NCBI RefSeq assembly: GCF_024753565.1
Contig: NZ_JANTPT010000001.1
Coordinates: 1,088,513-1,152,512, forward strand
Reading direction: 5' to 3'
Length of the DNA stretch: 64,000 bases
Origin: Mechercharimyces sp. CAU 1602
GTDB taxonomy: Bacteria > Bacillota > Bacilli > Thermoactinomycetales > JANTPT01
Part shown: positions 1-64,000 of the stretch, in pieces
Layout: every line of letters starts with the position of its first letter
Position numbering within the stretch: position 1 is the stretch's first letter
Translations under genes and position numbers: made by a program
Notes under the pieces: generated by a model
The model's input: only the letters and a program-made list of their open reading frames with translations
The model's database searches: none
What the model was told of the DNA's origin: nothing

Positions 1-568
1 AATCTCCTCGGGGAAGTACGAGTGCCTCCTCTTTTAAGCTACGAATAATATAAAAACCAAATAGACCAGCATAAACATTTAGTCTCGTAAGGGCAAATGC
101 ATGATCGTGATACATAAGTGTGGTCGGTCGTTGCCCATTTAGGTACTCAAACACATCCGAGAAAAATGTAGGCCCAACATGGTTAAGGTTTTTCGAGTAC
201 CAAGCAGTGGGAAAACCATCATATACGGCTTGCGTTCTTCCTCCGTGTAGATGCACCACCGAAAGCCCAGTTATTGGGAGGATTTCTTTTTGTGCTGGAG
301 TAAGGACTGTCGTATCAACAGGGAGAAATTGTTGATCAGGAAGGTTATTGATCCATTTCACGCGGACACGTTCATTGACTCTTACATTAAACGTCGGTCC
401 TGGATAGATTCCATTGTATCCCCAGATGGTAGAAGGAGGGAGAGATCGATCAAACTGATGCTTTCCTTCTCTCATCTCTACTCTATAGGACGTATATAAC
501 CTTTTTTTCTTAAAAGGCTGGATGACGGGGGGAATTGGAAGTGGGTTAACGAATTTTTCGAACTCCAC
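1..568 (-). CDS. cotA: CotA-like spore-coat multicopper oxidase (laccase), 3' end outside window
   Basis: Reading leftward from a GTG at 568-566, about 189 codons stay open to the left edge. The N-terminus begins EFEKFVNPLPIPPVIQP, followed by TIWGYNGIYPGPTF and VRVKWINNLP, the classic first cupredoxin domain of CotA/bilirubin oxidase enzymes. Two copper-ligand motifs are visible: VHLHGG and YHDHA. The family oxidises phenols or bilirubin with four coppers, and in Bacillus it is an outer-coat enzyme giving brown pigment and UV protection. The remaining cupredoxin domains lie outside the window. GTG is chosen because AGGAG sits 8 bases upstream; the ATG two bases earlier is in another frame and soon hits a stop. 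Confidence 0.9.
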   Translation of the reverse strand, partial: MEFEKFVNPLPIPPVIQPFKKKRLYTSYRVEMREGKHQFDRSLPPSTIWGYNGIYPGPTFNVRVNERVRVKWINNLPDQQFLPVDTTVLTPAQKEILPITGLSVVHLHGGRTQAVYDGFPTAWYSKNLNHVGPTFFSDVFEYLNGQRPTTLMYHDHAFALTRLNVYAGLFGFYIIRSLKEEALVLPRGD

Positions 569-610
569 ATAACCATCTCCTCATAGAATCGCTTCTCTTT
601 TCAATGATAA

Positions 611-619
611 TAGGGTATG
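611..619 (-). promoter_or_regulatory. Putative sporulation promoter -10 (SigE/SigK type) for the cotA-like gene
   Basis: On the minus strand this reads CATACCCTA, matching CATAnnnTA (SigK) and 7 of 8 bases of the SigE -10. TCATATA lies 15 bases upstream and resembles a SigE -35. It sits about 43 bases before the GTG start. In B. subtilis cotA is a late mother-cell gene, which fits. This is inferred from consensus only. Confidence 0.4.
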
Positions 620-731
620 CTGCCCTGTTTGTACTATATGAACATAATTTGATGGACCTGTTCTACCTGATAGGGATCACACGGTATCATTTCGGAAAAA
701 CCCACGTTTAGACATATTTTAGACACAAGTT

Positions 732-762
732 AACCGACCCCCTACACGTTAAGGAGTCGGTT
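732..762. terminator. Hairpin between the 145-residue protein gene and the cotA-like gene
   Basis: AACCGAC (732-738) pairs with GTCGGTT (756-762), with partial inner GC pairing. There is no T-run on the minus strand after it, so termination of the leftward gene is uncertain. Confidence 0.35.
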
Positions 763-832
763 TGTATATCTTACTTCGCAGGATTCTTTTTCTTTGTAGA
801 TCTTTTGGACTTACGGGTTGCGTTGTCGTAGA

Positions 833-1270
833 TCAGATAGAAATATTTAAATCCGAATTACGGCTAGTAATTTCGTAGAATTGAGAATTACTTACATTAG
901 AGGAGGCGGTTACTCGAAACAATGTTGCTTGATTAAAAAAAGCTGCTCGAACAAGTGGACTGTAAACGCGGAATAAGACCCGTGCTATATTTGAAAGAGT
1001 GGGTGCATAATTTACACGAACAATGGGCTGTCCGGTACGAGGTACATTCACTCCTCTTTGTGCTATAACAGATCCTTGCCAAGATTTAGACATTGTGTTA
1101 TATAGAGCCCAAAAATTTCTATTTTGTATTGCCCCCGTCGGCATCGTGGCTAATTTTTCAGAAATAAGGGATTGGAAAGACACTTGCATTAGGGGTTCAA
1201 AATCACCGTTTTCCGGAAAATAGCGTGATGTTGCATTAAAAGTAATCTCTGTTCCATACGTCGTTGGCAT
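833..1270 (-). CDS. Unknown 145-residue protein
   Basis: I do not recognise a family. The protein has no signal peptide, membrane segment or cysteines, and is rich in Asn, Ser and aromatic residues. Short segments such as FNATSRYFPEN and PIVRVNYAPTL suggest beta structure. An AGGTAGAG ribosome site precedes the ATG at 1270. It lies about 110 bases downstream of an SBBP/collagen gene on the same strand and upstream of a CotA-like gene, so a spore-surface role is possible. That rests on context only. Confidence 0.6.
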   Translation of the reverse strand: MPTTYGTEITFNATSRYFPENGDFEPLMQVSFQSLISEKLATMPTGAIQNRNFWALYNTMSKSWQGSVIAQRGVNVPRTGQPIVRVNYAPTLSNIARVLFRVYSPLVRAAFFNQATLFRVTASSNVSNSQFYEITSRNSDLNISI

Positions 1271-1381
1271 TTACATCTCTACCTTTCTATTTTAAAAATA
1301 ACTATCCTATACTAATATATTCAATAGAGTTGCTGTTGATTGTATGAATGCACAAAATATAGTAAGAGTTAAACCCACCGA

Positions 1382-3508
1382 TTAAAAATTCAACTCCCCT
1401 TCACCTCTAGTCCGTGGTCCTCTAGGGCCACGCGGTCCACGAATTCCTCTCATTCCCCTAGGTCCAGTGGAGCCAGTAGCCCCACGTGGACCTACAGAAG
1501 TAAGGGAGCCCACCTTCGCAACAAAGGCGCTTTCGTTGTTATTGGTGGAGGGGCTGGTTGTTTGAAAAGCGGCGAGTGTGACTGGAAAGTTAGTAGAAGA
1601 AGTTTCGCCTGTAAGATAAGCAATCCCATCGAAATCTACCGCGATATCTCTCCCAGTATCCTCGCCTATCCCTCCCAAGTAGGAAGAGAAGGAAATTCCT
1701 TGTCCGGAATAACTCATCTGGGTAACAAAAACATCAGAAGAAAATTGTGTGGTGGTTGCAGAAGCCAAGCTATCCTGAAAAGCATCGGAAGTAATAGGAA
1801 AGTCCGTCGAAAACGTAGCCCCTGTTACCCAGGCAGCTCCAAAATCATCCACTGCAATTCCATTTCCAATCTGAGCGACATCACCACCTAGATAGGTGGA
1901 GTAAACTGTATTTCTACCTGTTGCATTCATTTTAGTAACAAATGCGGTCGGTGCAAAAGCGGTAGAGGTAGATTTCATCGTCTGGAATGCATTATTGGTT
2001 ACCGGAAAATCTGTTGATACAGTAAATCCCGTCACATAAGCATTCTTAGCTTCATCAAGATCAATCGCCATACCCATGGTTACTAAGCTTCCGCCAAGGT
2101 ACGTTGAATACAGCAGTGAGGTTCCGGTGGAATTTAACTTAGTAATAAAAGCGTTTACAACTCCAGGTGGTGTTGATTGAAAAGCTCCAGAAGTTGTGGG
2201 GAAATCGCTGGAAGTGGTATTGCCTGTCACATAGGCTTGTTGGTTTTGATCTATAGCAATACCACTCCCATCATCTTCTCCACTTCCTCCTAAAAAAGTA
2301 GAATAGAGAAGACCGCTTCCTGAATCATTGATTTTCGTAACAAATACATCTCTGCCGCCACCAAATAGAGTTTGGAACGCTCCCGATGTAGTGGGAAAAT
2401 TAGTCGCATCAGTATCCCCTACAATATACGCTCGATTATCACTGTCAACAGACACGCTAGTACCGATACTTAAGCCCAATCCACCCCCTAGATAAGTGGA
2501 ATAAAGAAGCGAGCTCCCTTGTGCATTAATCTTCAGAAGGTAAGCATCTGCCAAACCTGCAAGCACTGTCTGAAAAGCCCCTGACGTTACAGGGAAATCA
2601 GAAGAAGCTGTACTGCCTGTCACATAGGCATTTTGTACTAGATCAACAGTAATGCCAAGCCCTACATCTACTGAACTTCCTCCAATAAATGTAGAATAAA
2701 GAAGAGAATTTCCTCTGGCATTAAATTTCGTAATATAGGCATCCATTGCTACAATAGAAGCATTCATTGTTTGAAATGAACCCGATGTAATAGGGAAATT
2801 TGTAGATGTCGTACTTCCAGTTACATAAGCATTACCTAAAGAATCAACAGCAATCGCCTGCCCATCATCAACTCCACTTCCCCCTAAATAAGACACATAA
2901 AAAACAACCGGGTCTATTGTAAGCAGTTGGGATCGATCGTATGCTTCGTCTATTTTAAACCCAACGGTATGATCCGGATACAGGTGAAAATGAGTGGAAA
3001 TCGGTATTCTTTTACCATTTATCCATTGATAGCTAATAGGTTTTTGTTCCCTTACCATACCTTGGTTCGTAAAGACATATAGATCTCCTTCTTCGTTAAT
3101 ATAAGGATGGCTCCCTCCTTCATAATGAAAGCGTATATCTTCGATACATGAACCCGGCTGAACAAGTACGTCATACTTTAATGGCTCACATCCGTAAAAA
3201 ACGATATCTATACCTGGCCATACGTTTTCATACACAACGCCTTCATAATAGGTATAGTCACCCATATGAAGCCCCTTGCGCCCGATTCCCCTCAACTTCA
3301 TCTCTTTACACGAGTGAATAAAATGAATATTTACATATTTACAAAATTTAAACCCAGCATTTGACGGAACATACCCATAGCATATTCCGTCTGCATATAA
3401 CATAAGATTTACCTCTTTTCGTTCCGATCTATAGATAGACTCCCCCTGATCAACGTGATGGAAGAAATTGAAGAGTGATTGCCCACTCTTATTTCTTATA
3501 TGATTCAT
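1382..3508 (-). CDS. SBBP-repeat seven-blade beta-propeller protein with collagen-like tail (paralogue 1)
   Basis: The 708-residue protein has three parts. Residues about 1-200 form an N-terminal domain shared with the paralogues at 12849 and 29476. Then come seven SBBP repeats, each starting Y/F-S-T/S-Y/F-L-G-G and containing a variant of AYVTGxTxSxxFPxTxxAFQ; seven repeats predict a seven-bladed propeller. The C-terminus has nine Gly-X-Y triplets (mostly GPR) and ends RTRGEGELNF. There is no obvious secretion signal, which suits a protein deposited on a spore by the mother cell. The start at 3508 follows GGAGGGGAG. Its repeats are less regular than in the other two copies. The function is unknown; adhesion or exosporium structure is inferred. 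Confidence 0.85.
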   Translation of the reverse strand: MNHIRNKSGQSLFNFFHHVDQGESIYRSERKEVNLMLYADGICYGYVPSNAGFKFCKYVNIHFIHSCKEMKLRGIGRKGLHMGDYTYYEGVVYENVWPGIDIVFYGCEPLKYDVLVQPGSCIEDIRFHYEGGSHPYINEEGDLYVFTNQGMVREQKPISYQWINGKRIPISTHFHLYPDHTVGFKIDEAYDRSQLLTIDPVVFYVSYLGGSGVDDGQAIAVDSLGNAYVTGSTTSTNFPITSGSFQTMNASIVAMDAYITKFNARGNSLLYSTFIGGSSVDVGLGITVDLVQNAYVTGSTASSDFPVTSGAFQTVLAGLADAYLLKINAQGSSLLYSTYLGGGLGLSIGTSVSVDSDNRAYIVGDTDATNFPTTSGAFQTLFGGGRDVFVTKINDSGSGLLYSTFLGGSGEDDGSGIAIDQNQQAYVTGNTTSSDFPTTSGAFQSTPPGVVNAFITKLNSTGTSLLYSTYLGGSLVTMGMAIDLDEAKNAYVTGFTVSTDFPVTNNAFQTMKSTSTAFAPTAFVTKMNATGRNTVYSTYLGGDVAQIGNGIAVDDFGAAWVTGATFSTDFPITSDAFQDSLASATTTQFSSDVFVTQMSYSGQGISFSSYLGGIGEDTGRDIAVDFDGIAYLTGETSSTNFPVTLAAFQTTSPSTNNNESAFVAKVGSLTSVGPRGATGSTGPRGMRGIRGPRGPRGPRTRGEGELNF

Positions 3509-3809
3509 GGACTCCCCTCCTACAACACGAGATACTTCACTCTATGCTTGACATTCCTTGTCTTATGGTAAGCCAGCTGCATGTTTTCGTCCGATGGATA
3601 AGATGACTGTCGTTTGGGGTGTTTTATGTTCTGATATGATGCGAGAAGATCGTCGTACACAGAGGAGAATGATCGTTCGTTGACCAAAGTTCACAGGTTA
3701 AGCAGGATTATGCAGACTCAACTCGAAGAAGTAGATGGCTAACGGACAAGAGGAGAAAGAAACTTACGAGCGCTAGAGAAAACGATGAACTACCTAAGGG
3801 GGATTTCCA
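3509..3809. other. Intergenic region, 301 bases
   Basis: This lies between divergent genes and must contain the promoters of both the SBBP gene (leftward) and the DUF2834 gene (rightward). I see no RNA gene, strong hairpin or convincing small ORF. A TTGACA at about 3549 has no matching -10. Leftward CATA-type sequences are present but without a correctly spaced -35. Confidence 0.5.
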
Positions 3810-4145
3810 GTGAGAAAATGGTATTTAAGCTTAGGGATAATTGGAACTGTGTTCCCATATTATTTTCTTATTCAATTCTTAGGGGATAATGGACTTGATT
3901 TCGGTTTATTGTTTGAATTATTGTTTGCTAACACGATCTCATCCTTTTTTGCAGTTGATTTTTTTGTCTCATGTGTTGTTTTCTTGGTATTTATGTTCAA
4001 GGAATCACGCAAGTATAACATGAAAGAAACATGGATTTGCCTGTTAACTTTATTTACAGTTGGTCTATCTTTAGCTCTACCTTTATTTTTGTTTTTTAGA
4101 TATTCATATGTTTATCCTAAAGAGGAAGTAGAGAATAGAGAATAA
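3810..4145 (+). CDS. DUF2834 family membrane protein
   Basis: 111 residues with three predicted membrane helices at about 5-25, 45-65 and 75-97. The N-terminus RKWYLSLGIIGTVFPYYF and the later FFAVDFF and SLALPLFLFFR match the conserved layout of DUF2834 proteins, which have no assigned function. The GTG start at 3810 is supported by AAGGGGG seven bases upstream. It stands alone, between genes on the opposite strand. Confidence 0.75.
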   Translation: MRKWYLSLGIIGTVFPYYFLIQFLGDNGLDFGLLFELLFANTISSFFAVDFFVSCVVFLVFMFKESRKYNMKETWICLLTLFTVGLSLALPLFLFFRYSYVYPKEEVENRE

Positions 4146-4218
4146 GTATATTCCAATCAATTTAAATCCAACTTTTTTAGGTTTTATGTCATTTCAAGAG
4201 AGTGAATGCGCGCGCACT

Positions 4219-4255
4219 AAAAAAGATCACTCCTTAATTAAACCAAGGCGTGATC
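4219..4255 (-). terminator. Intrinsic terminator of the FkbM methyltransferase pair
   Basis: On the minus strand, GATCACGCCTT pairs with AAGGAGTGATC around a 9-base loop (one mismatch), followed by TTTTTT at 4224-4219. It lies just after the end of the methyltransferase gene. Confidence 0.85.
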
Positions 4256-4292
4256 ACACAGCTTCTTACACTTTGTTGTGTCTATCATGATC

Positions 4293-5075
4293 TTATATCA
4301 GCACAAGATTCGTATTACGATTATGTTGAACTATCCGTTGAAGGTTTGTCTTCACAAGATTACCTTCTACATCAAGTTCATATAATTTTTTCTCATAATT
4401 TTTTTCATATATTGAAAACAACTCATGTAGATCCGCTATATCATCTTGTAACCTTGCGCGATTATACTCCAACAGCAACATACCTACTCTATCCTTCATC
4501 AAATTGTTTAAGCCCATCAATGCTTGACATTCACTGCCCCCAATATCAAGCTTGAGTAAATGAATATATGATAAATCCTGTAAGTGCTCATCCAGCTCTA
4601 CACATTGAACCTCTATCTGCTGAGAATGATCAGGAAATCGCTGGTGATCTTGGGGATGATGGTTTTTTAAAGAACTATACATAATATAGCGTTCAGATTG
4701 ATAAAAGCTCATCACTTTATTTTCCGAATAAGCCGCTAACGGAAATGGGATCACCTCTTCGCCAAATCCGTTTATAATGAGATTATCTCTTAAATAAGAA
4801 TAAAGTGTTGGATGAGGTTCGTAACTGATACATCTTCCCTCTTTTCCCACTCTTCTACCCATCAGTACCGTGTAAAATCCACTACCCGCCCCTACGTCAA
4901 CCACCGTGTGACCGCGGGAGACATTTTTGAGCAAAAACGATGTGACGTGCGGGTCTATATCTCCTTTGTCCATCAACTTAGGAGTGATACTTCGATCACT
5001 TGCAGGTATAAGTAGTCGTCCTCCATAACAGGGGCGTATTAGCATTCGATCATTCCCGAGGTATGTGCCATTCAT
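4293..5075 (-). CDS. FkbM-family SAM-dependent methyltransferase (tandem copy 1)
   Basis: 260 residues. The SAM-binding motif I VDVGAGSGFYT is at 59-69, the acidic post-I segment SYEPHP follows, and the conserved FkbM segment LKLDIGGSE is intact at about residue 175. FkbM enzymes O-methylate sugars or natural products. The sequence starts with a short MNGTYLGNDRMLIRPCYGGR head shared with its neighbour, so the two are tandem duplicates. The gap to the upstream copy is 29 bases with a repeated AGGAGG ribosome site, so they are probably co-transcribed. The substrate is unknown. Confidence 0.85.
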   Translation of the reverse strand: MNGTYLGNDRMLIRPCYGGRLLIPASDRSITPKLMDKGDIDPHVTSFLLKNVSRGHTVVDVGAGSGFYTVLMGRRVGKEGRCISYEPHPTLYSYLRDNLIINGFGEEVIPFPLAAYSENKVMSFYQSERYIMYSSLKNHHPQDHQRFPDHSQQIEVQCVELDEHLQDLSYIHLLKLDIGGSECQALMGLNNLMKDRVGMLLLEYNRARLQDDIADLHELFSIYEKNYEKKLYELDVEGNLVKTNLQRIVQHNRNTNLVLI

Positions 5076-5104
5076 TTGGATCCTCCTCCTCCTTTACTTC
5101 CTAC

Positions 5105-5887
5105 TTAACAAAGTACAAGCTGAGCATAATGACAAGTCTCAATCACCCTCTGCTCCTCTACTTCGACTAAATCTCCCTTCGATTCTACTTCAAGTAGCCG
5201 TTTACCATAATTGCGTCTGTAGATGAACAACAGCTCCCGCAACTCAGAAATCTCCTCTTTTTCCCATAAGTTTCGCTCAAATTCGAAGATGAGGAAGCGA
5301 ATCTTATCTTTCATGAGGTCACCCAAACCTAACAGCGTATCAATCCCTTTCCGTCCCACACTTATTTTCAAAAAATCTATATGGGGAAGATGATGGAGAT
5401 GTTCGCATATAGCAACCCCCTGAACTTCGATGGTTGAACCATTCTCATCCTCCTGACATAACGGTTCTTTAGAAGAAGAGAGAGTAGAGTCCATGGTTAA
5501 CCGCTCTACTTGCAGAAAGTTCACTCTTTTTTGCTCGGAGTAGGCAGCCAGCGGATATAGATTGCTTTCTGTATGAATTCCATTAAGAATTAAATTCTCA
5601 GCCAAAAGTGGATATAAAGTAGGATGTGGTTCATAACATATACATGTCCCCTCTGTTCCTACTCGTTGCCCCATTAAGACTGCATAATAACCTACATGTG
5701 CTCCCACATCAACAACAATTTGTCCTCTCCCTACATATTGGGACAAAATAGTAGTAAGTGCGGGTTGATACTCCCCTTCTGTAAGTAGCAATGGAGTTAG
5801 GCTAAGATCATCTGCGGGCAGAATCAGTTTTCCACCATACTTAGGACGAACCAGCACCTTGTTTTTACCAATATACGACCCATACAA
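5105..5887 (-). CDS. FkbM-family methyltransferase (tandem copy 2, divergent)
   Basis: 260 residues, same length and head as the downstream copy, with motif I VVDVGAHVGYY at 58-68 and CYEPHP after it. The usual FkbM LKxDxxGxE segment is replaced here by LKISVGRKG, losing the acidic residues kept in copy 1. It may therefore have altered specificity or reduced activity. The start is TTG at 5887, with GGAGGG seven bases upstream. The upstream small membrane-protein frame overlaps its first 64 bases. Confidence 0.8.
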   Translation of the reverse strand: MYGSYIGKNKVLVRPKYGGKLILPADDLSLTPLLLTEGEYQPALTTILSQYVGRGQIVVDVGAHVGYYAVLMGQRVGTEGTCICYEPHPTLYPLLAENLILNGIHTESNLYPLAAYSEQKRVNFLQVERLTMDSTLSSSKEPLCQEDENGSTIEVQGVAICEHLHHLPHIDFLKISVGRKGIDTLLGLGDLMKDKIRFLIFEFERNLWEKEEISELRELLFIYRRNYGKRLLEVESKGDLVEVEEQRVIETCHYAQLVLC

Positions 5888-6162
5888 ATAAGAGCCCTCC
5901 TTTGACTCATTGCTATCTGTATCTTATGAGAATTACATGAAGGGCGTGACTTTGGAACCATTAAACTCGCTAATTTACCTTTTTCTTTTCTACTTCCAAC
6001 CCACTCGTTCAATTTTTCTCCTCCCCAAAGAAAAATGAGACTACCTATCATTGTACTCACTGCTTTCCACCATTGACTCCCTCTAGTCAAGCCTATCCCG
6101 ATAAGCACGATTGCCCCTATTGCTAGAATGAAAAATATGATCATCCGTAATTTTCTTATCAT
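5824..6162 (-). CDS. Small membrane protein, possibly with a frameshifted end
   Basis: The first 60 or so residues look real: two hydrophobic helices (about 8-25 and 34-47), then a basic segment GSRKEKGK. The ATG at 6162 follows AGGGGGGG. The last 45 residues are compositionally odd and overlap the start of the FkbM gene by 64 bases. The frame may have shifted near 5960, or the natural protein may simply be this long. No family was recognised. Confidence 0.45.
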   Translation of the reverse strand: MIRKLRMIIFFILAIGAIVLIGIGLTRGSQWWKAVSTMIGSLIFLWGGEKLNEWVGSRKEKGKLASLMVPKSRPSCNSHKIQIAMSQRRALICMGRILVKTRCWFVLSMVEN

Positions 6163-6203
6163 TATTAACCCCCCCTATACGATTCATCATTTATTTCTTC
6201 AAA

Positions 6204-6243
6204 ATAAGGTGGAGCCTACTTTTTATAGTAGGCTCCACCTTAT
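6204..6243. terminator. Strong hairpin terminator after the RsgA-like gene
   Basis: A 16-bp perfect stem, ATAAGGTGGAGCCTAC (6204-6219) with GTAGGCTCCACCTTAT (6228-6243). It immediately follows the leftward GTPase gene and isolates it from the downstream membrane-protein gene. Confidence 0.85.
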
Positions 6244-6248
6244 GATAT

Positions 6249-7313
6249 TTACCTGCGCTTCGGTGATTTTTTCCCGCGTTTCACTTGACGTATCAAGGCC
6301 TGCTTCTGTTCTTTCTGTAAGCGCTTATCCTTTTTGGCTTTTATATATGCTGCTTCGCGCAACATCTTATGATAGTGATCCAAACGCTCACGGGAGAATT
6401 CATCTGTTGCAATAGCTGTCTGCACGGCACATCCTGGCTCTTGCTGATGAGTACAATCTCGGAATGTACAGCCTATCGCCAACTGTTCCACATCTTGAAA
6501 GGTAGTGGAAAGACCTTCGTCTCCATCCCACAGTTGTAACTCTCGCATACCGGGAGTATCGATTAATACTCCACCCTGAGGAAGAAGAACCATCTCGCGA
6601 TGGGTGCTCGTATGCCTTCCTTTTCCGTCTTGCTCACGGGTGGCTCCAGTACGTAGAAGCTCTGCCCCATACAACCAATTAATCAAGGTGGATTTCCCTA
6701 CTCCAGAAGAACCGGTGAGCGCAATGGTGTGCCCCTCTTCTAAATAGGGGAGCAGTTCTTCTAATCCTTGATCCCTCTGTGCGCTAATCACATGAATAGG
6801 CACACCCATAGCAGCTGCTTCAACTTTCATTACCTTTTCGTCAACATTCTCACCGCAATCCGCTTTGGAAAGAATGATAACTGGGCTAGCACCACTATCC
6901 CATGCAGCAATAAGATACCTTTCCAAACGACGCACATGAAAATCTTCATCTAATGCTTGTACAAGGAAAATCGTATCTACATTTGCAGCCACGATCTGCT
7001 CTTCCGTCACATTACCTGCTACTTTACGGGAGAAGTGACTTTTACGGGGTAAGATCGCATGAATATAGCCCTTCTCCTCTTCAGGATGAATATCTAATGC
7101 TACCCAATCCCCAACAGCAGGGTACGCTTCTCTTCCTTCTGCTTTATAACGCATACTCCCGGAGACGTGAGCTAACACTTCCCCTTCCTGCGTCCATACA
7201 CGATACAAATGTTTATGCTCGAGAGCGACACGCCCGACTGCTCGTTCTCCCAATCCTAGTTCGCTTCGAATATTCTCCCAAGATTGATTCCAACCCAGCT
7301 TTTCGATTACCAA
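6249..7313 (-). CDS. rsgA: Ribosome small-subunit-dependent GTPase A (RsgA/YjeQ family)
   Basis: 354 residues with the circularly permuted GTPase order. G4-like LSKAD is at 149-153, P-loop GSSGVGKS at 201-208 and G3 DTPG at 252-255. An OB-fold lies before these and a zinc-binding knuckle after them (C282, C287, H289, C295). RsgA proteins act in late 30S assembly. The family's common Bacillus member (YloQ) is about 298 residues and sits in the prkC region, so this longer, isolated gene may be a paralogue. The C-terminus is lysine-rich. Confidence 0.92.
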   Translation of the reverse strand: MVIEKLGWNQSWENIRSELGLGERAVGRVALEHKHLYRVWTQEGEVLAHVSGSMRYKAEGREAYPAVGDWVALDIHPEEEKGYIHAILPRKSHFSRKVAGNVTEEQIVAANVDTIFLVQALDEDFHVRRLERYLIAAWDSGASPVIILSKADCGENVDEKVMKVEAAAMGVPIHVISAQRDQGLEELLPYLEEGHTIALTGSSGVGKSTLINWLYGAELLRTGATREQDGKGRHTSTHREMVLLPQGGVLIDTPGMRELQLWDGDEGLSTTFQDVEQLAIGCTFRDCTHQQEPGCAVQTAIATDEFSRERLDHYHKMLREAAYIKAKKDKRLQKEQKQALIRQVKRGKKSPKRR

Positions 7314-7583
7314 TAGACTTCCTCCTGCGGATAGATGCGCTCTATCCTTTACCTACTCTCCTCGACACCATCTTTGTTCCTGTCAACGTCATCATTTTTA
7401 CGTTCGCCTGTTTACATATAATCATCGTCATCATCCTTTCTAATATGTAATCCAACCATCTATGCGCATCCATCACGATTAATTTTAGTTTAAAATGAAA
7501 AAGTAGGTAGCTTCATTGTAATACAAGATTCATATACTCGCAATTATTTGCTAGGAATAAGCCGCTTCCCTCGCGGAATCAGA

Positions 7584-8648
7584 TCATCCTAACACAGAGA
7601 GGAAATGCCCACCAATAGCAGCGAGCACCACCACCAACCAAGGAGGGAGTTTCCAGATCTTTAAAAGAGCAAAAACGAGTAGCGCCAGACTAAAATCAGC
7701 TCCAGACTGAATCGCCTTGATCCACACAGGATCGTAAAGGGCTGCCAATAAAATGCCCACAACAGCTGCATTTACCCCATGTAATGCGGATTGAAATTTT
7801 GACTGCTTACGAACCCACTCCCATATTGGCAAAGTCCCCACTATCATAAAAAAAGAAGGTAAAAATATTGCTACCGTAGCCAATATTGCTCCCAACCAAC
7901 CACTCGCCAGCGCTCCCAAATAGGAGGAAAATGTAAAAAGAGGTCCCGGTACTGCTTGGGCAGCACCATATCCAGCTAGAAACTGGTCGGTCGTTGCCCA
8001 ACCTGCTGAAACCACTTCCGTTTGCAACAAAGGAAGAACCACATGGCCACCCCCGAAGACAAGTGAACCTGTTCGATAAAAGCTATCTAATATGGCTATC
8101 CATTGCGCAGGATAAACATATCGTATCATTGGGAGCAGACCTAGTACGGCGAAAAATAATACCCAGGAGAACAGAGCCACTTTTTTGCTCAACGAAACTT
8201 GAAATGTAGGTGAAACAGACATCGCTTTTCGGGGAAGGAATCTCCATCCAATGAGGGCGGCAATCACAATGATGATCACTTGCGATAGTGTCGTTTGCCA
8301 GAGAACAGCCACAATTGCAGCAAAGATAGCCATTGTTGCCCGCGCTGGATCTGGAGCTAAATTTTTTGCCATTCCCCACAATGCTTGAGCCACAATCACT
8401 ACCGCAGCGACCAATAATCCGTGAATCCACCCCATTTCTGTAACAGAGAGGTGCTGTAATAGAAAAGCAAAGAAGGTAAGGACTATGACTGAGGGGAGAG
8501 TAAAACCAATCCATGATGCAATGAGACCTGGAATCCCCGCTCGGATCAAACCAATCGCCATCCCAACCTGACTACTAGCTGGACCCGGCAAAAATTGGCA
8601 TAAAGCAACCAATTCGGCATACGCCTTCTCATCCAACCATGGTATCAT
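7584..8648 (-). CDS. chrA: Chromate transporter (CHR family), N-terminally truncated
   Basis: 354 residues containing most of the two-domain CHR permease: CQFLPGPASSQVG at the start, and in the second half LVFGGGHVVLPLL and PGPLFTFSSYLG. Full-length relatives carry about 40 extra N-terminal residues with a membrane helix and an FGGP motif before the WLDEKAYAELVALCQ segment; these are missing. The only ATG (8648) lies inside the end of the upstream acylase gene, has no ribosome site, and a TAA precedes it in frame. The gene is probably a deletion remnant, or expressed only by coupling to the acylase. Confidence 0.75.
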   Translation of the reverse strand: MIPWLDEKAYAELVALCQFLPGPASSQVGMAIGLIRAGIPGLIASWIGFTLPSVIVLTFFAFLLQHLSVTEMGWIHGLLVAAVVIVAQALWGMAKNLAPDPARATMAIFAAIVAVLWQTTLSQVIIIVIAALIGWRFLPRKAMSVSPTFQVSLSKKVALFSWVLFFAVLGLLPMIRYVYPAQWIAILDSFYRTGSLVFGGGHVVLPLLQTEVVSAGWATTDQFLAGYGAAQAVPGPLFTFSSYLGALASGWLGAILATVAIFLPSFFMIVGTLPIWEWVRKQSKFQSALHGVNAAVVGILLAALYDPVWIKAIQSGADFSLALLVFALLKIWKLPPWLVVVLAAIGGHFLSVLG

Positions 8649-10938
8649 ACCAAGGACTTAAGCGGTGCCCTACTTGACCTGGGCCAATTACATTCCAACT
8701 GCGACTAAGATCATTCAGGTCTACTACTGTCCGCCACGAGGCACCATGGACTACTTCACCGTTTTTGGCATAACGAGCAGCAGCGACTGTAACTTCGCTT
8801 CCTCGAAAGGGATACGATTTCGGATTAAAAAGATAGTTTAAAGGCTCAACAGCGGCGAGAGGATGTTGAAACTTTACTTGATGGTACTCACCCCACGACC
8901 ATTCTGCGGGAGAATCCCCTTGTAGCTCTACCGCTCGGTCTACCGCGTTTTTAAAGGAAGTCATTGCTAATTTTGTCACACCTCCTTGTTCCGTTATCCA
9001 TGGCCCCGGTTCGCCTACAACCGCTTGGCGCAGAAGCTGATCCGTAATCCCCCCTTTACGCTCAAATAAGGGCATCATCTTACGATCAATATCAACATAG
9101 AGTTGGTCTTCTAGTTCGTCCATCCATAGATGAAAAAGTAAAGGAGCTCCAAGCTTTGGACTATCTTCATAATTCCATTCCATCAATATCTTTAGAGCCT
9201 TTTGATCAATTCTACGTAATTCTTTCTTCTTTTTGTTTATCTCCACTAGTAAAGAAGGAACCATCTCTTTTGCCCTCAAGTTATGACTATCTAATTGTAG
9301 TGCTTGATTCTCCTTCACCGTCCAATCATTTTTACTGCGTAACTCCTCCGCGATTCGTTGATAACGGTACGGATCTGCCCATGTATTAGAGATATGAAAG
9401 CTATAAGCATCGTCGATCACTTTATTATTAGCCGTTGCGATAAACCCTTCATCTGGGTTAAGAAGGGTAGGCAATTTATCCCATGGAATATATCCTTTCC
9501 ATTCATATTCATTTGTCCATCCTGGTACGGGAAGCATACTATCCCCTTTTTTTCTAATAGGAATCAATCCATTAGCGCGATAGGCAATCGTCCCGTCTAT
9601 TGACGCAAAGACGAAGTTTTGTGCCGGGGTATGGAATAACGTAAGCCCTTCTTTAAATTCATCCCAATTTTTCGCACGGTTAAAACGGAGTACAGCCTCC
9701 ATCTCATTAGAGGGGTCTAAAGCAGTCCACCGTAAAGAGAATGCGCTATCCGAAATGTCATTATCGATAAACTCTGAGATGATTGGCCCATGACGCGTGA
9801 TGTGAACCTGGTGCGGGATTGTGTTACTCTCCTTTACTTTTATTTTTTCCTCAATTATTTTAATCTTCTCCCATTTATCCATATACTTCACTTCTTGTGG
9901 GTTCTCAGGGTTTCGTTTCTCAATATAGAGATCTTGTACATCAGGCCCTACATTAGTAACACCCCAAGCGATATGTCGGTTATGCCCCAACAAAATCCCT
10001 GGAATACCAGCAAATATAACTCCTGCCACTTCAAGATCAGGTGCTTCTAAGTGAGTTTCATACCAGATGGAAGGAGTACCTAGGTCTAAATGTGGATCAT
10101 TAGCCAAAATTGGCTTCCCCGACGATGTCTTGCTTCCCGCAATTACCCAGTTATTACTTCCATTCCATTCGCTCGGAATAGGAACGGATGGTAAACTGGT
10201 CATCACATCTACCGGACTATCTTCTATTGCTTCCATAATCGTATCTGCATCAGCGGGATAAGAAGGGAACAAATCGTAGGCTTTTTCCTTTGAGAAATTT
10301 TGCAGGAGGTAGTAACGAAATGCTTGCCCCTCCCAGTGACCACCCAAATCATAGGCCATGTATTTACTAATGGTAATTGAATCAATTACTTGCCACGGTT
10401 TTGGTTCATAACCTAACAAACGGAATTCAACTGGAAGGGAATCTATTTCTTTCGCCCTCTGTATATAGGCGTTTACTCCAGCCGCATATGCAGCAACTAC
10501 CCCCTGTGTTTCCTCTGAGTATATCTTAGCGGAGGCTTCAGCAGCACGTCGCAAGCCCAACGTGCGGAAAAATTTGTCCCGCTCAATCGTCTTCTCCCCA
10601 ATCACTTCACTCAATTGACCAGATGCTTGTCGTCGACTTAAATCCATTTGAAACAGACGATCCTGAGCTGTGACAAAGCCTTGTGCAAAGTAGAGATCGT
10701 GAGCGTTACCGGCCTTGATATGAGGCACTCCCATCGTGTCACGCCACACGGAGACTTCCTGCAATAATCCTTCCACTTGGAGCTCCCCTTCTATTTGGGG
10801 CAAGCTTTTTTGCCACACCCAATAACCATATGATGCGGGCACGCCAGTAACAAGAAGGAGTGTAATCAAGCTAACAGAGAGAATACGCCATCGCTTACGC
10901 TTCCATCTCGGCTTTACTTGAGCTGCTGTTGATTCCAT
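8629..10938 (-). CDS. Penicillin acylase family protein (Ntn hydrolase), C-terminus apparently cut short
   Basis: 769 residues. A basic N-terminus and one membrane helix (about 19-40) anchor or export it. The autoprocessing nucleophile is Ser261 in GSNNW, followed by ANDPHLDL, as in beta-lactam and N-acyl-homoserine-lactone acylases. The substrate cannot be told from sequence. The protein stops at LSPWYDTMVG, whereas family members usually continue with an SPWYDDQ...W segment, so about 20 residues seem lost where the gene meets chrA. It shares an operon with the transglutaminase-like gene, which ends one base before its start codon. Confidence 0.88.
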   Translation of the reverse strand: MESTAAQVKPRWKRKRWRILSVSLITLLLVTGVPASYGYWVWQKSLPQIEGELQVEGLLQEVSVWRDTMGVPHIKAGNAHDLYFAQGFVTAQDRLFQMDLSRRQASGQLSEVIGEKTIERDKFFRTLGLRRAAEASAKIYSEETQGVVAAYAAGVNAYIQRAKEIDSLPVEFRLLGYEPKPWQVIDSITISKYMAYDLGGHWEGQAFRYYLLQNFSKEKAYDLFPSYPADADTIMEAIEDSPVDVMTSLPSVPIPSEWNGSNNWVIAGSKTSSGKPILANDPHLDLGTPSIWYETHLEAPDLEVAGVIFAGIPGILLGHNRHIAWGVTNVGPDVQDLYIEKRNPENPQEVKYMDKWEKIKIIEEKIKVKESNTIPHQVHITRHGPIISEFIDNDISDSAFSLRWTALDPSNEMEAVLRFNRAKNWDEFKEGLTLFHTPAQNFVFASIDGTIAYRANGLIPIRKKGDSMLPVPGWTNEYEWKGYIPWDKLPTLLNPDEGFIATANNKVIDDAYSFHISNTWADPYRYQRIAEELRSKNDWTVKENQALQLDSHNLRAKEMVPSLLVEINKKKKELRRIDQKALKILMEWNYEDSPKLGAPLLFHLWMDELEDQLYVDIDRKMMPLFERKGGITDQLLRQAVVGEPGPWITEQGGVTKLAMTSFKNAVDRAVELQGDSPAEWSWGEYHQVKFQHPLAAVEPLNYLFNPKSYPFRGSEVTVAAARYAKNGEVVHGASWRTVVDLNDLSRSWNVIGPGQVGHRLSPWYDTMVG

Positions 10939-11556
10939 TTAATCACTCTTTCCCCTATTATATTCTCGCACCTGTACCCCATTTTTACTACTTAGCATCG
11001 ATAACGATGCAATGCATGCTTCACGTATCTGCCATAATTCAGAAAATGAGTAGCTCGTATTAATCGAATAGCTCCATTCACGCAGAAAACGTTGATGTAA
11101 CGAAACTTTGTATTGACCGATTTGATCAGGAGAGATCTCTTCTTCATAAAGTAGTTCAGCAAAGGGAGAGTGATCACTTGTCACCTGACGAGTATAATCT
11201 TCTCTTTTTTCTCCTATTTTCACATAACAATGAGCTTCTGGAATATAGGCGAGCTGATACGAGCGTAGCACCCTTCCCACCCCGGGAGTATTCTGTTCAT
11301 TCATTCGATAAATCCCTAACATCAAAGGGAGCTGAAGTCCCATCTCTTTTGCCAAAAAGGCGAGTAACGCGTGCTTACTACTACACGTTCCGCGCCTTTC
11401 TGTTATAACACGAAGCGGATCAGAAGGATCCAATATGCGCTGATACGGGAGCGAACATACCCACTCTTTCGCTTCATCGAATGTGGTGATCCCTTGCCGC
11501 AAAAAATCTGTACTCACTTGGCCTACTGCTCTGATCGATGGTGATGGGTGTTCCAT
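10939..11556 (-). CDS. Transglutaminase-like protein
   Basis: 205 residues. ERRGTCSSKHALLAFLAKEMG holds the catalytic-type Cys followed by a helix, typical of bacterial transglutaminase-like (papain-fold) proteins. A downstream HCYVKIG segment could supply the His. There is no signal peptide. Its stop lies directly against the acylase start, which suggests co-transcription and translational coupling. The substrate is unknown. Confidence 0.7.
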   Translation of the reverse strand: MEHPSPSIRAVGQVSTDFLRQGITTFDEAKEWVCSLPYQRILDPSDPLRVITERRGTCSSKHALLAFLAKEMGLQLPLMLGIYRMNEQNTPGVGRVLRSYQLAYIPEAHCYVKIGEKREDYTRQVTSDHSPFAELLYEEEISPDQIGQYKVSLHQRFLREWSYSINTSYSFSELWQIREACIASLSMLSSKNGVQVREYNRGKSD

Positions 11557-11716
11557 TTTTATCCCCCCTCATTTTCTTCATTATAGCTAAGGCAAAGAGA
11601 AGATTCATAGTCCTCCTGTCGTATTTTCATCACTGTTCCTTTTTAGCCTACACCATCGCCCTCCCCTTTCATAAGATAGAAGAAGCGTTCCGCGTCTTTG
11701 TTGGGGGTGAGAGCAC

Positions 11717-11815
11717 TTGTTGTTAAAAACGTGCGCCACTTGGATTATCTACGGAATCGTCGGACTCATTGTTGCAGGTTATACAGCCTTTTTTTCGTTA
11801 TTATCCGTGTTCTAA
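11717..11815 (+). CDS. Putative 32-residue single-helix membrane peptide
   Basis: Starting at TTG 11717 (or 11720), the frame encodes KTCATWIIYGIVGLIVAG followed by YTAFFSLLSVF: one hydrophobic helix and little else. GGGGGTGAG lies just upstream. The stop overlaps the left arm of a strong terminator at 11814-11850, as expected for a real short transcript. No family was recognised. Confidence 0.4.
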   Translation: MLLKTCATWIIYGIVGLIVAGYTAFFSLLSVF

Positions 11816-11850
11816 AAGAGCCGCCTCCTGAAGGAAGCGGCTCTTTTATT
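11814..11850. terminator. Bidirectional hairpin terminator
   Basis: AAAAGAGCCGC (814-824) pairs with GCGGCTCTTTT (837-847), with TCC/GGA pairing inside and T/A runs on both sides. It serves the small rightward ORF and the leftward arsR gene. Confidence 0.85.
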
Positions 11851-11855
11851 TATGT

Positions 11856-12173
11856 TTACGCAAGGTGAAACCGATGTGAGAGATCCTGGCAAAATGCTTG
11901 TAGTGTGACTGTATTAATAGTGTAATAGTTCCACTTTCCTTGCTTGCGCTCATGAACCAGGTCTGCCTGTTTGAGCTCTCTTAAATGGTACGATACCTTT
12001 GACTGTTTTAAATCCAATGCCTCTTGTAGGTCACAAACGCACATACCGATGGAACAACAAGTCTCTTTATCCATCACTTCTCCGGCTGCGATTAAATCTA
12101 ATATGCGGATGCGGATAGGATCAGCGAGTGCACGCCCAATAAGAGAGAGCGAGCTGCTCTTTGCTTCATCCAT
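11856..12173 (-). CDS. arsR: ArsR/SmtB-family repressor of the arsI operon
   Basis: 105 residues from the ATG at 12173, chosen because AAGGAG lies 8 bases upstream and this start falls just after the arsI stop. It has a winged helix with DLKQSKVSYHLRELKQADLV as recognition region. Four cysteines (C39, C40, C45, C47) cluster in KETCCSIGMCVCDLQ, matching the ELCVCDL-type thiolate metalloid site. It is expected to dissociate from DNA on binding trivalent arsenic or antimony species. It is cotranscribed with arsI, and two ATCAA-N6-TTGAT palindromes upstream are likely its operators. Confidence 0.88.
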   Translation of the reverse strand: MDEAKSSSLSLIGRALADPIRIRILDLIAAGEVMDKETCCSIGMCVCDLQEALDLKQSKVSYHLRELKQADLVHERKQGKWNYYTINTVTLQAFCQDLSHRFHLA

Positions 12174-12190
12174 TTTTTCTACTCCTTCCC

Positions 12191-12595
12191 TTAAGCAGAA
12201 GTGCAACAGTTACTTTTTTCTTGCTGCTCTATATCTTCTTTAACATAAAAGACTTCCCACCGATGTTCATCAGGGCTGGTAACCCAGATTTTATCCTGAC
12301 GAGCGTAACAGCAGGATGTGTCCATCTCGTCAAAAGTGGCCAAACCCGCCTGTTGTAGTCGCTCTTTGCTCGCTAATACTTCTTCTTTGGATCCTACTTG
12401 TATACCCAAATGATTAATACCACCTTGTACTTCCCCACCTACATTGAGAGTAAAATTTAATGCAGGCTCATCCAAATCAAACTTTGCATAATCTGCTCGC
12501 ACTTTGGCGGGTTCTTCCCCAAACAAATGCCGATAAAAATGAACAGATGCATCCAGGTCTGAAACATTGATCGCTACGTGTGGTTTTAAGGTCAT
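12191..12595 (-). CDS. arsI: ArsI/CadI-type C-As lyase (glyoxalase fold)
   Basis: 134 residues from the ATG at 12595, supported by AAAGGAG seven bases upstream (a longer frame starts at 12637). It is a vicinal-oxygen-chelate dioxygenase: His6, His62 and Glu114 fit the Fe(II) triad, and the adjacent Cys95-Cys96 in TSCCYARQDKIWV are the thiol pair that binds trivalent organoarsenicals. ArsI cleaves the carbon-arsenic bond of methylarsenite and aromatic arsenicals. A second Cys pair is present at the C-terminus (SNCCTSA). CadI (cadmium-induced) is the close alternative name. Confidence 0.85.
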   Translation of the reverse strand: MTLKPHVAINVSDLDASVHFYRHLFGEEPAKVRADYAKFDLDEPALNFTLNVGGEVQGGINHLGIQVGSKEEVLASKERLQQAGLATFDEMDTSCCYARQDKIWVTSPDEHRWEVFYVKEDIEQQEKSNCCTSA

Positions 12596-12644
12596 CTGAC
12601 ACGCTCCTTTTTTCTCATATGATGGTATGGGTAACACTAATTCA

Positions 12645-12696
12645 TTACATCAAAAATTATTGATGTAATGTTATTATGCATCAATTTTTATTGATG
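12645..12696 (-). promoter_or_regulatory. Two tandem ArsR operators upstream of arsI
   Basis: Site 1: TTACATCAA-N6-TTGATGTAA (12645-12668), a perfect inverted repeat. Site 2: CATCAA-N6-TTGATG (12679-12696). The shared core ATCAA-N6-TTGAT is typical of ArsR/SmtB sites. Centres are 31 bp apart, close to three helical turns, so two dimers would bind the same DNA face. Confidence 0.8.
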
Positions 12697-12788
12697 TGTC
12701 AATATGTAATTTTAGATTATGTCCTGTTGTAAGTTACCTACTACTCTCCACCATCGCCTTTTCAAGGCATTAAAAGCCATAAACCGTT

Positions 12789-12816
12789 ACCCCCTACATC
12801 TTATCCACATAATGTA
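12789..12816 (+). promoter_or_regulatory. SigK-type promoter of the SBBP/collagen gene at 12849
   Basis: ACC (12789-12791), 16 bases, then CATAATGTA (12808-12816), an exact fit to the SigK pattern mACm-N16-CATAnnnTA. The start codon follows 32 bases later. The paralogue at 29476 has the same arrangement. Confidence 0.65.
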
Positions 12817-12848
12817 GTGAGAGGAAATTGTGAAAGGAGGAACTCAAT

Positions 12849-14933
12849 ATGCTACAAGCGAGTCATCAATACCGCACATACGCTGCTTTATATTGCGAAG
12901 AGGATGGGTATCTTTTTCTTCCTGAGAAGATTCACTTCTCAATAGAGCCCGTTTATTTATCTAAAAATACAGAGTTACCAACAATTACGCTTCTCTTTCA
13001 TCAGAGCAACCCTTATACCCTTATTCAAAAACAAGAGGGAAGCAAAAACACTATCTTATATAAAGAGTTGTGGCCCAATATTGATGCCCTCTTTTATTGT
13101 ACAAAGCATAGGTTCAAATACGAATTTATCGTGAATCCTGGAGCCCACATTAGCGATATTCAACTCTCTTATGAGGGGATAGACCGAGTAACACCCGATT
13201 CAATAGGAAACCTCTACATCCAGACATCAGGTGGAATCTTGTTTGAAAGAAAACCGGTAAGCTACCAACAATTTCGGGAACATGAGATTGCCACTCGTTT
13301 TTATTTGCATAAAGACAACCACATTCGTTTTATCGTCGAAGAGGAATACAATCATGATCAACCCCTTATTATTGACCCTGAGGTATTTTATTCCACCTTC
13401 CTTGGGGGAATGGATATGGATCGAGGAAATAGCATTGCCGTCGACTCCTTTAGATCTGCTTATATCACGGGGTTTACGGAGTCGACAAACTTTCCTACTA
13501 CCTCGGGTGCTTTCCAAACCACTCTTCGTGGAAACCGAGATGCCTTTGTTACAAAACTTAATACAACTGGCTCGTCTCTCATATACTCTACCTACCTTGG
13601 CGGAAGCGATATTGATAATGGACGAGGGATTACCGTCGATGATACTGGCTCTGCCTATGTAACGGGCAGCACAGAATCAACAAATTTCCCGATTACTTCT
13701 AACGCCTTTCAAACTTTTCTCGCAGGTGGAATTGACGCTTTCATTACAAAACTAAATGCGATGGGATCCTCCCTTCTCTTCTCCACTTATCTAGGTGGAT
13801 CAAATTCTGATATAGGTCAAAGTATCGCAGTTGACACTTTGGGTTTTTCCTATGTAACAGGAGAGACCACATCCACTGATTTCCCCGTCACAACCGGTGC
13901 TTTTCAAACAATATTTGCAGGCGCTACAGATGCATTTGTTTCCAAACTTTCTCCTTCAGGAAGCACTCTTTCTTACTCCACCTACCTCGGTGGAAATGGC
14001 TCCGATGGAACCAATGAAGGAGAAAGCATAAAGGTCGATTCGGTTGGAAATGCATACGTAGCAGGAGATACCTCTTCTACTAACTTTCCAGTTACATCTG
14101 GTGCCTTTCAAACCATGTTTGCCGGAGGAGTAGAGGATGCTTTTGTCACAAAGTTAAATGCGACTGGTACTGCTTTAATTTATTCCACCTATCTCGGCGG
14201 ACCTGGTAATGATGAAGGGAATTCGATCGATATTGATATTGATGGTGCAGCATATATCGCAGGAGAAGCTGGAGATGGGTTTCCTATTACAACCGATGCA
14301 TTCCAAACCATCTTTGGTGGAGGACAAAACGACGCTTTTGTAGCCAAACTAAACCCGAGTGGATCCGCGCTTGTCTATTCCACGTATCTTGGTGGCGCTG
14401 GCGAGGATGATGGGTTTGGTATTTCTGTCAATTCATTTGGAAGCGCCTGGACCACGGGAAATACAGAGTCAACAAACTTTCCCATCACACCTGACGCCAT
14501 TCAAGATAATTTGAGAGGAACAAATGACGCTTTCATCACCCAGATTAGTTTTGCTGGAACGGGAATTTCCTTCTCCACTTATCTTGGGGGAAGTGGCGCT
14601 GATCAAGGCAGAGCTATCACACTGGATCGCTTCGGTAATGCCTACGTAACAGGAGATACACAATCCGCTAACTTTCCTACCACTCCTGGCGTGGTACAAT
14701 CTCAATTCGGAGGAGATCGAGACGCATTTGTTGTTAAACTAGGCACACGCCTTGCTACCGGACCGACGGGTCCTACTGGACCTACTGGCAGTACAGGAGC
14801 CATCGGAGCAACGGGGCCTACTGGAGCGACTGGGGCGACTGGGGCCCAAGGAGTAAGAGGACCAAGGGGTAGACGAGGGCCAAGAGGACCAAGAGGGCCT
14901 CGTGGGATTAGAGAAGGAGAGTTCGGCGAATAG
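12849..14933 (+). CDS. SBBP-repeat seven-blade beta-propeller protein with collagen-like tail (paralogue 2)
   Basis: 694 residues. An N-terminal domain (about 1-175) with the conserved RPLxxDPEVF-like end is followed by seven SBBP repeats of about 64 residues (YSTYLGG... AFVTKLN). After them, 17 Gly-X-Y triplets begin as GPT/GAT and finish as GPR, with an acidic end REGEFGE. Thr-rich GXT triplets resemble the glycosylated BclA-type collagen regions of spore filaments. The start has AAAGGAGGA. It is monocistronic, bounded by a SigK-like promoter and a strong terminator. A role at the spore surface is inferred. Confidence 0.88.
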
Positions 14934-14961
14934 CTACTAATCCTATTAGACGGTTTACAAA

Positions 14962-14995
14962 AAAGGAAGGGAGGATTTATCTCCTCCCTTCCTTT
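14962..14995. terminator. Bidirectional terminator between convergent genes
   Basis: A 14-bp perfect stem, AAAGGAAGGGAGGA with TCCTCCCTTCCTTT, and a 6-base loop. It serves the SBBP gene and pepF. Confidence 0.9.
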
Positions 14996-14997
14996 GT

Positions 14998-16821
14998 TTA
15001 ATTCGTTGCTTCCAGTGCCTTTTCCATCTCAATCAGCTTTTCTTCAAACAGATTGAGGGATGCTTTAGTAGGTACGGAAGTTGTCATATCGACGCCCGCT
15101 TTTTTCAGCACCTCGATTGGATAATCTGAGCTTCCTGCTTTTAAGAAACCTAGATAGCGATCTACAGCAGGCTTTCCTTCTTCTAGGATTTTTTTCGACA
15201 GAGCCGCGGCTGCAGTATATCCTGTTGCATACTGATATACATAATAGTTGTAGTAAAAATGTGGTATACGTGCCCACTCGAGACCGATTTCATCATCCAT
15301 GGAGACCTCAGGACCAAAGTACTTCTTATTTAATGCTAAATAAGAAGATGTTAATGTGTCAGGTGTGAGCGCTTCCCCTGCTTCCACCTTCTGATGAATG
15401 AGATGTTCAAATTCAGCAAACATGGTTTGACGGAAAAACGTCCCCCGGAAAGACTCTAAATAATGATTGATCAGATAGAGGCGTTTACGTGGGTCGTCTG
15501 TCTTTTTCAGCAAATACTCCAACAGTAGCTGTTCATTACAGGTAGAGGCGACTTCAGCTACGAAAATCGTATAATTTCCATACGGATATGGCTGCTCTTT
15601 ACGTGTATAGTAACTATGAATGGAATGACCAAATTCATGAGCTAGCGTAAACAGACTATCTAGATTATCTTGCCAATTCATCAGTATATACGGATTGGTA
15701 CCATAGGTTCCAGAAGAGTAAGCTCCACTTCGCTTGCCTTTGTTCTCGTAAACGTCCACCCAACGATTGTCGAATGCTTCTTTTAAAATAGAGATGTATT
15801 CCTCACCGAGAGGTTGGAGCGCTTCGATTAAGATTTCCTTTGCCTCTTCATAGGTTACGTTAAACTCCACTTCTGAGATGAGCGGGGTATACATATCGTA
15901 AATGTGCAGCTCATCTAACCCCAATGCTTTCTTGCGAAGTGCAATATAACGGTGGAGAAGAGAAAGATGTTCATTGGTCCCTTCTACTAACTGATCGTAT
16001 ACCGTCTCTGGGATATGATTGTTACTTAGAGCGGCTTGTCTTGCGCTATCGTATTTGCGAATGCGTGCTTTTACATTATGTCCCTTTATTTGACCACTTA
16101 ACGTACTAGCAAAAGTGTTAATATAGCTACCGTACGTGCTGTATACTGCCTGAAAAGCATCCCGACGAACGCGGCGATCGGTGGAGTCCAGCAACTGTCT
16201 ATAACGTCCATGCGTCACTTGTAGCGGGTTGCCATCGCTATCTTTAATCTCGGGGAAGGTGAGATCAGCGTTATTTAGCATTGAGAAAGTGCTACTAGAA
16301 GCGCGTGTTACCTCGGAAAGTTGTGCCATTATACTCTCTTCTGCTTCGGATAAAACATGAGGACGCTGCTGATTCAGCTCTGCTAACTCTTGAGTGTAGA
16401 GTTGCAAGTCTTTATTCTCCTGTAAGTAGTTTGTGATTTGTTCTTCAGATAGAGATAAAATCTCCGGAACAATAAAAGACATGTGACTGGATGCTTTCGT
16501 TAGAAGGCCCTTGGCCCGATCATCAAGTGATTGATAAACAGAATTGGTCGTATCTTGATCAAAGCGCATATGAGCATATGTATATAACTGACCGAGGCGC
16601 TCAGATAACCCATCACGAAACTGTAGCGCAGCATATAGATCACTTGCCGAGTTTCCTAATTTCCCTTTGTACTGTTCCACTTGTGGAATCATCTTTGCTA
16701 ACTTATGAAACTCTTCTTCCCATAGTTCATCTGTGGCGAAAATATCTTCTAAACGCCAAGTATCCTTTTCTTCTACTTCAGAGCGTAAAGGTAACCTGTT
16801 ACTATTTACTTGTTCACTCAT
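14998..16821 (-). CDS. pepF: Oligoendopeptidase F (M3 metallopeptidase)
   Basis: About 607 residues, the usual PepF length. The zinc site HEFGHSIH with a downstream Glu (in VAEVASTCNEQ) is intact. Cytoplasmic PepF cleaves peptides of about 7-17 residues and in Bacillus affects sporulation signalling. In-frame ATGs lie at 16839 and 16827-16821; AGGAGGA overlaps the first, so the triple ATG near 16821 is the likely start. Monocistronic. Confidence 0.93.
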   Translation of the reverse strand: MSEQVNSNRLPLRSEVEEKDTWRLEDIFATDELWEEEFHKLAKMIPQVEQYKGKLGNSASDLYAALQFRDGLSERLGQLYTYAHMRFDQDTTNSVYQSLDDRAKGLLTKASSHMSFIVPEILSLSEEQITNYLQENKDLQLYTQELAELNQQRPHVLSEAEESIMAQLSEVTRASSSTFSMLNNADLTFPEIKDSDGNPLQVTHGRYRQLLDSTDRRVRRDAFQAVYSTYGSYINTFASTLSGQIKGHNVKARIRKYDSARQAALSNNHIPETVYDQLVEGTNEHLSLLHRYIALRKKALGLDELHIYDMYTPLISEVEFNVTYEEAKEILIEALQPLGEEYISILKEAFDNRWVDVYENKGKRSGAYSSGTYGTNPYILMNWQDNLDSLFTLAHEFGHSIHSYYTRKEQPYPYGNYTIFVAEVASTCNEQLLLEYLLKKTDDPRKRLYLINHYLESFRGTFFRQTMFAEFEHLIHQKVEAGEALTPDTLTSSYLALNKKYFGPEVSMDDEIGLEWARIPHFYYNYYVYQYATGYTAAAALSKKILEEGKPAVDRYLGFLKAGSSDYPIEVLKKAGVDMTTSVPTKASLNLFEEKLIEMEKALEATN

Positions 16822-17094
16822 CATCATCTTCCTCCTCATAGTTGTACTCTACTACCATCTTACCTGTCTTGCCCCTGATTTTCCAGAGAGGCTTGTTGCA
16901 TAAAGTTCGTAGCCCACAAAGGTTCTGCTCCAACGTCATACCCTTATGATTATAGTAAAAAGCCTCTCGTCATATTCCTCCCCTTAAAGATTGGAATTCT
17001 AATTTACCGTAGGCATAATACAGCGCCTATTTCATTAGCCCTATGATATAATTGGCAAAGATTAGTTTGATTAACTTGAGAAGGGGTTTTCATA

Positions 17095-17652
17095 TTGAAA
17101 CAGGCTTTACTTATTATTGATGTTCAACAAGAATTAGTTGAGGGAAATAATGAAATGAGTGGTGTCTATAATAAAGAAGCACTATTGAATAATATTAATT
17201 TAGTTATTCGTAAGGCAACTCAATCACAAATTTTAGTTGTTTTTGTAAGAGACAAAGATGTAGCAAATGGCAATGGTCCGGGCTTTCAAATACACGAGCG
17301 AGTAAAAGTGCCCGCCACTGCTAAAATATTCGATAAAACTGCTACTAATTCATTTTACGGAACACCATTAATGGCATTTTTAAAACAAAAAGATATTGAA
17401 CATCTTGTTATTATGGGATGTGAAACGGAACATTGTATTGATACAGCCGTTCGTACTGCTACAATCAATAACTTCGATGTCACTCTGGTTGGAGATGGTC
17501 ACTCGACAACAGGCTCTTCATCACTACCTGCCGAAGATATTGTCAATCACCATAATGAAATCCTTCACGGTCATTACAACGTTGATCACTTTTCCATCGT
17601 CCGAAATACTCAAGAAGATTTATTCAAACCCACCCACAACAAATATAGATAA
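17095..17652 (+). CDS. Isochorismatase-family cysteine hydrolase
   Basis: 185 residues starting with TTG at 17095, with GAAGGGG upstream. It opens with ALLIIDVQQEL, holding the catalytic Asp, and has GCETEHCIDTAVRTA, the signature with the nucleophilic Cys. A KTATNSFYGTPL segment supplies the Lys region. The family includes nicotinamidases and other small amidases or hydrolases; the substrate is not determinable. It is more AT-rich than its neighbours. Confidence 0.85.
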   Translation: MKQALLIIDVQQELVEGNNEMSGVYNKEALLNNINLVIRKATQSQILVVFVRDKDVANGNGPGFQIHERVKVPATAKIFDKTATNSFYGTPLMAFLKQKDIEHLVIMGCETEHCIDTAVRTATINNFDVTLVGDGHSTTGSSSLPAEDIVNHHNEILHGHYNVDHFSIVRNTQEDLFKPTHNKYR

Positions 17653-17690
17653 GCATGAAACTAACGAAAAATGTACAAAAGGTGAACACC

Positions 17691-17816
17691 ATGTCACTTC
17701 CGGATTATCCTTTTTCCACAATGGGTATATATAAGGCGGAATGGCTCCTCTCTACATCTCGAGTAACGATACAATCGCTTATATGTAATCAATCAACAGA
17801 AGGAAGTAAGCTTTAA
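17691..17816 (+). CDS. Putative 41-residue small protein
   Basis: An ATG at 17691 has a good AAAGGTGA ribosome site nine bases upstream. The frame encodes MSLPDYPFSTMGIYKAEW and ends in a polar tail before TAA at 17816. It lies between the hydrolase and the antiporter genes on the same strand. There is no membrane helix and no recognised family. Support is limited to the ribosome site and position. Confidence 0.3.
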   Translation: MSLPDYPFSTMGIYKAEWLLSTSRVTIQSLICNQSTEGSKL

Positions 17817-17851
17817 CTGATAAAAACCATGAATGGAAAGGGGAAGAAGAT

Positions 17852-19003
17852 TTGCTGATTATCGAGTTAGCTGCAATCTTATTTGCTTCTAAAATAGCGG
17901 GCGATTTAAGTGTCCGATTAGGCCAACCAGCTGTATTAGGGAAACTATTGATTGGAATCGTTTTAGGCCCAACCGTTTTAGGGATTGTTACCAATACAGA
18001 AATATTGAAGGAGATTAGCCAGATTGGTGTGATCCTGCTCATGTTTATTGCAGGATTAGAGACGGATCTAGATAAATTGAAGAGCACGGGCAAAGCATCC
18101 ACCAGTGTAGGGATACTGGGAATTATTCTCCCTTTCTCAGGAGGCTATCTTGCCGGATTATGGTTGGAATTACCCCAATTTGAAGCTATATTCCTAGGAT
18201 TACTTCTTTCTGCGACCAGTATAAGTATCTCCGTACAAGCGCTAAAAGAAATGAATCGATTAAAAACCAGAGAAGGTACCACAATCTTAGGAGCAGCCGT
18301 GATTGACGACGTTCTGGTTATTGTCTCCTTGGCTTTTCTGATGAGCTTTGCAGGTGGAGACATTCAATTAGCGGAAGTAGTCATTAAAAAAGTGCTTTTC
18401 TTTGCAATTGCTATTGTGGTTGCTTGGAAGGTGATTCCCTGGGTGCTAAAACTTTTCGCCCCACTAAAAGTAACAGAGTCCGTTATTTCTGCAGCGCTTA
18501 TTATCTGCTTTGTATATGCTTTCGTTGCTGAGTTTGCAGGAGTCGCTGCTATTATTGGTGCGTATATTGCCGGGGTGGGCATTAGTTTAACAGACTACAA
18601 GCATGAAGTATTTGAAAAGGTGGAAACGATTAGCTACTCCATTTTTGTCCCCGTGTTTTTTACATCCATCGGTGTAGCAATTGAGTTTATTGGAATTGGT
18701 GATCAAGTAGGCTTGATCGTTATTCTCAGTATGATTGCCATTCTAACCAAGTTAGTCGGGGCAGGTATCGGGGCCAAAATCTCTGGATTTGGTTGGAGAA
18801 GCTCCTTTGGCATTGGTTCTGGAATGGTTTCTAGAGGAGAAGTCGCCTTGATCATCGCTGCTATCGGTCTAGAAACAGCATTATTAAGTGAAGAATTGTT
18901 TGCGGTGGTGGTAGTGGTAGTATTAATCACGACGATTGCTACTCCTCCAATGATGAAATGGTTTTTCACCGAGAAAAAAGCTTCCCCTTCACTGACAAAG
19001 TAG
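17852..19003 (+). CDS. Kef-type cation/proton antiporter (CPA2 family)
   Basis: 383 residues, almost entirely membrane helices (about 12), with GQPAVLGKLLIGIVLGP near the N-terminus and a GAAVIDDVLVI segment carrying the paired aspartates of CPA2 exchangers. There is no C-terminal TrkA-N domain, so it is the short form. TTG start at 17852 follows AAAGGGGAAG. It probably exchanges K+ or Na+ for protons. Confidence 0.88.
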   Translation: MLIIELAAILFASKIAGDLSVRLGQPAVLGKLLIGIVLGPTVLGIVTNTEILKEISQIGVILLMFIAGLETDLDKLKSTGKASTSVGILGIILPFSGGYLAGLWLELPQFEAIFLGLLLSATSISISVQALKEMNRLKTREGTTILGAAVIDDVLVIVSLAFLMSFAGGDIQLAEVVIKKVLFFAIAIVVAWKVIPWVLKLFAPLKVTESVISAALIICFVYAFVAEFAGVAAIIGAYIAGVGISLTDYKHEVFEKVETISYSIFVPVFFTSIGVAIEFIGIGDQVGLIVILSMIAILTKLVGAGIGAKISGFGWRSSFGIGSGMVSRGEVALIIAAIGLETALLSEELFAVVVVVVLITTIATPPMMKWFFTEKKASPSLTK

Positions 19004-19099
19004 CTTATACAGATGGGGCAGGTTCTGCTCTCACATTGGGGAGGCTGATCTAAGCAGCAAGAGAAAATCAAGGTTGTCTCAAACAGATGGTTACCAAGT

Positions 19100-19219
19100 C
19101 AAAGGGGAGTAACTGTACAATAAAGTCGTCAATACGGGAGGATTTCCTCCCCGGCTTTGTTGGCAACGAAGTTGGTTGCTAGTGAGACCTTTGCTGAAGA
19201 AAGGGCAGAGGTCTTTTCT
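19100..19219 (+). ncRNA. yybP-ykoY manganese riboswitch with overlapping terminator
   Basis: Conserved pieces occur in order: CAAAGGGGAGTAACTG (19100-19115), TCGTCAATACGG, CGGCTTTGTTGGCAACGAAG and AGTGAGACCTTTG ending at 19193. P1 pairs CAAAGG (19100-19105) with CCTTTG (19188-19193). The same 3' strand also begins a terminator: AGACCTTTGC (19185-19194) pairs with GCAGAGGTCT (19205-19214), then TTTTCT. The two structures exclude each other, so metal binding should switch transcription on. It precedes a TerC gene, the classic setting. Confidence 0.92.
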
Positions 19220-19258
19220 ATGCCCTTATTAAAAAAACTCATATAAGGGGTGCCTTAA

Positions 19259-20026
19259 ATGGATATTGCTTTAATTCTAGAATATAGTTGGATTTTATTG
19301 GTCTTAATTATACTCGAAGGAATTTTAGCAGCCGACAACGCATTGGTTATTGCGGTTATGGTAAAACACCTTCCTGAAAAAGAACGAAAGAAAGCGCTGT
19401 TTTATGGATTAGCAGGGGCGTTTGTTTTTCGCTTTCTCTCTCTTTTTGCCATCTCGTTCCTTATTCATGTGTGGCAGCTACAAGCGATCGGTGCTTTTTA
19501 CCTCATTGTAATATCACTTAATCATGTAGTGAAAAAGTGGCTTATTAAAAGAAGGTCGGCGAAAGTAGAGGAAACGACTCCCCCCTCCTCTCAGTCAGGT
19601 TTTTGGATGACTGTGTTTAAGGTAGAATTAACCGATATCGTGTTCGCAGTAGATTCCATTTTAGCTGCAGTCGCACTCGCGGTAAGCTTACCTCAAACCC
19701 CTTTGCCGCAAGTAGGCGGAATTGATGGAGGGCAATTTCTAATCGTGCTCATCGGTGGGCTAATCGGCCTTGTGCTAATGAGATTTGCCGCCACTTTTTT
19801 CAGCTCTCTCCTAGAGACACGCCCAGCTTTAGAGACGGTCGCTTTTCTAATCGTTGGTTGGGTGGGAGTGAAACTAGCTGTTTATACTCTTTCTCATCCT
19901 CAGCTCGCTGTTCTTGATGAATCCTTCCCTAGTTCCCTTGCATGGAAAGCGATTTTCTGGGGAATTCTGCTGACCATCGCGATTGGTGGATGGTTCTTAT
20001 CCAAAGAAAAAGAAGAAGTCGCGTAG
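19259..20026 (+). CDS. TerC/YkoY-family membrane protein, probable Mn2+ exporter
   Basis: 255 residues with about seven helices. The TerC signatures EGILAADNALVIAVMVKHLP and ELTDIVFAVDSILAAVAL carry the paired acidic residues thought to bind metal in Alx/YkoY proteins. Under the yybP-ykoY riboswitch, members are induced by excess manganese and lower cytosolic or load exported Mn2+. Start ATG 19259 with AAGGGG upstream. Monocistronic. Confidence 0.9.
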   Translation: MDIALILEYSWILLVLIILEGILAADNALVIAVMVKHLPEKERKKALFYGLAGAFVFRFLSLFAISFLIHVWQLQAIGAFYLIVISLNHVVKKWLIKRRSAKVEETTPPSSQSGFWMTVFKVELTDIVFAVDSILAAVALAVSLPQTPLPQVGGIDGGQFLIVLIGGLIGLVLMRFAATFFSSLLETRPALETVAFLIVGWVGVKLAVYTLSHPQLAVLDESFPSSLAWKAIFWGILLTIAIGGWFLSKEKEEVA

Positions 20027-20073
20027 ATAAGAGTCACCGTACCTGGAAAAGAAACTTGTACGCTAAGGTGAGA

Positions 20074-20110
20074 AATAGAGCACGACGGCGCCCAACCGTC
20101 GTGCTCTATT
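20074..20110. terminator. Bidirectional terminator
   Basis: A 15-bp perfect stem AATAGAGCACGACGG (20074-20088) with CCGTCGTGCTCTATT (20096-20110). It lies between the convergent TerC and kinase genes and covers the kinase stop codon. Confidence 0.88.
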
Positions 20111-21005
20111 AGCTTATTTCAGCTTCTAAGGCAGTAAATATTTCAGCCATCTGTAGTGCATCCGTTTCACCTTCAGTACGGCTTTCGATATGCCACCAAG
20201 CGGAAATTAAAGCTTGGCAATAACCCCACTGCATGATTCGTACTGGATCCAACTGAAGTTCAGAAGCAAAAATTTCGATGCGACGACGAGTCAGCGTAAT
20301 CCGCTCTTCTATTTTCGGTGGCAAATGATTGAGCAAAAAGGAGAGTACTTGGTATGTAGGTTCTCCCACCATTCCTTTGGGGTCTATCGCCCGCCATGTC
20401 CCCTCCGTTGAACGTAAAATATTGTCATGGTGGAGATCACCATGTAGGAATTGTTCGGACGGCATCGTTTGGTGTAAAATGGAAAATAATTGTTCCCCAC
20501 GTATAATCATCTCGCTTGCAAACGGAGGATTTGCTTTCATTTTCCCCCATTCTACTTCCATCGCACGTGTGTGCACAAAAGTAGAATGTCGCGGCTTAGG
20601 TTGATAAAGCTCTTGTATTAACGTAGCCGCAATGAGAGTTGCTTCTTCATCGTCAGGTACACTTTTTAAAGACTCCCCCGGCTCTACTCGTTCTAATAAT
20701 AACGCTCCCCGTGTTACATCCATCTCCAACAGGTTAACTGCCCCTCTACCTTCGTAATAAGCTAGAGCCGCTGCTTCCCGTTCAAACTCTTTCCCAGGAA
20801 GAGATAGTTTTACTACCACCGTTCGTTCTCCTTGAATGGCATTAGCTACGATGTTGTAGCTAATGGGAAAATAAGAGGTTATGTTGAGTGACCATGCTTG
20901 TTCACAATGCTTTAAGAGTAAAGGAAGCTCTTTAATCCACTTCTGTCCTTGCTCTCCATATATACGGTGAAGTAGTTGTACATCTTTTTCAGCTAAGGGT
21001 ATCAT
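20109..21005 (-). CDS. Aminoglycoside/hydroxyurea resistance kinase family protein (APH(6)-like)
   Basis: 298 residues of the streptomycin 6-kinase-like family. The catalytic loop is FLHGDLHHDNILR and the metal-binding segment is AIDPKGMVGEPTYQ (the DPKG replaces DFG). The N-terminus lacks extra domains. Chromosomal members in Bacillales may phosphorylate streptomycin or an unknown small molecule, so resistance should not be assumed. Single gene between two terminators. Confidence 0.85.
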   Translation of the reverse strand: MIPLAEKDVQLLHRIYGEQGQKWIKELPLLLKHCEQAWSLNITSYFPISYNIVANAIQGERTVVVKLSLPGKEFEREAAALAYYEGRGAVNLLEMDVTRGALLLERVEPGESLKSVPDDEEATLIAATLIQELYQPKPRHSTFVHTRAMEVEWGKMKANPPFASEMIIRGEQLFSILHQTMPSEQFLHGDLHHDNILRSTEGTWRAIDPKGMVGEPTYQVLSFLLNHLPPKIEERITLTRRRIEIFASELQLDPVRIMQWGYCQALISAWWHIESRTEGETDALQMAEIFTALEAEIS

Positions 21006-21039
21006 AGATGGCCTTTCCTTTCGTTTTCGTTTCTATATA

Positions 21040-21077
21040 AATAAAAGAGGAAGAGTGTCCACCCTTCCTCTTTTATT
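21040..21077. terminator. Terminator after trhO
   Basis: A 14-bp stem AATAAAAGAGGAAG with CTTCCTCTTTTATT; T-rich on both sides. It separates trhO from the downstream kinase gene. Confidence 0.85.
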
Positions 21078-21083
21078 CCCCCA

Positions 21084-21992
21084 TCATACTTTGTTTAGTT
21101 CGCGCTCTTCTGCTTTTGCTTCTTGACAAGCCTGGCTACAACATTGATCATGCTCTGTTGCACATGAAACGCAACTAATATGCTGTGTATGACACGGTTG
21201 ATAGTCACAGTTGATATACCGATCACAAGGCTGGCCACAATGGTGACACTTTCCTATAACTTTATCCTCTTCTTGATTGATAGACACAGCGATACGTTGA
21301 TCAAAGACATAACATTTCCCATCAAAGAGTTTCCCTTTAACCTCGGGATCTTTACTGTAGGAAACAATCCCCCCATCAAGTTGTGCGACATCTTGAAATC
21401 CTTCTTTCTTCATAAACGCAGTGATTTTCTCACAGCGAATTCCGCCCGTACAGTAAGTGATAATTTTCTTCTCTTTCTTGTCTGCCAGATTTTCTCGTAT
21501 CCACTTTTCAAATTGACGTGATGTATTCACTTCAGGGCGAATGGCACCACGAAAATGACCAATTTCATATTCATAGTCATTGCGTCCATCAATGACGATA
21601 ACATCATCTTGAAGCAGATGCTCATAAAATTCTTTCGGTGAAAGGTGCTTGCCTCCATCCGTATTGGGATCGGGATCATCTTCGAAGCGGAAAGTGACAA
21701 GCTCTTTTTTTACCTTTACCGACAAACGGTTAAACGCATGTCCATCATAATCATCCACTTTAAAAGGCATGTCAGCAAAATTTTTGTGCGCATGCATTAT
21801 TTCCATGTAGCGCTCCGTCTGTCTCCTTGGCCCAGAGACTGTCCCGTTAATACCCTCTGCTGCAACGAGGATGCGTCCCTTCAATCCGAGCTCTTCACAA
21901 AGAGCGTACTGCTCATCACGAAACGCTTCCGGATCAATGATCGGAACATATTTATAGTAGAGTAAAATCTGATATGTTTGAGCCTCAGTCAT
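21084..21992 (-). CDS. trhO: tRNA uridine(34) hydroxylase TrhO (rhodanese family, UPF0176)
   Basis: 302 residues. An N-terminal acylphosphatase-like domain is followed by a rhodanese domain with active-site Cys in YCTGGIRCEK. A C-terminal cysteine-rich region (KCHHCGQPCDRYINCDYQPC onward, at least ten Cys) likely binds zinc. TrhO makes 5-hydroxyuridine at the wobble base, a step toward methoxyuridine in Gram-positives. Length and domain order match full-length members. Confidence 0.92.
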   Translation of the reverse strand: MTEAQTYQILLYYKYVPIIDPEAFRDEQYALCEELGLKGRILVAAEGINGTVSGPRRQTERYMEIMHAHKNFADMPFKVDDYDGHAFNRLSVKVKKELVTFRFEDDPDPNTDGGKHLSPKEFYEHLLQDDVIVIDGRNDYEYEIGHFRGAIRPEVNTSRQFEKWIRENLADKKEKKIITYCTGGIRCEKITAFMKKEGFQDVAQLDGGIVSYSKDPEVKGKLFDGKCYVFDQRIAVSINQEEDKVIGKCHHCGQPCDRYINCDYQPCHTQHISCVSCATEHDQCCSQACQEAKAEERELNKV

Positions 21993-22065
21993 GTGTAAAT
22001 CACTCTTTCTCCATCATCTCTTCCATCCCATTATAGCACCTACATGTATCGGATGCGATGCTTTA

Positions 22066-22120
22066 ACCTATGAGAAAAAGGCAGGGTTGGCATAAAGCCA
22101 CCTGCCTTTTTCTCATAGGT
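22066..22120. terminator. Very strong hairpin after the nitroreductase gene
   Basis: A 20-bp perfect stem (22066-22085 with 22101-22120) extended by TGG/CCA in the loop. It carries A-rich and T-rich tracts within the stem, and ends the leftward nitroreductase transcript. Confidence 0.85.
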
Positions 22121-22128
22121 AATTCAGA

Positions 22129-22833
22129 TTAAAACTTGTTCCAGAATGTAACTTCTTCTTGTGGCAACCGGAACTTGGCAAAACCTGCTTTAGCGGCTTT
22201 CCCTATGGCAATCAACATCACTGGCAAGTACGTTTGTGGGACATTAAATTCTTCTGCAAACTTAGCTGGATCAAACCCACCCATTGGAACAGTGTCGTAT
22301 CCTTTTGCTTTTGCTGCTAGCATTAATTGCATCGATACCAAGCCGCCATCAACCATCACCATGCGGGTCGCATCAGCAAGCGATAGCTCCCCGTAATGTT
22401 GCATTATTTGATTAACATAGAAGGACTTAATCTCTTCGGTCATAGAACCTCGTTGCACGGGAATATCATAGATTTCTTCTGCCCGCTGGTACCACTCCGT
22501 GTCACCAAAGACTGCGATGACAGCTGAAGCATCCTTTATTTGTTGTTGATTATTGGCAATAGGAAATAATTTTTCTTTTAATGATGGTTCTTGAATAACA
22601 AGAAACCGCCAAGGTTGAAGGTTAGAGGATGATGGAGCTTGAATAGCAACCTCAATCAATTCTTTAATTTCCGAATCGGTCATGCTATGGGTAGGATCAT
22701 AATGGCGAACAGAGCTTCTTCCTTCTGCTACACTAAAGAAATCGGGATCGACGTGGTGTTGTGGTTTATCCTCCACTTTGATCTCGTTTATTTTATCAAA
22801 GTAATCTTGCTTATCCATTCTTTTTTGGGACAT
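22129..22833 (-). CDS. Nitroreductase family protein (FMN/NAD(P)H)
   Basis: 234 residues. RSSVRHYDP near the N-terminus and APSSSNLQPWRFLVIQ are the FMN-binding signatures of the family; PMGGFDPAKFAEEF near the end resembles the YodC/YdgI branch. These are soluble dimeric oxidoreductases that reduce quinones or nitro compounds. Upstream, GAACAGTTTA-type repeats near 22875-22915 could be a regulator site but are imperfect. Monocistronic. Confidence 0.9.
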   Translation of the reverse strand: MSQKRMDKQDYFDKINEIKVEDKPQHHVDPDFFSVAEGRSSVRHYDPTHSMTDSEIKELIEVAIQAPSSSNLQPWRFLVIQEPSLKEKLFPIANNQQQIKDASAVIAVFGDTEWYQRAEEIYDIPVQRGSMTEEIKSFYVNQIMQHYGELSLADATRMVMVDGGLVSMQLMLAAKAKGYDTVPMGGFDPAKFAEEFNVPQTYLPVMLIAIGKAAKAGFAKFRLPQEEVTFWNKF

Positions 22834-22933
22834 TGTACATTCTCCTTTAAAACGTTAATTGTTCTTCCACATGGAACAGTTTATAGGTAAACTGCACTTT
22901 TGTCAAGAACAGTTATAAAAGAGAACACGTAAA

Positions 22934-23752
22934 CTATACTGAGGGTCTATTACTTACCCTCTTTAGCCACTCTTCGACTAAAGAGTGAAATAAGCCCTCC
23001 TGTTCAATTTGCAAATTATGTCCTGCTTGATCAAGAACGGCAAAAGTCGCGCGGGGAAATTGGGAAAGAATGTTAAAAGCATCTTCATACCCCGTTATCG
23101 AATCTTGCTTTCCTAATAGAAAAAGCGTAGGTTCATCAAATGAACCTACTTTGCTATCTATATCGTAAGAAAAAGCGTAATTCATCCTGATTTTCTCCAA
23201 AAACGGATGGTCAGCTAGCTTACAGCCCGCTAAAATTTCATCTCGATAACGATTCCAAGTATGTTCATTAAGTACAACACACACCTTTTCGAAATTGATT
23301 CGGTCTTCCTGACTTAGTTGAGTTAGAAATTCTTCATCCCGTTCACAAATAAAATGAGGAGGTAGACTTCTTTCATTCGGATTAATTAGAGGACATATAA
23401 ACGCGGCTGCGATGATTTGTTCTTTTCTTTTTGCAATCACTCCACGAGCAAGATAACCACCATAGGATTCGCCAATAATAATGAACGGCTCATCGCCGAT
23501 CACCTCATCTATGAAGAACAAAACAGCCTCTAACATCTCGTCCGTGGTGCTTATCTGTTCATACCTTCTCGTTTTTCCCATCCCAGGCAAATCAAAATAT
23601 ATCCTTTTGTATCCTCTTTTTCCGTCGAAAACGGGCTCTAGACAACCCTTCATCAAACGGTGATCCGGTGTGAAACCATGAATCATCAAGACTGCTGTTC
23701 CCGATCCATAAATATTATAATGTATCTGAGTATTGTCTAAATTAATTTTCAT
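22934..23752 (-). CDS. Alpha/beta-hydrolase fold protein
   Basis: 272 residues from ATG 23752, preferred because GGGAG precedes it; an in-frame ATG lies at 23767. It has the oxyanion region MIHGFTPDH, nucleophile elbow GESYGGY with Ser, a late Asp in LLGKQDS and the His in QAGHNLQIE, so the triad is complete. Proline-iminopeptidase-like or esterase activity is possible; the substrate is unknown. Confidence 0.85.
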   Translation of the reverse strand: MKINLDNTQIHYNIYGSGTAVLMIHGFTPDHRLMKGCLEPVFDGKRGYKRIYFDLPGMGKTRRYEQISTTDEMLEAVLFFIDEVIGDEPFIIIGESYGGYLARGVIAKRKEQIIAAAFICPLINPNERSLPPHFICERDEEFLTQLSQEDRINFEKVCVVLNEHTWNRYRDEILAGCKLADHPFLEKIRMNYAFSYDIDSKVGSFDEPTLFLLGKQDSITGYEDAFNILSQFPRATFAVLDQAGHNLQIEQEGLFHSLVEEWLKRVSNRPSV

Positions 23753-23840
23753 CTTATACACTCCCATATCATTTAACTATCTTGATATTATATATCGAAT
23801 GTAAGTTCTATTCAAAAGGATTGAACGCTTTTATTCCATA

Positions 23841-23872
23841 AAAAATACACATCGTGTAAATGATGTGTATTT
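23841..23872 (-). terminator. Terminator of the Rrf2 regulator gene
   Basis: AAATACACATC with GATGTGTATTT, 8-base loop, followed on the minus strand by a run of T. It lies seven bases after the rrf2 stop. Confidence 0.8.
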
Positions 23873-23878
23873 CAATCC

Positions 23879-24292
23879 TTAATCAATGAAATCCTGAATC
23901 GTTTTTTGGTGGAGCGTATGGACGATAGCTTGCTCAATCTCTTTTCCTAGTTGGGCGAAAGTACCTTGTATCTCACGTGGTACACACTGATTGAAGGATG
24001 ACTCTAACAATTCTTTTGTAATCGAATCCTGTAAGTTCATCGCTTCATATACATCAGCGACCGTAATCTCATGAGGAGGTCGCACTAATAAATATCCCCC
24101 ATCACGCCCCTCTTTCGCTTGAATAAGGTTGGCTTTTACCAAGGAAGGAAGAATCTTTCGCAGATAAGCAGATTGTGAATCCATTTTCCCAGCCATTTCT
24201 ACACTGGCGCAAACACCATCATGTTTAGCCAACACCACGAGAGCCTGAAGTGCGTACCGGAACCATCTTGTATTCGTCGTCTTCGGGTTCAT
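23879..24292 (-). CDS. Rrf2-family transcriptional regulator
   Basis: 137 residues. The N-terminal winged helix RWFRYALQALVVLAKHDG and the EGRDGGYLLVRPPHEITVADVYEA wing are typical of Rrf2. Only two Cys are present (GVCAS and NQCVP), not the three spaced cysteines of IscR/NsrR, so an iron-sulfur cluster is unlikely; YwgB/CymR-like or thiol sensing is possible. A perfect inverted repeat directly upstream suggests autoregulation. The target gene is not evident; the neighbouring hydrolase is on the same strand downstream. Confidence 0.88.
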   Translation of the reverse strand: MNPKTTNTRWFRYALQALVVLAKHDGVCASVEMAGKMDSQSAYLRKILPSLVKANLIQAKEGRDGGYLLVRPPHEITVADVYEAMNLQDSITKELLESSFNQCVPREIQGTFAQLGKEIEQAIVHTLHQKTIQDFID

Positions 24293-24297
24293 TATTT

Positions 24298-24333
24298 GTC
24301 ACCTCCCTTATATTGTACCATATGGGAGGTGAC
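24298..24333 (-). promoter_or_regulatory. Perfect 10-bp inverted repeat covering promoter and ribosome site of rrf2
   Basis: GTCACCTCCC (24298-24307) and GGGAGGTGAC (24324-24333) are exact reverse complements 16 bases apart. On the minus strand the gene-proximal arm is the ribosome site GGGAGGTGAC, and TACAAT, a plausible -10, lies between the arms. It is likely a DNA operator for the regulator itself. Confidence 0.6.
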
Positions 24334-24373
24334 AATCTTATTTACTAGCCAGACTAAGGGTATACATTTCTCC

Positions 24374-26098
24374 TTAATACACCTGGGTTTGGGTTTGCGG
24401 GGATAGTCTCTTTTTTGTTCGTTCTTGCCTCAGGATTGTTGCCAATACGGTTTGAATATATTGACAACGGGGATCAAGAGCGAGATTCTGGATTTCTAGC
24501 GGATCACAACTTAAGTTATACATCTCATACTGAGATGGAAGAGGTTGACGTTTCACATACTGACAAATGTTTGTGCATACCTCTCGTCCCGGAGGAAGTT
24601 GAGGAATCGTCATCTGATCATATTGGTTAGGGCTATTCCAAAACTTAGGATCATCTGAATAACAGCTATACTTCCACAACTCCATCGCCCCACCCACTCC
24701 CGTTTGAAGGCGAACGATAACAGTTTCAATATTATTTGGCTGTACAACTGCTTGATAGGGAATGCCCAAAGCACTTACTTGTTGCTCACCCTTAAATAGG
24801 TCATCATTTGTCATAAAGTAGATCGGTTCTTCCTGACAACTTCGTTCTTCTCTTAATATTGGGGTTAAACTTCGCCCAACCAAAGGTCGAGCTTCCGTAT
24901 GATCATTCATTAACTGACTCCGTAATTCTTCCTCATCTAACCCAGCTAGGCTTAACATAGTCGGGAGAAGATCGACATGACTGGTTAACGTATCGGTACC
25001 CCTGTTCTTTGGGATGGAAGGGTGATGAATAATGAGTGGGACATGAATAGACTCTTCATAAGCCTGATAAAACTTTTGAAACAGGCCTCCGTGAGCGCCT
25101 AACAACTCTCCATGATCGGAAGTAAAGATCACAATCGTATTATCATAGAAGCGAGACTGCTGTAAAGCCTGAAATACCTTCATCATGTTTTGATCGGCTT
25201 CTTCCTGCAGTGAGTAATACAGACGTCGATAATGGAGATCATCTTGTAATGGTTGAACGGCATAGGGATAAAGAGCTCGATAGCTTCGTTGTGCACTAGG
25301 TTTTCGCTCTAACGTTTCATATGCAGTTGGCGCAGGTGGGACATAAGGTACTTCAGGGAGCACAGTAAAACGCCAGTCTGGACTGAGGCGGCTATATAAC
25401 CCGTAGTATGCGATGTCGTGAGGATTGACAAAGGAGGAGACCAAGAACCAAGGTTGATCTTCATTCGCTTGTTGTTCCAGAGAATGGATAAGAGAGACTG
25501 ACTCATCAGCATATACCACATCACGTCCACTCACCCCAACCGCAGCAGATGAACCAGAGTTATGTGCATTTTCCCCTGATGGTTCCGGACCGATCCAGCC
25601 AGAAAATCCATAGTCAAACAAACGATCTGCTTCTAAATAAACATGCTCTTTCTCCGGTATCGGAACACCTGTTCGCTCCTCATATGTAAGCCAGGCATCA
25701 CGTGTCCCAGGAATGAGGATATCAGCCTGGGAGATATGCCACTTCCCCTTGTAGTATGTCTGATATCCTGCTTGACGAAAATAATCTCCTATAGTAGGAA
25801 CGGTATTGGGATCAAGCCAAAACATATCTTTTTCAAACCGGCTTTTAGCAGCACCTGGTGTTTGCGAAACCCCGTGCAAGGAAGGGTATTGCCCTGTGAA
25901 AAGGGAAGCCCGACTGGGACAACAGGCAGTACTAGCTGCATAATGGCGATGAAACTCAAAACCATTTTGTTTAAGAAGTGTTTGTGTTTTAAGATATTGT
26001 GTACGCCATTGTCGTAGCTTTTCAGTTTCATACACAGTCGGATATCGCTCTTGATCCACTATAAACAGAAGAAAGTTTGGACGGCGTAAATGCTTCAT
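24374..26098 (-). CDS. Type I sulfatase (formylglycine type)
   Basis: 574 residues from the ATG at 26098, which has AAAGGTGA upstream. The maturation motif C-x-P-S-R is present as C59-C-P-S-R63 in STACCPSRASLFTG, so Cys59 would become formylglycine. FTSDHGELLGAHG supplies further metal ligands. No secretion signal is seen, so the enzyme may be cytoplasmic. No formylglycine-generating enzyme is in the window. The substrate is unknown. Confidence 0.88.
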   Translation of the reverse strand: MKHLRRPNFLLFIVDQERYPTVYETEKLRQWRTQYLKTQTLLKQNGFEFHRHYAASTACCPSRASLFTGQYPSLHGVSQTPGAAKSRFEKDMFWLDPNTVPTIGDYFRQAGYQTYYKGKWHISQADILIPGTRDAWLTYEERTGVPIPEKEHVYLEADRLFDYGFSGWIGPEPSGENAHNSGSSAAVGVSGRDVVYADESVSLIHSLEQQANEDQPWFLVSSFVNPHDIAYYGLYSRLSPDWRFTVLPEVPYVPPAPTAYETLERKPSAQRSYRALYPYAVQPLQDDLHYRRLYYSLQEEADQNMMKVFQALQQSRFYDNTIVIFTSDHGELLGAHGGLFQKFYQAYEESIHVPLIIHHPSIPKNRGTDTLTSHVDLLPTMLSLAGLDEEELRSQLMNDHTEARPLVGRSLTPILREERSCQEEPIYFMTNDDLFKGEQQVSALGIPYQAVVQPNNIETVIVRLQTGVGGAMELWKYSCYSDDPKFWNSPNQYDQMTIPQLPPGREVCTNICQYVKRQPLPSQYEMYNLSCDPLEIQNLALDPRCQYIQTVLATILRQERTKKRLSPQTQTQVY

Positions 26099-26155
26099 AT
26101 TAATCACCTTTCCTGACCGATGGAGTTAGGAAAGGATATGAGAAAAATAAGAGAG

Positions 26156-26616
26156 TTATGTGTATTGTAACTTCAGAACACATTTATACCGGATAACCCC
26201 GGGATACTTCTCCCCTAATGAAAAAATGGTGAAACCACATTTACGATAAAAGTGGACAGCCACGTTATCCGTTTCCGCCTCTATATAAATAGCGTTTGTG
26301 TAAGCGATGATTTCTTTAATCATCAACCTCCCTATTCCTTTATATCGTGCGAGTGAGTCCGTTGCTATGTGTTGAATAATCACACTACGGGGTTGAACTT
26401 CTTCTATCCCCACTAGACCGACGATAGACATCTTTCTTTCCATCCAAATATCGACGCATGTTCATTAGTAAAGGAAGTTTGATAAGCAAGTTGAATTCGA
26501 GAGTTACACCATCGCTTGTTAGGGTCAATGGCATCTCGTAACAGCATTTGTATGTTTCTATCTTCAGGGGAGGCTTTGTCTATCTTAAAAAGATATCTAT
26601 TTGAAATGGTTTTCAC
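26156..26616 (-). pseudogene. GNAT acetyltransferase split by a frameshift
   Basis: The first frame (26616-26413) encodes the N-terminal half of a GNAT domain, ending in ITxxHASIF then a junk tail. The second frame (26443-26156) resumes at MERKMSIVGLVGIEEV and contains the acetyl-CoA loop RYKGIGRLMIKEIIAY and the NVAVHFYRKCGF motif. Continuity requires removing two bases (or adding one) near 26445, in an ATATTTGGATGG stretch. It is a recent inactivation or sequencing error. Confidence 0.75.
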
Positions 26617-26670
26617 CTGCTCTTAAGGTATAGAGGAATGTTGAAGGTTTGTTATGCAAACAGGTTTTGT

Positions 26671-27759
26671 TTAGTATTTTAACGTTTGCCTCATTCCTGT
26701 TTCATTAGACCGTTTTATTGCATCTATCACTTGTTGGACACGGTGACCGTCTTGAAAGGTGGCGACGAGTGAAGATGATTTTCTTTCCGTAATACATGTG
26801 TGTAGCTCTTCCACAAACGGATAAAAGATATCATAATGCGAGCGTGCCATCTCGTTATCTAGGTGATCTGGTACGAGCACCCCACTTGCTAATGAAAGCT
26901 CCTTATAGGGCTCCTCTTTTTCTTTAAATAACACTGTTTCATCATCGTTGACAAGAACTGTTCCCTCTGTACCATAAATCTCTAGTTGAGTGCGCCTATC
27001 ATCGCGACTCGGACGTAACAATCCAAATGAAAATGTTGCTCCACCCGCAAACCGCCCCATTGCCTGAAATGTGTCATCTGCCGTACGTTGCTCTCTCATT
27101 TGTCGATCGTTCTCGATATGGGTAGTTAGTTGACCGCTAACCTCAATGATATCTTCGTCCATCCACCATAAGAGAGAATCAATCATATGAGAACCCAGTG
27201 CACCTAGTAATCCTCCGCCAACATCTGCTTGCCCCAACCATCCCATTGTTTTCTCGATCGCAGGAAGATAACCACCGCGGCTGACAAAATAGTTGCTATG
27301 TAGAATTTTTCCTAAACGCTGCTCTTCTATTATCTCTTTCACCTTTTTACGAGCAGGTAGAGTGCGAAATTCAAAATTGATTGCCCCAACTCGTTGTTGT
27401 TTCGTCAACGCATCTATCATCTCTTGGGACTGCTGTGAATGAAGGGCCATCGGTTTTTCGCATAACACATGATACCCCATTTCAATCGCAGCTAGTGTCA
27501 TCTCATAGTGGTGGCTTGGATTTGACACGATCGTGACCAAGTCCAGTTGTTCTGACTCCATCATCTTCTTCCAATCAGTATACACTTTTATTCCTTCACG
27601 ATACACGTCTTTTAGTCCTGTTTCCGTATTCAGCCCATGTTGCAGACGATAAACGGACGAAATTGCTCTCACTTCAAAACCAGGATGAGACTGAAAAACC
27701 GGTACATGTACTTGAGCTCCAAACCCAGTTCCAATAATTCCAACGCGTAACTTTTCCAT
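26671..27759 (-). CDS. Gfo/Idh/MocA family oxidoreductase
   Basis: 362 residues from ATG 27759, chosen for the AGGGGAG six bases upstream. The Rossmann start is RVGIIGTGFGAQVHVP and the catalytic-type CEKPMA motif is intact, so this is an NAD(P)-dependent sugar or polyol dehydrogenase. It is transcribed divergently from the S66 peptidase with about 85 bases between the starts. The substrate is unknown. Confidence 0.9.
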   Translation of the reverse strand: MEKLRVGIIGTGFGAQVHVPVFQSHPGFEVRAISSVYRLQHGLNTETGLKDVYREGIKVYTDWKKMMESEQLDLVTIVSNPSHHYEMTLAAIEMGYHVLCEKPMALHSQQSQEMIDALTKQQRVGAINFEFRTLPARKKVKEIIEEQRLGKILHSNYFVSRGGYLPAIEKTMGWLGQADVGGGLLGALGSHMIDSLLWWMDEDIIEVSGQLTTHIENDRQMREQRTADDTFQAMGRFAGGATFSFGLLRPSRDDRRTQLEIYGTEGTVLVNDDETVLFKEKEEPYKELSLASGVLVPDHLDNEMARSHYDIFYPFVEELHTCITERKSSSLVATFQDGHRVQQVIDAIKRSNETGMRQTLKY

Positions 27760-27844
27760 GTTTACTCCCCTGTCTCCATTTAGTATTGTTAATAGATAGC
27801 TTCCCATGTATAATCTAGTAAATATTATAGAAAGGAAGAATACG

Positions 27845-28861
27845 ATGATCCGATATCCATTCCTACCAGCACATTCGACAATCGGGGTAACAGCTCCTTC
27901 TTCAGGTGTACGAACAGAGTTCCATTACCTTTTACAGCAAGCATCCACTCGCTTAGAGCAAGCGGGCTACACTGTTCAAATTGGGAAAACAGCTTGGCAG
28001 CAAGAAAAAGCAAAATCAGCTCCTGCTGACGAGCGTGCTCGCGAACTGATGGAGATGATGGAAGATGATACAATTCATCTTATCATCCCACCATTTGGAG
28101 GTGAACTCCTGATTGAAGTCCTCGATAAATTAGACTTTTCTAGAATAAACCCTAAATGGGTACTCGGTTATTCTGACCTAAGTCTTCTCTTAATGGCAAT
28201 GACGTTACAAACGGGGATAGCCACCGCTCATGGCACCAACTTTATAGATCTGCGTGGTCAGATTTGGGACGAGACAACTGCCATGTGGGAACAGGCGCTC
28301 TCCACTGAAGTAGGATCTGCTATTGTGCAGTCTTCTTCTTCCCACTTCCAAACGGAATGGAAACACGATATTTCTGCAACCTCTGTCTTTCATTTAACCG
28401 AGCCCACCGAGTGGAAATCTATTTCACCACAGCCAATCCACGTTGCTGGACGCGTTCTCGGCGGCTGTATCGACATCATTCGTCACCTGATGGGTACCCC
28501 TTACGGCGATGTAGCCACGTTTCAACGAGTACATCTTCATGATGAACCGCTATTGTGGTACTTTGAGAACTGCGAGCTTTCTTCCACTGATCTAAGACGT
28601 TCACTCGTACAAATGAAGTTGGCAGGATGGTTTGAAAAATGTAGCGGAATCTTATTTGGGCGCAGTAATGTTCAATCTACCCTACAGGAATACACTGAAA
28701 TAGATGTCTATCATGAGCTGGCTGACGAACTAGGAGTTCCTATCATTTATGATATTGACTGCGGTCACCAACCTCCACAAGTCACTTTCATTAATGGTGC
28801 CTACGCTGAAGTGGAAGTAAATGAAGGGCGAGGACGCTTAACACAATACTTTCGGCCATAA
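27845..28861 (+). CDS. S66-family peptidase (LD-carboxypeptidase / MccF-like)
   Basis: 338 residues from ATG 27845 with GAAAGGAAG upstream. GVTAPSSGVR begins the fold, the nucleophile Ser lies in LGYSDLS, and DCGHQPP near the end carries the catalytic His. Members trim murein tetrapeptides in recycling (LdcA) or cleave microcin C-like adenylates (MccF). The LFGRSN segment is common to MccF-like members, so a self-immunity role is possible but not shown. Confidence 0.85.
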   Translation: MIRYPFLPAHSTIGVTAPSSGVRTEFHYLLQQASTRLEQAGYTVQIGKTAWQQEKAKSAPADERARELMEMMEDDTIHLIIPPFGGELLIEVLDKLDFSRINPKWVLGYSDLSLLLMAMTLQTGIATAHGTNFIDLRGQIWDETTAMWEQALSTEVGSAIVQSSSSHFQTEWKHDISATSVFHLTEPTEWKSISPQPIHVAGRVLGGCIDIIRHLMGTPYGDVATFQRVHLHDEPLLWYFENCELSSTDLRRSLVQMKLAGWFEKCSGILFGRSNVQSTLQEYTEIDVYHELADELGVPIIYDIDCGHQPPQVTFINGAYAEVEVNEGRGRLTQYFRP

Positions 28862-28898
28862 TAAGCCAACTAGAGCTAAGGAGCTTATTCCCTCAGCT

Positions 28899-29438
28899 CT
28901 ACTTCATGGCATCTACAATAAGTGAAGGGAATACCATCTTCTCACTATTACGAGGGTCAATCCGTCGTGAGCGGTAGATAACTCCATCCTTAGCTTCCCA
29001 TGCTACAGCATGAAAATCCCCTTCTTCATCGAAGTATTCCAATAGCCTCACCATAAAACCCGCCTGTTCACATAGTTGAGACAATGTTTTATAGGTATAT
29101 AAAATCTTATGACCGGCTGCAGGATGATCTCTTGGTCCTGGGCCTCCCACTTGTACGACCCGCTGATATCCCTCATCAGGAAAATAGCCGTCGGGAACAG
29201 CACAGCGAAAGTGTCCACCAGGCTTGAGGTAACGATAACATCGTCTCATCGCCTCTAGCCCCTCCTCATAAGTGAGATGTTCCAGCACATGTTCTGCTAT
29301 TATCGCAGAGATAGAAGCAGGTTGAAAACGGCTGGACCAATCTTTTTCAGATAATAAATTTACTTCCGACTCATGAGTGTGAATCCAACCTGGGTTATTA
29401 TGATACTCTCCTGCTCCCAAAACGAGCTTTATTGACAT
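28899..29438 (-). CDS. Class I SAM methyltransferase linked to the SBBP/collagen gene
   Basis: 179 residues from ATG 29438; AGGAG lies just upstream. The frame stays open further back but only by running antisense through the collagen repeat. IIAEHVLEHLTYEEG and RYLKPGGHFRCAVPDGYF are typical Methyltransf_11 motifs. Motif I is short (VLGAGEYHN). It begins 37 bases after the SBBP/collagen stop with no terminator between, so both are likely expressed from the same SigK-like promoter. It might modify the collagen tail or a glycan on it; this is inference. Confidence 0.8.
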   Translation of the reverse strand: MSIKLVLGAGEYHNNPGWIHTHESEVNLLSEKDWSSRFQPASISAIIAEHVLEHLTYEEGLEAMRRCYRYLKPGGHFRCAVPDGYFPDEGYQRVVQVGGPGPRDHPAAGHKILYTYKTLSQLCEQAGFMVRLLEYFDEEGDFHAVAWEAKDGVIYRSRRIDPRNSEKMVFPSLIVDAMK

Positions 29439-29475
29439 GATAGTACTCCTATTCCTTTTGTTTCTTTTGTTTACC

Positions 29476-31524
29476 CTACAATCCCATCTCGCCACCACTA
29501 GCCCCACGTGGCCCTCTCGGCCCTCTCGGTCCGCGCCGTCCCCTTGGCCCTCGTGGCCCTGTTGCTCCTGTAGCTCCGGCCGCCCCTGTAGGGCCAGTCG
29601 CTCCCGTTGGACCGGTAACACCGATAGAAGGTTGACCCACTTTCGTTACAAAAGCATCCAGTCCTCCTCCAAATTGACTCTGGAAAGCAGCAAAAGTAAC
29701 CGGGAAGTTCGTTGAACTGGTTCCTCCAGTAAAGTAGGCATTATCTTGACTATCCAGCGCTACACCATTGCCTTGATCAGAGGCACTTCCACCCAAATAG
29801 GAGGAAAAAGAGATGCCTTGCCCCGAAAAACTCAATTGCGTAATGATGGCATCTTGAGTGCCATTGAGGCTATCTTGAAAGGCATCTGAAGTAAGCGGGA
29901 AATCGGTAGAAGTAGTATTTCCAGTTACCCAGGCTGAACCAAAGGAATCAACCGCGATTCTGAAAATCAGATCGGTGCTACCTCCTCCCAAGTAAGTGGA
30001 GTAAACCAACGCACTCCCTGATGGATTCAACTTAGAGACAAACCCATCGCGAGTTCCACTTAGTACAGTTTGAAAGGCATTAGGTGTTGTTGGAAAATCC
30101 GTGGAATCGGTAAATCCTCCTGCATAAGCATTATTCGCCTCATCTAGAGCGATCCCACCCACCGAGTCTAGTGAACTCCCCCCCAAAAAAGTGGAATAAA
30201 TCAAGCTACTCCCCGTCGCACTCAGCTTTGATACAAACCCATCCGTACCTCCTGTCAATACTGTTTGGAATGCCCCCGTAGTCGTTGGAAAGTCGCTTGA
30301 ATTTGTCTGCCCTCCTATATAGGCGTTGGTTGCCTCATCTAACGCAATCCCCGAGCCCCTATCCGATCCACTCCCACCTAGGTAAGTAGAGTAGACTAAC
30401 GCACTTCCCGTCGTATTTAGCTTTGTCACAAACCCATCCGTACCTCCCCCAAATAGAGTTTGAAACGCACTTGTTGTTACTGGGAAGTTCGTAGAATTTG
30501 TAAATCCTGTGACATAAGCATTCCCAGGGTCATCAATCGCAAGATCCGTTCCCTGTTCCTCTCCGATTCCTCCTAAGTAAGTGGAATAGATAAGGGCAGA
30601 ACCAGTATCATTAAGTCGAGTCACAAATACATCTTGAGTGCCTCTACGCATCGTTTGAAATGCACCGGATGTAACCGGGAAATTGGCTGATGTGGTCGTA
30701 CCGGTAACAAAAGCTTCATCGCTCTCATTTACTGCAATCCCTGTAAATACAAGCGTAGTTGCCTCCGACCCAGAGCCCCCCAAATAAGTTGAATACAGCA
30801 AGGAAGATCCGGTAGCGTTTAGTCTTGTTACAAATGAATCAAATGACCCAGCTAATGTCGTTTGAAACGCTCCCGATGTTACAGGAAAATTAGGCGAAAT
30901 GGTTTGACCTATAAGAAACGCCTCTTGGCTACTATTAACCGCTATTCCTTCTCCCTGGTCAAAGTTACTTCCCCCCAGATAGGTTGAATAAAAGACCACC
31001 GGATCGATCAAAAGCGGCTGAGTAGCATCATAGTCAGCAACATCAAACCCTATGGATGCATCAGCAAAGAGGTGGAACGCGGTTGATACGAATTGCTTCT
31101 TTCCATGCATCCACTGAAAACTGATAGGCTTACCTTCACAGAGAAATCCCGTTGACATCGGGATGAGCAGATCACCCTGTTCAGTAAGAGTAAGGTTACA
31201 TCCTCCTTCATATTTTAAGCGAATATTATCTACACACGCTCCTGGCTGAACGAGGAGATCATATTTGAGATGTTCCTCCTGGTTAGAAAATATGACATCA
31301 ATCCCAGGCCACACACCTTCGTAGATCACTCGTTCGTATCCCGCTCCGTTTTGATTCATCCCCTTAGGGAAAGTTCCCCTACATGCATCTACAAACCGAA
31401 GGAACAACTCCTCCGTATCACTTAGTGCAATTCGTACTCCTTCCGACAGAAACGTATACCGGATTCCTTCTGTTGTCACGAAATAGGTATTCTTCTCTTG
31501 TGATTCAGCTTTTATTGATTTCAC
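29476..31524 (-). CDS. SBBP-repeat seven-blade beta-propeller protein with collagen-like tail (paralogue 3)
   Basis: 682 residues from GTG 31524, chosen because GGAGGG is six bases upstream; a frame from ATG 31548 lacks a ribosome site. The N-terminal domain (about 1-180) is followed by seven regular SBBP blades and then 14 Gly-X-Y triplets, GPT/GAT first and GPR/GRR last, ending SGGEMGL. The nucleotide repeats are well diverged, so the blade duplications are old. It is the first gene of an operon with the methyltransferase. Confidence 0.88.
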   Translation of the reverse strand: MKSIKAESQEKNTYFVTTEGIRYTFLSEGVRIALSDTEELFLRFVDACRGTFPKGMNQNGAGYERVIYEGVWPGIDVIFSNQEEHLKYDLLVQPGACVDNIRLKYEGGCNLTLTEQGDLLIPMSTGFLCEGKPISFQWMHGKKQFVSTAFHLFADASIGFDVADYDATQPLLIDPVVFYSTYLGGSNFDQGEGIAVNSSQEAFLIGQTISPNFPVTSGAFQTTLAGSFDSFVTRLNATGSSLLYSTYLGGSGSEATTLVFTGIAVNESDEAFVTGTTTSANFPVTSGAFQTMRRGTQDVFVTRLNDTGSALIYSTYLGGIGEEQGTDLAIDDPGNAYVTGFTNSTNFPVTTSAFQTLFGGGTDGFVTKLNTTGSALVYSTYLGGSGSDRGSGIALDEATNAYIGGQTNSSDFPTTTGAFQTVLTGGTDGFVSKLSATGSSLIYSTFLGGSSLDSVGGIALDEANNAYAGGFTDSTDFPTTPNAFQTVLSGTRDGFVSKLNPSGSALVYSTYLGGGSTDLIFRIAVDSFGSAWVTGNTTSTDFPLTSDAFQDSLNGTQDAIITQLSFSGQGISFSSYLGGSASDQGNGVALDSQDNAYFTGGTSSTNFPVTFAAFQSQFGGGLDAFVTKVGQPSIGVTGPTGATGPTGAAGATGATGPRGPRGRRGPRGPRGPRGASGGEMGL

Positions 31525-31558
31525 TTTTATCCCTCCAATGAATAACACAATGCCGCTT

Positions 31559-31586
31559 TATCTTATGTGCAACATCCATCCAAGGT
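31559..31586 (-). promoter_or_regulatory. SigK-type promoter of the SBBP/collagen-methyltransferase operon
   Basis: On the minus strand: ACC (31586-31584), 16 bases, CATAAGATA (31567-31559). This matches ACC-N16-CATAnnnTA exactly, as at 12789-12816. The GTG start is 34 bases further on. Confidence 0.65.
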
Positions 31587-31682
31587 TAAAAGCAACGAAA
31601 AATTGTTTTAAGCGTTAGCATATAGACAAGATCAGTGAGGAGCTTTTCTTGAGAGCTTTACCGCCTACAAAACAGGAGCGAC

Positions 31683-32069
31683 TTAAAGTGCGCCGCTACC
31701 CTCTTCTTCTTCTGTTTGCTTCATAATTTCTTTATAAGCTACAATCTTTCTTTCTAACATCTTTTCAGTCTCGATAAGATCATGAAGCTGCTTTTGAATA
31801 GAGTCGTGGTGTTTTTCTAATAATCGCAACCGTGCAGCTGTCGTATGATCGCCTTCTTGCAAAAGATGTGCATATTTTTTTATCTGTGCAATCGGCATTT
31901 TCGTTTCTCTTAATTTCTTCACAAACCCTAGCCATCGAATATGGGAATCATCATATACTCTTACTTCATGAGCATCTCGTGCAGGAATAACGATTCCTTC
32001 TTTCTCATAATAGCGTAAAGTATGAGCGCTTATATCTAGCTTTTTAGCTACTTCACTAATGGTATACAT
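31683..32069 (-). CDS. MerR-family transcriptional regulator
   Basis: 128 residues from ATG 32069 with GGGGGAAAG upstream. The N-terminus YTISEVAKKLDISAHTLRYYEKEGI is the MerR winged helix, and a long coiled-coil (about 75-118) follows. There is no C-terminal metal-binding cysteine set, so an organic or redox effector is likely. It faces an SDR gene across a MerR-type promoter (32098-32128) and probably controls it. Confidence 0.92.
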   Translation of the reverse strand: MYTISEVAKKLDISAHTLRYYEKEGIVIPARDAHEVRVYDDSHIRWLGFVKKLRETKMPIAQIKKYAHLLQEGDHTTAARLRLLEKHHDSIQKQLHDLIETEKMLERKIVAYKEIMKQTEEEEGSGAL

Positions 32070-32097
32070 ACTTTCCCCCACAAACTTAAATTTTTAT

Positions 32098-32128
32098 TTG
32101 ACTTAGAGTTTACTCTAACGTCTATACT
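32098..32128 (+). promoter_or_regulatory. MerR-type promoter with 19-bp spacer and palindrome
   Basis: TTGACT (32098-32103) and TATACT (32123-32128) are separated by 19 bases, the over-long spacing MerR activators correct by twisting DNA. The spacer holds TTAGAGTTTACTCTAA (32103-32118), a perfect palindrome. It drives the rightward SDR gene and overlaps the regulator's own 5' region. Confidence 0.85.
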
Positions 32129-32170
32129 AACATCGAAACACACAAATATTAAAGTGATGGGGGTATTTAA

Positions 32171-32932
32171 ATGAAATACACCGTTATTACAGGGGCTAGC
32201 TCTGGAATAGGATATGAGACAGCGCTCGCTTTCGCAAAACGCGGTAAAAACCTTGTAGTCATCGCTCGTAGACAAGAACAGCTCCTCGAGTTGAAAAAAG
32301 AAGTTAACAACATAGATCCAAAGCTTGATGTGATTATTCATAATTTGGATTTATCTATTAGTGAGAATGTATATAAACTGTATGAAAATCTTAAAGAGAT
32401 TCAGATTGAAACTTGGATCAATAATGCAGGGTTTGGCAACTTTGCTACCGTGGGCGAGCAAAAGCTATCTAAAATCGAAACCATGTTACGCCTAAATACC
32501 GAGGCGCTAACTATTCTTTCCTCCCTTTATGTTCGTCAATATGCCAATGTGGAAGGTACACAGCTAATCAATATCTCCTCTGGTGGTGGATATACGATTG
32601 TTGCTGACGCTGTCACGTATTGTGCCACTAAATTTTACGTCAGCGCATTTACCGAGGGGCTTGCGCAAGAACTTCGCAGTCAAGGTTCCAAAATGAAAGC
32701 AAAAGTGCTTGCACCCGCCGCAACGGAAACCGAATTTGCTCTACGTTCTTTAGACGTTGATTCATTTGAATACGAAGGTGCCGTACCCAAGTACCATACT
32801 GCCAAAGAGATGGCAGCGTTCTTACTCGACCTCTACGATAGCGAAAAAGTGGTTGGGATTGTAGATGGCATAACATATGAGTTTCATCTGAAAGATCCAC
32901 TTTACCCTTATGTAGATAGAAACACAAAGTAA
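32171..32932 (+). CDS. Short-chain dehydrogenase/reductase
   Basis: 253 residues. NAD(P)-binding TGASSGIG is at 7-14, NNAG at about 90 and the catalytic YxxxK as YCATK; Ser in NISSGGG completes the triad. Basic residues after beta-2 (ARRQEQ) favour NADP. It is probably an aldehyde or ketone reductase induced through the adjacent MerR regulator. Confidence 0.9.
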   Translation: MKYTVITGASSGIGYETALAFAKRGKNLVVIARRQEQLLELKKEVNNIDPKLDVIIHNLDLSISENVYKLYENLKEIQIETWINNAGFGNFATVGEQKLSKIETMLRLNTEALTILSSLYVRQYANVEGTQLINISSGGGYTIVADAVTYCATKFYVSAFTEGLAQELRSQGSKMKAKVLAPAATETEFALRSLDVDSFEYEGAVPKYHTAKEMAAFLLDLYDSEKVVGIVDGITYEFHLKDPLYPYVDRNTK

Positions 32933-32975
32933 TTCAAAATAAGCGAATGCATCGAGGGATCAGGTGTTTTCAAGT

Positions 32976-33011
32976 AAAAGCGTCTCCTCTTTTTGTCGAG
33001 GAGACGCTTTT
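32976..33011. terminator. Bidirectional terminator
   Basis: AAAAGCGTCTCCTC (32976-32989) pairs with GAGGAGACGCTTTT (32998-33011). It ends both the SDR gene and the radical SAM gene. Confidence 0.9.
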
Positions 33012-33018
33012 ATTGTTT

Positions 33019-34920
33019 TCATTCTTGTAGTACTCCCTCCCCCTTTTGAGTGAGCAAAAGTTCTTTCATCTCTTCTGGAATCTCATATATCCCTTCTGGA
33101 ATAGCTAAAGCAAGATAGCGCCTTTCTTCATGTAACATCCATCCCCGATCAACAAACTCCTGTAGAGCCGCTGTCAACTCTTCCAAGCTTACCTTCCACC
33201 CCTGTTTCGTCATTTCCTGTAATAAGCTTTTGGCTGTCTTAATATCATCTGTACTTTGATATAGCTTTGCTTTCCATCCACTCAATTCGCTAATTTCTCC
33301 ATCCTCCTGTGTACGGTTATCAAAAAAGCGAATCCGATCTTCTATTTGAATATAACAAAAGAAGCTAGAATCATATCTACCACTCCATCTATCTATTTTC
33401 TTCTTCAGTTGATCGGCGTATTCACTAGGATTGCGCTGATCATCATAATCAAATTCAAAATAGTAAGCGATTTGAAAACGCTCTGCTTTACTTAATTGAG
33501 GATATAGGTATCGATAGGAGCGATTGTGTCTGATATTAATAATGCCAAATTGATCTGAGAAATCGAAGTAAGGACTAAAACGATCTAACCGAAAGGGTGC
33601 ACAGCATATCGGAGGGTGATAATGAACCAGTTTAGAAATGATCTCCTCAGCCACATATTGATAATCCGCAGGATCTTCACCCGGAAATCCATATAAGATG
33701 TTCCATGAAGGAACAATCCCAAATTCCTCGCACCATTTGAGTAAACGCACATTTTGCAGCATGGTGATTCCCTTGCGCATTCGCTTGAGTACATCTGTAA
33801 TCAAGCTTTCAATTCCAGGTTGGATAGAAGTAAAACCAGCTTTTTTTATCGCTTCCAGTTGATCTCTTTTAATATTTGCTTTGGTTTCGTAAAACAAATC
33901 AATCCCCAAATCAAGTTCGATCAGACGAGGAATAAAGTCTTGAAAGTACTTGTAGTCAATGATATTATCCACTGCTGCCATGCTCGTAGTATGTTTTTGA
34001 TAGCGTTTAAGTAAGTACACGATTTCATCAATAGCCCTATCGGCATCTTTACTGCGAAAGCGCATATTTAAACCATTTAAACCACAAAATGTGCAGTGTG
34101 ATTTCTCTCCCCACCAACATCCACGTGACGTTTCAAAGGGAATAGAAGGACGCAAGAATGAATCTAACCCTATTTTTTCAAAACCATCAAAGTAATCGTT
34201 GTAATCTGGATAGGGAAGCTGATCGAGATCAGTCATCATATTGGCCTTATGAGAAAACTTATGATCTAAGTTGGTAGGTGTAAGAATCCCAGGGATATCC
34301 TCTGTTGTTTCACCACATTCCATCCGTTTAAGAAGCGTAGGTAAAGAAAGGTCCCCTTCACCTTGACATACAAAATCAAGAAAAGAAAATGCCTTGATCA
34401 TGGCCACTCCCATCGGTCCTTCACAATTGGCCCCTCCCATCACAATTTTAATATGTGGCCACTTTTGTTTGATTCGTTGCGCCATCCCTAATGAGGCAAG
34501 ATTTTGCTCAAAAACAGAAGTAAAGCCGACAAGATCATATTGCTCCCAGTCTACATTCTGTAAGCAGTCATCTAAATAGCGAGGCATTAATTCTTTCATA
34601 CGTAGCAAATTTTCCGACTCACACCAACTTCCTCGTGTATCTCCTATTCGCTCGTTTACCAATTTTAAATAGGCAAGATCATCTTCACGGGAACTTGGAC
34701 GAAGTGATGAGGAGAAAATCCATTCCCCTAGTAACAATGACGGCAATGTAGCAGAGAGACGACGGTAAGTCGTTATTCCAATATAATCGATGAGATGAAG
34801 GTTGAGATAATGATTTTTGCATGTATGCCCATGCTGTTCCACTTGAGATTTTAATAAACCAATCCCGATTGACGGTCGCCCTAATGAAGCGAATGGCATA
34901 TTAACAAGTGCTATATGCAT
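33019..34920 (-). CDS. RiPP-maturation-type B12-binding radical SAM enzyme
   Basis: 633 residues from ATG 34920 with GGAGG upstream. The N-terminal third is a cobalamin-binding-like Rossmann domain (KIVMGGANCEGPMG at about 158-171). The radical SAM core begins with SRGCWWGEKSHCTFCG; its C-x7-C-x2-C ligands are C268, C276 and C279, the hallmark spacing and context of 'RiPP maturation radical SAM protein 1'. A helical C-terminal region follows. Related enzymes C-methylate peptides. The gene directly upstream encodes a possible substrate, separated by a hairpin. Confidence 0.85.
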   Translation of the reverse strand: MHIALVNMPFASLGRPSIGIGLLKSQVEQHGHTCKNHYLNLHLIDYIGITTYRRLSATLPSLLLGEWIFSSSLRPSSREDDLAYLKLVNERIGDTRGSWCESENLLRMKELMPRYLDDCLQNVDWEQYDLVGFTSVFEQNLASLGMAQRIKQKWPHIKIVMGGANCEGPMGVAMIKAFSFLDFVCQGEGDLSLPTLLKRMECGETTEDIPGILTPTNLDHKFSHKANMMTDLDQLPYPDYNDYFDGFEKIGLDSFLRPSIPFETSRGCWWGEKSHCTFCGLNGLNMRFRSKDADRAIDEIVYLLKRYQKHTTSMAAVDNIIDYKYFQDFIPRLIELDLGIDLFYETKANIKRDQLEAIKKAGFTSIQPGIESLITDVLKRMRKGITMLQNVRLLKWCEEFGIVPSWNILYGFPGEDPADYQYVAEEIISKLVHYHPPICCAPFRLDRFSPYFDFSDQFGIINIRHNRSYRYLYPQLSKAERFQIAYYFEFDYDDQRNPSEYADQLKKKIDRWSGRYDSSFFCYIQIEDRIRFFDNRTQEDGEISELSGWKAKLYQSTDDIKTAKSLLQEMTKQGWKVSLEELTAALQEFVDRGWMLHEERRYLALAIPEGIYEIPEEMKELLLTQKGEGVLQE

Positions 34921-34957
34921 AGATATAATCCTCCAATATCGTGATGAATCATGATAA

Positions 34958-34980
34958 GAAAAGGGGGAAGATCCCCCCTC
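34958..34980 (-). terminator. Attenuator-like hairpin between putative precursor and radical SAM gene
   Basis: On the minus strand, GGGGG-GATCTT-CCCCC followed by TTTTCTT. The stem is short but GC-only, so partial termination is likely. This would yield more substrate than enzyme mRNA, a common layout in peptide-modification operons. Confidence 0.65.
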
Positions 34981-34996
34981 AAAGCTGTATATTGAT

Positions 34997-35557
34997 TTAA
35001 CGTTGAGCTCTAATAACAGCTGCAAATTCTCCCGCTGTCATTAAAACACGGCGTAACCTCGTATTAACAGTTAGATTGCCTTGTACCACTATAACGGAAC
35101 TCATCGTTCCCGTAGAATCAGGGTATATTAAAGTTACTCCTTCTCCATTTCCTAATCTTACTGGAGCAGCTTCTCGAACGGCGGTGCCTACCGACACAAC
35201 CACTGATCTTCCCCTTAACAAAATCACTTGACTACGCAATGAATTAAAATTTCGCAAGTTAAATACAGAAATATTCCCAAGTTCAGCAACCAGATCCGGG
35301 GATAAGATACCTACTGAAACTCCGGGATCAACCGTACCTGGACCTTCTCTAAGAACATCCTCTCGAGCAACGCCTTCGAGGCCAACACCTTCTGGAGTAA
35401 TATTACCAGGATCATCAAAGAAAGCCCCTGGAGCTGGAGCAACTCCACGAGGGTCAACCGTGGTATCCCCCGGGACCGCTGCAGGGTCACTAGGAAAAAT
35501 AGTTGTGGGATCGGTTCTTCTCTTCTTAAGTTTTTTCTTACTAAAATGATGACTCAA
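34997..35557 (-). CDS. Unknown Pro/Asp/Gly-rich protein, candidate substrate of the radical SAM enzyme
   Basis: 186 residues; no family recognised. Residues 1-15 are basic (SKKKLKKRR). Residues 16-80 are low-complexity, with repeated Asp-Pro (TDP, SDP, VDP, DDP, VDPG) and Gly/Val/Glu, and no cysteine. Residues 85-186 look folded and beta-rich (VILLRGRSVVVSVG, VTLIYPDSTG, SSVIVVQGNLTVN). Start TTG 35557 has AGAGGAGG upstream. A CATAAGCTA element 28 bases before the start resembles a SigK -10. It is the first gene of the unit with the radical SAM enzyme; whether it is modified is unproven. Confidence 0.6.
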   Translation of the reverse strand: MSHHFSKKKLKKRRTDPTTIFPSDPAAVPGDTTVDPRGVAPAPGAFFDDPGNITPEGVGLEGVAREDVLREGPGTVDPGVSVGILSPDLVAELGNISVFNLRNFNSLRSQVILLRGRSVVVSVGTAVREAAPVRLGNGEGVTLIYPDSTGTMSSVIVVQGNLTVNTRLRRVLMTAGEFAAVIRAQR

Positions 35558-35879
35558 TAAACTAAACCTCCTCTCGTACTAACATAGCTTATGAATTCTA
35601 GGAAAATAGTTCTTGGACAATTAGGGTCACCTTTATTAGGCATTACGCCTTTTCTTTTTTTAGTGACAAACCAACGCTTTTTTCCTTGTAACAAGGAGAA
35701 GGAGAAAATGGTGTTGGAAACATGATTGGGCCTTAAGATATTGTTTGTATCGCAAACTTGTTTATGTATTTGAGGTTATCCTTTCATTTGTTGCATATTG
35801 ATAAATTCATGTAAAAATAGCTTATTCTTTTGACATCAAATATAAGGATATGCTTATATAAGAATGAGGTGATTTCATT
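35558..35879. other. Intergenic region, 322 bases, divergent promoters
   Basis: It holds the promoter of the leftward gene, with CATAAGCTA at 35593-35585 (minus strand) but no -35 at ideal spacing. It also holds the ars operator at 35840-35859 and an imperfect palindrome tGTTTGT-ATC-GCAAACt at 35742-35758 that resembles those at 48384 and 60262. No convincing gene was found. Confidence 0.5.
35840..35859 (+). promoter_or_regulatory. ArsR operator of the arsR-aqp-arsC operon
   Basis: ATATAAG-GATATG-CTTATAT, a perfect 7-bp inverted repeat ending about 20 bases before the arsR start. The sequence differs from the operators at 12645, so the two ArsR proteins probably have separate targets. Confidence 0.7.
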
Positions 35880-36203
35880 ATGAATTTGGCACAATTAGCT
35901 GAGTGTCACAAAGCACTAGGCGATAAGACTAGACTACACATCCTTTCCCTATTAAAAGTAGAAGAGTTATGTGTCTGTGAATTAGTAGAAATCTTACAGG
36001 TTACTCAACCCGCCGTCTCCCAACATATGCGTAAGCTAAAAAATGCGAAACTAGTAAAAGAACGCCGAAGTGGTCAATGGGTGATCTATTCTTTAGATTC
36101 TTCTTCTTATCCGTTTCTAACCGCTTGTTTAGATTCTCTTCCTGATGTTACTGAAGAGATACAAACGTTAAAACAAAAGGGACTGAAGGTTATTTGTCAG
36201 TAG
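35880..36203 (+). CDS. arsR: ArsR-family arsenite-responsive repressor
   Basis: 107 residues. Winged helix with VTQPAVSQHMRKLKNAKLV as recognition helix, and the classical As(III) box EELCVCELVE with C31 and C33. It is expected to repress its own operon until arsenite or antimonite binds. First gene of a three-gene operon; 10 bases separate it from the aquaporin gene. Confidence 0.92.
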   Translation: MNLAQLAECHKALGDKTRLHILSLLKVEELCVCELVEILQVTQPAVSQHMRKLKNAKLVKERRSGQWVIYSLDSSSYPFLTACLDSLPDVTEEIQTLKQKGLKVICQ

Positions 36204-36213
36204 AGGTGTTTCT

Positions 36214-36873
36214 ATGAGCAAAAAACTGTTAGCAGAATTTATCGGCACTTTTTTTCTTGTATTTGCGGGAACGGGTGCGATCGTTGTAAATGAGATCACC
36301 CATAGTCTCACACACATGGGAGTTGCTCTAACATTTGGGCTCGTTGTTATGGCACTTATATATACATTTGGACATATTTCTGGAGCTCATTTTAATCCAG
36401 CCGTTACCCTTTCTTTTCTACTCCGTAAGGAAATTACTAAAAAACTGGCACTCTTCTATGTCATTATTCAGATGGTTGCTGCTATCGTAGCGAGTATAAC
36501 CGTTCGTCTTATATTGGGAAGTGCAGCCAATCTGGGAGCAACCCTTCCCCATTCTTCTTGGCAACAGTCATTTGTTTTAGAAATCATCCTTACGTTTGTG
36601 CTTATGATAGTTATTTTAGGATCTGCTATACATGGGAAAGCAGTAAAATCTTTTGCTGGATTAGCCATTGGAGCAACTATTGGTTTAGAAGCTATGTTTG
36701 CAGGTCCTATTTCTGGAGCCTCCATGAATCCTGCTCGCTCGTTAGGACCTGCCCTTACTTCAGGAAACCTACATGGCTTGTGGATTTACATCGTTGCACC
36801 TCTTCTTGGGGCAGTACTAGCTACCTGGATATACGGATACTTACACGAAAGGGAAGAGTCAGATGAAGGATAA
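36214..36873 (+). CDS. aqpS: Aquaporin/aquaglyceroporin (MIP family) in ars operon
   Basis: 219 residues with six helices and both half-helix motifs, NPA in GAHFNPAVT and in GASMNPARS. Its place between arsR and arsC matches the Sinorhizobium AqpS arrangement, in which arsenite made by ArsC leaves the cell through the channel instead of an ArsB/Acr3 pump. The gene overlaps arsC by 11 bases. Function as an arsenite channel is inferred from context. Confidence 0.88.
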
Positions 36874-37285
36874 AAAAATCATTTACTTCCTTTGTACAGG
36901 AAATTCTTGTCGCAGTCAGATGGCAGAAGGATTCGGAAAGAAATACTTAGGAGATCATTTTGAAGTGTATAGTGCTGGAATCGAAGCTCATGGATTAAAT
37001 TCCACGGCTGTAAAAGTAATGAATGAAAAAGGGGTGGATATATCCAATCAGACTTCAGATATCATCGATCCAGAATTACTCAATCATGTCGATTATGTGA
37101 TCACTCTTTGTGGAGATGCCAACGATAAATGTCCAATCACCCCTCCACATGTACATCGGGATCATTGGGCTTTTGATGACCCTGCTAAAGCCCAGGGTAC
37201 CGAGGAGGAAAAATGGACAGTCTTTCAGCGAGTCCGTGATGACATTGAGGCCCGTATTCGGCAGTTTTCCATAATGGTGAACTAG
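36863..37285 (+). CDS. arsC: Arsenate reductase, thioredoxin-coupled (LMW-PTP fold)
   Basis: 140 residues. The P-loop [11 protein letters not shown] carries nucleophile C11 and Arg17. C83 and C90 in [10 protein letters not shown] complete the three-cysteine relay known for B. subtilis ArsC (10/82/89). It reduces arsenate to arsenite with thioredoxin. It overlaps the end of the aquaporin gene, indicating tight co-expression. Confidence 0.95.
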
Positions 37286-37360
37286 TGCACCGCACTATTT
37301 CTCAACAATTTAATGGTTTGCTTTACAAACTTGTCTTCACTATACATTGTTAATCAAAGA

Positions 37361-37401
37361 TAAAAACACCCGCCCCTATATATTAGGACGGGTGTTTTTA
37401 T
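37361..37401. terminator. Bidirectional terminator
   Basis: AAAAACACCCG (37362-37372) with CGGGTGTTTTT (37389-37399). It lies between arsC and the convergent murG paralogue. Confidence 0.88.
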
Positions 37402-37405
37402 CTAT

Positions 37406-38473
37406 TTACTTCTTCGCTGATTCTGCTATCATATGCAAAATCTTGTCTACGCTTTGTTGCTGTGGACTCGCTTTCATTTTTTCTATATACTCATGACGAT
37501 CTTCGTAGGTCTCAATAATCATCTGGGCTAAATCCGTTTGAGCTAAATCTTCTTCAAATAAAATTTGGCTATAGCCTTTCCTCTCAAAAGCTTGTGCGTT
37601 TAAGATTTGATCACCGCGGCTTTGTTCCCGTGTGAGTGGAATTAGAAGATGTGGGATCTGCAGAGCTAGAAACTCAGAGATCGCGTTGGAGCCAGCCCGA
37701 GAGACAATCATATCCGTCATAGCGAAAATATGCGGTAATTCCTCATTTACATAAGGAAACTGTGCATACCCCTTTCTACCTTGTAAACTTTCATCCACAT
37801 GACCTTTCCCACAGAGATGAACCACTTGAAAATGGCGGAGTAAAGAATCCAGATTAGCACGGATCGATTCATTAATCTTGTGAGAACCAAGACTTCCACC
37901 CATAATCATTAATACAGGTTTCTCTTTCGTAAAGCCGCACAACAACCTTCCTTGTTCCGCATCTCCGGCAAACACAGATGGGCGTATAGGGGTCCCTGTA
38001 ACAACAGTCTTCTCTTTTGGTAAGTGATCCTTTGCTTCTGTAAACGTTACACACACCTTAGTCGCAAAAGGAACTGCCAACTTATTAGCTAATCCGGGGG
38101 TAATGTCTGATTCATGAATAATGACAGGAATACGTAATAAACGACTTGCTATCACAACGGGTACGCTAACAAAACCACCTTTGGAAAATACCATCTGTGG
38201 CTTTAATTTTCGTAAGATCACATAAGCATCAAAAACACCCTTTAACACTTTAAAAGGATCTTTGATGTTTTGCCAATCAAGATACCGTCTTAGTTTCCCT
38301 GATGAAATTCCGTGATATGGAATACCGAGGGGCTGAATTAAATCTTTCTCCATCCCTTCATGCGAACCGATATAATGAATGCTCCATCCTGCTTTCTTTA
38401 GCTCTGGAATAAGTGCCATATTAGGAGTCACATGACCTGCTGTACCCCCACCTGTCATTACCATTGTCTTCAC
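37406..38473 (-). CDS. murG: MurG-type UDP-GlcNAc transferase, stand-alone copy
   Basis: 355 residues. GGGTAGHVTPNMALI is the N-terminal glycine-rich motif and SRAGSNAISEFLALQIPHLLIP is the C-terminal sugar-nucleotide site. MurG adds GlcNAc to lipid I. The gene stands alone, not in a division/cell-wall cluster, so it is likely a second murG as found in several Bacillales. Given the sporulation themes nearby, a cortex role is possible but not shown. Confidence 0.9.
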   Translation of the reverse strand: MKTMVMTGGGTAGHVTPNMALIPELKKAGWSIHYIGSHEGMEKDLIQPLGIPYHGISSGKLRRYLDWQNIKDPFKVLKGVFDAYVILRKLKPQMVFSKGGFVSVPVVIASRLLRIPVIIHESDITPGLANKLAVPFATKVCVTFTEAKDHLPKEKTVVTGTPIRPSVFAGDAEQGRLLCGFTKEKPVLMIMGGSLGSHKINESIRANLDSLLRHFQVVHLCGKGHVDESLQGRKGYAQFPYVNEELPHIFAMTDMIVSRAGSNAISEFLALQIPHLLIPLTREQSRGDQILNAQAFERKGYSQILFEEDLAQTDLAQMIIETYEDRHEYIEKMKASPQQQSVDKILHMIAESAKK

Positions 38474-38594
38474 ATCTGTTCACCTCAACCATTTGTCTTT
38501 AAATGAATTATTCTTGCTGTATCAAAATCATCTCAGCTTTAGTTAAAAACATCGAGAAACCAGGTGGAGTTTTGACTCCGCCTGATAGCCTCAA

Positions 38595-39407
38595 TTACGA
38601 ATATTTCCCTCTCATCAATACCTTTTCAATTTCCTTCATTGCCTTTTCATTTTTACCTTGCCACTTCATCTGTAAGTATAAGCTACGCAAGAAGTTCTTG
38701 CTATTAGCAATCGCAATATACTCTTCCTCGCTCCTCCCCCCTATGAGCTTAAACTGTTCCAACCAGTTCATAAAAGCATCCATCGAACAACGATTGATTA
38801 TTGTTCTCGCTGCAAACGCCAATCGATCATCTTCATCACATATTAAAGGTGTAGTAACTGTTGCCAAACGTGATATTCCCGCCAACAACTGGGTGCGATT
38901 ACCTTCTGAGAGAGTAGGATGAAGCCCCAATTCATCCAATACATCAGCCGCGTGCGCGACTGCATGCGCCCATCCCTTTTCTCCTAGATAACCACGATAA
39001 TCTAGTTCTTCTCCTACATAGTTAAGCACACATTCATGAGCTCGTTGTATAGCCTCATCTGCCAGTATTTGAAGCCTGCGATCAGCACCTATAATAACTG
39101 CCAATGCCAACAAAGAAAAGCTACGCATCAATACAGAATCACTTTCTTTTTCTCCAATGCGATAAAATAAATGCTCTTCATCTAGACATTGATAGAGTAA
39201 TCGCGTCAGCTCTTCCCGCGTCCATTCGCTCTCGTTTACAAATCGTGCAAAAACAGCGTATGTCAATGAATCTCGCAATTCAGGATCTGTCGAAGAAAAG
39301 TTTGCAAGTAGATCTGATAAAAAAGGATATAGCTCTATCCCCTCTGGCTGTTGATAGTCCGAGTCTACAATCGATTGCAAAAACGATTTACTAGTATAAC
39401 TACTCAC
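38595..39407 (-). CDS. DUF2785 domain protein
   Basis: 270 residues, mostly helical and without membrane segments. The GEKGWAHAVAHAADVLDEL segment is the DUF2785 signature. No function is known for the family. It is followed by a weak hairpin (about 38560-38583) and starts about 50 bases after the end of the RDD gene on the same strand. Confidence 0.8.
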   Translation of the reverse strand: MSSYTSKSFLQSIVDSDYQQPEGIELYPFLSDLLANFSSTDPELRDSLTYAVFARFVNESEWTREELTRLLYQCLDEEHLFYRIGEKESDSVLMRSFSLLALAVIIGADRRLQILADEAIQRAHECVLNYVGEELDYRGYLGEKGWAHAVAHAADVLDELGLHPTLSEGNRTQLLAGISRLATVTTPLICDEDDRLAFAARTIINRCSMDAFMNWLEQFKLIGGRSEEEYIAIANSKNFLRSLYLQMKWQGKNEKAMKEIEKVLMRGKYS

Positions 39408-39457
39408 TTGTTCTCCTCCGTCTCATTATATAAACAAGTACATCATATAGGGGGACG

Positions 39458-40204
39458 TCATTTTTCGTTTTGCATTTCTTCTAAGTAACTCTCTTCATTC
39501 CCCTCGACAAAGAGATAACCACTCTCTGCTGCTACTTGCTCTGCCAAACGTTTGGCTAGTTGTTGCCGTTTTTCAGGAGTAAGTTGCTCTCGACGTGCTA
39601 GAAAAGAAGAGACAGTTGACTCTGTGTGAGGTTGTAATCGAACCTTATTCGTTGTGGATTCAGAGGCTTGTACAGCTTCACCAGGCTTCCAACTCCTCTG
39701 CTTTGATTTATTCTCTCTTACTACCAGCGTGCCTGCTACAACATCCCCTAAACGCTTCTCCTCTTTATTAATAAACATGCAGATTACACCTACAAGATAA
39801 GCAGAGGGAAGGAGATCGACAAGGCGCATAACATTGCGTAAGAAAATCGTAAAAAAGCTAGCAGATCGACCATCATCCATCACAATCCGAATTCCCAGCA
39901 TGCGCTTCCCTAGCGTCTGCCCTTTCATAAAATACTCAAAAGCAACAAAATAAGCGAAAGGGAACACCATAAGGATCACTAAATAGATGACAAAAATAAA
40001 CGATTGGGAGGACCATGTATTTCCGATAAAAAGATCTACTCCCCACGTCCCCAGAAACCACGCCGCAGCAATTGACAAGGAAATGAGGATGAGTGCCAAC
40101 AGCAATAGATCGATTAACTGAGCGATTAGACGCGTGCCTAATCCTGCAATCTCAAAACGAACTTTCACATATTCCGGAGTTGCTACCTCAATTTGATTTT
40201 TCAC
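39458..40204 (-). CDS. RDD-family membrane protein
   Basis: 248 residues. The opening FEIAGLGTRLIAQLIDLLLLALILI contains the Arg-Asp pair of the RDD domain, and KGQTLGKRMLGIRIV and VVAGTLVVREN are conserved landmarks. Three to four helices are followed by a soluble, charged tail from about residue 165. RDD proteins have been linked to ion exchange. It is divergent from the SpoIIM-like gene, 50 bases between starts. Confidence 0.88.
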   Translation of the reverse strand: MKNQIEVATPEYVKVRFEIAGLGTRLIAQLIDLLLLALILISLSIAAAWFLGTWGVDLFIGNTWSSQSFIFVIYLVILMVFPFAYFVAFEYFMKGQTLGKRMLGIRIVMDDGRSASFFTIFLRNVMRLVDLLPSAYLVGVICMFINKEEKRLGDVVAGTLVVRENKSKQRSWKPGEAVQASESTTNKVRLQPHTESTVSSFLARREQLTPEKRQQLAKRLAEQVAAESGYLFVEGNEESYLEEMQNEK

Positions 40205-40254
40205 TTTCCAACTTCACCTCAATATCATGTACAATGGGCGTAAGGAGGGAGAAT

Positions 40255-41238
40255 ATGTCGATATCATCTTCACACCGTTTACACCATTTCGTTCACCAAC
40301 AAGAATCACTATGGAAACGACTTGAAGAACTACTTACCCAAGCAGAGAAAAAGAGAGTAGCGAAAGCAGAACTAGACGAACTGGGATCTTCTTATCGTAA
40401 AGTAGCGGCCCAATTAGCATATGCCCAAACGTACTTTCCCGATCATGAAGTGACCCACTACTTAAATGACCTCGTCGTTCGCTCCCACAATACCGTCTAT
40501 GCGACAAAGAAAAAAGGAGATATGCGCCTGATCTACTCTTTCTTACGCGATCAATTTCCTGAACGATTATATGAACGACTGCCCTTTATCTTTATCGCTA
40601 GCTTCATCTTCTTTTGTGGAGCAGGCTTCGCCTATCTCTTTACCCTCGCCAATGCAGATAACGTAGCTGCGTTTTTACCTGCAGAGATACTGGCGCAAAT
40701 TGATCCTTCGCGAGTGGGGGAAGGAAGCTGGAATGGCACCGTGGTCTCAGGACAAATCATGCTGAACAATATCCGGGTTGCTCTATTCTGCTTCGCCCTC
40801 GGGGCATTGTTCGGAGTGGGAACCATCTGGATGCTGTGGCTTAACGGTGTCCTCATCGGAGCATTAGCCGCCCTTTTTCAACAAGCAGGGCAATCATATG
40901 CATTTTGGGCATTTATCCTTCCACATGGTGTGATTGAGCTGTTCGCCATCTTTATCGCTGGTGGAGCAGGACTCTCACTCGCTTACTCATTCTTTGTTCC
41001 TAAAGAACGAACACGTCTTCATGCCTTTAAAGAAGAAGGATTAATTACGATCCAATTAGTGCTTGGCGTCATCCCCCTCTTTATCATAGCAGGCCTCATT
41101 GAAGGATATATTACCCCGCTCCCCTGGCCACACTGGAGTAAATATGGGGTTGCACTGATCACCTTGCTTTTTCTTACACTCTACATTGGACGCGTCGCCT
41201 GGAAGCGCGGTAAAGTTAAAGCATCCCTCGATTCTTAA
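40255..41238 (+). CDS. Stage II sporulation protein M-like membrane protein
   Basis: 327 residues from ATG 40255, with AAGGAGGGAGAAT just upstream. A soluble helical N-terminus (1-100) precedes about six helices, including FALGALFGVGTIWMLWLNGVLIGALAA and LPHGVIELFAIFIAGGAGL, the SpoIIM signature. Next to DUF58/MoxR/RDD genes, such members belong to a widespread conserved cluster rather than to engulfment itself. Its end overlaps the convergent DUF58 gene by 23 bases. Confidence 0.85.
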   Translation: MSISSSHRLHHFVHQQESLWKRLEELLTQAEKKRVAKAELDELGSSYRKVAAQLAYAQTYFPDHEVTHYLNDLVVRSHNTVYATKKKGDMRLIYSFLRDQFPERLYERLPFIFIASFIFFCGAGFAYLFTLANADNVAAFLPAEILAQIDPSRVGEGSWNGTVVSGQIMLNNIRVALFCFALGALFGVGTIWMLWLNGVLIGALAALFQQAGQSYAFWAFILPHGVIELFAIFIAGGAGLSLAYSFFVPKERTRLHAFKEEGLITIQLVLGVIPLFIIAGLIEGYITPLPWPHWSKYGVALITLLFLTLYIGRVAWKRGKVKASLDS

Positions 41239-42580
41239 TTGCTATATACTGATGCATGACTGCGCCAGACAACTGCGTCGGCGGCACATCAACTGTAATG
41301 ATGCCGCGGCGCTTTAGCTGGCGCAATTTTTGCATGCGCTCCTCTAGAAATTGAAGAGCAACCGCTTGACGATAAACACCCTTTTCATCCACCGCTTTTT
41401 GCGTAACCTCTTGCATAATAAGAGGATCCTCCATCGATGCCGTCAAAACGAGATGACGACGATTTAGCATATGAATCGCCTGCGCCAATTCATCCACAAA
41501 AGTAAGTTGCGTTGCATCTGTAAATACAGCAACCAACATCCGGCGCTGATGTTTACGCGCAACTGTTTCCAAAGCAGTACGATAATCTGTTTCTACCATA
41601 TCGGGTTGCAAAGAGTAAGTGGCCTCAAGCAGGCGCTTAAAATGAGACGTTCCCTTTCCCATCGGAACCCATGCCTTCTCCTTGTTAGATACCGCCAGCA
41701 AACTGACGTGATCCCCTTGTTCCAGCGCAATGGCTGCAAACACTAATGCCGCTTCCAATGAACGATCTAAGCGAGTGCCATACGCATCGCTCACCCCCAT
41801 CATCCGACCACAATCAAGTACAATCGTAATATGTTGACCCTGTTCAAGTTGATATACATTCGTTACGAGATGTCCTGTGCGTGCTGTCGCACTCCAGTTA
41901 ATACTGCGCGGCTCATCGTCGGGTACATATTCTCGAATATGAGAAAACTCCATCCCACGACCCATTCCACGGAAGCGATGAGCACCTGATCGCATTAACA
42001 GCCGTTGATATGCCCCCCCACGAACCCGACGGACTTCCGTTAAGTTGGGGTACGTTTTTTTCTTCTCTTCAGTAGCAACAGCACGCTGCCGCTCAAGCAA
42101 ACCAAAACTGCCACTCATACGCACATGAATCGAACCAAATAAGTGTTCCCCGCGGCGATGAGGACGCGCAGAATAGGTAATCTTCCGTTCTTCCCCACTA
42201 GGAATCGCCAGCGTAAAATTGCGTCCATCCACCGAGAAACCCTCTGGATAATCATCACGCACCTGTACTCGCACAGGGAAATCAAGTGGATTATAGATAT
42301 AGACAGAGATAGGATTATCTAGACCCAACTCAAAATGGGAGCGACTTTCACGTCTTGCCTTCACCTCCGTCATCTTCACGAGTGAACGACGATCGAGCAA
42401 GACAAGCACAAGAAGAAGCGAATACAAAAAGATAAACACGATCCACCCTTTTTGCCACAACATCGCAACAAACAGGGTTAACACGATCGCCCCAGTTAGC
42501 AGATAGAGAAGTCTTGTCGTTGGTATGTAAGCATTATCTCGGAACCGGGAGCGCATGGATAATTTCTTGGATGATGTCAT
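41216..42580 (-). CDS. DUF58 domain protein (vWA-like)
   Basis: About 454 residues. Two N-terminal helices (LLYLLTGAIVLTLFVAM and IVFIFLYSLLLVLVLL) are followed by the DUF58 core GMEFSHIREYVPDDEPRSINWSATART and a vWA-like domain with VLDCGRMM. MoxR ATPases are thought to remodel such proteins. The start is uncertain: ATG 42580 has GGAGGG eleven bases away; ATGs at 42607 and 42556 lack one. It overlaps the upstream MoxR gene by about 46 bases. Confidence 0.88.
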   Translation of the reverse strand: MTSSKKLSMRSRFRDNAYIPTTRLLYLLTGAIVLTLFVAMLWQKGWIVFIFLYSLLLVLVLLDRRSLVKMTEVKARRESRSHFELGLDNPISVYIYNPLDFPVRVQVRDDYPEGFSVDGRNFTLAIPSGEERKITYSARPHRRGEHLFGSIHVRMSGSFGLLERQRAVATEEKKKTYPNLTEVRRVRGGAYQRLLMRSGAHRFRGMGRGMEFSHIREYVPDDEPRSINWSATARTGHLVTNVYQLEQGQHITIVLDCGRMMGVSDAYGTRLDRSLEAALVFAAIALEQGDHVSLLAVSNKEKAWVPMGKGTSHFKRLLEATYSLQPDMVETDYRTALETVARKHQRRMLVAVFTDATQLTFVDELAQAIHMLNRRHLVLTASMEDPLIMQEVTQKAVDEKGVYRQAVALQFLEERMQKLRQLKRRGIITVDVPPTQLSGAVMHQYIAIKNRGML

Positions 42581-43493
42581 CTGCCCTGTATCCCTCCAGT
42601 TCCACATCCGGACTCAATATTAAGCGATGTCGTAAAACAGGTTGCGCCGCACGCTTCACATCATCAGGAATGACAAAACTTCGCCCAGCAAGCGCAGCCA
42701 ACGCGCGGCTGATAGCTAGCAGGCTGATCCCCGCCCGCGGGCTTCCCCCGAGTGCCAGTTGGGGATGTTCCCTCGTTCTGCGCACGATGTGTAAGAGGTA
42801 TTGTAATACTGACGACTCCACCGTCACCTGGTCAATAACCCTCCGCATCTCAATGATCTCTTCACTTTCAATCACTGCCGTCAGTGCTTCCTCCGCACGA
42901 GAAGTGAGTCGATACCCACTCAAAATCGCTTCTTCTTGTTCCTCTGTGGGATAATCGACCGATAACTGTAACGAAAACCGATCTAATTGGGCCTCTGGCA
43001 ATGGATAAGTTCCTTCATACTCTATCGGGTTTTGCGTCGCCACCACGAAGAAGGGAGAAGGTAGCGGCATAGCAACGCCATCTACTGTCACCTGCTTTTC
43101 TTCCATCGCTTCCAACAAAGCCGCCTGTGTTTTTGCAGGAGTACGATTTAACTCATCTGCCAACACAATTTGAGCAAAAATCGGCCCCTTTTTAAAAGAG
43201 AACTGTCCCGATTGGAGATCGAACACCTTTGTCCCCGTCACATCAGCAGGCATCATATCTGGAGTAAATTGAATACGACCATAAGAGCCCTTAATCACCT
43301 TAGACAAGGCTCGTACCATCATCGTTTTCCCCAAACCAGGAACACCTTCCAAGAGAACATGTCCGCCTGTTAAAAAACCTGCCCACAGAAACTCCAGTTG
43401 TTTTTCTTGACCATGTACCGCTTTTGCTAGTTCCCTCAAGACGACTTCGCTTTGTTGAGCGATTCCTTGTGCATCCACTGCTTGTTTCTCCAT
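42534..43493 (-). CDS. MoxR-family AAA+ ATPase
   Basis: 319 residues. Walker A GVPGLGKT is at 50-57, Walker B ADELNRTPAKTQAALLEAMEE follows, with sensor ATQNP. MoxR proteins act as chaperones for vWA/DUF58 partners, here the next gene. A good AGAGGAG site precedes ATG 43493, so the 58-base overlap with the upstream DUF4350 gene is genuine. Confidence 0.95.
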   Translation of the reverse strand: MEKQAVDAQGIAQQSEVVLRELAKAVHGQEKQLEFLWAGFLTGGHVLLEGVPGLGKTMMVRALSKVIKGSYGRIQFTPDMMPADVTGTKVFDLQSGQFSFKKGPIFAQIVLADELNRTPAKTQAALLEAMEEKQVTVDGVAMPLPSPFFVVATQNPIEYEGTYPLPEAQLDRFSLQLSVDYPTEEQEEAILSGYRLTSRAEEALTAVIESEEIIEMRRVIDQVTVESSVLQYLLHIVRRTREHPQLALGGSPRAGISLLAISRALAALAGRSFVIPDDVKRAAQPVLRHRLILSPDVELEGYRADDIIQEIIHALPVPR

Positions 43494-44650
43494 TGCTGTA
43501 TCTCCTCTCGTAATTGCTCCATCTCTTTTTGAAGAGAGAGCATGTCCTTCCGTTTCAATCTCTGCTCCTGCTGCAATTCCAACTGGATCGCTTCCAATCT
43601 TTCTGCCATCTCGCTCCCGATTTGCGTCCTCACGATGGCCATCATCTCACGTGATTCTACTTGCTCTCGTATAAACAGACCATTCTTAACCTCTTGTAGT
43701 AATCGCTGATACAGGATTTCAAGTGTATCGCGGCGCAAATGATTTTTTTCATATAAACCTGCTAGCGCATGCAGATACTCATCAGCCAAACGCTCTTGCT
43801 TACTCCCTTCCCAGCGGGGAGAGGCAAACCGTTTACCTTGGCGATATAACCACAACAAGAAGAGTACAGCCATTGCTGCCAGCACAAACCACCCATCACG
43901 TGTGATTAGCTCTAATGTAGATGAAGGCTTCTCTTTTACAGGTCCCCAACTCCCTTTTTCATGACCTGTTTCATCCAACAAAAGAGTTCCTTTCTCCCCT
44001 ACTAGAGAAGCAAAGTAAAGCGGGAGATACAGGTGGTCTTTTTTTCCAATCGAAGCATTCGTCACCCAATCAGGATTAGGTACAAAGTAGAAGCTACCCT
44101 CCCCCATCTCTCGCTTTCCTACTAACGCTTTTCCATTCTCCATCTTCAGGACAGGCGTCACACTTTCCGAAGTTTGTACGACATCATAATTCCTCTCCCA
44201 TTGAAGTTGCTGAATAGAAGATAGCCACGGTGAGTCTCCTGAATCTACCTTTACTACTTCTGATTCCTCTTCACCACTGATGCCCACAAAGCCCAACTGT
44301 TCACTGAGCAAATGTTCTGGTTCCGACCAGAGGACGACAACGTTTCCCTCTTTGACCCACTCTTCTAACTGAGCCTTAGTCGTATCTGTTAAGTCAAATT
44401 CCACAGGGGATAAGAGAAACAATATATTCCCTTTGTGAGCTCGCGGTAGCTCGCCAAACGATTTTCCCCAAACCTCTACGTTACTCTCTCGCTCGTCCAA
44501 TAAGCGATACAATGCTTTTGTTCCCTCTCCATCAGCACTATGTACAGAATAAGGAGGTACTTGGTTAGGAGTAAACAAAAACACGATGAAGAACAGCAGA
44601 GTAATGGCCGCCATCAGTGCGAGCGAAAACCAAATCCTACGTTGTTTCAT
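43436..44650 (-). CDS. DUF4350 domain membrane protein
   Basis: 404 residues. An N-terminal helix (about 6-27) leads to an extracytoplasmic DUF4350 domain (PPYSVHSADGEGTKALYRLLDE), then a second helix at about 255-272 (FVLAAMAVLFLLWLY). The cytoplasmic C-terminus is a charged coiled coil. It belongs to the MoxR/DUF58/DUF4129 operon; the function is unknown. Confidence 0.85.
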   Translation of the reverse strand: MKQRRIWFSLALMAAITLLFFIVFLFTPNQVPPYSVHSADGEGTKALYRLLDERESNVEVWGKSFGELPRAHKGNILFLLSPVEFDLTDTTKAQLEEWVKEGNVVVLWSEPEHLLSEQLGFVGISGEEESEVVKVDSGDSPWLSSIQQLQWERNYDVVQTSESVTPVLKMENGKALVGKREMGEGSFYFVPNPDWVTNASIGKKDHLYLPLYFASLVGEKGTLLLDETGHEKGSWGPVKEKPSSTLELITRDGWFVLAAMAVLFLLWLYRQGKRFASPRWEGSKQERLADEYLHALAGLYEKNHLRRDTLEILYQRLLQEVKNGLFIREQVESREMMAIVRTQIGSEMAERLEAIQLELQQEQRLKRKDMLSLQKEMEQLREEIQQWRNKQWMHKESLNKAKSS

Positions 44651-45275
44651 TTTCCTCGCCCCCTTTCACCATCGTACGGGCCAGCTGGTAAAAAGAACGA
44701 TAATCTGCTGCACTCGTATGGACCATCCCATACCATGCCGAATCGAATTGAGCTGTTAACTGCCCAAAAACCTCACGTAATTCCGGAGAGTTTCTTCGTA
44801 CCTCTTCTATATAATCTAGGTTGGTCTTCTCCACCATGCGTAATAATGCCCCCCGTTCCTCCAGTGCTTGTAACACCGCTAGGAACAAAAAGCGCATTGC
44901 CTCCCGATAGGCACGCTCTTCTGCCAATACCTCCCCCTCATGCCACCAGTCACGTGTACTCATAAAGGGATCTTTTTCTTCTTCCCTCCTTACAGAATCA
45001 GAACCTCTTCTCATCCCCCACTCTATGCGCCCACGCATCCACCATATAAGACAAGCAACAAATATACCTGCCAGAAGCGGTAAGAGCCACTGTAATGATG
45101 AAGAGGTCTCCTCTCCAAACATCTGAATCCACCATTTCTCAATCCACGAGTAAATATAGGTATCAATCCAGTTACGGACGCTATCCACGATGCGACCCAA
45201 TCTACTCTCATCTGTAAATTCATCCGCTCGTAATATTTCTTCCAGTTGTACGCGTGCTCGCTCTTGTTCATTCAC
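44637..45275 (-). CDS. DUF4129 domain membrane protein
   Basis: 212 residues. A central helix (LQWLLPLLAGIFVACLIWW) is followed by a C-terminal DUF4129 domain with YREAMRFLFLAVLQALEERG and YGMVHTSAADYRSFYQLAR. DUF4129 also forms the tail of bacterial transglutaminase membrane proteins. It overlaps the DUF4350 gene by 14 bases and the upstream gene by 4 (ATGA), so translation is coupled. Confidence 0.85.
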   Translation of the reverse strand: MNEQERARVQLEEILRADEFTDESRLGRIVDSVRNWIDTYIYSWIEKWWIQMFGEETSSSLQWLLPLLAGIFVACLIWWMRGRIEWGMRRGSDSVRREEEKDPFMSTRDWWHEGEVLAEERAYREAMRFLFLAVLQALEERGALLRMVEKTNLDYIEEVRRNSPELREVFGQLTAQFDSAWYGMVHTSAADYRSFYQLARTMVKGGEENETT

Positions 45276-46234
45276 TCCCTCTCTTCACTTCCTTCTTTTG
45301 GGCTTAACAACGCCCATTCTAGATCCATCCCTTCTCGGCGTGCCCGACGATCAAAATAAATAACAGTGTACAATGTAGGGAGGAGCGAAGCTGTAAGGCT
45401 GATTAATATTCCGGATAGGAGGGTAATCAGAAGCAGCAAATAGGTGGGTAAATAGATCGCTTCATCCCCTGTCATGGAAAAAGCCAGCACTTGACTCACA
45501 CCCATGGGCACAACTTCAATAATCCCAGCTACTATCGAAACAAGGAGTACCAGTCCAAAAGTACGCCAAAACGACCATCGGGTAAGTACCCAACTACGCT
45601 GCAAAGCTTTAATGTATCCGTTCCTTTCATTTACAATCACAGGAATATAAAGACAAAACCGAATGATAAAAAAGGAAATAGTGAAGAAGAGGATCGGGAG
45701 AACGAAGAATAGGAATAGTGCCCCCATTACAAACCCAATCGTTTGATCAGAACCGATATCTCCTGCCCCAAAAATAATACTGATAAGAACCATTGTCGCA
45801 GCAATCAAAACGGCAATAAAAAAAATAACCAGTCCAAAAAAGAGACAATATAGAATGTTGGTAAGAATACTTTTCCCAGCTATTTTCGGAATTGACTGGA
45901 TCAGTTCTTTAAAAGTTGTGCGCTCGTTCTCCAACAGCTGCCGACGCGTACCTTCCGTTACCGCCGCCCAGAAGAGAGGATAAAGTATCATCATCAACAA
46001 CAAACCTGACAAAATCCCTCCAATAAGGGAAGTTACTCCTGTAAAACTATTTGTCATTGCCATATATTCAGCTTTAATTTGAATCTGCGTATAAAACCAA
46101 TCCATCACAAATTGACTAGGTAAGACGAATAGCAATCCCAGCAAAAAGAAAGGAAGGAATTGCTTTCGATAGATACGAAATGTTGCATCTAGCACCTCCC
46201 CAAATTTCATGGGACCCACACGAAACGTCGACAT
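45272..46234 (-). CDS. Polytopic membrane protein, first gene of the MoxR operon
   Basis: 320 residues with about six helices. MKFGEVLDATFRIYRKQFLPFFLLG at the N-terminus and QRSWVLTRWSFWRTFG in the middle resemble the glycerophosphodiester-phosphodiesterase-type membrane domain (DUF975-like) commonly found beside DUF4129 genes. There is no catalytic domain. The start at 46234 is followed by four overlapping genes on the same strand. Confidence 0.75.
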   Translation of the reverse strand: MSTFRVGPMKFGEVLDATFRIYRKQFLPFFLLGLLFVLPSQFVMDWFYTQIQIKAEYMAMTNSFTGVTSLIGGILSGLLLMMILYPLFWAAVTEGTRRQLLENERTTFKELIQSIPKIAGKSILTNILYCLFFGLVIFFIAVLIAATMVLISIIFGAGDIGSDQTIGFVMGALFLFFVLPILFFTISFFIIRFCLYIPVIVNERNGYIKALQRSWVLTRWSFWRTFGLVLLVSIVAGIIEVVPMGVSQVLAFSMTGDEAIYLPTYLLLLITLLSGILISLTASLLPTLYTVIYFDRRARREGMDLEWALLSPKEGSEERE

Positions 46235-46343
46235 ATTTCTTTAACCCCTCTCTCTATATCTTGCTACCATTATAGCGCATGTCTTGGGAAATCGCAGGGA
46301 AAGCTCATGGAGAGAACATACTTGTATTTAAAGGATGATCCAT

Positions 46344-46895
46344 TTGATTTGGCTTCTAAAAGGCGTTCTAATTATATTAGCCGGCACGCTACTCTTACGA
46401 GTTGCAGGTCGCAAATCGATATCTCAGATGACCCTTGCCCAAACCATCATCATGATCTCACTGGGCACCCTCTTAATCCAACCGGTTAGTAACAAAGATA
46501 TGGGAACCACTTTTGCTATTGCCGCCTCCCTCATCCTCACCCTTTTAGCAATGGAACTGGGGCAACTCCTCTTTCACCCATTGGAGCTCTGGATTACAGG
46601 AAAAGCGGTAGTCGTCATCGAAAACGGAACCCTCCACATAAAAAATATGCGTAAATTACGCCTTACCACCGCTCAATTAGAAACACGTTTACGTCAAGAG
46701 GGCATCGCATTTATTTCCGATGTGAAATGGGCAACACTTGAACCGAGCGGTCAAATTGGATATGAGTTAATGGATCACAAAAAACCGCTCACCCGAGCTG
46801 ACTTTGCGTCTCTCCAAGATGACGCACCAACCCCCACTCTTCCATCACCGCCAGGTAATCTATTCGAAAAAGTAGCCTCTCCAAAAAAACAATGA
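46344..46895 (+). CDS. YetF/DUF421-family membrane protein
   Basis: About 183 residues. LLLRVAGRKSISQMTLAQTIIMISLGTLL is the DUF421 signature after the first helix, and three N-terminal helices precede a soluble domain. In Bacillus, YetF-like proteins affect spore membrane properties. The start is likely TTG 46344, with AAAGGA eight bases before it; ATG 46335 has no ribosome site. It is divergent from the MoxR operon. Confidence 0.85.
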   Translation: MIWLLKGVLIILAGTLLLRVAGRKSISQMTLAQTIIMISLGTLLIQPVSNKDMGTTFAIAASLILTLLAMELGQLLFHPLELWITGKAVVVIENGTLHIKNMRKLRLTTAQLETRLRQEGIAFISDVKWATLEPSGQIGYELMDHKKPLTRADFASLQDDAPTPTLPSPPGNLFEKVASPKKQ

Positions 46896-46931
46896 GATGG
46901 ATAGACTGAACACTTCCGTCCATCCATCTCA
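46893..46931. terminator. Bidirectional terminator
   Basis: TGAGATGGAT (46893-46902) with ATCCATCTCA (46922-46931), plus GAC/GTC inside. It covers the yetF-like stop and ends the M42 peptidase transcript. Confidence 0.75.
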
Positions 46932-46945
46932 GCGAGGCACCTATA

Positions 46946-48010
46946 CTACCTTCCCAGGATCGCTTTAAGACGATCTGTATCGAGCCGCTTAATGATCGCC
47001 ATCAAAAATGCACGTGCTGCTTCTACGTCGCCTTTATCGTAAACGCACGTATGAGAATGTATGTACCTACCACATATGCCAAGCGCCGCGGAAGGAACAC
47101 CTTTTCCTTGTAAATGAGCAGCAGCGGCATCTGTTCTTCCCTTAGAAACAAAAAACTGATACGGAATTCCCTCTGCTTCTGCTGTGTCAATCAAAAATTG
47201 GCGCATCCCGGGCGACATGATTAACCCACTATCCATCAGGCGAATGACGACCCCTTTGCCGATCTCACCGTATCCGTCTGTAACCCCAGGCGTATCTCCT
47301 GCTGGTCCAACATCAACTGCGAAGAAAACATCGGGACGCATCATGGTCGTTGCTGTCCTTGCCCCACGCAATCCCACCTCTTCCTGCACAGTTGCCCCTG
47401 CAATCACCGTATTCTCATATTTAGCGTTTTGCACCTCATCCAATACTTCTAAGCTCATGGCACATCCGAAGCGATTATCACATGCTTTACTCATAAGACG
47501 ATGTCCGCCTTCCATCCACTCAAACGAACCGCGAGGAATAATAGAGTCGCCTGGTCGAATCCCAAACGCATGCACATCTTCTTCATTGCGCGCGCCAATG
47601 TCGATAAACATCTCCTCTAATGGAAAAGGATCCTTCCGTTTATTTGCTGGCAAGAGATGGGGAGGAATCGACCCGATCACACCTGGTACGCTCTCTCCTG
47701 TTGCTGTATATACATCAACACGTTGCGCTAGCAATACTTGTGACCACCATCCACCAAGTGGAGTAAAGTGGAGAAACCCTTCTTTTGAGATACGGGTCAC
47801 CATAAAAGCCACTTCATCCATATGACCGGCCACCATCACGCGTGGGGACTCTTCTTTTCCGGGTACAGTTCCAAACAAGCCTCCCAATCCATCCTGTTTC
47901 ATCGTAATGCTGTTTTTGATCATTTCTTTCTTCATAAAGGAACGAACTGCTCCCTCAACACCGGGGGCTCCCGGTAACTGCGTCAACTTTTCAAATCGCT
48001 TCCAATCCAT
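46946..48010 (-). CDS. M42-family metallo-aminopeptidase
   Basis: 354 residues, full length. The dinuclear metal site residues are visible in AGHMDEV, ACDNRFG, QEEVGLRGA (catalytic and ligand Glu), AVDVGPAGD and HSHTCVYDKGD. M42 enzymes (glutamyl aminopeptidase/TET-like) form dodecamers and trim cytoplasmic peptides. Monocistronic. Confidence 0.93.
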   Translation of the reverse strand: MDWKRFEKLTQLPGAPGVEGAVRSFMKKEMIKNSITMKQDGLGGLFGTVPGKEESPRVMVAGHMDEVAFMVTRISKEGFLHFTPLGGWWSQVLLAQRVDVYTATGESVPGVIGSIPPHLLPANKRKDPFPLEEMFIDIGARNEEDVHAFGIRPGDSIIPRGSFEWMEGGHRLMSKACDNRFGCAMSLEVLDEVQNAKYENTVIAGATVQEEVGLRGARTATTMMRPDVFFAVDVGPAGDTPGVTDGYGEIGKGVVIRLMDSGLIMSPGMRQFLIDTAEAEGIPYQFFVSKGRTDAAAAHLQGKGVPSAALGICGRYIHSHTCVYDKGDVEAARAFLMAIIKRLDTDRLKAILGR

Positions 48011-48108
48011 CGTCTGCTCACACCTTTTATCCTAAATATAGTGCTCCTCCCAATCTATTTGCATGATGAGCCTCAATCCGCTACAGTATGGGAAAGGAGT
48101 GACCAACT

Positions 48109-48285
48109 ATGATTACCAAAGAGATGATCGAGCGAATTAACACTTTAGCCCACAAACAAAAAAGCGAGGGACTCACCTCTAACGAAAAAGAAGAACAAGC
48201 GCACCTGCGTGCACAATACCTTAAAACCATTCGTGGTCGCGTTAAAGAGCAGTTGTCTCAAGTGCGAAAAGTGGATAAACAGTAA
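48109..48285 (+). CDS. DUF896 (YnzC/YneR-type) small protein
   Basis: 58 residues: ITKEMIERINTLAHKQKSEG, then TSNEKEEQAHLRAQYLKTIRGRVKEQL, an unmistakable DUF896 helical hairpin. GGAAAGGAG lies upstream of ATG 48109. Small helical proteins of this family are common in Bacillales; the B. subtilis homologue YnzC is in the SOS region, and its function is unknown. Followed by a terminator. Confidence 0.92.
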   Translation: MITKEMIERINTLAHKQKSEGLTSNEKEEQAHLRAQYLKTIRGRVKEQLSQVRKVDKQ

Positions 48286-48342
48286 AACTGCCCACTTTTC
48301 ACATATCCTTCAACTGCACTTTCTACTTCATCATACCATGTG

Positions 48343-48373
48343 AAAGACTCTGGAAACCAGGGTCTTTTCTTTT
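48343..48373 (+). terminator. Intrinsic terminator after DUF896
   Basis: An 11-bp stem (48343-48353 with 48357-48367, one G-T pair), loop AAA, then TTTTCTTTT. Confidence 0.85.
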
Positions 48374-48383
48374 GTTTTCCCTT

Positions 48384-48400
48384 AGTTTGTACAACAAACT
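48384..48400 (+). promoter_or_regulatory. Palindromic operator, copy A
   Basis: AGTTTGT-ACA-ACAAACT, a perfect 7-bp inverted repeat extended by TTAG/CTAG-like flanks. It lies immediately upstream of the -35 at 48403. The same 17-bp element with one base changed occurs at 60262. Confidence 0.7.
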
Positions 48401-48402
48401 AG

Positions 48403-48431
48403 TTGATCAAATTGAATTGGCATTATATACT
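48403..48431 (+). promoter_or_regulatory. SigA-type promoter of the winged-helix regulator
   Basis: TTGATC (48403-48408), 17 bases, TATACT (48426-48431). The start codon is 24 bases downstream. Confidence 0.6.
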
Positions 48432-48454
48432 GGTTGCAAAGGGGAGAGATGAAT

Positions 48455-48775
48455 ATGATGCCATTTAAGGAAATTACTCGACTGGATAAGCTTGTACATG
48501 AACCGGCAAGATTAGCTATTTTATCCGCATTAGCCGCTTGTAAAATAGCTGAATTTTTGTTTCTGCAAGAATTGACAGGAATGACAAAAGGAAATTTATC
48601 TTCTCACTTAGCAAAGCTAGAAAAAGGAGAACTAGTGAAAATAGAGAAACAATTTATCCGCAACAAAATCCCTCATACTACTATTCAGATCACCCCCCGC
48701 GGGCAACGAGCGATTCAAAAACATTGGGAACAACTTGCTGCGATACAAGATAAGATCGAGCCATGGAAAGATTAG
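48455..48775 (+). CDS. Winged-helix transcriptional regulator (MarR/ArsR-like, single-domain)
   Basis: About 106 residues. DKLVHEPARLAILSALAACK begins a winged helix of the type found in small regulators with an internal 'transcriptional regulator' domain; GMTKGNLSSHLAKLEKGELV is the recognition helix. There are no cysteines suited to metal sensing. The start is ATG 48455 or 48458, after AAAGGGGAG. It is the only gene directly behind operator copy A, and so is the leading candidate to bind that palindrome and its twin near the LysE gene. Confidence 0.85.
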   Translation: MMPFKEITRLDKLVHEPARLAILSALAACKIAEFLFLQELTGMTKGNLSSHLAKLEKGELVKIEKQFIRNKIPHTTIQITPRGQRAIQKHWEQLAAIQDKIEPWKD

Positions 48776-48779
48776 CTCT

Positions 48780-49973
48780 CTATCGAAACCGGGTAAGCAA
48801 CGTTCGCACTGCGTGTTGAAACGAGGCAGGTGAAAACGAGTTTTGAGCCAATTCACGATTTTGTGTTCCTACTCGCTGACGCCTCTGTGCATCATTAACT
48901 AAAAGAGCTACTTTTTCAGTCAAAGTCTCAATATCTCCTTTATCGACAAGATAGTACTGATTTTTCGTGCGACGCATCACTTCAGCCAGCCCCCCTGCTT
49001 CATAGGCCACAACCGGTTTAGCAAACAGCATGCCTTCTAAAGCAGTCAGACCAAACCCCTCCTCTACCTGACTAGGAACGACCAATAGGTCAATCGCTGT
49101 ATAAAAGCGCTCCACCTGATGCATGAAGGGTATTATACGAAAATTATTACAAGCAGGTGAATGCTTGATCAAACTGATACATTGCTCGGCATAAACCTCA
49201 TCCGTCGTATCTGCTCGCACCGCAAGCTGTGCCTTTACCTTCTTTTCATCCAATGACAAGCCTAAATTTACAAAATCTAATGTTCCTTTCTTTTCTGACA
49301 TCTGGGGTGCAATATAGCCAACCACACATTCTTCTTCCCCCACTCCCCACTGTGCACGCTCTTGTTTACGAATCGAAGACCACCGCCGTGGAGCGGTGAT
49401 GGACTGATCCCAGGTAGGATACAATAGTTCCAACTTACTTTTATTCTGATTATTGTAATGCAAGGCTTGTATAGCAGCCTGCGATGATGCCAATATCACA
49501 TCAGCAAAGCGGTGTATCGTACGAACAGCAAACGCTCGTCGCTCCTCTGCGATCACTTCTTGAATCCACCATATTACTGGGATTCCTAGTCTCTTTGCTG
49601 CTTGTGCTGGCAGTACATTTACTGCCGTATTTACGACGATGGCAGTTGGTTTCTCTGTCCGCAAAAATTGTACCATTCTCTTCATCTCTTGTGGGTCAAT
49701 TACTGGACTTCTCCCAAGAAACAAGTCATCTCCTAATGACTTCTTACCTTTAATCATTGTCCAAGAAAGTGAATATGCTAACCTCCGTACCTCAATTCCT
49801 TGCGCACGCGCCATACGTGCCAACTTCCCCTCCTGAGGTACAACCAATATGGACTGATCTTGTGGGAAAAGCCGTTTCACTTTCTCTCCCATCAATAAAA
49901 TGAGCCGTTCAGCACCCGTCATTCGTTCTTGCTGACAAAAATGTGAAAAGAACAACCATTTTTTCTCTTTCAT
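48780..49973 (-). CDS. GT4-family glycosyltransferase
   Basis: 397 residues, GT-B fold. The C-terminal donor site SQVEEGFGLTALEGMLFAKPVVAYEAGGLAEVM carries the E-x7-E motif of retaining GT4 enzymes. The N-terminus is soluble (KKWLFFSHFCQQERMTGAERL). It follows the CgeB-like gene by 20 bases, so both are in one operon, probably building a spore-surface glycan. Confidence 0.88.
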   Translation of the reverse strand: MKEKKWLFFSHFCQQERMTGAERLILLMGEKVKRLFPQDQSILVVPQEGKLARMARAQGIEVRRLAYSLSWTMIKGKKSLGDDLFLGRSPVIDPQEMKRMVQFLRTEKPTAIVVNTAVNVLPAQAAKRLGIPVIWWIQEVIAEERRAFAVRTIHRFADVILASSQAAIQALHYNNQNKSKLELLYPTWDQSITAPRRWSSIRKQERAQWGVGEEECVVGYIAPQMSEKKGTLDFVNLGLSLDEKKVKAQLAVRADTTDEVYAEQCISLIKHSPACNNFRIIPFMHQVERFYTAIDLLVVPSQVEEGFGLTALEGMLFAKPVVAYEAGGLAEVMRRTKNQYYLVDKGDIETLTEKVALLVNDAQRRQRVGTQNRELAQNSFSPASFQHAVRTLLTRFR

Positions 49974-49993
49974 GCTTCTTTCCCCACCTTACC

Positions 49994-51007
49994 TTACCTC
50001 TTCTTCCCTTCTGCATACTGTTCCATAAAAGCTAGCAGCGTACGCAAACGGTGTTTATAGCGGTGATCTCTTTGTGTACGCATATATCCTGCAGATGAGA
50101 TCAACACCCGTTCCTTCTGACGGGGGAGGTAATATTCGATTTTTTCTCGCAAGTCATGAACTCCTCGATAAGAAATAATCTCTTCTCCGATGCGATAATA
50201 ATTTTGTAGCCCGCGCCTCCACGTAGCCAATTGAAAAGAACGACATGCCGCAATTTCAAATGTACGGCTATTAGGGGTGACAGCCGGCAAATTCTCTAGA
50301 TTCTCTTTGCGGTCATTGCGAGTCCGATGGATATTAAGAACAATCTTGGCACCGTTATAATATTTCATTACCTCAGTTGGAGGAATGGGGCGATTATAGA
50401 TGTGAGTGCGTAGAGCATTATAATGCTTCAACTTCTCCCACCATTGTCCGATTAAGATAAATTTCTTCTCCCGCAAAAAAGGAGCCAACTGATCAAAAAC
50501 GTGGAGACGAGCAGGAAATCCACTGCCGATAAAACAGAGATCAGAATGATATTGTGAGGGAACTTGCGCTGGAACATACTTCTCTTCATTATAAGCAAGC
50601 GGTACATGAACACACGGCTTTCCCCGCTTCTGATAAAAAGGGAGACTAGCTGCATCTTGCGTCACCACAAAATCATAAGGGATAGTCAAGGTTGCATGCG
50701 TTTGAAGACGGTACGGATCATCTACCACCCATATCCCGATAGGCACACCCACCTTCCGCTTTATTTCCCGAACCTTATCTGACGATATCCTCATCCCACG
50801 AAATGCTAAAATGACATCAGGAGAAAAAGCGCGTATCCGCCTTAATAACTGCCGATTCGACTCCCTCCCAATAAGAAATGTACTGAAGCGAAAATTGCGT
50901 AAGGAACAGGAGAGTTGCCGCAAACCTAATATAATCGCCTGATCTTCGTCTGCTAACTCTTTGTTAAAGGTAAACCCGCAACCGGATGAGAGATAAAAAA
51001 GACGCAT
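49994..51007 (-). CDS. CgeB-like glycosyltransferase (copy 1)
   Basis: 337 residues from ATG 51007, chosen because GGGAG precedes it. SPDVILAFRGMRIS, then IGIWVVDDPYRL and a late YNGAKIVLNIHRTRND match the CgeB (spore maturation) family. The last segment, NSRTFEIAACRSFQLA, is the usual donor-site region. CgeB proteins decorate the outermost spore layer. The copy at 56129 is about the same length and shares all these motifs. Confidence 0.85.
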   Translation of the reverse strand: MRLFYLSSGCGFTFNKELADEDQAIILGLRQLSCSLRNFRFSTFLIGRESNRQLLRRIRAFSPDVILAFRGMRISSDKVREIKRKVGVPIGIWVVDDPYRLQTHATLTIPYDFVVTQDAASLPFYQKRGKPCVHVPLAYNEEKYVPAQVPSQYHSDLCFIGSGFPARLHVFDQLAPFLREKKFILIGQWWEKLKHYNALRTHIYNRPIPPTEVMKYYNGAKIVLNIHRTRNDRKENLENLPAVTPNSRTFEIAACRSFQLATWRRGLQNYYRIGEEIISYRGVHDLREKIEYYLPRQKERVLISSAGYMRTQRDHRYKHRLRTLLAFMEQYAEGKKR

Positions 51008-51197
51008 TTTACCTACTCCCAACTTTCCATCGTTCCGTTCACGAAGTACTTTATATCCCATCATATTTCCCAGCTGTGGCAGGAGCGACAAAATTCCGCT
51101 CATACCCTATCTTCCTAGTAGGAGGAATCACAGGCGCAAAGCAAATAACATATAGTGTAGATAACCGGTAACATAAACAGAAGCGAGGTGTGAGCGT

Positions 51198-52538
51198 GTG
51201 AAAATTGTTTGGATTGCTGTTGATACCTTGCGAGCCGATCGGGTGGGTTGCTACCAACCAAAAAAAGAATCCTTAACCCCTCATATGGATTCACTAGCGG
51301 AAGAAAGCATCTTATTTGAAAAAATGATTGCAGAAAACAATGTAACCCAAAGTGCTTTTGTAACCATGATGAGTGGAAGACATCCCTATCAACATGGGAT
51401 TGTTAATATGAAACCACGTAGCATCCCTCGAAAAATACACCCTTTAAGCTTGCTTTTACGAAAACACGGCTATCAAACTGGCGCTATTGATTGTAACTAC
51501 CGTATTACCGGTCCCGAAAATCCATGGTTTACCCGCGGGTATCAAACGTATATCGACCCTGCTCGGGATCGCACCACGCACTTAACAACCTCAGCAGATG
51601 AAATTAACGAACATGCACTTCCTTGGTTGGAAGAGCATTATGATAAAGAAAATTTTTTTCTTTTCTTACATTATTGGGATCCACACTACCCTTACCGTCC
51701 TCAATCAGATGTCCCCATTACCATTGAGCCCATTCGAGATGACCATCTTCAGTTAAAAAATGTGATGCGGGAGCCTCTCTACAGTTATGTAAAAGAGTGG
51801 AACCCCGAAACAAATAATCCCGACTACATTTGTGCGCAGTACGATCAAACTGTTTCCCAAGTAGATCGAGCCATCGGCGAAGTGATTGCCACGTTGAAAC
51901 GGTTACAGATCTTTGAAGATACCCTTCTCCTACTCGTTGCCGATCATGGAGAGGGGATGGGAGACCACCAAATTTATTTTAATCATCACTCTTTATACGA
52001 TAGCATGATCCACGTTCCTTTTATGCTCTGCTACCCACGCCAATTCCCCCAACACAAACGGATACCCGCTCTAGTAGAACAAGCCGATATTACTCCCACC
52101 ATTCTTACCTTAGCCAACATTCAGCCGCCACGACACTTCACACCTATGGACGGCAAACCTCTTATCCCCTTAATCCATGAACGAAAAAAAGAAATTCACC
52201 CCTTCGTCATCTCCTGTGAAGCTAATTGGCACTTGAAGCGCTCTATTCGCACACATAAGTGGAAGCTTATTCAAGCCTTCGATAAGGATGCTTATGGTAA
52301 TCCACGCTTTGAATTGTATGATCTAGTAAATGATCCATTAGAGAATTCAAATCTAGCAGCAAAACATCCTCAAATCGTGAAAACTTTGCACCGACAAATG
52401 ACTCGCTGGGTGCGCTATATGCTGAAAAAATATAAAAGGGAAGATCCACTACGTATAGGGGTACGTGAACATCTTCATCCTTTAACCGCGAATGAGGAGG
52501 AAAAAGTAAAAAAACGCTTAACCGAGCTCGGCTACTAA
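51198..52538 (+). CDS. Sulfatase-fold hydrolase with Thr at the nucleophile position
   Basis: 446 residues from GTG 51198. AVDTLRADRVGCY and VADHGEGMGDH are sulfatase/alkaline-phosphatase metal motifs. Where sulfatases have C-x-P-S-R before the M-S/T-G, this protein has T50-Q-S-A-F, so no formylglycine can form. It is more like phosphohydrolases or phosphoglycerol transferases that use Thr. It probably acts on a phospho- or sulfo-substituent of a surface polymer. Divergent from the CgeB-like gene. Confidence 0.82.
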   Translation: MKIVWIAVDTLRADRVGCYQPKKESLTPHMDSLAEESILFEKMIAENNVTQSAFVTMMSGRHPYQHGIVNMKPRSIPRKIHPLSLLLRKHGYQTGAIDCNYRITGPENPWFTRGYQTYIDPARDRTTHLTTSADEINEHALPWLEEHYDKENFFLFLHYWDPHYPYRPQSDVPITIEPIRDDHLQLKNVMREPLYSYVKEWNPETNNPDYICAQYDQTVSQVDRAIGEVIATLKRLQIFEDTLLLLVADHGEGMGDHQIYFNHHSLYDSMIHVPFMLCYPRQFPQHKRIPALVEQADITPTILTLANIQPPRHFTPMDGKPLIPLIHERKKEIHPFVISCEANWHLKRSIRTHKWKLIQAFDKDAYGNPRFELYDLVNDPLENSNLAAKHPQIVKTLHRQMTRWVRYMLKKYKREDPLRIGVREHLHPLTANEEEKVKKRLTELGY

Positions 52539-52548
52539 CCCGATAGAT

Positions 52549-52602
52549 AAAAAGGAGGAGAGATATGGGGAATGCATGCCCCCATATCTCTCCTCCTTTT
52601 TC
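52549..52602. terminator. Strong bidirectional terminator
   Basis: A 21-bp stem (52550-52570 with 52580-52600) and a T-run; between the convergent hydrolase genes. Confidence 0.9.
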
Positions 52603-52609
52603 GTTTTAA

Positions 52610-54022
52610 TCATGATTCTTGTGTACGAATCACCTTTCCCACCATTCCCGCTAATGGTGAGATGCCGAATTCATTTAGCACAGTAGGTGCAATATCAGCA
52701 ATTTGCAATCCATGCAACAATAGCCCTCCATCCACGCGTTGCGAGTTGTTTTTCCACGATGAAATAAAAATTCCTTCGTAATCATGATTGGCACCATCTG
52801 GACCAACATCATTTTCATGCGTAAATATCTGGTTCCCACCTACCAAGCCAATCGAACGCCAATACAGATCCCCAAAGTAGGCAATCAGATCGGGGGGAAT
52901 GTTATTGGTCGTCTCATATTTTTTATCCGGCTTAAACACCGTCACCGGAAAACGAGCGCCGTGATCATCTTTAAGTGATCTTAGCTTTTTAATCAATTGA
53001 TTTCGCGTACGTTCATAACGGCTGGCATCTACCAATCCATGCGGCTCTCTCCCCTTTACATTGAGATGAATACGGCCATAATATCCTCCGTATCCCCACG
53101 CTTTCGTACGTCTCCAATCCACTTCAGATAAGTCGAGCGGACCTAGTTGTGTTGGCTCCTTTTTAAGGGTAAGGTACCCTTCTTTCCGCAACCATTCATT
53201 GATACAAAAACCTCCATCCATGCGTTTTGCCCCGTGATCGGAAACTACCATAATCATAGGGTTTCCTGGCACAGAGGCAATCAGCTCCCCAATCTGTTGA
53301 TCCACATATTGATAGTACTGCAAAATAGCATCACGATATTGAGATGGCTCATGCAACACATGTTTCGAATCCATCAAATGCCAAAAAGCATGATGAATCC
53401 GATCTATCCCCATCTCTACCATCATAAAAAAATCCCATTCTTTCGCTTGCAATAAGTAGCGTGCGGTTTGAAAGCGTAGTCGAGTCATCTCGTATATAGA
53501 GGTAAGCAGTTCATCATACTTAGCTGTCCGAAAATTATCTACATCAAATAAGTACGTACCTATTTTTCTTTCTATCTCATGTTTTAATGCTGAGGGATAC
53601 GTATAAGGAGAGGAGGCGTCTGGAGTAAGGCAACATGAGATCATATTTCCTTCTATCGGCTTAACTGGATATGTGGGCGGAACCCCCATTACCAGTGACT
53701 GGAATCCATGTTCACCTAGAACATCCCAGATCGTAGGTTCTGTAATCACAGAGCTATCTACAATTCCAACAGAGTTATACCCATAGTCAAAGCGATTACG
53801 AAATCCGTAACATCCTAACTGACCGGGATCTTTTCCCGTCACCATCGATGCCCAAGCAGGAACTGTGATAGGAGGATCTGTACTGCGCAGACGAGCAGAG
53901 GCACCTGATTGTATCAAACGCTTAAGATGAGGCAATTTATCGAGAAAACGGGTAAAAACAAGCTCAGGATCGGCACAATCCAGGCCAATCACCATCACCT
54001 TCTTCTCTCTTACCCTCATCAT
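52610..54022 (-). CDS. Type I phosphodiesterase / nucleotide pyrophosphatase family protein
   Basis: 470 residues. IGLDCADPE supplies the metal Asp, and PPITVPAWASMVTG places the nucleophile Thr53, as in AP-superfamily phosphodiesterases; VVSDHGAKRMDGGF completes the site. It is not FGly-type. Its start overlaps the APS kinase stop by 4 bases (ATGA), so the two are coupled. The substrate may be a nucleotide-linked or phosphodiester-linked polymer unit. Confidence 0.85.
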   Translation of the reverse strand: MMRVREKKVMVIGLDCADPELVFTRFLDKLPHLKRLIQSGASARLRSTDPPITVPAWASMVTGKDPGQLGCYGFRNRFDYGYNSVGIVDSSVITEPTIWDVLGEHGFQSLVMGVPPTYPVKPIEGNMISCCLTPDASSPYTYPSALKHEIERKIGTYLFDVDNFRTAKYDELLTSIYEMTRLRFQTARYLLQAKEWDFFMMVEMGIDRIHHAFWHLMDSKHVLHEPSQYRDAILQYYQYVDQQIGELIASVPGNPMIMVVSDHGAKRMDGGFCINEWLRKEGYLTLKKEPTQLGPLDLSEVDWRRTKAWGYGGYYGRIHLNVKGREPHGLVDASRYERTRNQLIKKLRSLKDDHGARFPVTVFKPDKKYETTNNIPPDLIAYFGDLYWRSIGLVGGNQIFTHENDVGPDGANHDYEGIFISSWKNNSQRVDGGLLLHGLQIADIAPTVLNEFGISPLAGMVGKVIRTQES

Positions 54023-54567
54023 TCTTTCTCCCCTTCTGTCGGAATAACCCCTCGTTTCTCCAGGAACAAAATGAGATTGCGAGCACTACCCTCTGGACTC
54101 TCATTTTCTGTATCCAATATTAATTCCGGATAAAGCGGTTCTTCGTATGGGTCACTTATTCCAGTAAAATCTTTAATCTCCCCATTGATCGCCCGTTTAT
54201 ATAAACCTTTCACGTCCCTTTTCACACAGCGATCCAAGGAGCACTTTACATATACTTCAGCAAAAGAATCAATCACTTGACGACAGTGTTCTCTCATATT
54301 ACGGTACGGAGAAATGAAAGAGGCAAGTACAATGACATCATGCTTTGTTAGTAGCTGCGAGACATAAGCTACGCGCTCGATATTGGCTGCGCGATCCACC
54401 TTAGAAAAACCAAGATCTTTTGTTAACCCCGCCCGGACAATATCGCCGTCCAAACGCTGGACTCGCATACCTCTTTGCTTCAATATTGCTTCCGCGTGAC
54501 AAGCAATTGTTGTTTTCCCAGCTCCTGATAACCCTGTTAACCACAATGTTATTCCTTTTTGCCTCAT
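54019..54567 (-). CDS. cysC: Adenylyl-sulfate (APS) kinase
   Basis: 182 residues. P-loop GLSGAGKT at 12-19; DGDIVRAGL, DRAANIERVA and FISPYRNMRE are CysC signatures. It phosphorylates APS to PAPS. No ATP sulfurylase, PAPS reductase or recognisable sulfotransferase accompanies it, so PAPS is probably supplied for sulfation of a surface glycan by an enzyme elsewhere. It forms an operon with the phosphodiesterase. Confidence 0.9.
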   Translation of the reverse strand: MRQKGITLWLTGLSGAGKTTIACHAEAILKQRGMRVQRLDGDIVRAGLTKDLGFSKVDRAANIERVAYVSQLLTKHDVIVLASFISPYRNMREHCRQVIDSFAEVYVKCSLDRCVKRDVKGLYKRAINGEIKDFTGISDPYEEPLYPELILDTENESPEGSARNLILFLEKRGVIPTEGEKE

Positions 54568-54726
54568 GACGACACCTCCGTTATAGCAGTAAGATATGCC
54601 TTTGTACGTGACAGGGAAACGCCCTTTTGCCTATGAGCACACAAAGAAGGGACAACGCCTAGAACTTTCAAATTCAATTTACATATAATGATATAGCTAA
54701 ATGTCAAGGTATAGGAGTGAGAAATA

Positions 54727-56139
54727 TTGTTTCCCATGACTCTTGGACAGTTGACAAACATCCTTAATGGGCAGCTCATACGTGGCAAGCATACGACCAA
54801 AGTCTCTCATGCCCTCTATCTTAGTACCCAACATTTGAATGCCGGATCTGTCTTCTTTTACTCACCTTCTAAAGTCGTTCCCTCTACCGATAATGCACGC
54901 AATTTCGCAAGCCTGAAGCGCAAACAGAGTGCTGGTATCATCGTACCCGCTAGTTGGGCAAAGCGAGTACCCAGTCATCATTCTGTTATCGTAGTACCAG
55001 ATGTAAAAGTAGCCATTTATCGCCTCGCTAAATGGCATCGCAAACAATCAAAAGCTATTTTTATCGGTGTCACTGGCAGTGCGGGGAAGACAACCACCAA
55101 AGAACTATTAACCGCTATTTTATGTCAGAAATATTGCACATTAAAATCAGTTGATAACCTTAATGTATTCCAGTATATTCCTTATTCATTATTTCATTTA
55201 CAACGAAAACACGAAGCCGTCGTACTTGAAATGGGAATGGCTAGTTTAGGAAATATCAAAAGCCAATGCTTAACTGCTACCCCCCACATAGGCATCGTAA
55301 CCAATGTCGGAGAGGCTCACGTAGGAAGCTTAGGCAGCTCACTTCAAAATGTGGTACGTGCCAAGCAAGAATTAGTAGATGGCGTATTACCACATGGACT
55401 TCTTGTGATCAACGCGGACGATCAAGGGAGTAAAAAACTTTCCTTCAAGCGGCATCGAGGCAAATTGATCACAATAGGGATAAAAAACAAAGCGAATCTA
55501 CGTGCTACCCATGTACATTATCACCCCCAAGGCATGCGCTTTAAGGTAGACGGCCATTCCTATTCGATCCCCATGTACGGTGAGCACAATGTTTACAATG
55601 CCTTAGCAGCCATCGCTGTAGCCAAGCATTTAAAGATGGGGCCAGTCGCTATCCAAAAAGGAATCCACCGCTTTTATCGCCCTCCCTATATGCGTATGCA
55701 ACAAATTACAGGTATCCGCGGTTCATTGTTGATTAATGATGCGTATAATGCAAACCCCTCCTCAGTGATCGCAGGATTAAATACCGTATCCAAAATAGCA
55801 CAAAATCGTTATACCATTGCTGTCTTAGGTGAAATGTCAGAGTTAGGATCACTCTCCATAAAAGGTCATCGCCAAGTCGGACGTGCCGTAGCTGAATACA
55901 AACCAAATCAATTACTCACCATCGGTACACATGCCAAACAGATCGCCAACAGTGCCATTCTTAATGGTTTCCCAGAAAGTGCTGTCCATTCTTTTGATAT
56001 GAAATGGCATGCATTACGGTATCTCGAAAAAGAGATTCCGCAAGGGGCCATTGTATACTTCAAAGCTTCGCGCAATCTATTTATGGAAGACATCGTCAAC
56101 CGCTTGCGCGCCTCTCGAGAAATAAAAGCTAACCGCTAA
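54727..56139 (+). CDS. MurF-type Mur ligase paralogue in the glycan cluster
   Basis: 470 residues from TTG 54727 with GGAG nine bases upstream. The N-terminal domain opens TLGQLTNILNGQLIRG, ATP site GVTGSAGKTTTK is at 114-125, and VLEMGMASLGNIK plus NDAYNANPSS are MurF landmarks. MurF adds D-Ala-D-Ala to UDP-MurNAc-tripeptide, but here the gene sits beside CgeB and rml genes, outside any wall cluster. A modified-peptide ligation in spore coat or cortex material is possible. A broken second copy lies at 61974. Confidence 0.88.
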   Translation: MFPMTLGQLTNILNGQLIRGKHTTKVSHALYLSTQHLNAGSVFFYSPSKVVPSTDNARNFASLKRKQSAGIIVPASWAKRVPSHHSVIVVPDVKVAIYRLAKWHRKQSKAIFIGVTGSAGKTTTKELLTAILCQKYCTLKSVDNLNVFQYIPYSLFHLQRKHEAVVLEMGMASLGNIKSQCLTATPHIGIVTNVGEAHVGSLGSSLQNVVRAKQELVDGVLPHGLLVINADDQGSKKLSFKRHRGKLITIGIKNKANLRATHVHYHPQGMRFKVDGHSYSIPMYGEHNVYNALAAIAVAKHLKMGPVAIQKGIHRFYRPPYMRMQQITGIRGSLLINDAYNANPSSVIAGLNTVSKIAQNRYTIAVLGEMSELGSLSIKGHRQVGRAVAEYKPNQLLTIGTHAKQIANSAILNGFPESAVHSFDMKWHALRYLEKEIPQGAIVYFKASRNLFMEDIVNRLRASREIKANR

Positions 56140-57109
56140 TCTTTTTCATTCGTTGCAACAAATTGCGCAAACGATGGGCATAGAGATGATCGGCTAACGT
56201 TCGTTGATACGCTTTTTGTTTTATCTGCAATCGCTCATTTTCATGTTCGATATAGTAGGGAATTAAATCATGCAATTGTTCCCACTCTTTATACGCCACC
56301 ATCTCATCCGGGAGTTCATATAGTTTCGGTAGGTCAGGACGGTAACTAGTCAATTGAAACGATGAACATGAAGCAACTTCAAATATCCGGTTATTTGGTG
56401 TATATGCTGCCACTTTTAATGTATTCAACTTTAAAAAAGAGTCGTCGGAAGAGCGATGGATATTTAATACGATATCTGCCCCATTATAGTAGCGCATCGC
56501 CTCTAAGGGAGATACCCACTCATTTACTACTTTTGGTGAACCCTTTCTTCGGCGTACCACCTTGTCCCACCCTGGTCCAACCAATAAAGTTTTATATTTA
56601 CGCAACAACGGCATCAATCGTCGAATCTCATCTTTACGGTTATCAAACGACATTCCTAGTAAGAGTACTTGACTATGATACTTAGCTGCTACCGACCGTG
56701 GAGTGAAGAAAGAATGTGGTGCCGCTAACGGCAAATGATACACATGTTTACATCCGCGCTCTTTATACACAGGAATTGCAGCTGAATCAATTGTAAAAAC
56801 AGCATCAAAATGACGACATGTTTTTACCGCTCGATCAATTGCATACGGATCATCCGTATACCAAATCGCTTTCGGAATAGAGACTTTATCCAATAAGCGC
56901 AAATGTTTTGCTTTTAGCTTCCAACCCAGCATAACCAATATCATATCTGGTTTCCAGCGATTAATCGTAGATATCCACGTACGGGAAAAGTCATTATTGA
57001 CAAGCATAGTTTTAACACCGATGTTCAATTCTTTCATTCCATGGACGATCGCTCGATCCAAAAAAGAAAAAGGTCGTTTTATCGAAGACGCGATATATAA
57101 AACCCTCAA
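56129..57109 (-). CDS. CgeB-like glycosyltransferase (copy 2)
   Basis: 326 residues, TTG start at 57109 with GGGGGGAT upstream. KPDMILVMLGWKLKAKHLR, AIWYTDDPYAID, DAVFTIDSAAIPVYKERG and RYYNGADIVLNIHRSSDD mirror the copy at 49994. It is the last gene of the rmlA-B-D-C operon (15 bases after rmlC), which ties it to a dTDP-sugar donor such as dTDP-rhamnose. Its end overlaps the convergent MurF-like gene by 11 bases. Confidence 0.85.
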   Translation of the reverse strand: MRVLYIASSIKRPFSFLDRAIVHGMKELNIGVKTMLVNNDFSRTWISTINRWKPDMILVMLGWKLKAKHLRLLDKVSIPKAIWYTDDPYAIDRAVKTCRHFDAVFTIDSAAIPVYKERGCKHVYHLPLAAPHSFFTPRSVAAKYHSQVLLLGMSFDNRKDEIRRLMPLLRKYKTLLVGPGWDKVVRRRKGSPKVVNEWVSPLEAMRYYNGADIVLNIHRSSDDSFLKLNTLKVAAYTPNNRIFEVASCSSFQLTSYRPDLPKLYELPDEMVAYKEWEQLHDLIPYYIEHENERLQIKQKAYQRTLADHLYAHRLRNLLQRMKKISG

Positions 57110-57124
57110 CCTGATCCCCCCTCT

Positions 57125-57583
57125 CTACCGAAATTGTGTACTCCAATCAAAGCCTATTCGAGCATCGTCCCATGGAATACGATGTTCATCTGGACAAGTT
57201 CTGTTATAAGATCGGGTAGTAAAATAAAGAATAGTGGCTGGCTTATTTCCCAATACGCGATAACCATGAGCCACCCCTTTAGGAATGAGTACAGTGCAAG
57301 GATTCTCTTCTCCTAAGTAAAACACATTCGTTTCGCCTTCAGTGGGGGAGTGAGTACGCAAATCATATAGGACTACTTGCGCATTTCCGCTGGAAAAGTA
57401 CCACAGATCATCTTGACGTTCATGGTAATGAAATGCTTTAATCACCCCTGGATAAGACATCGAAGCAGAAGCTTGCCCAAAGTGCTCTAGCAGTTCCTCG
57501 TCATCGCGTACAATTTCCATGAAAGTCCCACGATCATCACAATATTTCTCTAACCTTTTCACCACTACACCATTAATCATCAT
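57125..57583 (-). CDS. rmlC: dTDP-4-dehydrorhamnose 3,5-epimerase family protein (RmlC-like)
   Basis: 152 residues, shorter than classical RmlC (about 180). A cupin fold with AFHYHERQDD and TVLIPKGVAHGYRVLG, the conserved active-site regions. It occupies the position of B. subtilis spsL in an spsIJKL-like order. It overlaps rmlD by 11 bases. Epimerisation at C3/C5 of dTDP-4-keto-6-deoxyglucose is expected; a 3- or 5-only variant cannot be excluded. Confidence 0.85.
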   Translation of the reverse strand: MMINGVVVKRLEKYCDDRGTFMEIVRDDEELLEHFGQASASMSYPGVIKAFHYHERQDDLWYFSSGNAQVVLYDLRTHSPTEGETNVFYLGEENPCTVLIPKGVAHGYRVLGNKPATILYFTTRSYNRTCPDEHRIPWDDARIGFDWSTQFR

Positions 57584-58427
57584 CCTTCCCCCTTTGTGAC
57601 AAGTAATCTTTTAGACCCTGTTTCCAGTGCGGAGCTGGCACCAATCCATGTTCTTGCAAACGCACCGTGCGCAAGATCGAAACAGCAGGACGTTTCGCCC
57701 TCCTCTGTAACTGCTTAGCTAAAATTGCTTCGATTTCAACATGTTCCATCTCACTTTGCTTCATGATTTCCTCTGCAAATTGAAACCATGAACACGCCCC
57801 ACTACTGGAAACATGATAGATCCCTTGTGCATTCGACTCAATCAGCCTCTTTAATGTGCGAGCAACATAACCCACATGGGTTGGAGTACCCACTTGATCT
57901 GTAACCACGCGTAGTTTCTTCTTTTTCTTTGCGCGAGCCAATATTGCCTTCACAAAGTGATTTCCTCCCCGTCCGTACAACCAGGACGTTCGTGCAATGA
58001 CATAGCGCGAGCATTGTGATTGCACAGATAGTTCACCTGCACGCTTGCTCCGGCCATATACATTAAGAGGTGAAGGATCGTCGTTTTCACAATATCCATC
58101 CGTTTGTTTACCATCGAAGACATAATCTGTACTCACATATACCATTAATGTACCTTTGTCCTCACAAAGTCGTGCCAAGTGATGAGTTCCTGCCGCATTT
58201 ACCTGATACGCACGCTCAGGCTGATCTTCACTCTCATCTACGTTCGTATAAGCAGCACAATGAACGAGAATATCGGGAGCATCTTTTCGAAATAGCTCGG
58301 TAGATTCTTCTTTCACACCCACATCCCATTGCTGACGACCAAACCCTTGAACATGAAATCGTGGATTCCAAGTTCGTACAATCTCCTGTCCCAACTGCCC
58401 TTCGGCACCCGTCACCCATATCTTCAC
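57573..58427 (-). CDS. rmlD: dTDP-4-dehydrorhamnose reductase
   Basis: 284 residues from GTG 58427, with GGGAGGGG upstream. GAEGQLGQEIV is the NADPH loop, and VSTDYVFDG and YGRSKRAGE give the SDR Ser/Tyr/Lys set. The start codon overlaps the rmlB stop as GTGA, so expression is coupled. It performs the last step of dTDP-L-rhamnose synthesis. Confidence 0.92.
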   Translation of the reverse strand: MKIWVTGAEGQLGQEIVRTWNPRFHVQGFGRQQWDVGVKEESTELFRKDAPDILVHCAAYTNVDESEDQPERAYQVNAAGTHHLARLCEDKGTLMVYVSTDYVFDGKQTDGYCENDDPSPLNVYGRSKRAGELSVQSQCSRYVIARTSWLYGRGGNHFVKAILARAKKKKKLRVVTDQVGTPTHVGYVARTLKRLIESNAQGIYHVSSSGACSWFQFAEEIMKQSEMEHVEIEAILAKQLQRRAKRPAVSILRTVRLQEHGLVPAPHWKQGLKDYLSQRGKDDD

Positions 58428-59389
58428 CTCCACCCCTCCCTGCGTTCTTCCTGCCGGCGATACCACTTCACCGTCTCTTTTAATCCCTGCATTAGTGAGA
58501 TACGGGGTTGCCAGAAAAGTTCGGAACGCAATTTCTGGGCGGACAAAGCATAGCGTTCATCATGTCCAGGTCGATCCCCCACAAATTGAATGAGTGAAGA
58601 TGGCTTTTCTAGTATCTCTAGTATGGATTTAGCCATTTCGATATTTGTTTTTGTCTCTTCTGCACTAACATGATAAATTTCCCCTGTTCTTCCCCTACAC
58701 CGAATAGCATCTATAGCTGTACAGTGATCATCCACATGAATCCAATCCCGTATCTGCTCTCCATTTCCATAAAGAGGTAGTGAGCGATGTTGCAGCGCCC
58801 GACCGATTAGCTTTGGAATCAATTTTTCCTGATGTTGATGAGGGCCGTAATTATTAGTACAGCGCGAAATTACAATAGGCAAACCATGAGTGTGCACTGC
58901 TGCCATACATAACAGATCTGAACTAGCTTTACTCGCTGCGTAAGGGTTTCTCGGGGCAAGTGGGGCACTCTCATCCAAGTAACCATGAGAGACGCTACCA
59001 TACACTTCATCTGTTGATACATGCACCATCCGTTTTACACCCATACGCCGTACCGCCTCAATCAGTCTGGTCGTTCCAACGACATTGGACTGCACAAATG
59101 GATCTACATGATCAATACTACGATCCACATGGCTTTCAGCCGCAAAATGAACAACTTCATCAATCGGGAATTTAAACAGATTACGCATCGCGCTCTCATC
59201 CGTTAAATCGCACTTCAAAAACTGATACCGCGGATCTTCTACAAAAGCAGCAACATTCTCCAATTGTGCAGCATATTTAAGTGCATCCGCATTAATCACA
59301 TCAATATGTTCATATGTGTGCAATAAATAACGGATATAACGACTCCCAATAAAACCGGCTCCTCCCGTCACCAGAATCGTTTTCTTCAA
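58424..59389 (-). CDS. rmlB: dTDP-glucose 4,6-dehydratase
   Basis: 321 residues. NAD motif GGAGFIGSRY; HFAAESHVDRSI, STDEVYG and YAASKAS are the RmlB signatures. It converts dTDP-glucose to the 4-keto-6-deoxy sugar. It overlaps rmlA by 4 bases (ATGA) upstream and rmlD downstream. Confidence 0.95.
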   Translation of the reverse strand: MKKTILVTGGAGFIGSRYIRYLLHTYEHIDVINADALKYAAQLENVAAFVEDPRYQFLKCDLTDESAMRNLFKFPIDEVVHFAAESHVDRSIDHVDPFVQSNVVGTTRLIEAVRRMGVKRMVHVSTDEVYGSVSHGYLDESAPLAPRNPYAASKASSDLLCMAAVHTHGLPIVISRCTNNYGPHQHQEKLIPKLIGRALQHRSLPLYGNGEQIRDWIHVDDHCTAIDAIRCRGRTGEIYHVSAEETKTNIEMAKSILEILEKPSSLIQFVGDRPGHDERYALSAQKLRSELFWQPRISLMQGLKETVKWYRRQEERREGWR

Positions 59390-60126
59390 TCCAATCCCTC
59401 CTCTAATTCATGGTAATAAATATCCTGTGCATATTGATTAGAACGGAGGAGGGAATCTGGCGTGCCTGCGTCCGTCCACCATCCTCGTAAGCGATCATAC
59501 GCTAATACACTATGCCGAATATACAAATTATTCACATCAGTAATCTCATACTCTCCTCGCTTAGAAGGTTGCAAAGACTCAATAAAGGTGAACACTTGTG
59601 GATCAAAAAAATAGATTCCTGTCACACAGTAATCACTCTTCGGGTTCCGTGGTTTCTCCTCAATAGAATACACCTGATCTTGAGAAATCTCTGCAACCCC
59701 AAATCGCCCAGGATTTTCTACTTTTTTGACTAAAATACGAGCACCCTCAGACTGCTCTCGAAATTTTCTCACATAAGAAGTTAATTCATCTTCAAATAAA
59801 TTATCTCCTAAAATGACAAGCACACGTTCTCCGTTCACAAAGTCACGCGCTAGCGAAAGTGCCTGGGCAATTCCACCGGGCTGATCCTGAACTTTGTACG
59901 TCAAACGAGCGGAAAAGTTTTGTCCACTCCCTAATAATCGTACAACATCACCCATATGCTCTACCCCGGTAACAATTAATACATCTTCGATTCCTGCTCT
60001 CACCATCTTTATCAAAGGGTGATAAATCATGGGATAGCGTCCGACGGGTAATAAATGCTTATTGGTTACCTTTGTCAATGGATATAGCCGCGAACCGGTT
60101 CCCCCTGCCAAAATAACTCCCTTCAT
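59386..60126 (-). CDS. rmlA: Glucose-1-phosphate thymidylyltransferase
   Basis: 246 residues from ATG 60126 (GAGGGGAAG upstream). An open frame continues back to 60318 but that extension lacks RmlA features. GVILAGGTGSRLYPLT is the nucleotide-binding start, and VILGDNLF and EEKPRNPKSDYCVTGIYFFD are typical. At 246 residues it is the short form without the C-terminal regulatory extension, like SpsI. First gene of the operon. Confidence 0.94.
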   Translation of the reverse strand: MKGVILAGGTGSRLYPLTKVTNKHLLPVGRYPMIYHPLIKMVRAGIEDVLIVTGVEHMGDVVRLLGSGQNFSARLTYKVQDQPGGIAQALSLARDFVNGERVLVILGDNLFEDELTSYVRKFREQSEGARILVKKVENPGRFGVAEISQDQVYSIEEKPRNPKSDYCVTGIYFFDPQVFTFIESLQPSKRGEYEITDVNNLYIRHSVLAYDRLRGWWTDAGTPDSLLRSNQYAQDIYYHELEEGLD

Positions 60127-60261
60127 TTGCACTTCCCCTCTTTCACACCAATCATCCCTTCTAGGGTATTCGCGGGGAGTCAGTTGTGTATCAGATATGC
60201 GCCCATATTTTTCTTGGACTAGTCTAAAATAGCATGTCGATGCTGTTTCATGTTTTACATT

Positions 60262-60278
60262 AGTTTGTATAACAAACT
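60262..60278 (+). promoter_or_regulatory. Palindromic operator, copy B, upstream of lysE
   Basis: AGTTTGT-ATA-ACAAACT, differing from copy A (48384) at one base of the 3-base spacer. A TATAAT -10 for the LysE gene is at 60319-60324. Confidence 0.7.
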
Positions 60279-60356
60279 TGTTTAAATTAAACGGGTCGTC
60301 AATTGCCCTTTCTTGCATTATAATAGAGAGATTGAAACGAAACGGACGGTGAAATC

Positions 60357-60986
60357 ATGGATATATCCACTCTCATTCCTTTTATAGTAGTCTCTATTCT
60401 CCTTACCTTATCTCCCGGACCTGATTTCCTCTATGTCATCACCCAAAGCATCTCACAAAATGCACGGGCCGGGTTCGCTATTGCTTTAGGCTTATGTTCT
60501 GGTGTGATCGTACATACAACTGCTGCTGCCCTTGGCATCTCTGTCATTGTACAGCAATCTGAACTCGCCTTTTTCATCTTAAAAGTGTTAGGAGCCGCCT
60601 ACCTTCTATATCTTGCTTGGAAATCCGTAAAAGAAAAACCCCAGATCAGCACCCTCCAGTCACAACAGTCTACCTTAACAGCAGGTGCCCTTTATCGTCG
60701 TGGTTTTATTATGAATGTGATTAACCCTAAGGTCGCTCTTTTCTTTCTCGCTCTATTTCCACAATTTATTCCTACAAGCGTAGAAAACCCAACATTCTAC
60801 ACCTTCGTCCTAGGGTTCATCTTTATGATTCAAGCCCTCATCATTTTTAGCCTCATCTCTATTGGAGCTGAATGGGTTGGAGCAAAATTCTTACAAAACG
60901 CACGGGCCCAGCGCACGGTTCATCTTATTCAGGCGACTATTTTTGTTTTGATCGCTATTCAGTTGATTTTTACTCAAGCACCTTAA
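60357..60986 (+). CDS. LysE/RhtB-family amino-acid exporter
   Basis: 209 residues, six helices. LSPGPDFLYVITQSI at the N-terminus and GLCSGVIVHTTAAALG are the LysE signatures; MNVINPKVALFFLALFPQFI is the central motif. It exports an amino acid or derivative; the substrate is not predictable. A 17-bp palindrome about 80 bases upstream links it to the winged-helix regulator at 48455. Confidence 0.92.
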   Translation: MDISTLIPFIVVSILLTLSPGPDFLYVITQSISQNARAGFAIALGLCSGVIVHTTAAALGISVIVQQSELAFFILKVLGAAYLLYLAWKSVKEKPQISTLQSQQSTLTAGALYRRGFIMNVINPKVALFFLALFPQFIPTSVENPTFYTFVLGFIFMIQALIIFSLISIGAEWVGAKFLQNARAQRTVHLIQATIFVLIAIQLIFTQAP

Positions 60987-60988
60987 TA

Positions 60989-61025
60989 AATCCCCCTTAA
61001 CCTCCAAAACGGGTTAAGGGGGATT
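60989..61025. terminator. Bidirectional terminator
   Basis: A 14-bp stem AATCCCCCTTAACC with GGTTAAGGGGGATT; between lysE and the lipoprotein gene. Confidence 0.9.
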
Positions 61026-61033
61026 CGTATTTG

Positions 61034-61780
61034 CTATAAAGAAGTATCGCTACCTGCAATATGCGCTTGATTTAATAGCTGCATCCACTTTTCTTCTCTA
61101 TCACTTTCTATCGGAATTCCTTTATACACATATTCAATAACATGGATCCCCTTCTCTGATGAAACCACACGTACCAAAGCTGAATGATCCGCATATTCTT
61201 CGTCTACTGGTTCTGAGGTGTAACGAAACATCGCATCCTGATTCTGCTCATGAATGACTTCAAATGATTGCTTCGCTTCCGTATTTGCTTTCATTTCTTT
61301 TATTAAATCTTTCATCGCTTGTCCAGCTGGGAAGGGATTAACCGGTAACTTATCATCTGAAAAATAGAGTACTTGAATGCGCTCAATCTGTTGATCTTCA
61401 CGCAAGTCTTCAATTCCGAAGGTACGTATTTCTCCATTATCCCCTCGATCCTCTTCCCCAGTTATCTCCCAATTCTGCTCATCGAAGCTTAATTGTAGTC
61501 CAAATACTTCTTCACTCGAAACCGCTGCTTGATCTCCTCCACTATCGGTAGGATCAATCGGCTCTAAATCTTCTTCATCACCTTGCACGGTTGTCGTATC
61601 TTCAATCTCAGCTTCCTTTTGCTCTTGTTCCTTATTAGCTAATATTTCCTTCTCTACTGCTTCTTTTCTTTTTTTCATTTCCTCATTCTGTTGCTCTAGG
61701 GAAACTGCCATCAGAGTGCCACAACCAGAAAGAATCATCAATATGCTAAAAGCAGTTATCCACTGTAACACACGTCTCAT
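61034..61780 (-). CDS. Lipoprotein of unknown function
   Basis: 248 residues from ATG 61780 (RRVLQWITAFSILMILSGCG). A lipobox with Cys20 indicates a diacylglyceryl membrane anchor. A charged coiled-coil and an acidic linker (about 25-85) precede a folded domain of about 150 residues containing VFGLQLSFDEQNWEI. No family was recognised. The frame is open upstream to 61831, but that extension does not look like a signal peptide. Confidence 0.75.
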   Translation of the reverse strand: MRRVLQWITAFSILMILSGCGTLMAVSLEQQNEEMKKRKEAVEKEILANKEQEQKEAEIEDTTTVQGDEEDLEPIDPTDSGGDQAAVSSEEVFGLQLSFDEQNWEITGEEDRGDNGEIRTFGIEDLREDQQIERIQVLYFSDDKLPVNPFPAGQAMKDLIKEMKANTEAKQSFEVIHEQNQDAMFRYTSEPVDEEYADHSALVRVVSSEKGIHVIEYVYKGIPIESDREEKWMQLLNQAHIAGSDTSL

Positions 61781-61973
61781 TTTTCGCTTTTCAACCCCTC
61801 TCACATTTTGCATTCCGCATGATGGTACCATTTGTATATTACCATATCTTACTTAAAAATAAGACCCCTACTAGCCATTTTCTTCATTTGCCCAACCAAA
61901 CTCTTCTGTTGATGAATACCTTATTAGGGATCGCATTTGGATTTTCTTTTTGTATCAAGAGGGGGGATCCCGT

Positions 61974-62417
61974 ACGAAAACGATATCTCTTCATGCTTGT
62001 GTAAACCTTATCGGAGGAAAGCTGATCAGGGGGAACGGCAAGCAATGGATAAACGCGTGTAACTTTGGTGACTATCGTCGTTTACAAAGAAATCAAGTCT
62101 ATTTTTATACCAAACAGACTTCCTGGGAGCGACAACTTGCAGCGATTCGTCAAGTCCAACCCATAGCGGTCGTTCTCCCCTATTCTCTCAAAGACTCCTC
62201 GCTTCCATCGAAAGTAGCCCTCATTGTTGTAAAGGATGCTTATCGTGCCTTTTGGACTTTAGGCAAATGGAATTGGCAACAGTATAATCCTACCGTCATC
62301 GGTATCACAGGGAGCTCAGGAAAATCAACCACTACCGCTATGCTCGCCGGTATGCTAAAACAAAAATTCTCCATGGTAAAAACAACTGGGAATTTAAATA
62401 CATTTAAATTTAGATGA
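61974..62417 (+). pseudogene. Truncated MurF-like gene remnant
   Basis: KTISLHACVNLIGGKLIRGNG aligns with the start of the MurF paralogue at 54727, and VIGITGSSGKSTTTAMLAGMLKQK is the ATP site. The frame ends at residue 147 (NLNTFKFR), about 320 residues short. At the position expected for the start, after GAGGGGGGAT, the codon is ACG (61974-61976) instead of ATG. It is a duplicate in decay. Confidence 0.75.
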
Positions 62418-62427
62418 TACCCTAATT

Positions 62428-62456
62428 AAAAAAAGCCGAATTCAATCGGCTTTTAA
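62428..62456 (-). terminator. Terminator of the 63-residue ORF
   Basis: On the minus strand, AAAAGCCGA-N6-TCGGCTTTT followed by TTT. The stop codon of the leftward ORF lies in the loop. Confidence 0.75.
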
Positions 62457-62633
62457 GCACTTTCTTTTCAGCTGTTCATATTGCTCGCATGTAATTAACC
62501 CTTCTTCAACAAGGTTACTTGCGATTACACTTATTAGTATCCGTTCTCCTTGGGAGCTTGCGCACCATTTATCAGGTTGGCTTAAGTCCTCTACTCTGCA
62601 TCCATTTTCCCGTGTGATCCTCTTATGCTCCAT
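62442..62633 (-). CDS. Small 63-residue protein of unknown function
   Basis: Soluble; the first half is polar with RENGCRVEDLSQPDKWCASS. The second half is a helical hairpin-like segment ILISVIASNLVEEGLITCEQYEQLKRKC, similar in pattern to SHOCT-like helices. AAGGAGG lies 8 bases before ATG 62633. A terminator overlaps its end. No family assigned. Confidence 0.65.
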   Translation of the reverse strand: MEHKRITRENGCRVEDLSQPDKWCASSQGERILISVIASNLVEEGLITCEQYEQLKRKCLKAD

Positions 62634-63000
62634 GAGGAAGCCTCCTTAAGTCTCTAAGTTATTCATATGTACATGCTTTTATCATCTAGATATACATTAA
62701 TCTATATATTTATTGTAATTTAATATCAATTTTTGTTTTTCGAAAATATTATTCAATCCTTGCATTTCCTACGAGGTTAATTTCTGTTAATATTTATTTA
62801 TGGAAACATTGTATCTAGGCTACTATGAAAGATCAACAAAAACATTTTCATTTTAAAATATGAATATATAGTCTTAGTGCCAACTCATACAAAGGTATAT
62901 CTCTTAATTGTTGTTACATTCCATCGCCTACCGATTTATGCAATGTACAACATTCATTTTTTGTTAAACAAAAAAATGAATTGCAGGAGAGTGATTTAGA
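62634..63000. other. AT-rich intergenic region, 367 bases
   Basis: Divergent promoters lie here. A long hairpin (ATTCATTTTTTGTT, 62952-62965, with AACAAAAAAATGAAT, 62967-62981) sits 20 bases before the HTH-TPR gene and may be an operator or attenuator. No ORF with a ribosome site was found. Confidence 0.5.
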
Positions 63001-64000
63001 GTGAAAATAGATTCGTGTATTGAACTAGGGGAAGTATTGCGAGTATACAGAGAGAAAAAGGGCTGGAAAATCGAATATACTGCTTCCCTCGGAGAAATAT
63101 CTATTGGAACCATTAGCAAAATTGAAAATGGGGATCCAACCGTTTCAACAAAAAAAATAGACCAGTTAAAAGTTATCTTAGGAATTTCAAAAGAAGAGAT
63201 CAGATCATTGAAAGATGATAGAGCCGATATAGAATTATTATTAGACTCTATTAATTCTTTGATCGAAACTTTTGAAATAGAGCCTGCTTTAAAAGAGCTA
63301 GAACAACTTAAAACAGGATTTTTCCCGGGTTATATAAACTTCCTCAAGGGGAAGTGTTATTTAGAGAAAGGACAAGAAAAAAATGCTGAAGAGGCGTTTC
63401 ATGAAGTAATCAAGAACAAATATAAGGACAAGTCAAATTTAATATCAATGTGTTATCATGAAATCGGGCGATGCCTTTATAAAAAAAACAATGTAAGAGA
63501 AGCTCTCATATGGCATAAAAATGCATCCGATTCCTTTGACCCTGAAGGTGCTTTTCAATATTTCCAACCCTCAATGGATATCAATGAGGCAATCTATCTG
63601 AAGAAGATGGGTTTTAGAGGGGGCTCCTTAAAAATAGTCAACTCATTGTGGTCAATAAGAAATGAAATTAAAAAACTCAATTCACTTCTAAACCTATACG
63701 AGCTTTATGCTGAGTTCGCTGTTGAAGATACAAATCTTGATTTGGCAGAGGAAGTTGTTAGAGAAGGAATCGAATTAGCAAGAATAAATAGCAATCAGAA
63801 CAGGTTGGCTGATTTTTGGACAAAATTAGGGGTTATCAAAACACAGTTAAAACGCTTTAATAGCGCTCAAATGTGTTTTGGAACAACACTAAAGCTAAAA
63901 GAAAGAATAACGGAGCCTCGCATACTAATTACAACATATGAACAAATGGGTGTACTATATATGGAGCAGGCAAACCTCAACAAAGCAGATGAGTGCTTCA
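63001..64000 (+). CDS. HTH-TPR regulator (RRNPP type), 3' end outside window
   Basis: From GTG 63001, with CAGGAGAG upstream, 333 codons run to the right edge. Residues about 8-60 are an XRE helix-turn-helix (LGEVLRVYREKKGWKIEY, ISIGTISKIENGD). From about residue 95 come tetratricopeptide-like repeats such as FLKGKCYLEKGQEKNAEEAF and GRCLYKKNNVREAL. This is the architecture of PlcR/Rap/AimR-like peptide receptors. The AT-rich base use differs from the neighbours, which may signal transfer. No signal-peptide gene is visible inside the window; one may follow. Confidence 0.85.
   Translation, partial: MKIDSCIELGEVLRVYREKKGWKIEYTASLGEISIGTISKIENGDPTVSTKKIDQLKVILGISKEEIRSLKDDRADIELLLDSINSLIETFEIEPALKELEQLKTGFFPGYINFLKGKCYLEKGQEKNAEEAFHEVIKNKYKDKSNLISMCYHEIGRCLYKKNNVREALIWHKNASDSFDPEGAFQYFQPSMDINEAIYLKKMGFRGGSLKIVNSLWSIRNEIKKLNSLLNLYELYAEFAVEDTNLDLAEEVVREGIELARINSNQNRLADFWTKLGVIKTQLKRFNSAQMCFGTTLKLKERITEPRILITTYEQMGVLYMEQANLNKADECF

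Follow-up and report, generated by a model that had tools for sequence, protein, structure and literature searches.

An unusual Cx7Cx2C motif is described for the C-methylases that act in the biosynthesis of polytheonamide and bottromycin (reviewed in PMC5682303). One of these enzymes, PoyC, methylates valine at the C-beta position (PMC5682303). Other B12 radical SAM enzymes can modify large proteins, as Mmp10 does with methyl-coenzyme M reductase (PMC9692996). Within the TIGR03975 (rSAM_ocin_1) family, short peptide substrates are usual, and an oversized substrate is rare, yet precedented. In Methylomagnum (L039), for example, a TIGR03975 enzyme adjoins CefA (Cys-every-fifth RiPP peptide), an oversized precursor of ~680 aa.

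Here we describe a TIGR03975 enzyme from Mechercharimyces sp. CAU 1602 and the orphan gene that precedes it, found within a 64,000-nt stretch of the genome (the window). The enzyme shares the SRGCWWGxKxxCxFCGLN motif and B12-binding region of its family. With PoyC and the bottromycin C-methyltransferases it shares Cx7Cx2C, the cobalamin-binding architecture and predicted sp3 C-methylation (PMC5682303), but those enzymes act on RiPP precursor cores, to which the substrate proposed here is not homologous. This partner is an orphan of 164–186 aa, not a Nif11, NHLP or short leader peptide as in other TIGR03975 systems. CefA is likewise oversized, but it is a Cys-repeat protein whose locus includes an extra SPASM maturase, and it has no similarity to the window partner. 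Mmp10 (MgmA) resembles the proposed system in that a full-size protein is C-methylated, as would be the case here (PMC9692996, PMC11796369). It differs in belonging to another enzyme subfamily and in targeting an enzyme active site in archaea.

The enzyme gene

33019–34920, minus strand: B12-binding radical SAM C-methyltransferase, TIGR03975 (rSAM_ocin_1), with Cx7Cx2C (family match and motif)
32973–33014, no strand assigned: strong intrinsic terminator (z -5.9) behind the enzyme gene, shared with a convergent SDR gene

The enzyme matches TIGR03975 over the full length of the model (positions 1–606), with 653 bits against a cut-off of 281.85 (E 4e-196). Its Cx7Cx2C motif, SRGCWWGEKSHCTFCGLN, is kept in 12 of 12 aligned enzymes. 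Together, these matches bear out the RiPP-maturation radical SAM signature reported in a preliminary description of the locus, which also placed both open reading frames correctly. The radical SAM domain (PF04055) is above its cut-off, while the B12-binding domain (PF02310; E 6e-6) reaches 26.5 bits, below the Pfam cut-off of 32.1. The predicted layout, an N-terminal B12-binding region with a radical SAM domain, is that of class B enzymes, and TokK is the closest solved structure. Translation starts at ATG 34920, which has a good ribosome-binding site ahead of it; a longer open reading frame from an upstream TTG was rejected as an artefact.

An orphan partner protein

34997–35557, minus strand: orphan partner, 186 aa, TTG start, the proposed substrate

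The upstream gene had been characterised as encoding a 186-residue protein with a basic head, an Asp-Pro segment and a beta-rich end, and all three parts are found. They comprise a head (residues 1–12), an Asp/Pro linker (16–84), and a beta-rich C-terminal part (85–186). The head is rich in Lys and Arg and has no acidic residue (7 K/R among the first 15 residues). Asp and Pro make up 28% of the 69-residue linker, which contains five DP dipeptides. The beta strands of the C-terminal part are seen in low-confidence predicted models.

The partner has no relatives in Pfam, NCBIfam, PHROG or PDB, and no detectable leader or known-precursor homology; PDB matches to Bcl-2 (E 0.06) are explained by the low-complexity linker. 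Structure prediction was unsuccessful (pLDDT 37 for the whole protein, 48 for the C-terminal part) because homologues were too few, the alignments holding two sequences. A fold search with these models gave zero matches at E 0.001 and, given the low pLDDT, no fold is claimed.

The partner was not found in any of the other 41 genomes sampled from the order, a set of 42 species where the window genome is the sole representative of its family. Overlapping draws of 399 class genomes and 398 phylum genomes gave no match either, nor did plasmids, phages and viral contigs. A pattern scan over 84,980 species, which sees close relatives only, gave no match. Weak profile matches across the 399 class genomes (E 0.001–0.1 per genome) were taken as chance. 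Within the searched collections, the partner appears to form an orphan family of two members.

A second copy of the gene pair

Searching the genome with each protein revealed a second partner and enzyme unit (G000:C1:1074606-1077049), inverted and 44 kb from the window unit. Gene order is the same in both units: partner, then enzyme. The two enzymes are 67% identical. The partners, 164–186 aa in length, share 75% identity over the first 12 residues, 35% with gaps in the linker, and 47% in the C-terminal part, where a Val-rich SVVVxVG is exact in both. In each unit, the best start for the partner is a TTG whose ribosome site is well placed. Between the copies, pN reaches 0.22 in the enzyme gene and 0.36 in the partner gene, and synonymous sites are saturated. 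Since synonymous change is saturated and protein change limited, the pair is old and, judged on these rates, both genes are under purifying selection.

The flanks of the two units are unrelated, with nothing in common beyond distant members of common families. The second unit has an ABC exporter upstream and a subtilase downstream. A sulfotransferase gene (L018:17214-18014, plus strand) lies directly 3' of this unit, and the subtilase gene is convergent with it.

The enzyme and the upstream gene had been paired from the window alone, and the second two-gene unit strongly supports this pairing. From the duplicate pair there is good reason to think that the two proteins function together, the simplest relation being that of enzyme and substrate. 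Because a diverged second copy of the exact pair exists, the partner is probably modified by the enzyme. The genome-neighbourhood search proposed in the preliminary description thus recovers the pair within its own genome, and the partner in no other genome searched. As the pair is carried by one genome only, this co-occurrence rests on a single duplication, not on independent lineages.

The nearest enzymes and their neighbours

TIGR03975 is rare in the class, being detected in 6 of 399 genomes at E 1e-50, five of them above the family cut-off. In the enzyme tree, the two window-genome enzymes pair up, and their sister is a pair comprising G349 and a Niallia plasmid (support 99/97 for the four). 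These sister loci have genes of 57 and 56 aa directly behind the enzyme (L015:9009-9182 and L034:6926-7096), and the two peptides share the leader L..D.F.....GEVVI. As each sister enzyme adjoins one peptide gene, substrates in this clade are as a rule encoded next to the enzyme.

The G349 and Niallia plasmid enzymes are the nearest to the window-genome pair, but their 56–57 aa downstream peptides have no significant similarity to the large partner. A resemblance between LSPDLVAELGNISVF of the partner and the sister leader LSPDAFHVNENGEVVI was rejected in a shuffle test (p 0.13–0.79 over the sister peptides), whereas the two sister peptides match one another strongly. More distant TIGR03975 loci encode a pheganomycin-type precursor, an Os1348 NHLP-type protein, or CefA.

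Promoter and hairpin

35585–35610, minus strand: SigK-like promoter AC-N15-CATAAGCTA, with its -10 at 35593–35585, 36 nt before the TTG start of the partner
34961–34980, minus strand: short intergenic G+C hairpin with a short T tract, not present in the second unit
1382–3508, minus strand: collagen-tailed SBBP protein
12849–14933, plus strand: collagen-tailed SBBP protein, exact SigK-like promoter
29476–31548, minus strand: collagen-tailed SBBP protein, exact SigK-like promoter

The SigK-like -10 reported before the first gene is real, and exact in the window unit; spacing is N15, compared with N16 in the consensus used (AC-N16-CATANNNTA). In the second unit, the corresponding sequence is CATATACTG, similarly spaced from the start and with one mismatch to the SigK-like -10. 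The background frequency of exact CATANNNTA in the window is ~0.02 per 60 nt per strand, and such sites occur 12–80 nt upstream of 8 of the 61 window genes. Four of the eight are at 36–43 nt, and precede the partner, two SBBP genes (starts 31548 and 12849), and an FkbM-type methyltransferase (start 5887), which is first in its transcript and has its site 41 nt upstream. This pattern, noticed post hoc and not in a pre-planned test, fits a common mother-cell regulon. Spore-stage expression, which had been suggested from the partner promoter, gains moderate support from the sites it appears to share with the SBBP and methyltransferase genes. The SBBP proteins of the window, two of three with exact SigK-like promoters, each carry DUF7948 along with seven SBBP beta-propeller repeats and a short, GPRGPRG-rich tail of collagen-like Gly-X-Y sequence, and they look like a spore-surface family.

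The GC-only hairpin between the genes, GAGGGGGGATCTTCCCCCTT followed by TTCTTATC, is also real, but the T-run described with it is short, and folding of the gap is unexceptional (z -1.1). This layout had been thought to raise the amount of precursor over enzyme. No hairpin occurs in the short intergenic gap of the second unit, so it is not a conserved device: a conserved attenuator was rejected, and a general dosage role is unsupported.

Proposed function

The two genes probably represent a dedicated modification unit, in which a C-methylase would act on a full-length neighbouring protein that is probably made during sporulation and may be located at the spore surface. We infer the following relation between enzyme and substrate, together with its target residues, chemistry, timing and location. 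The enzyme would be a class B (cobalamin-dependent) radical SAM methylase, transferring methyl groups from SAM, via methylcobalamin, to unactivated carbons. By analogy with its family, it would form methylcobalamin from SAM and cleave a second SAM to generate a deoxyadenosyl radical; this would take hydrogen from an sp3 carbon, to which the methyl group would be added (PMC5682303, PMC9692996). The substrate would be the adjoining 164–186-residue protein rather than a classical short precursor.

The Asp-Pro segment had been put forward as the target, but the linker is the least conserved of the three parts. Since SVVVxVG is kept exactly, Val, Ile or Thr-type residues in the conserved beta-rich C-terminal part are the likelier targets. 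The conserved basic head probably serves in recognition or localisation. Because the window unit is without a protease or exporter, the product is probably the full-length C-methylated partner. The partner would be made in the mother cell during sporulation, alongside the nearby collagen-tailed SBBP proteins, and may be a component of the spore surface.

Should the partner prove to be the substrate, an enzyme family known from peptide natural products would turn out to act on an entire protein, apparently uncleaved and belonging to a new family, possibly during spore assembly. Bacterial C-methylation would then have wider uses, and searches for short precursors would miss the substrates of such enzymes. 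A more specific proposal can be offered only tentatively: a RiPP-family B12 radical SAM enzyme might have been co-opted for the C-methylation of a full-length spore-surface structural protein, with a new orphan substrate family replacing the short peptide of the sister clade. If true, this would be a new kind of spore-coat modification.

Alternative explanations

The enzyme family and the gene pairing agree with the earlier description of a RiPP-like unit, but the cleaved peptide product at the heart of a RiPP reading is unsupported, as no peptidase or exporter gene is adjacent in the window unit. RiPP units are expected to combine a conserved pairing of enzyme and substrate gene, a recognised leader, and genes for a peptidase and an exporter that release the core. 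The first is found, in two units of one genome; the partner has no family match to a Nif11, NHLP or sister-clade leader; and the release genes are missing from the window unit. It is unlikely that the partner is an oversized RiPP precursor, from which proteins encoded at other loci would cut the methylated C-terminal part and export it as a small bioactive peptide. Such a pathway would suit the RiPP precursors that adjoin TIGR03975 enzymes elsewhere (pheganomycin type, Os1348 NHLP and CefA), and the exporter and subtilase on either side of the second unit. However, those ABC genes are ~460 nt away, with a hairpin between, and the partner has neither a leader–core boundary nor a GG/AA motif. 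Furthermore, conservation spans the whole 102-residue C-terminal part, not a short core.

The partner could instead be an accessory or recognition protein (an RRE-like partner or scaffold), with the real precursor elsewhere in the genome. Some RiPP enzymes have precursors encoded at a distance, and the partner is without known precursor homology. Nevertheless, we regard this as improbable. As first described, no Nif11- or NHLP-type gene is next to the window enzyme, and the window unit has no other small open reading frame able to serve as precursor. A conventional precursor elsewhere, which would have argued against the pairing, was sought across the genome; no Nif11 protein matched, nor did any sister-type leader in a search without a positive control. 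Because the partners diverge faster than the enzymes and vary in linker length, the partner is more substrate-like than adaptor-like.

That the two genes are unlinked neighbours co-duplicated by chance in one DNA segment is very unlikely: only a single event is seen, and hitch-hiking on it is conceivable, but the two copies diverged long ago (enzymes 67% and partners 47% identical, with saturated synonymous sites), and solely these two genes are still together, both open reading frames intact, between fully diverged flanks.

Other genes and loci

The FkbM-family methyltransferase genes of the window are in tandem (4293–5075 and 5105–5887, both minus strand). For another methyltransferase (28899–29621, minus strand), the longest open reading frame overlaps the end of a collagen-tailed gene in another frame, and translation probably begins at the internal ATG of MSIKLVLGAGEYHNN. 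A 145-aa orphan with no Pfam match (833–1270, minus strand) immediately follows an SBBP-collagen gene of the same strand.

Beyond the window genome, G036 and G226 make up a TIGR03975 clade of their own, in which a protein of 190–245 aa, and no short precursor, lies behind the enzyme (L020:5925-8557 and L016:3154-5651). In a Gemmatimonadaceae locus (L007:1635-8666), a TIGR03975 enzyme occurs with proteins that look like lanthipeptide-pathway LanC and LanB, names that come from reading the sequences and not from a family search. The same locus contains a small Cys-rich peptide open reading frame (L007:3681-3866).
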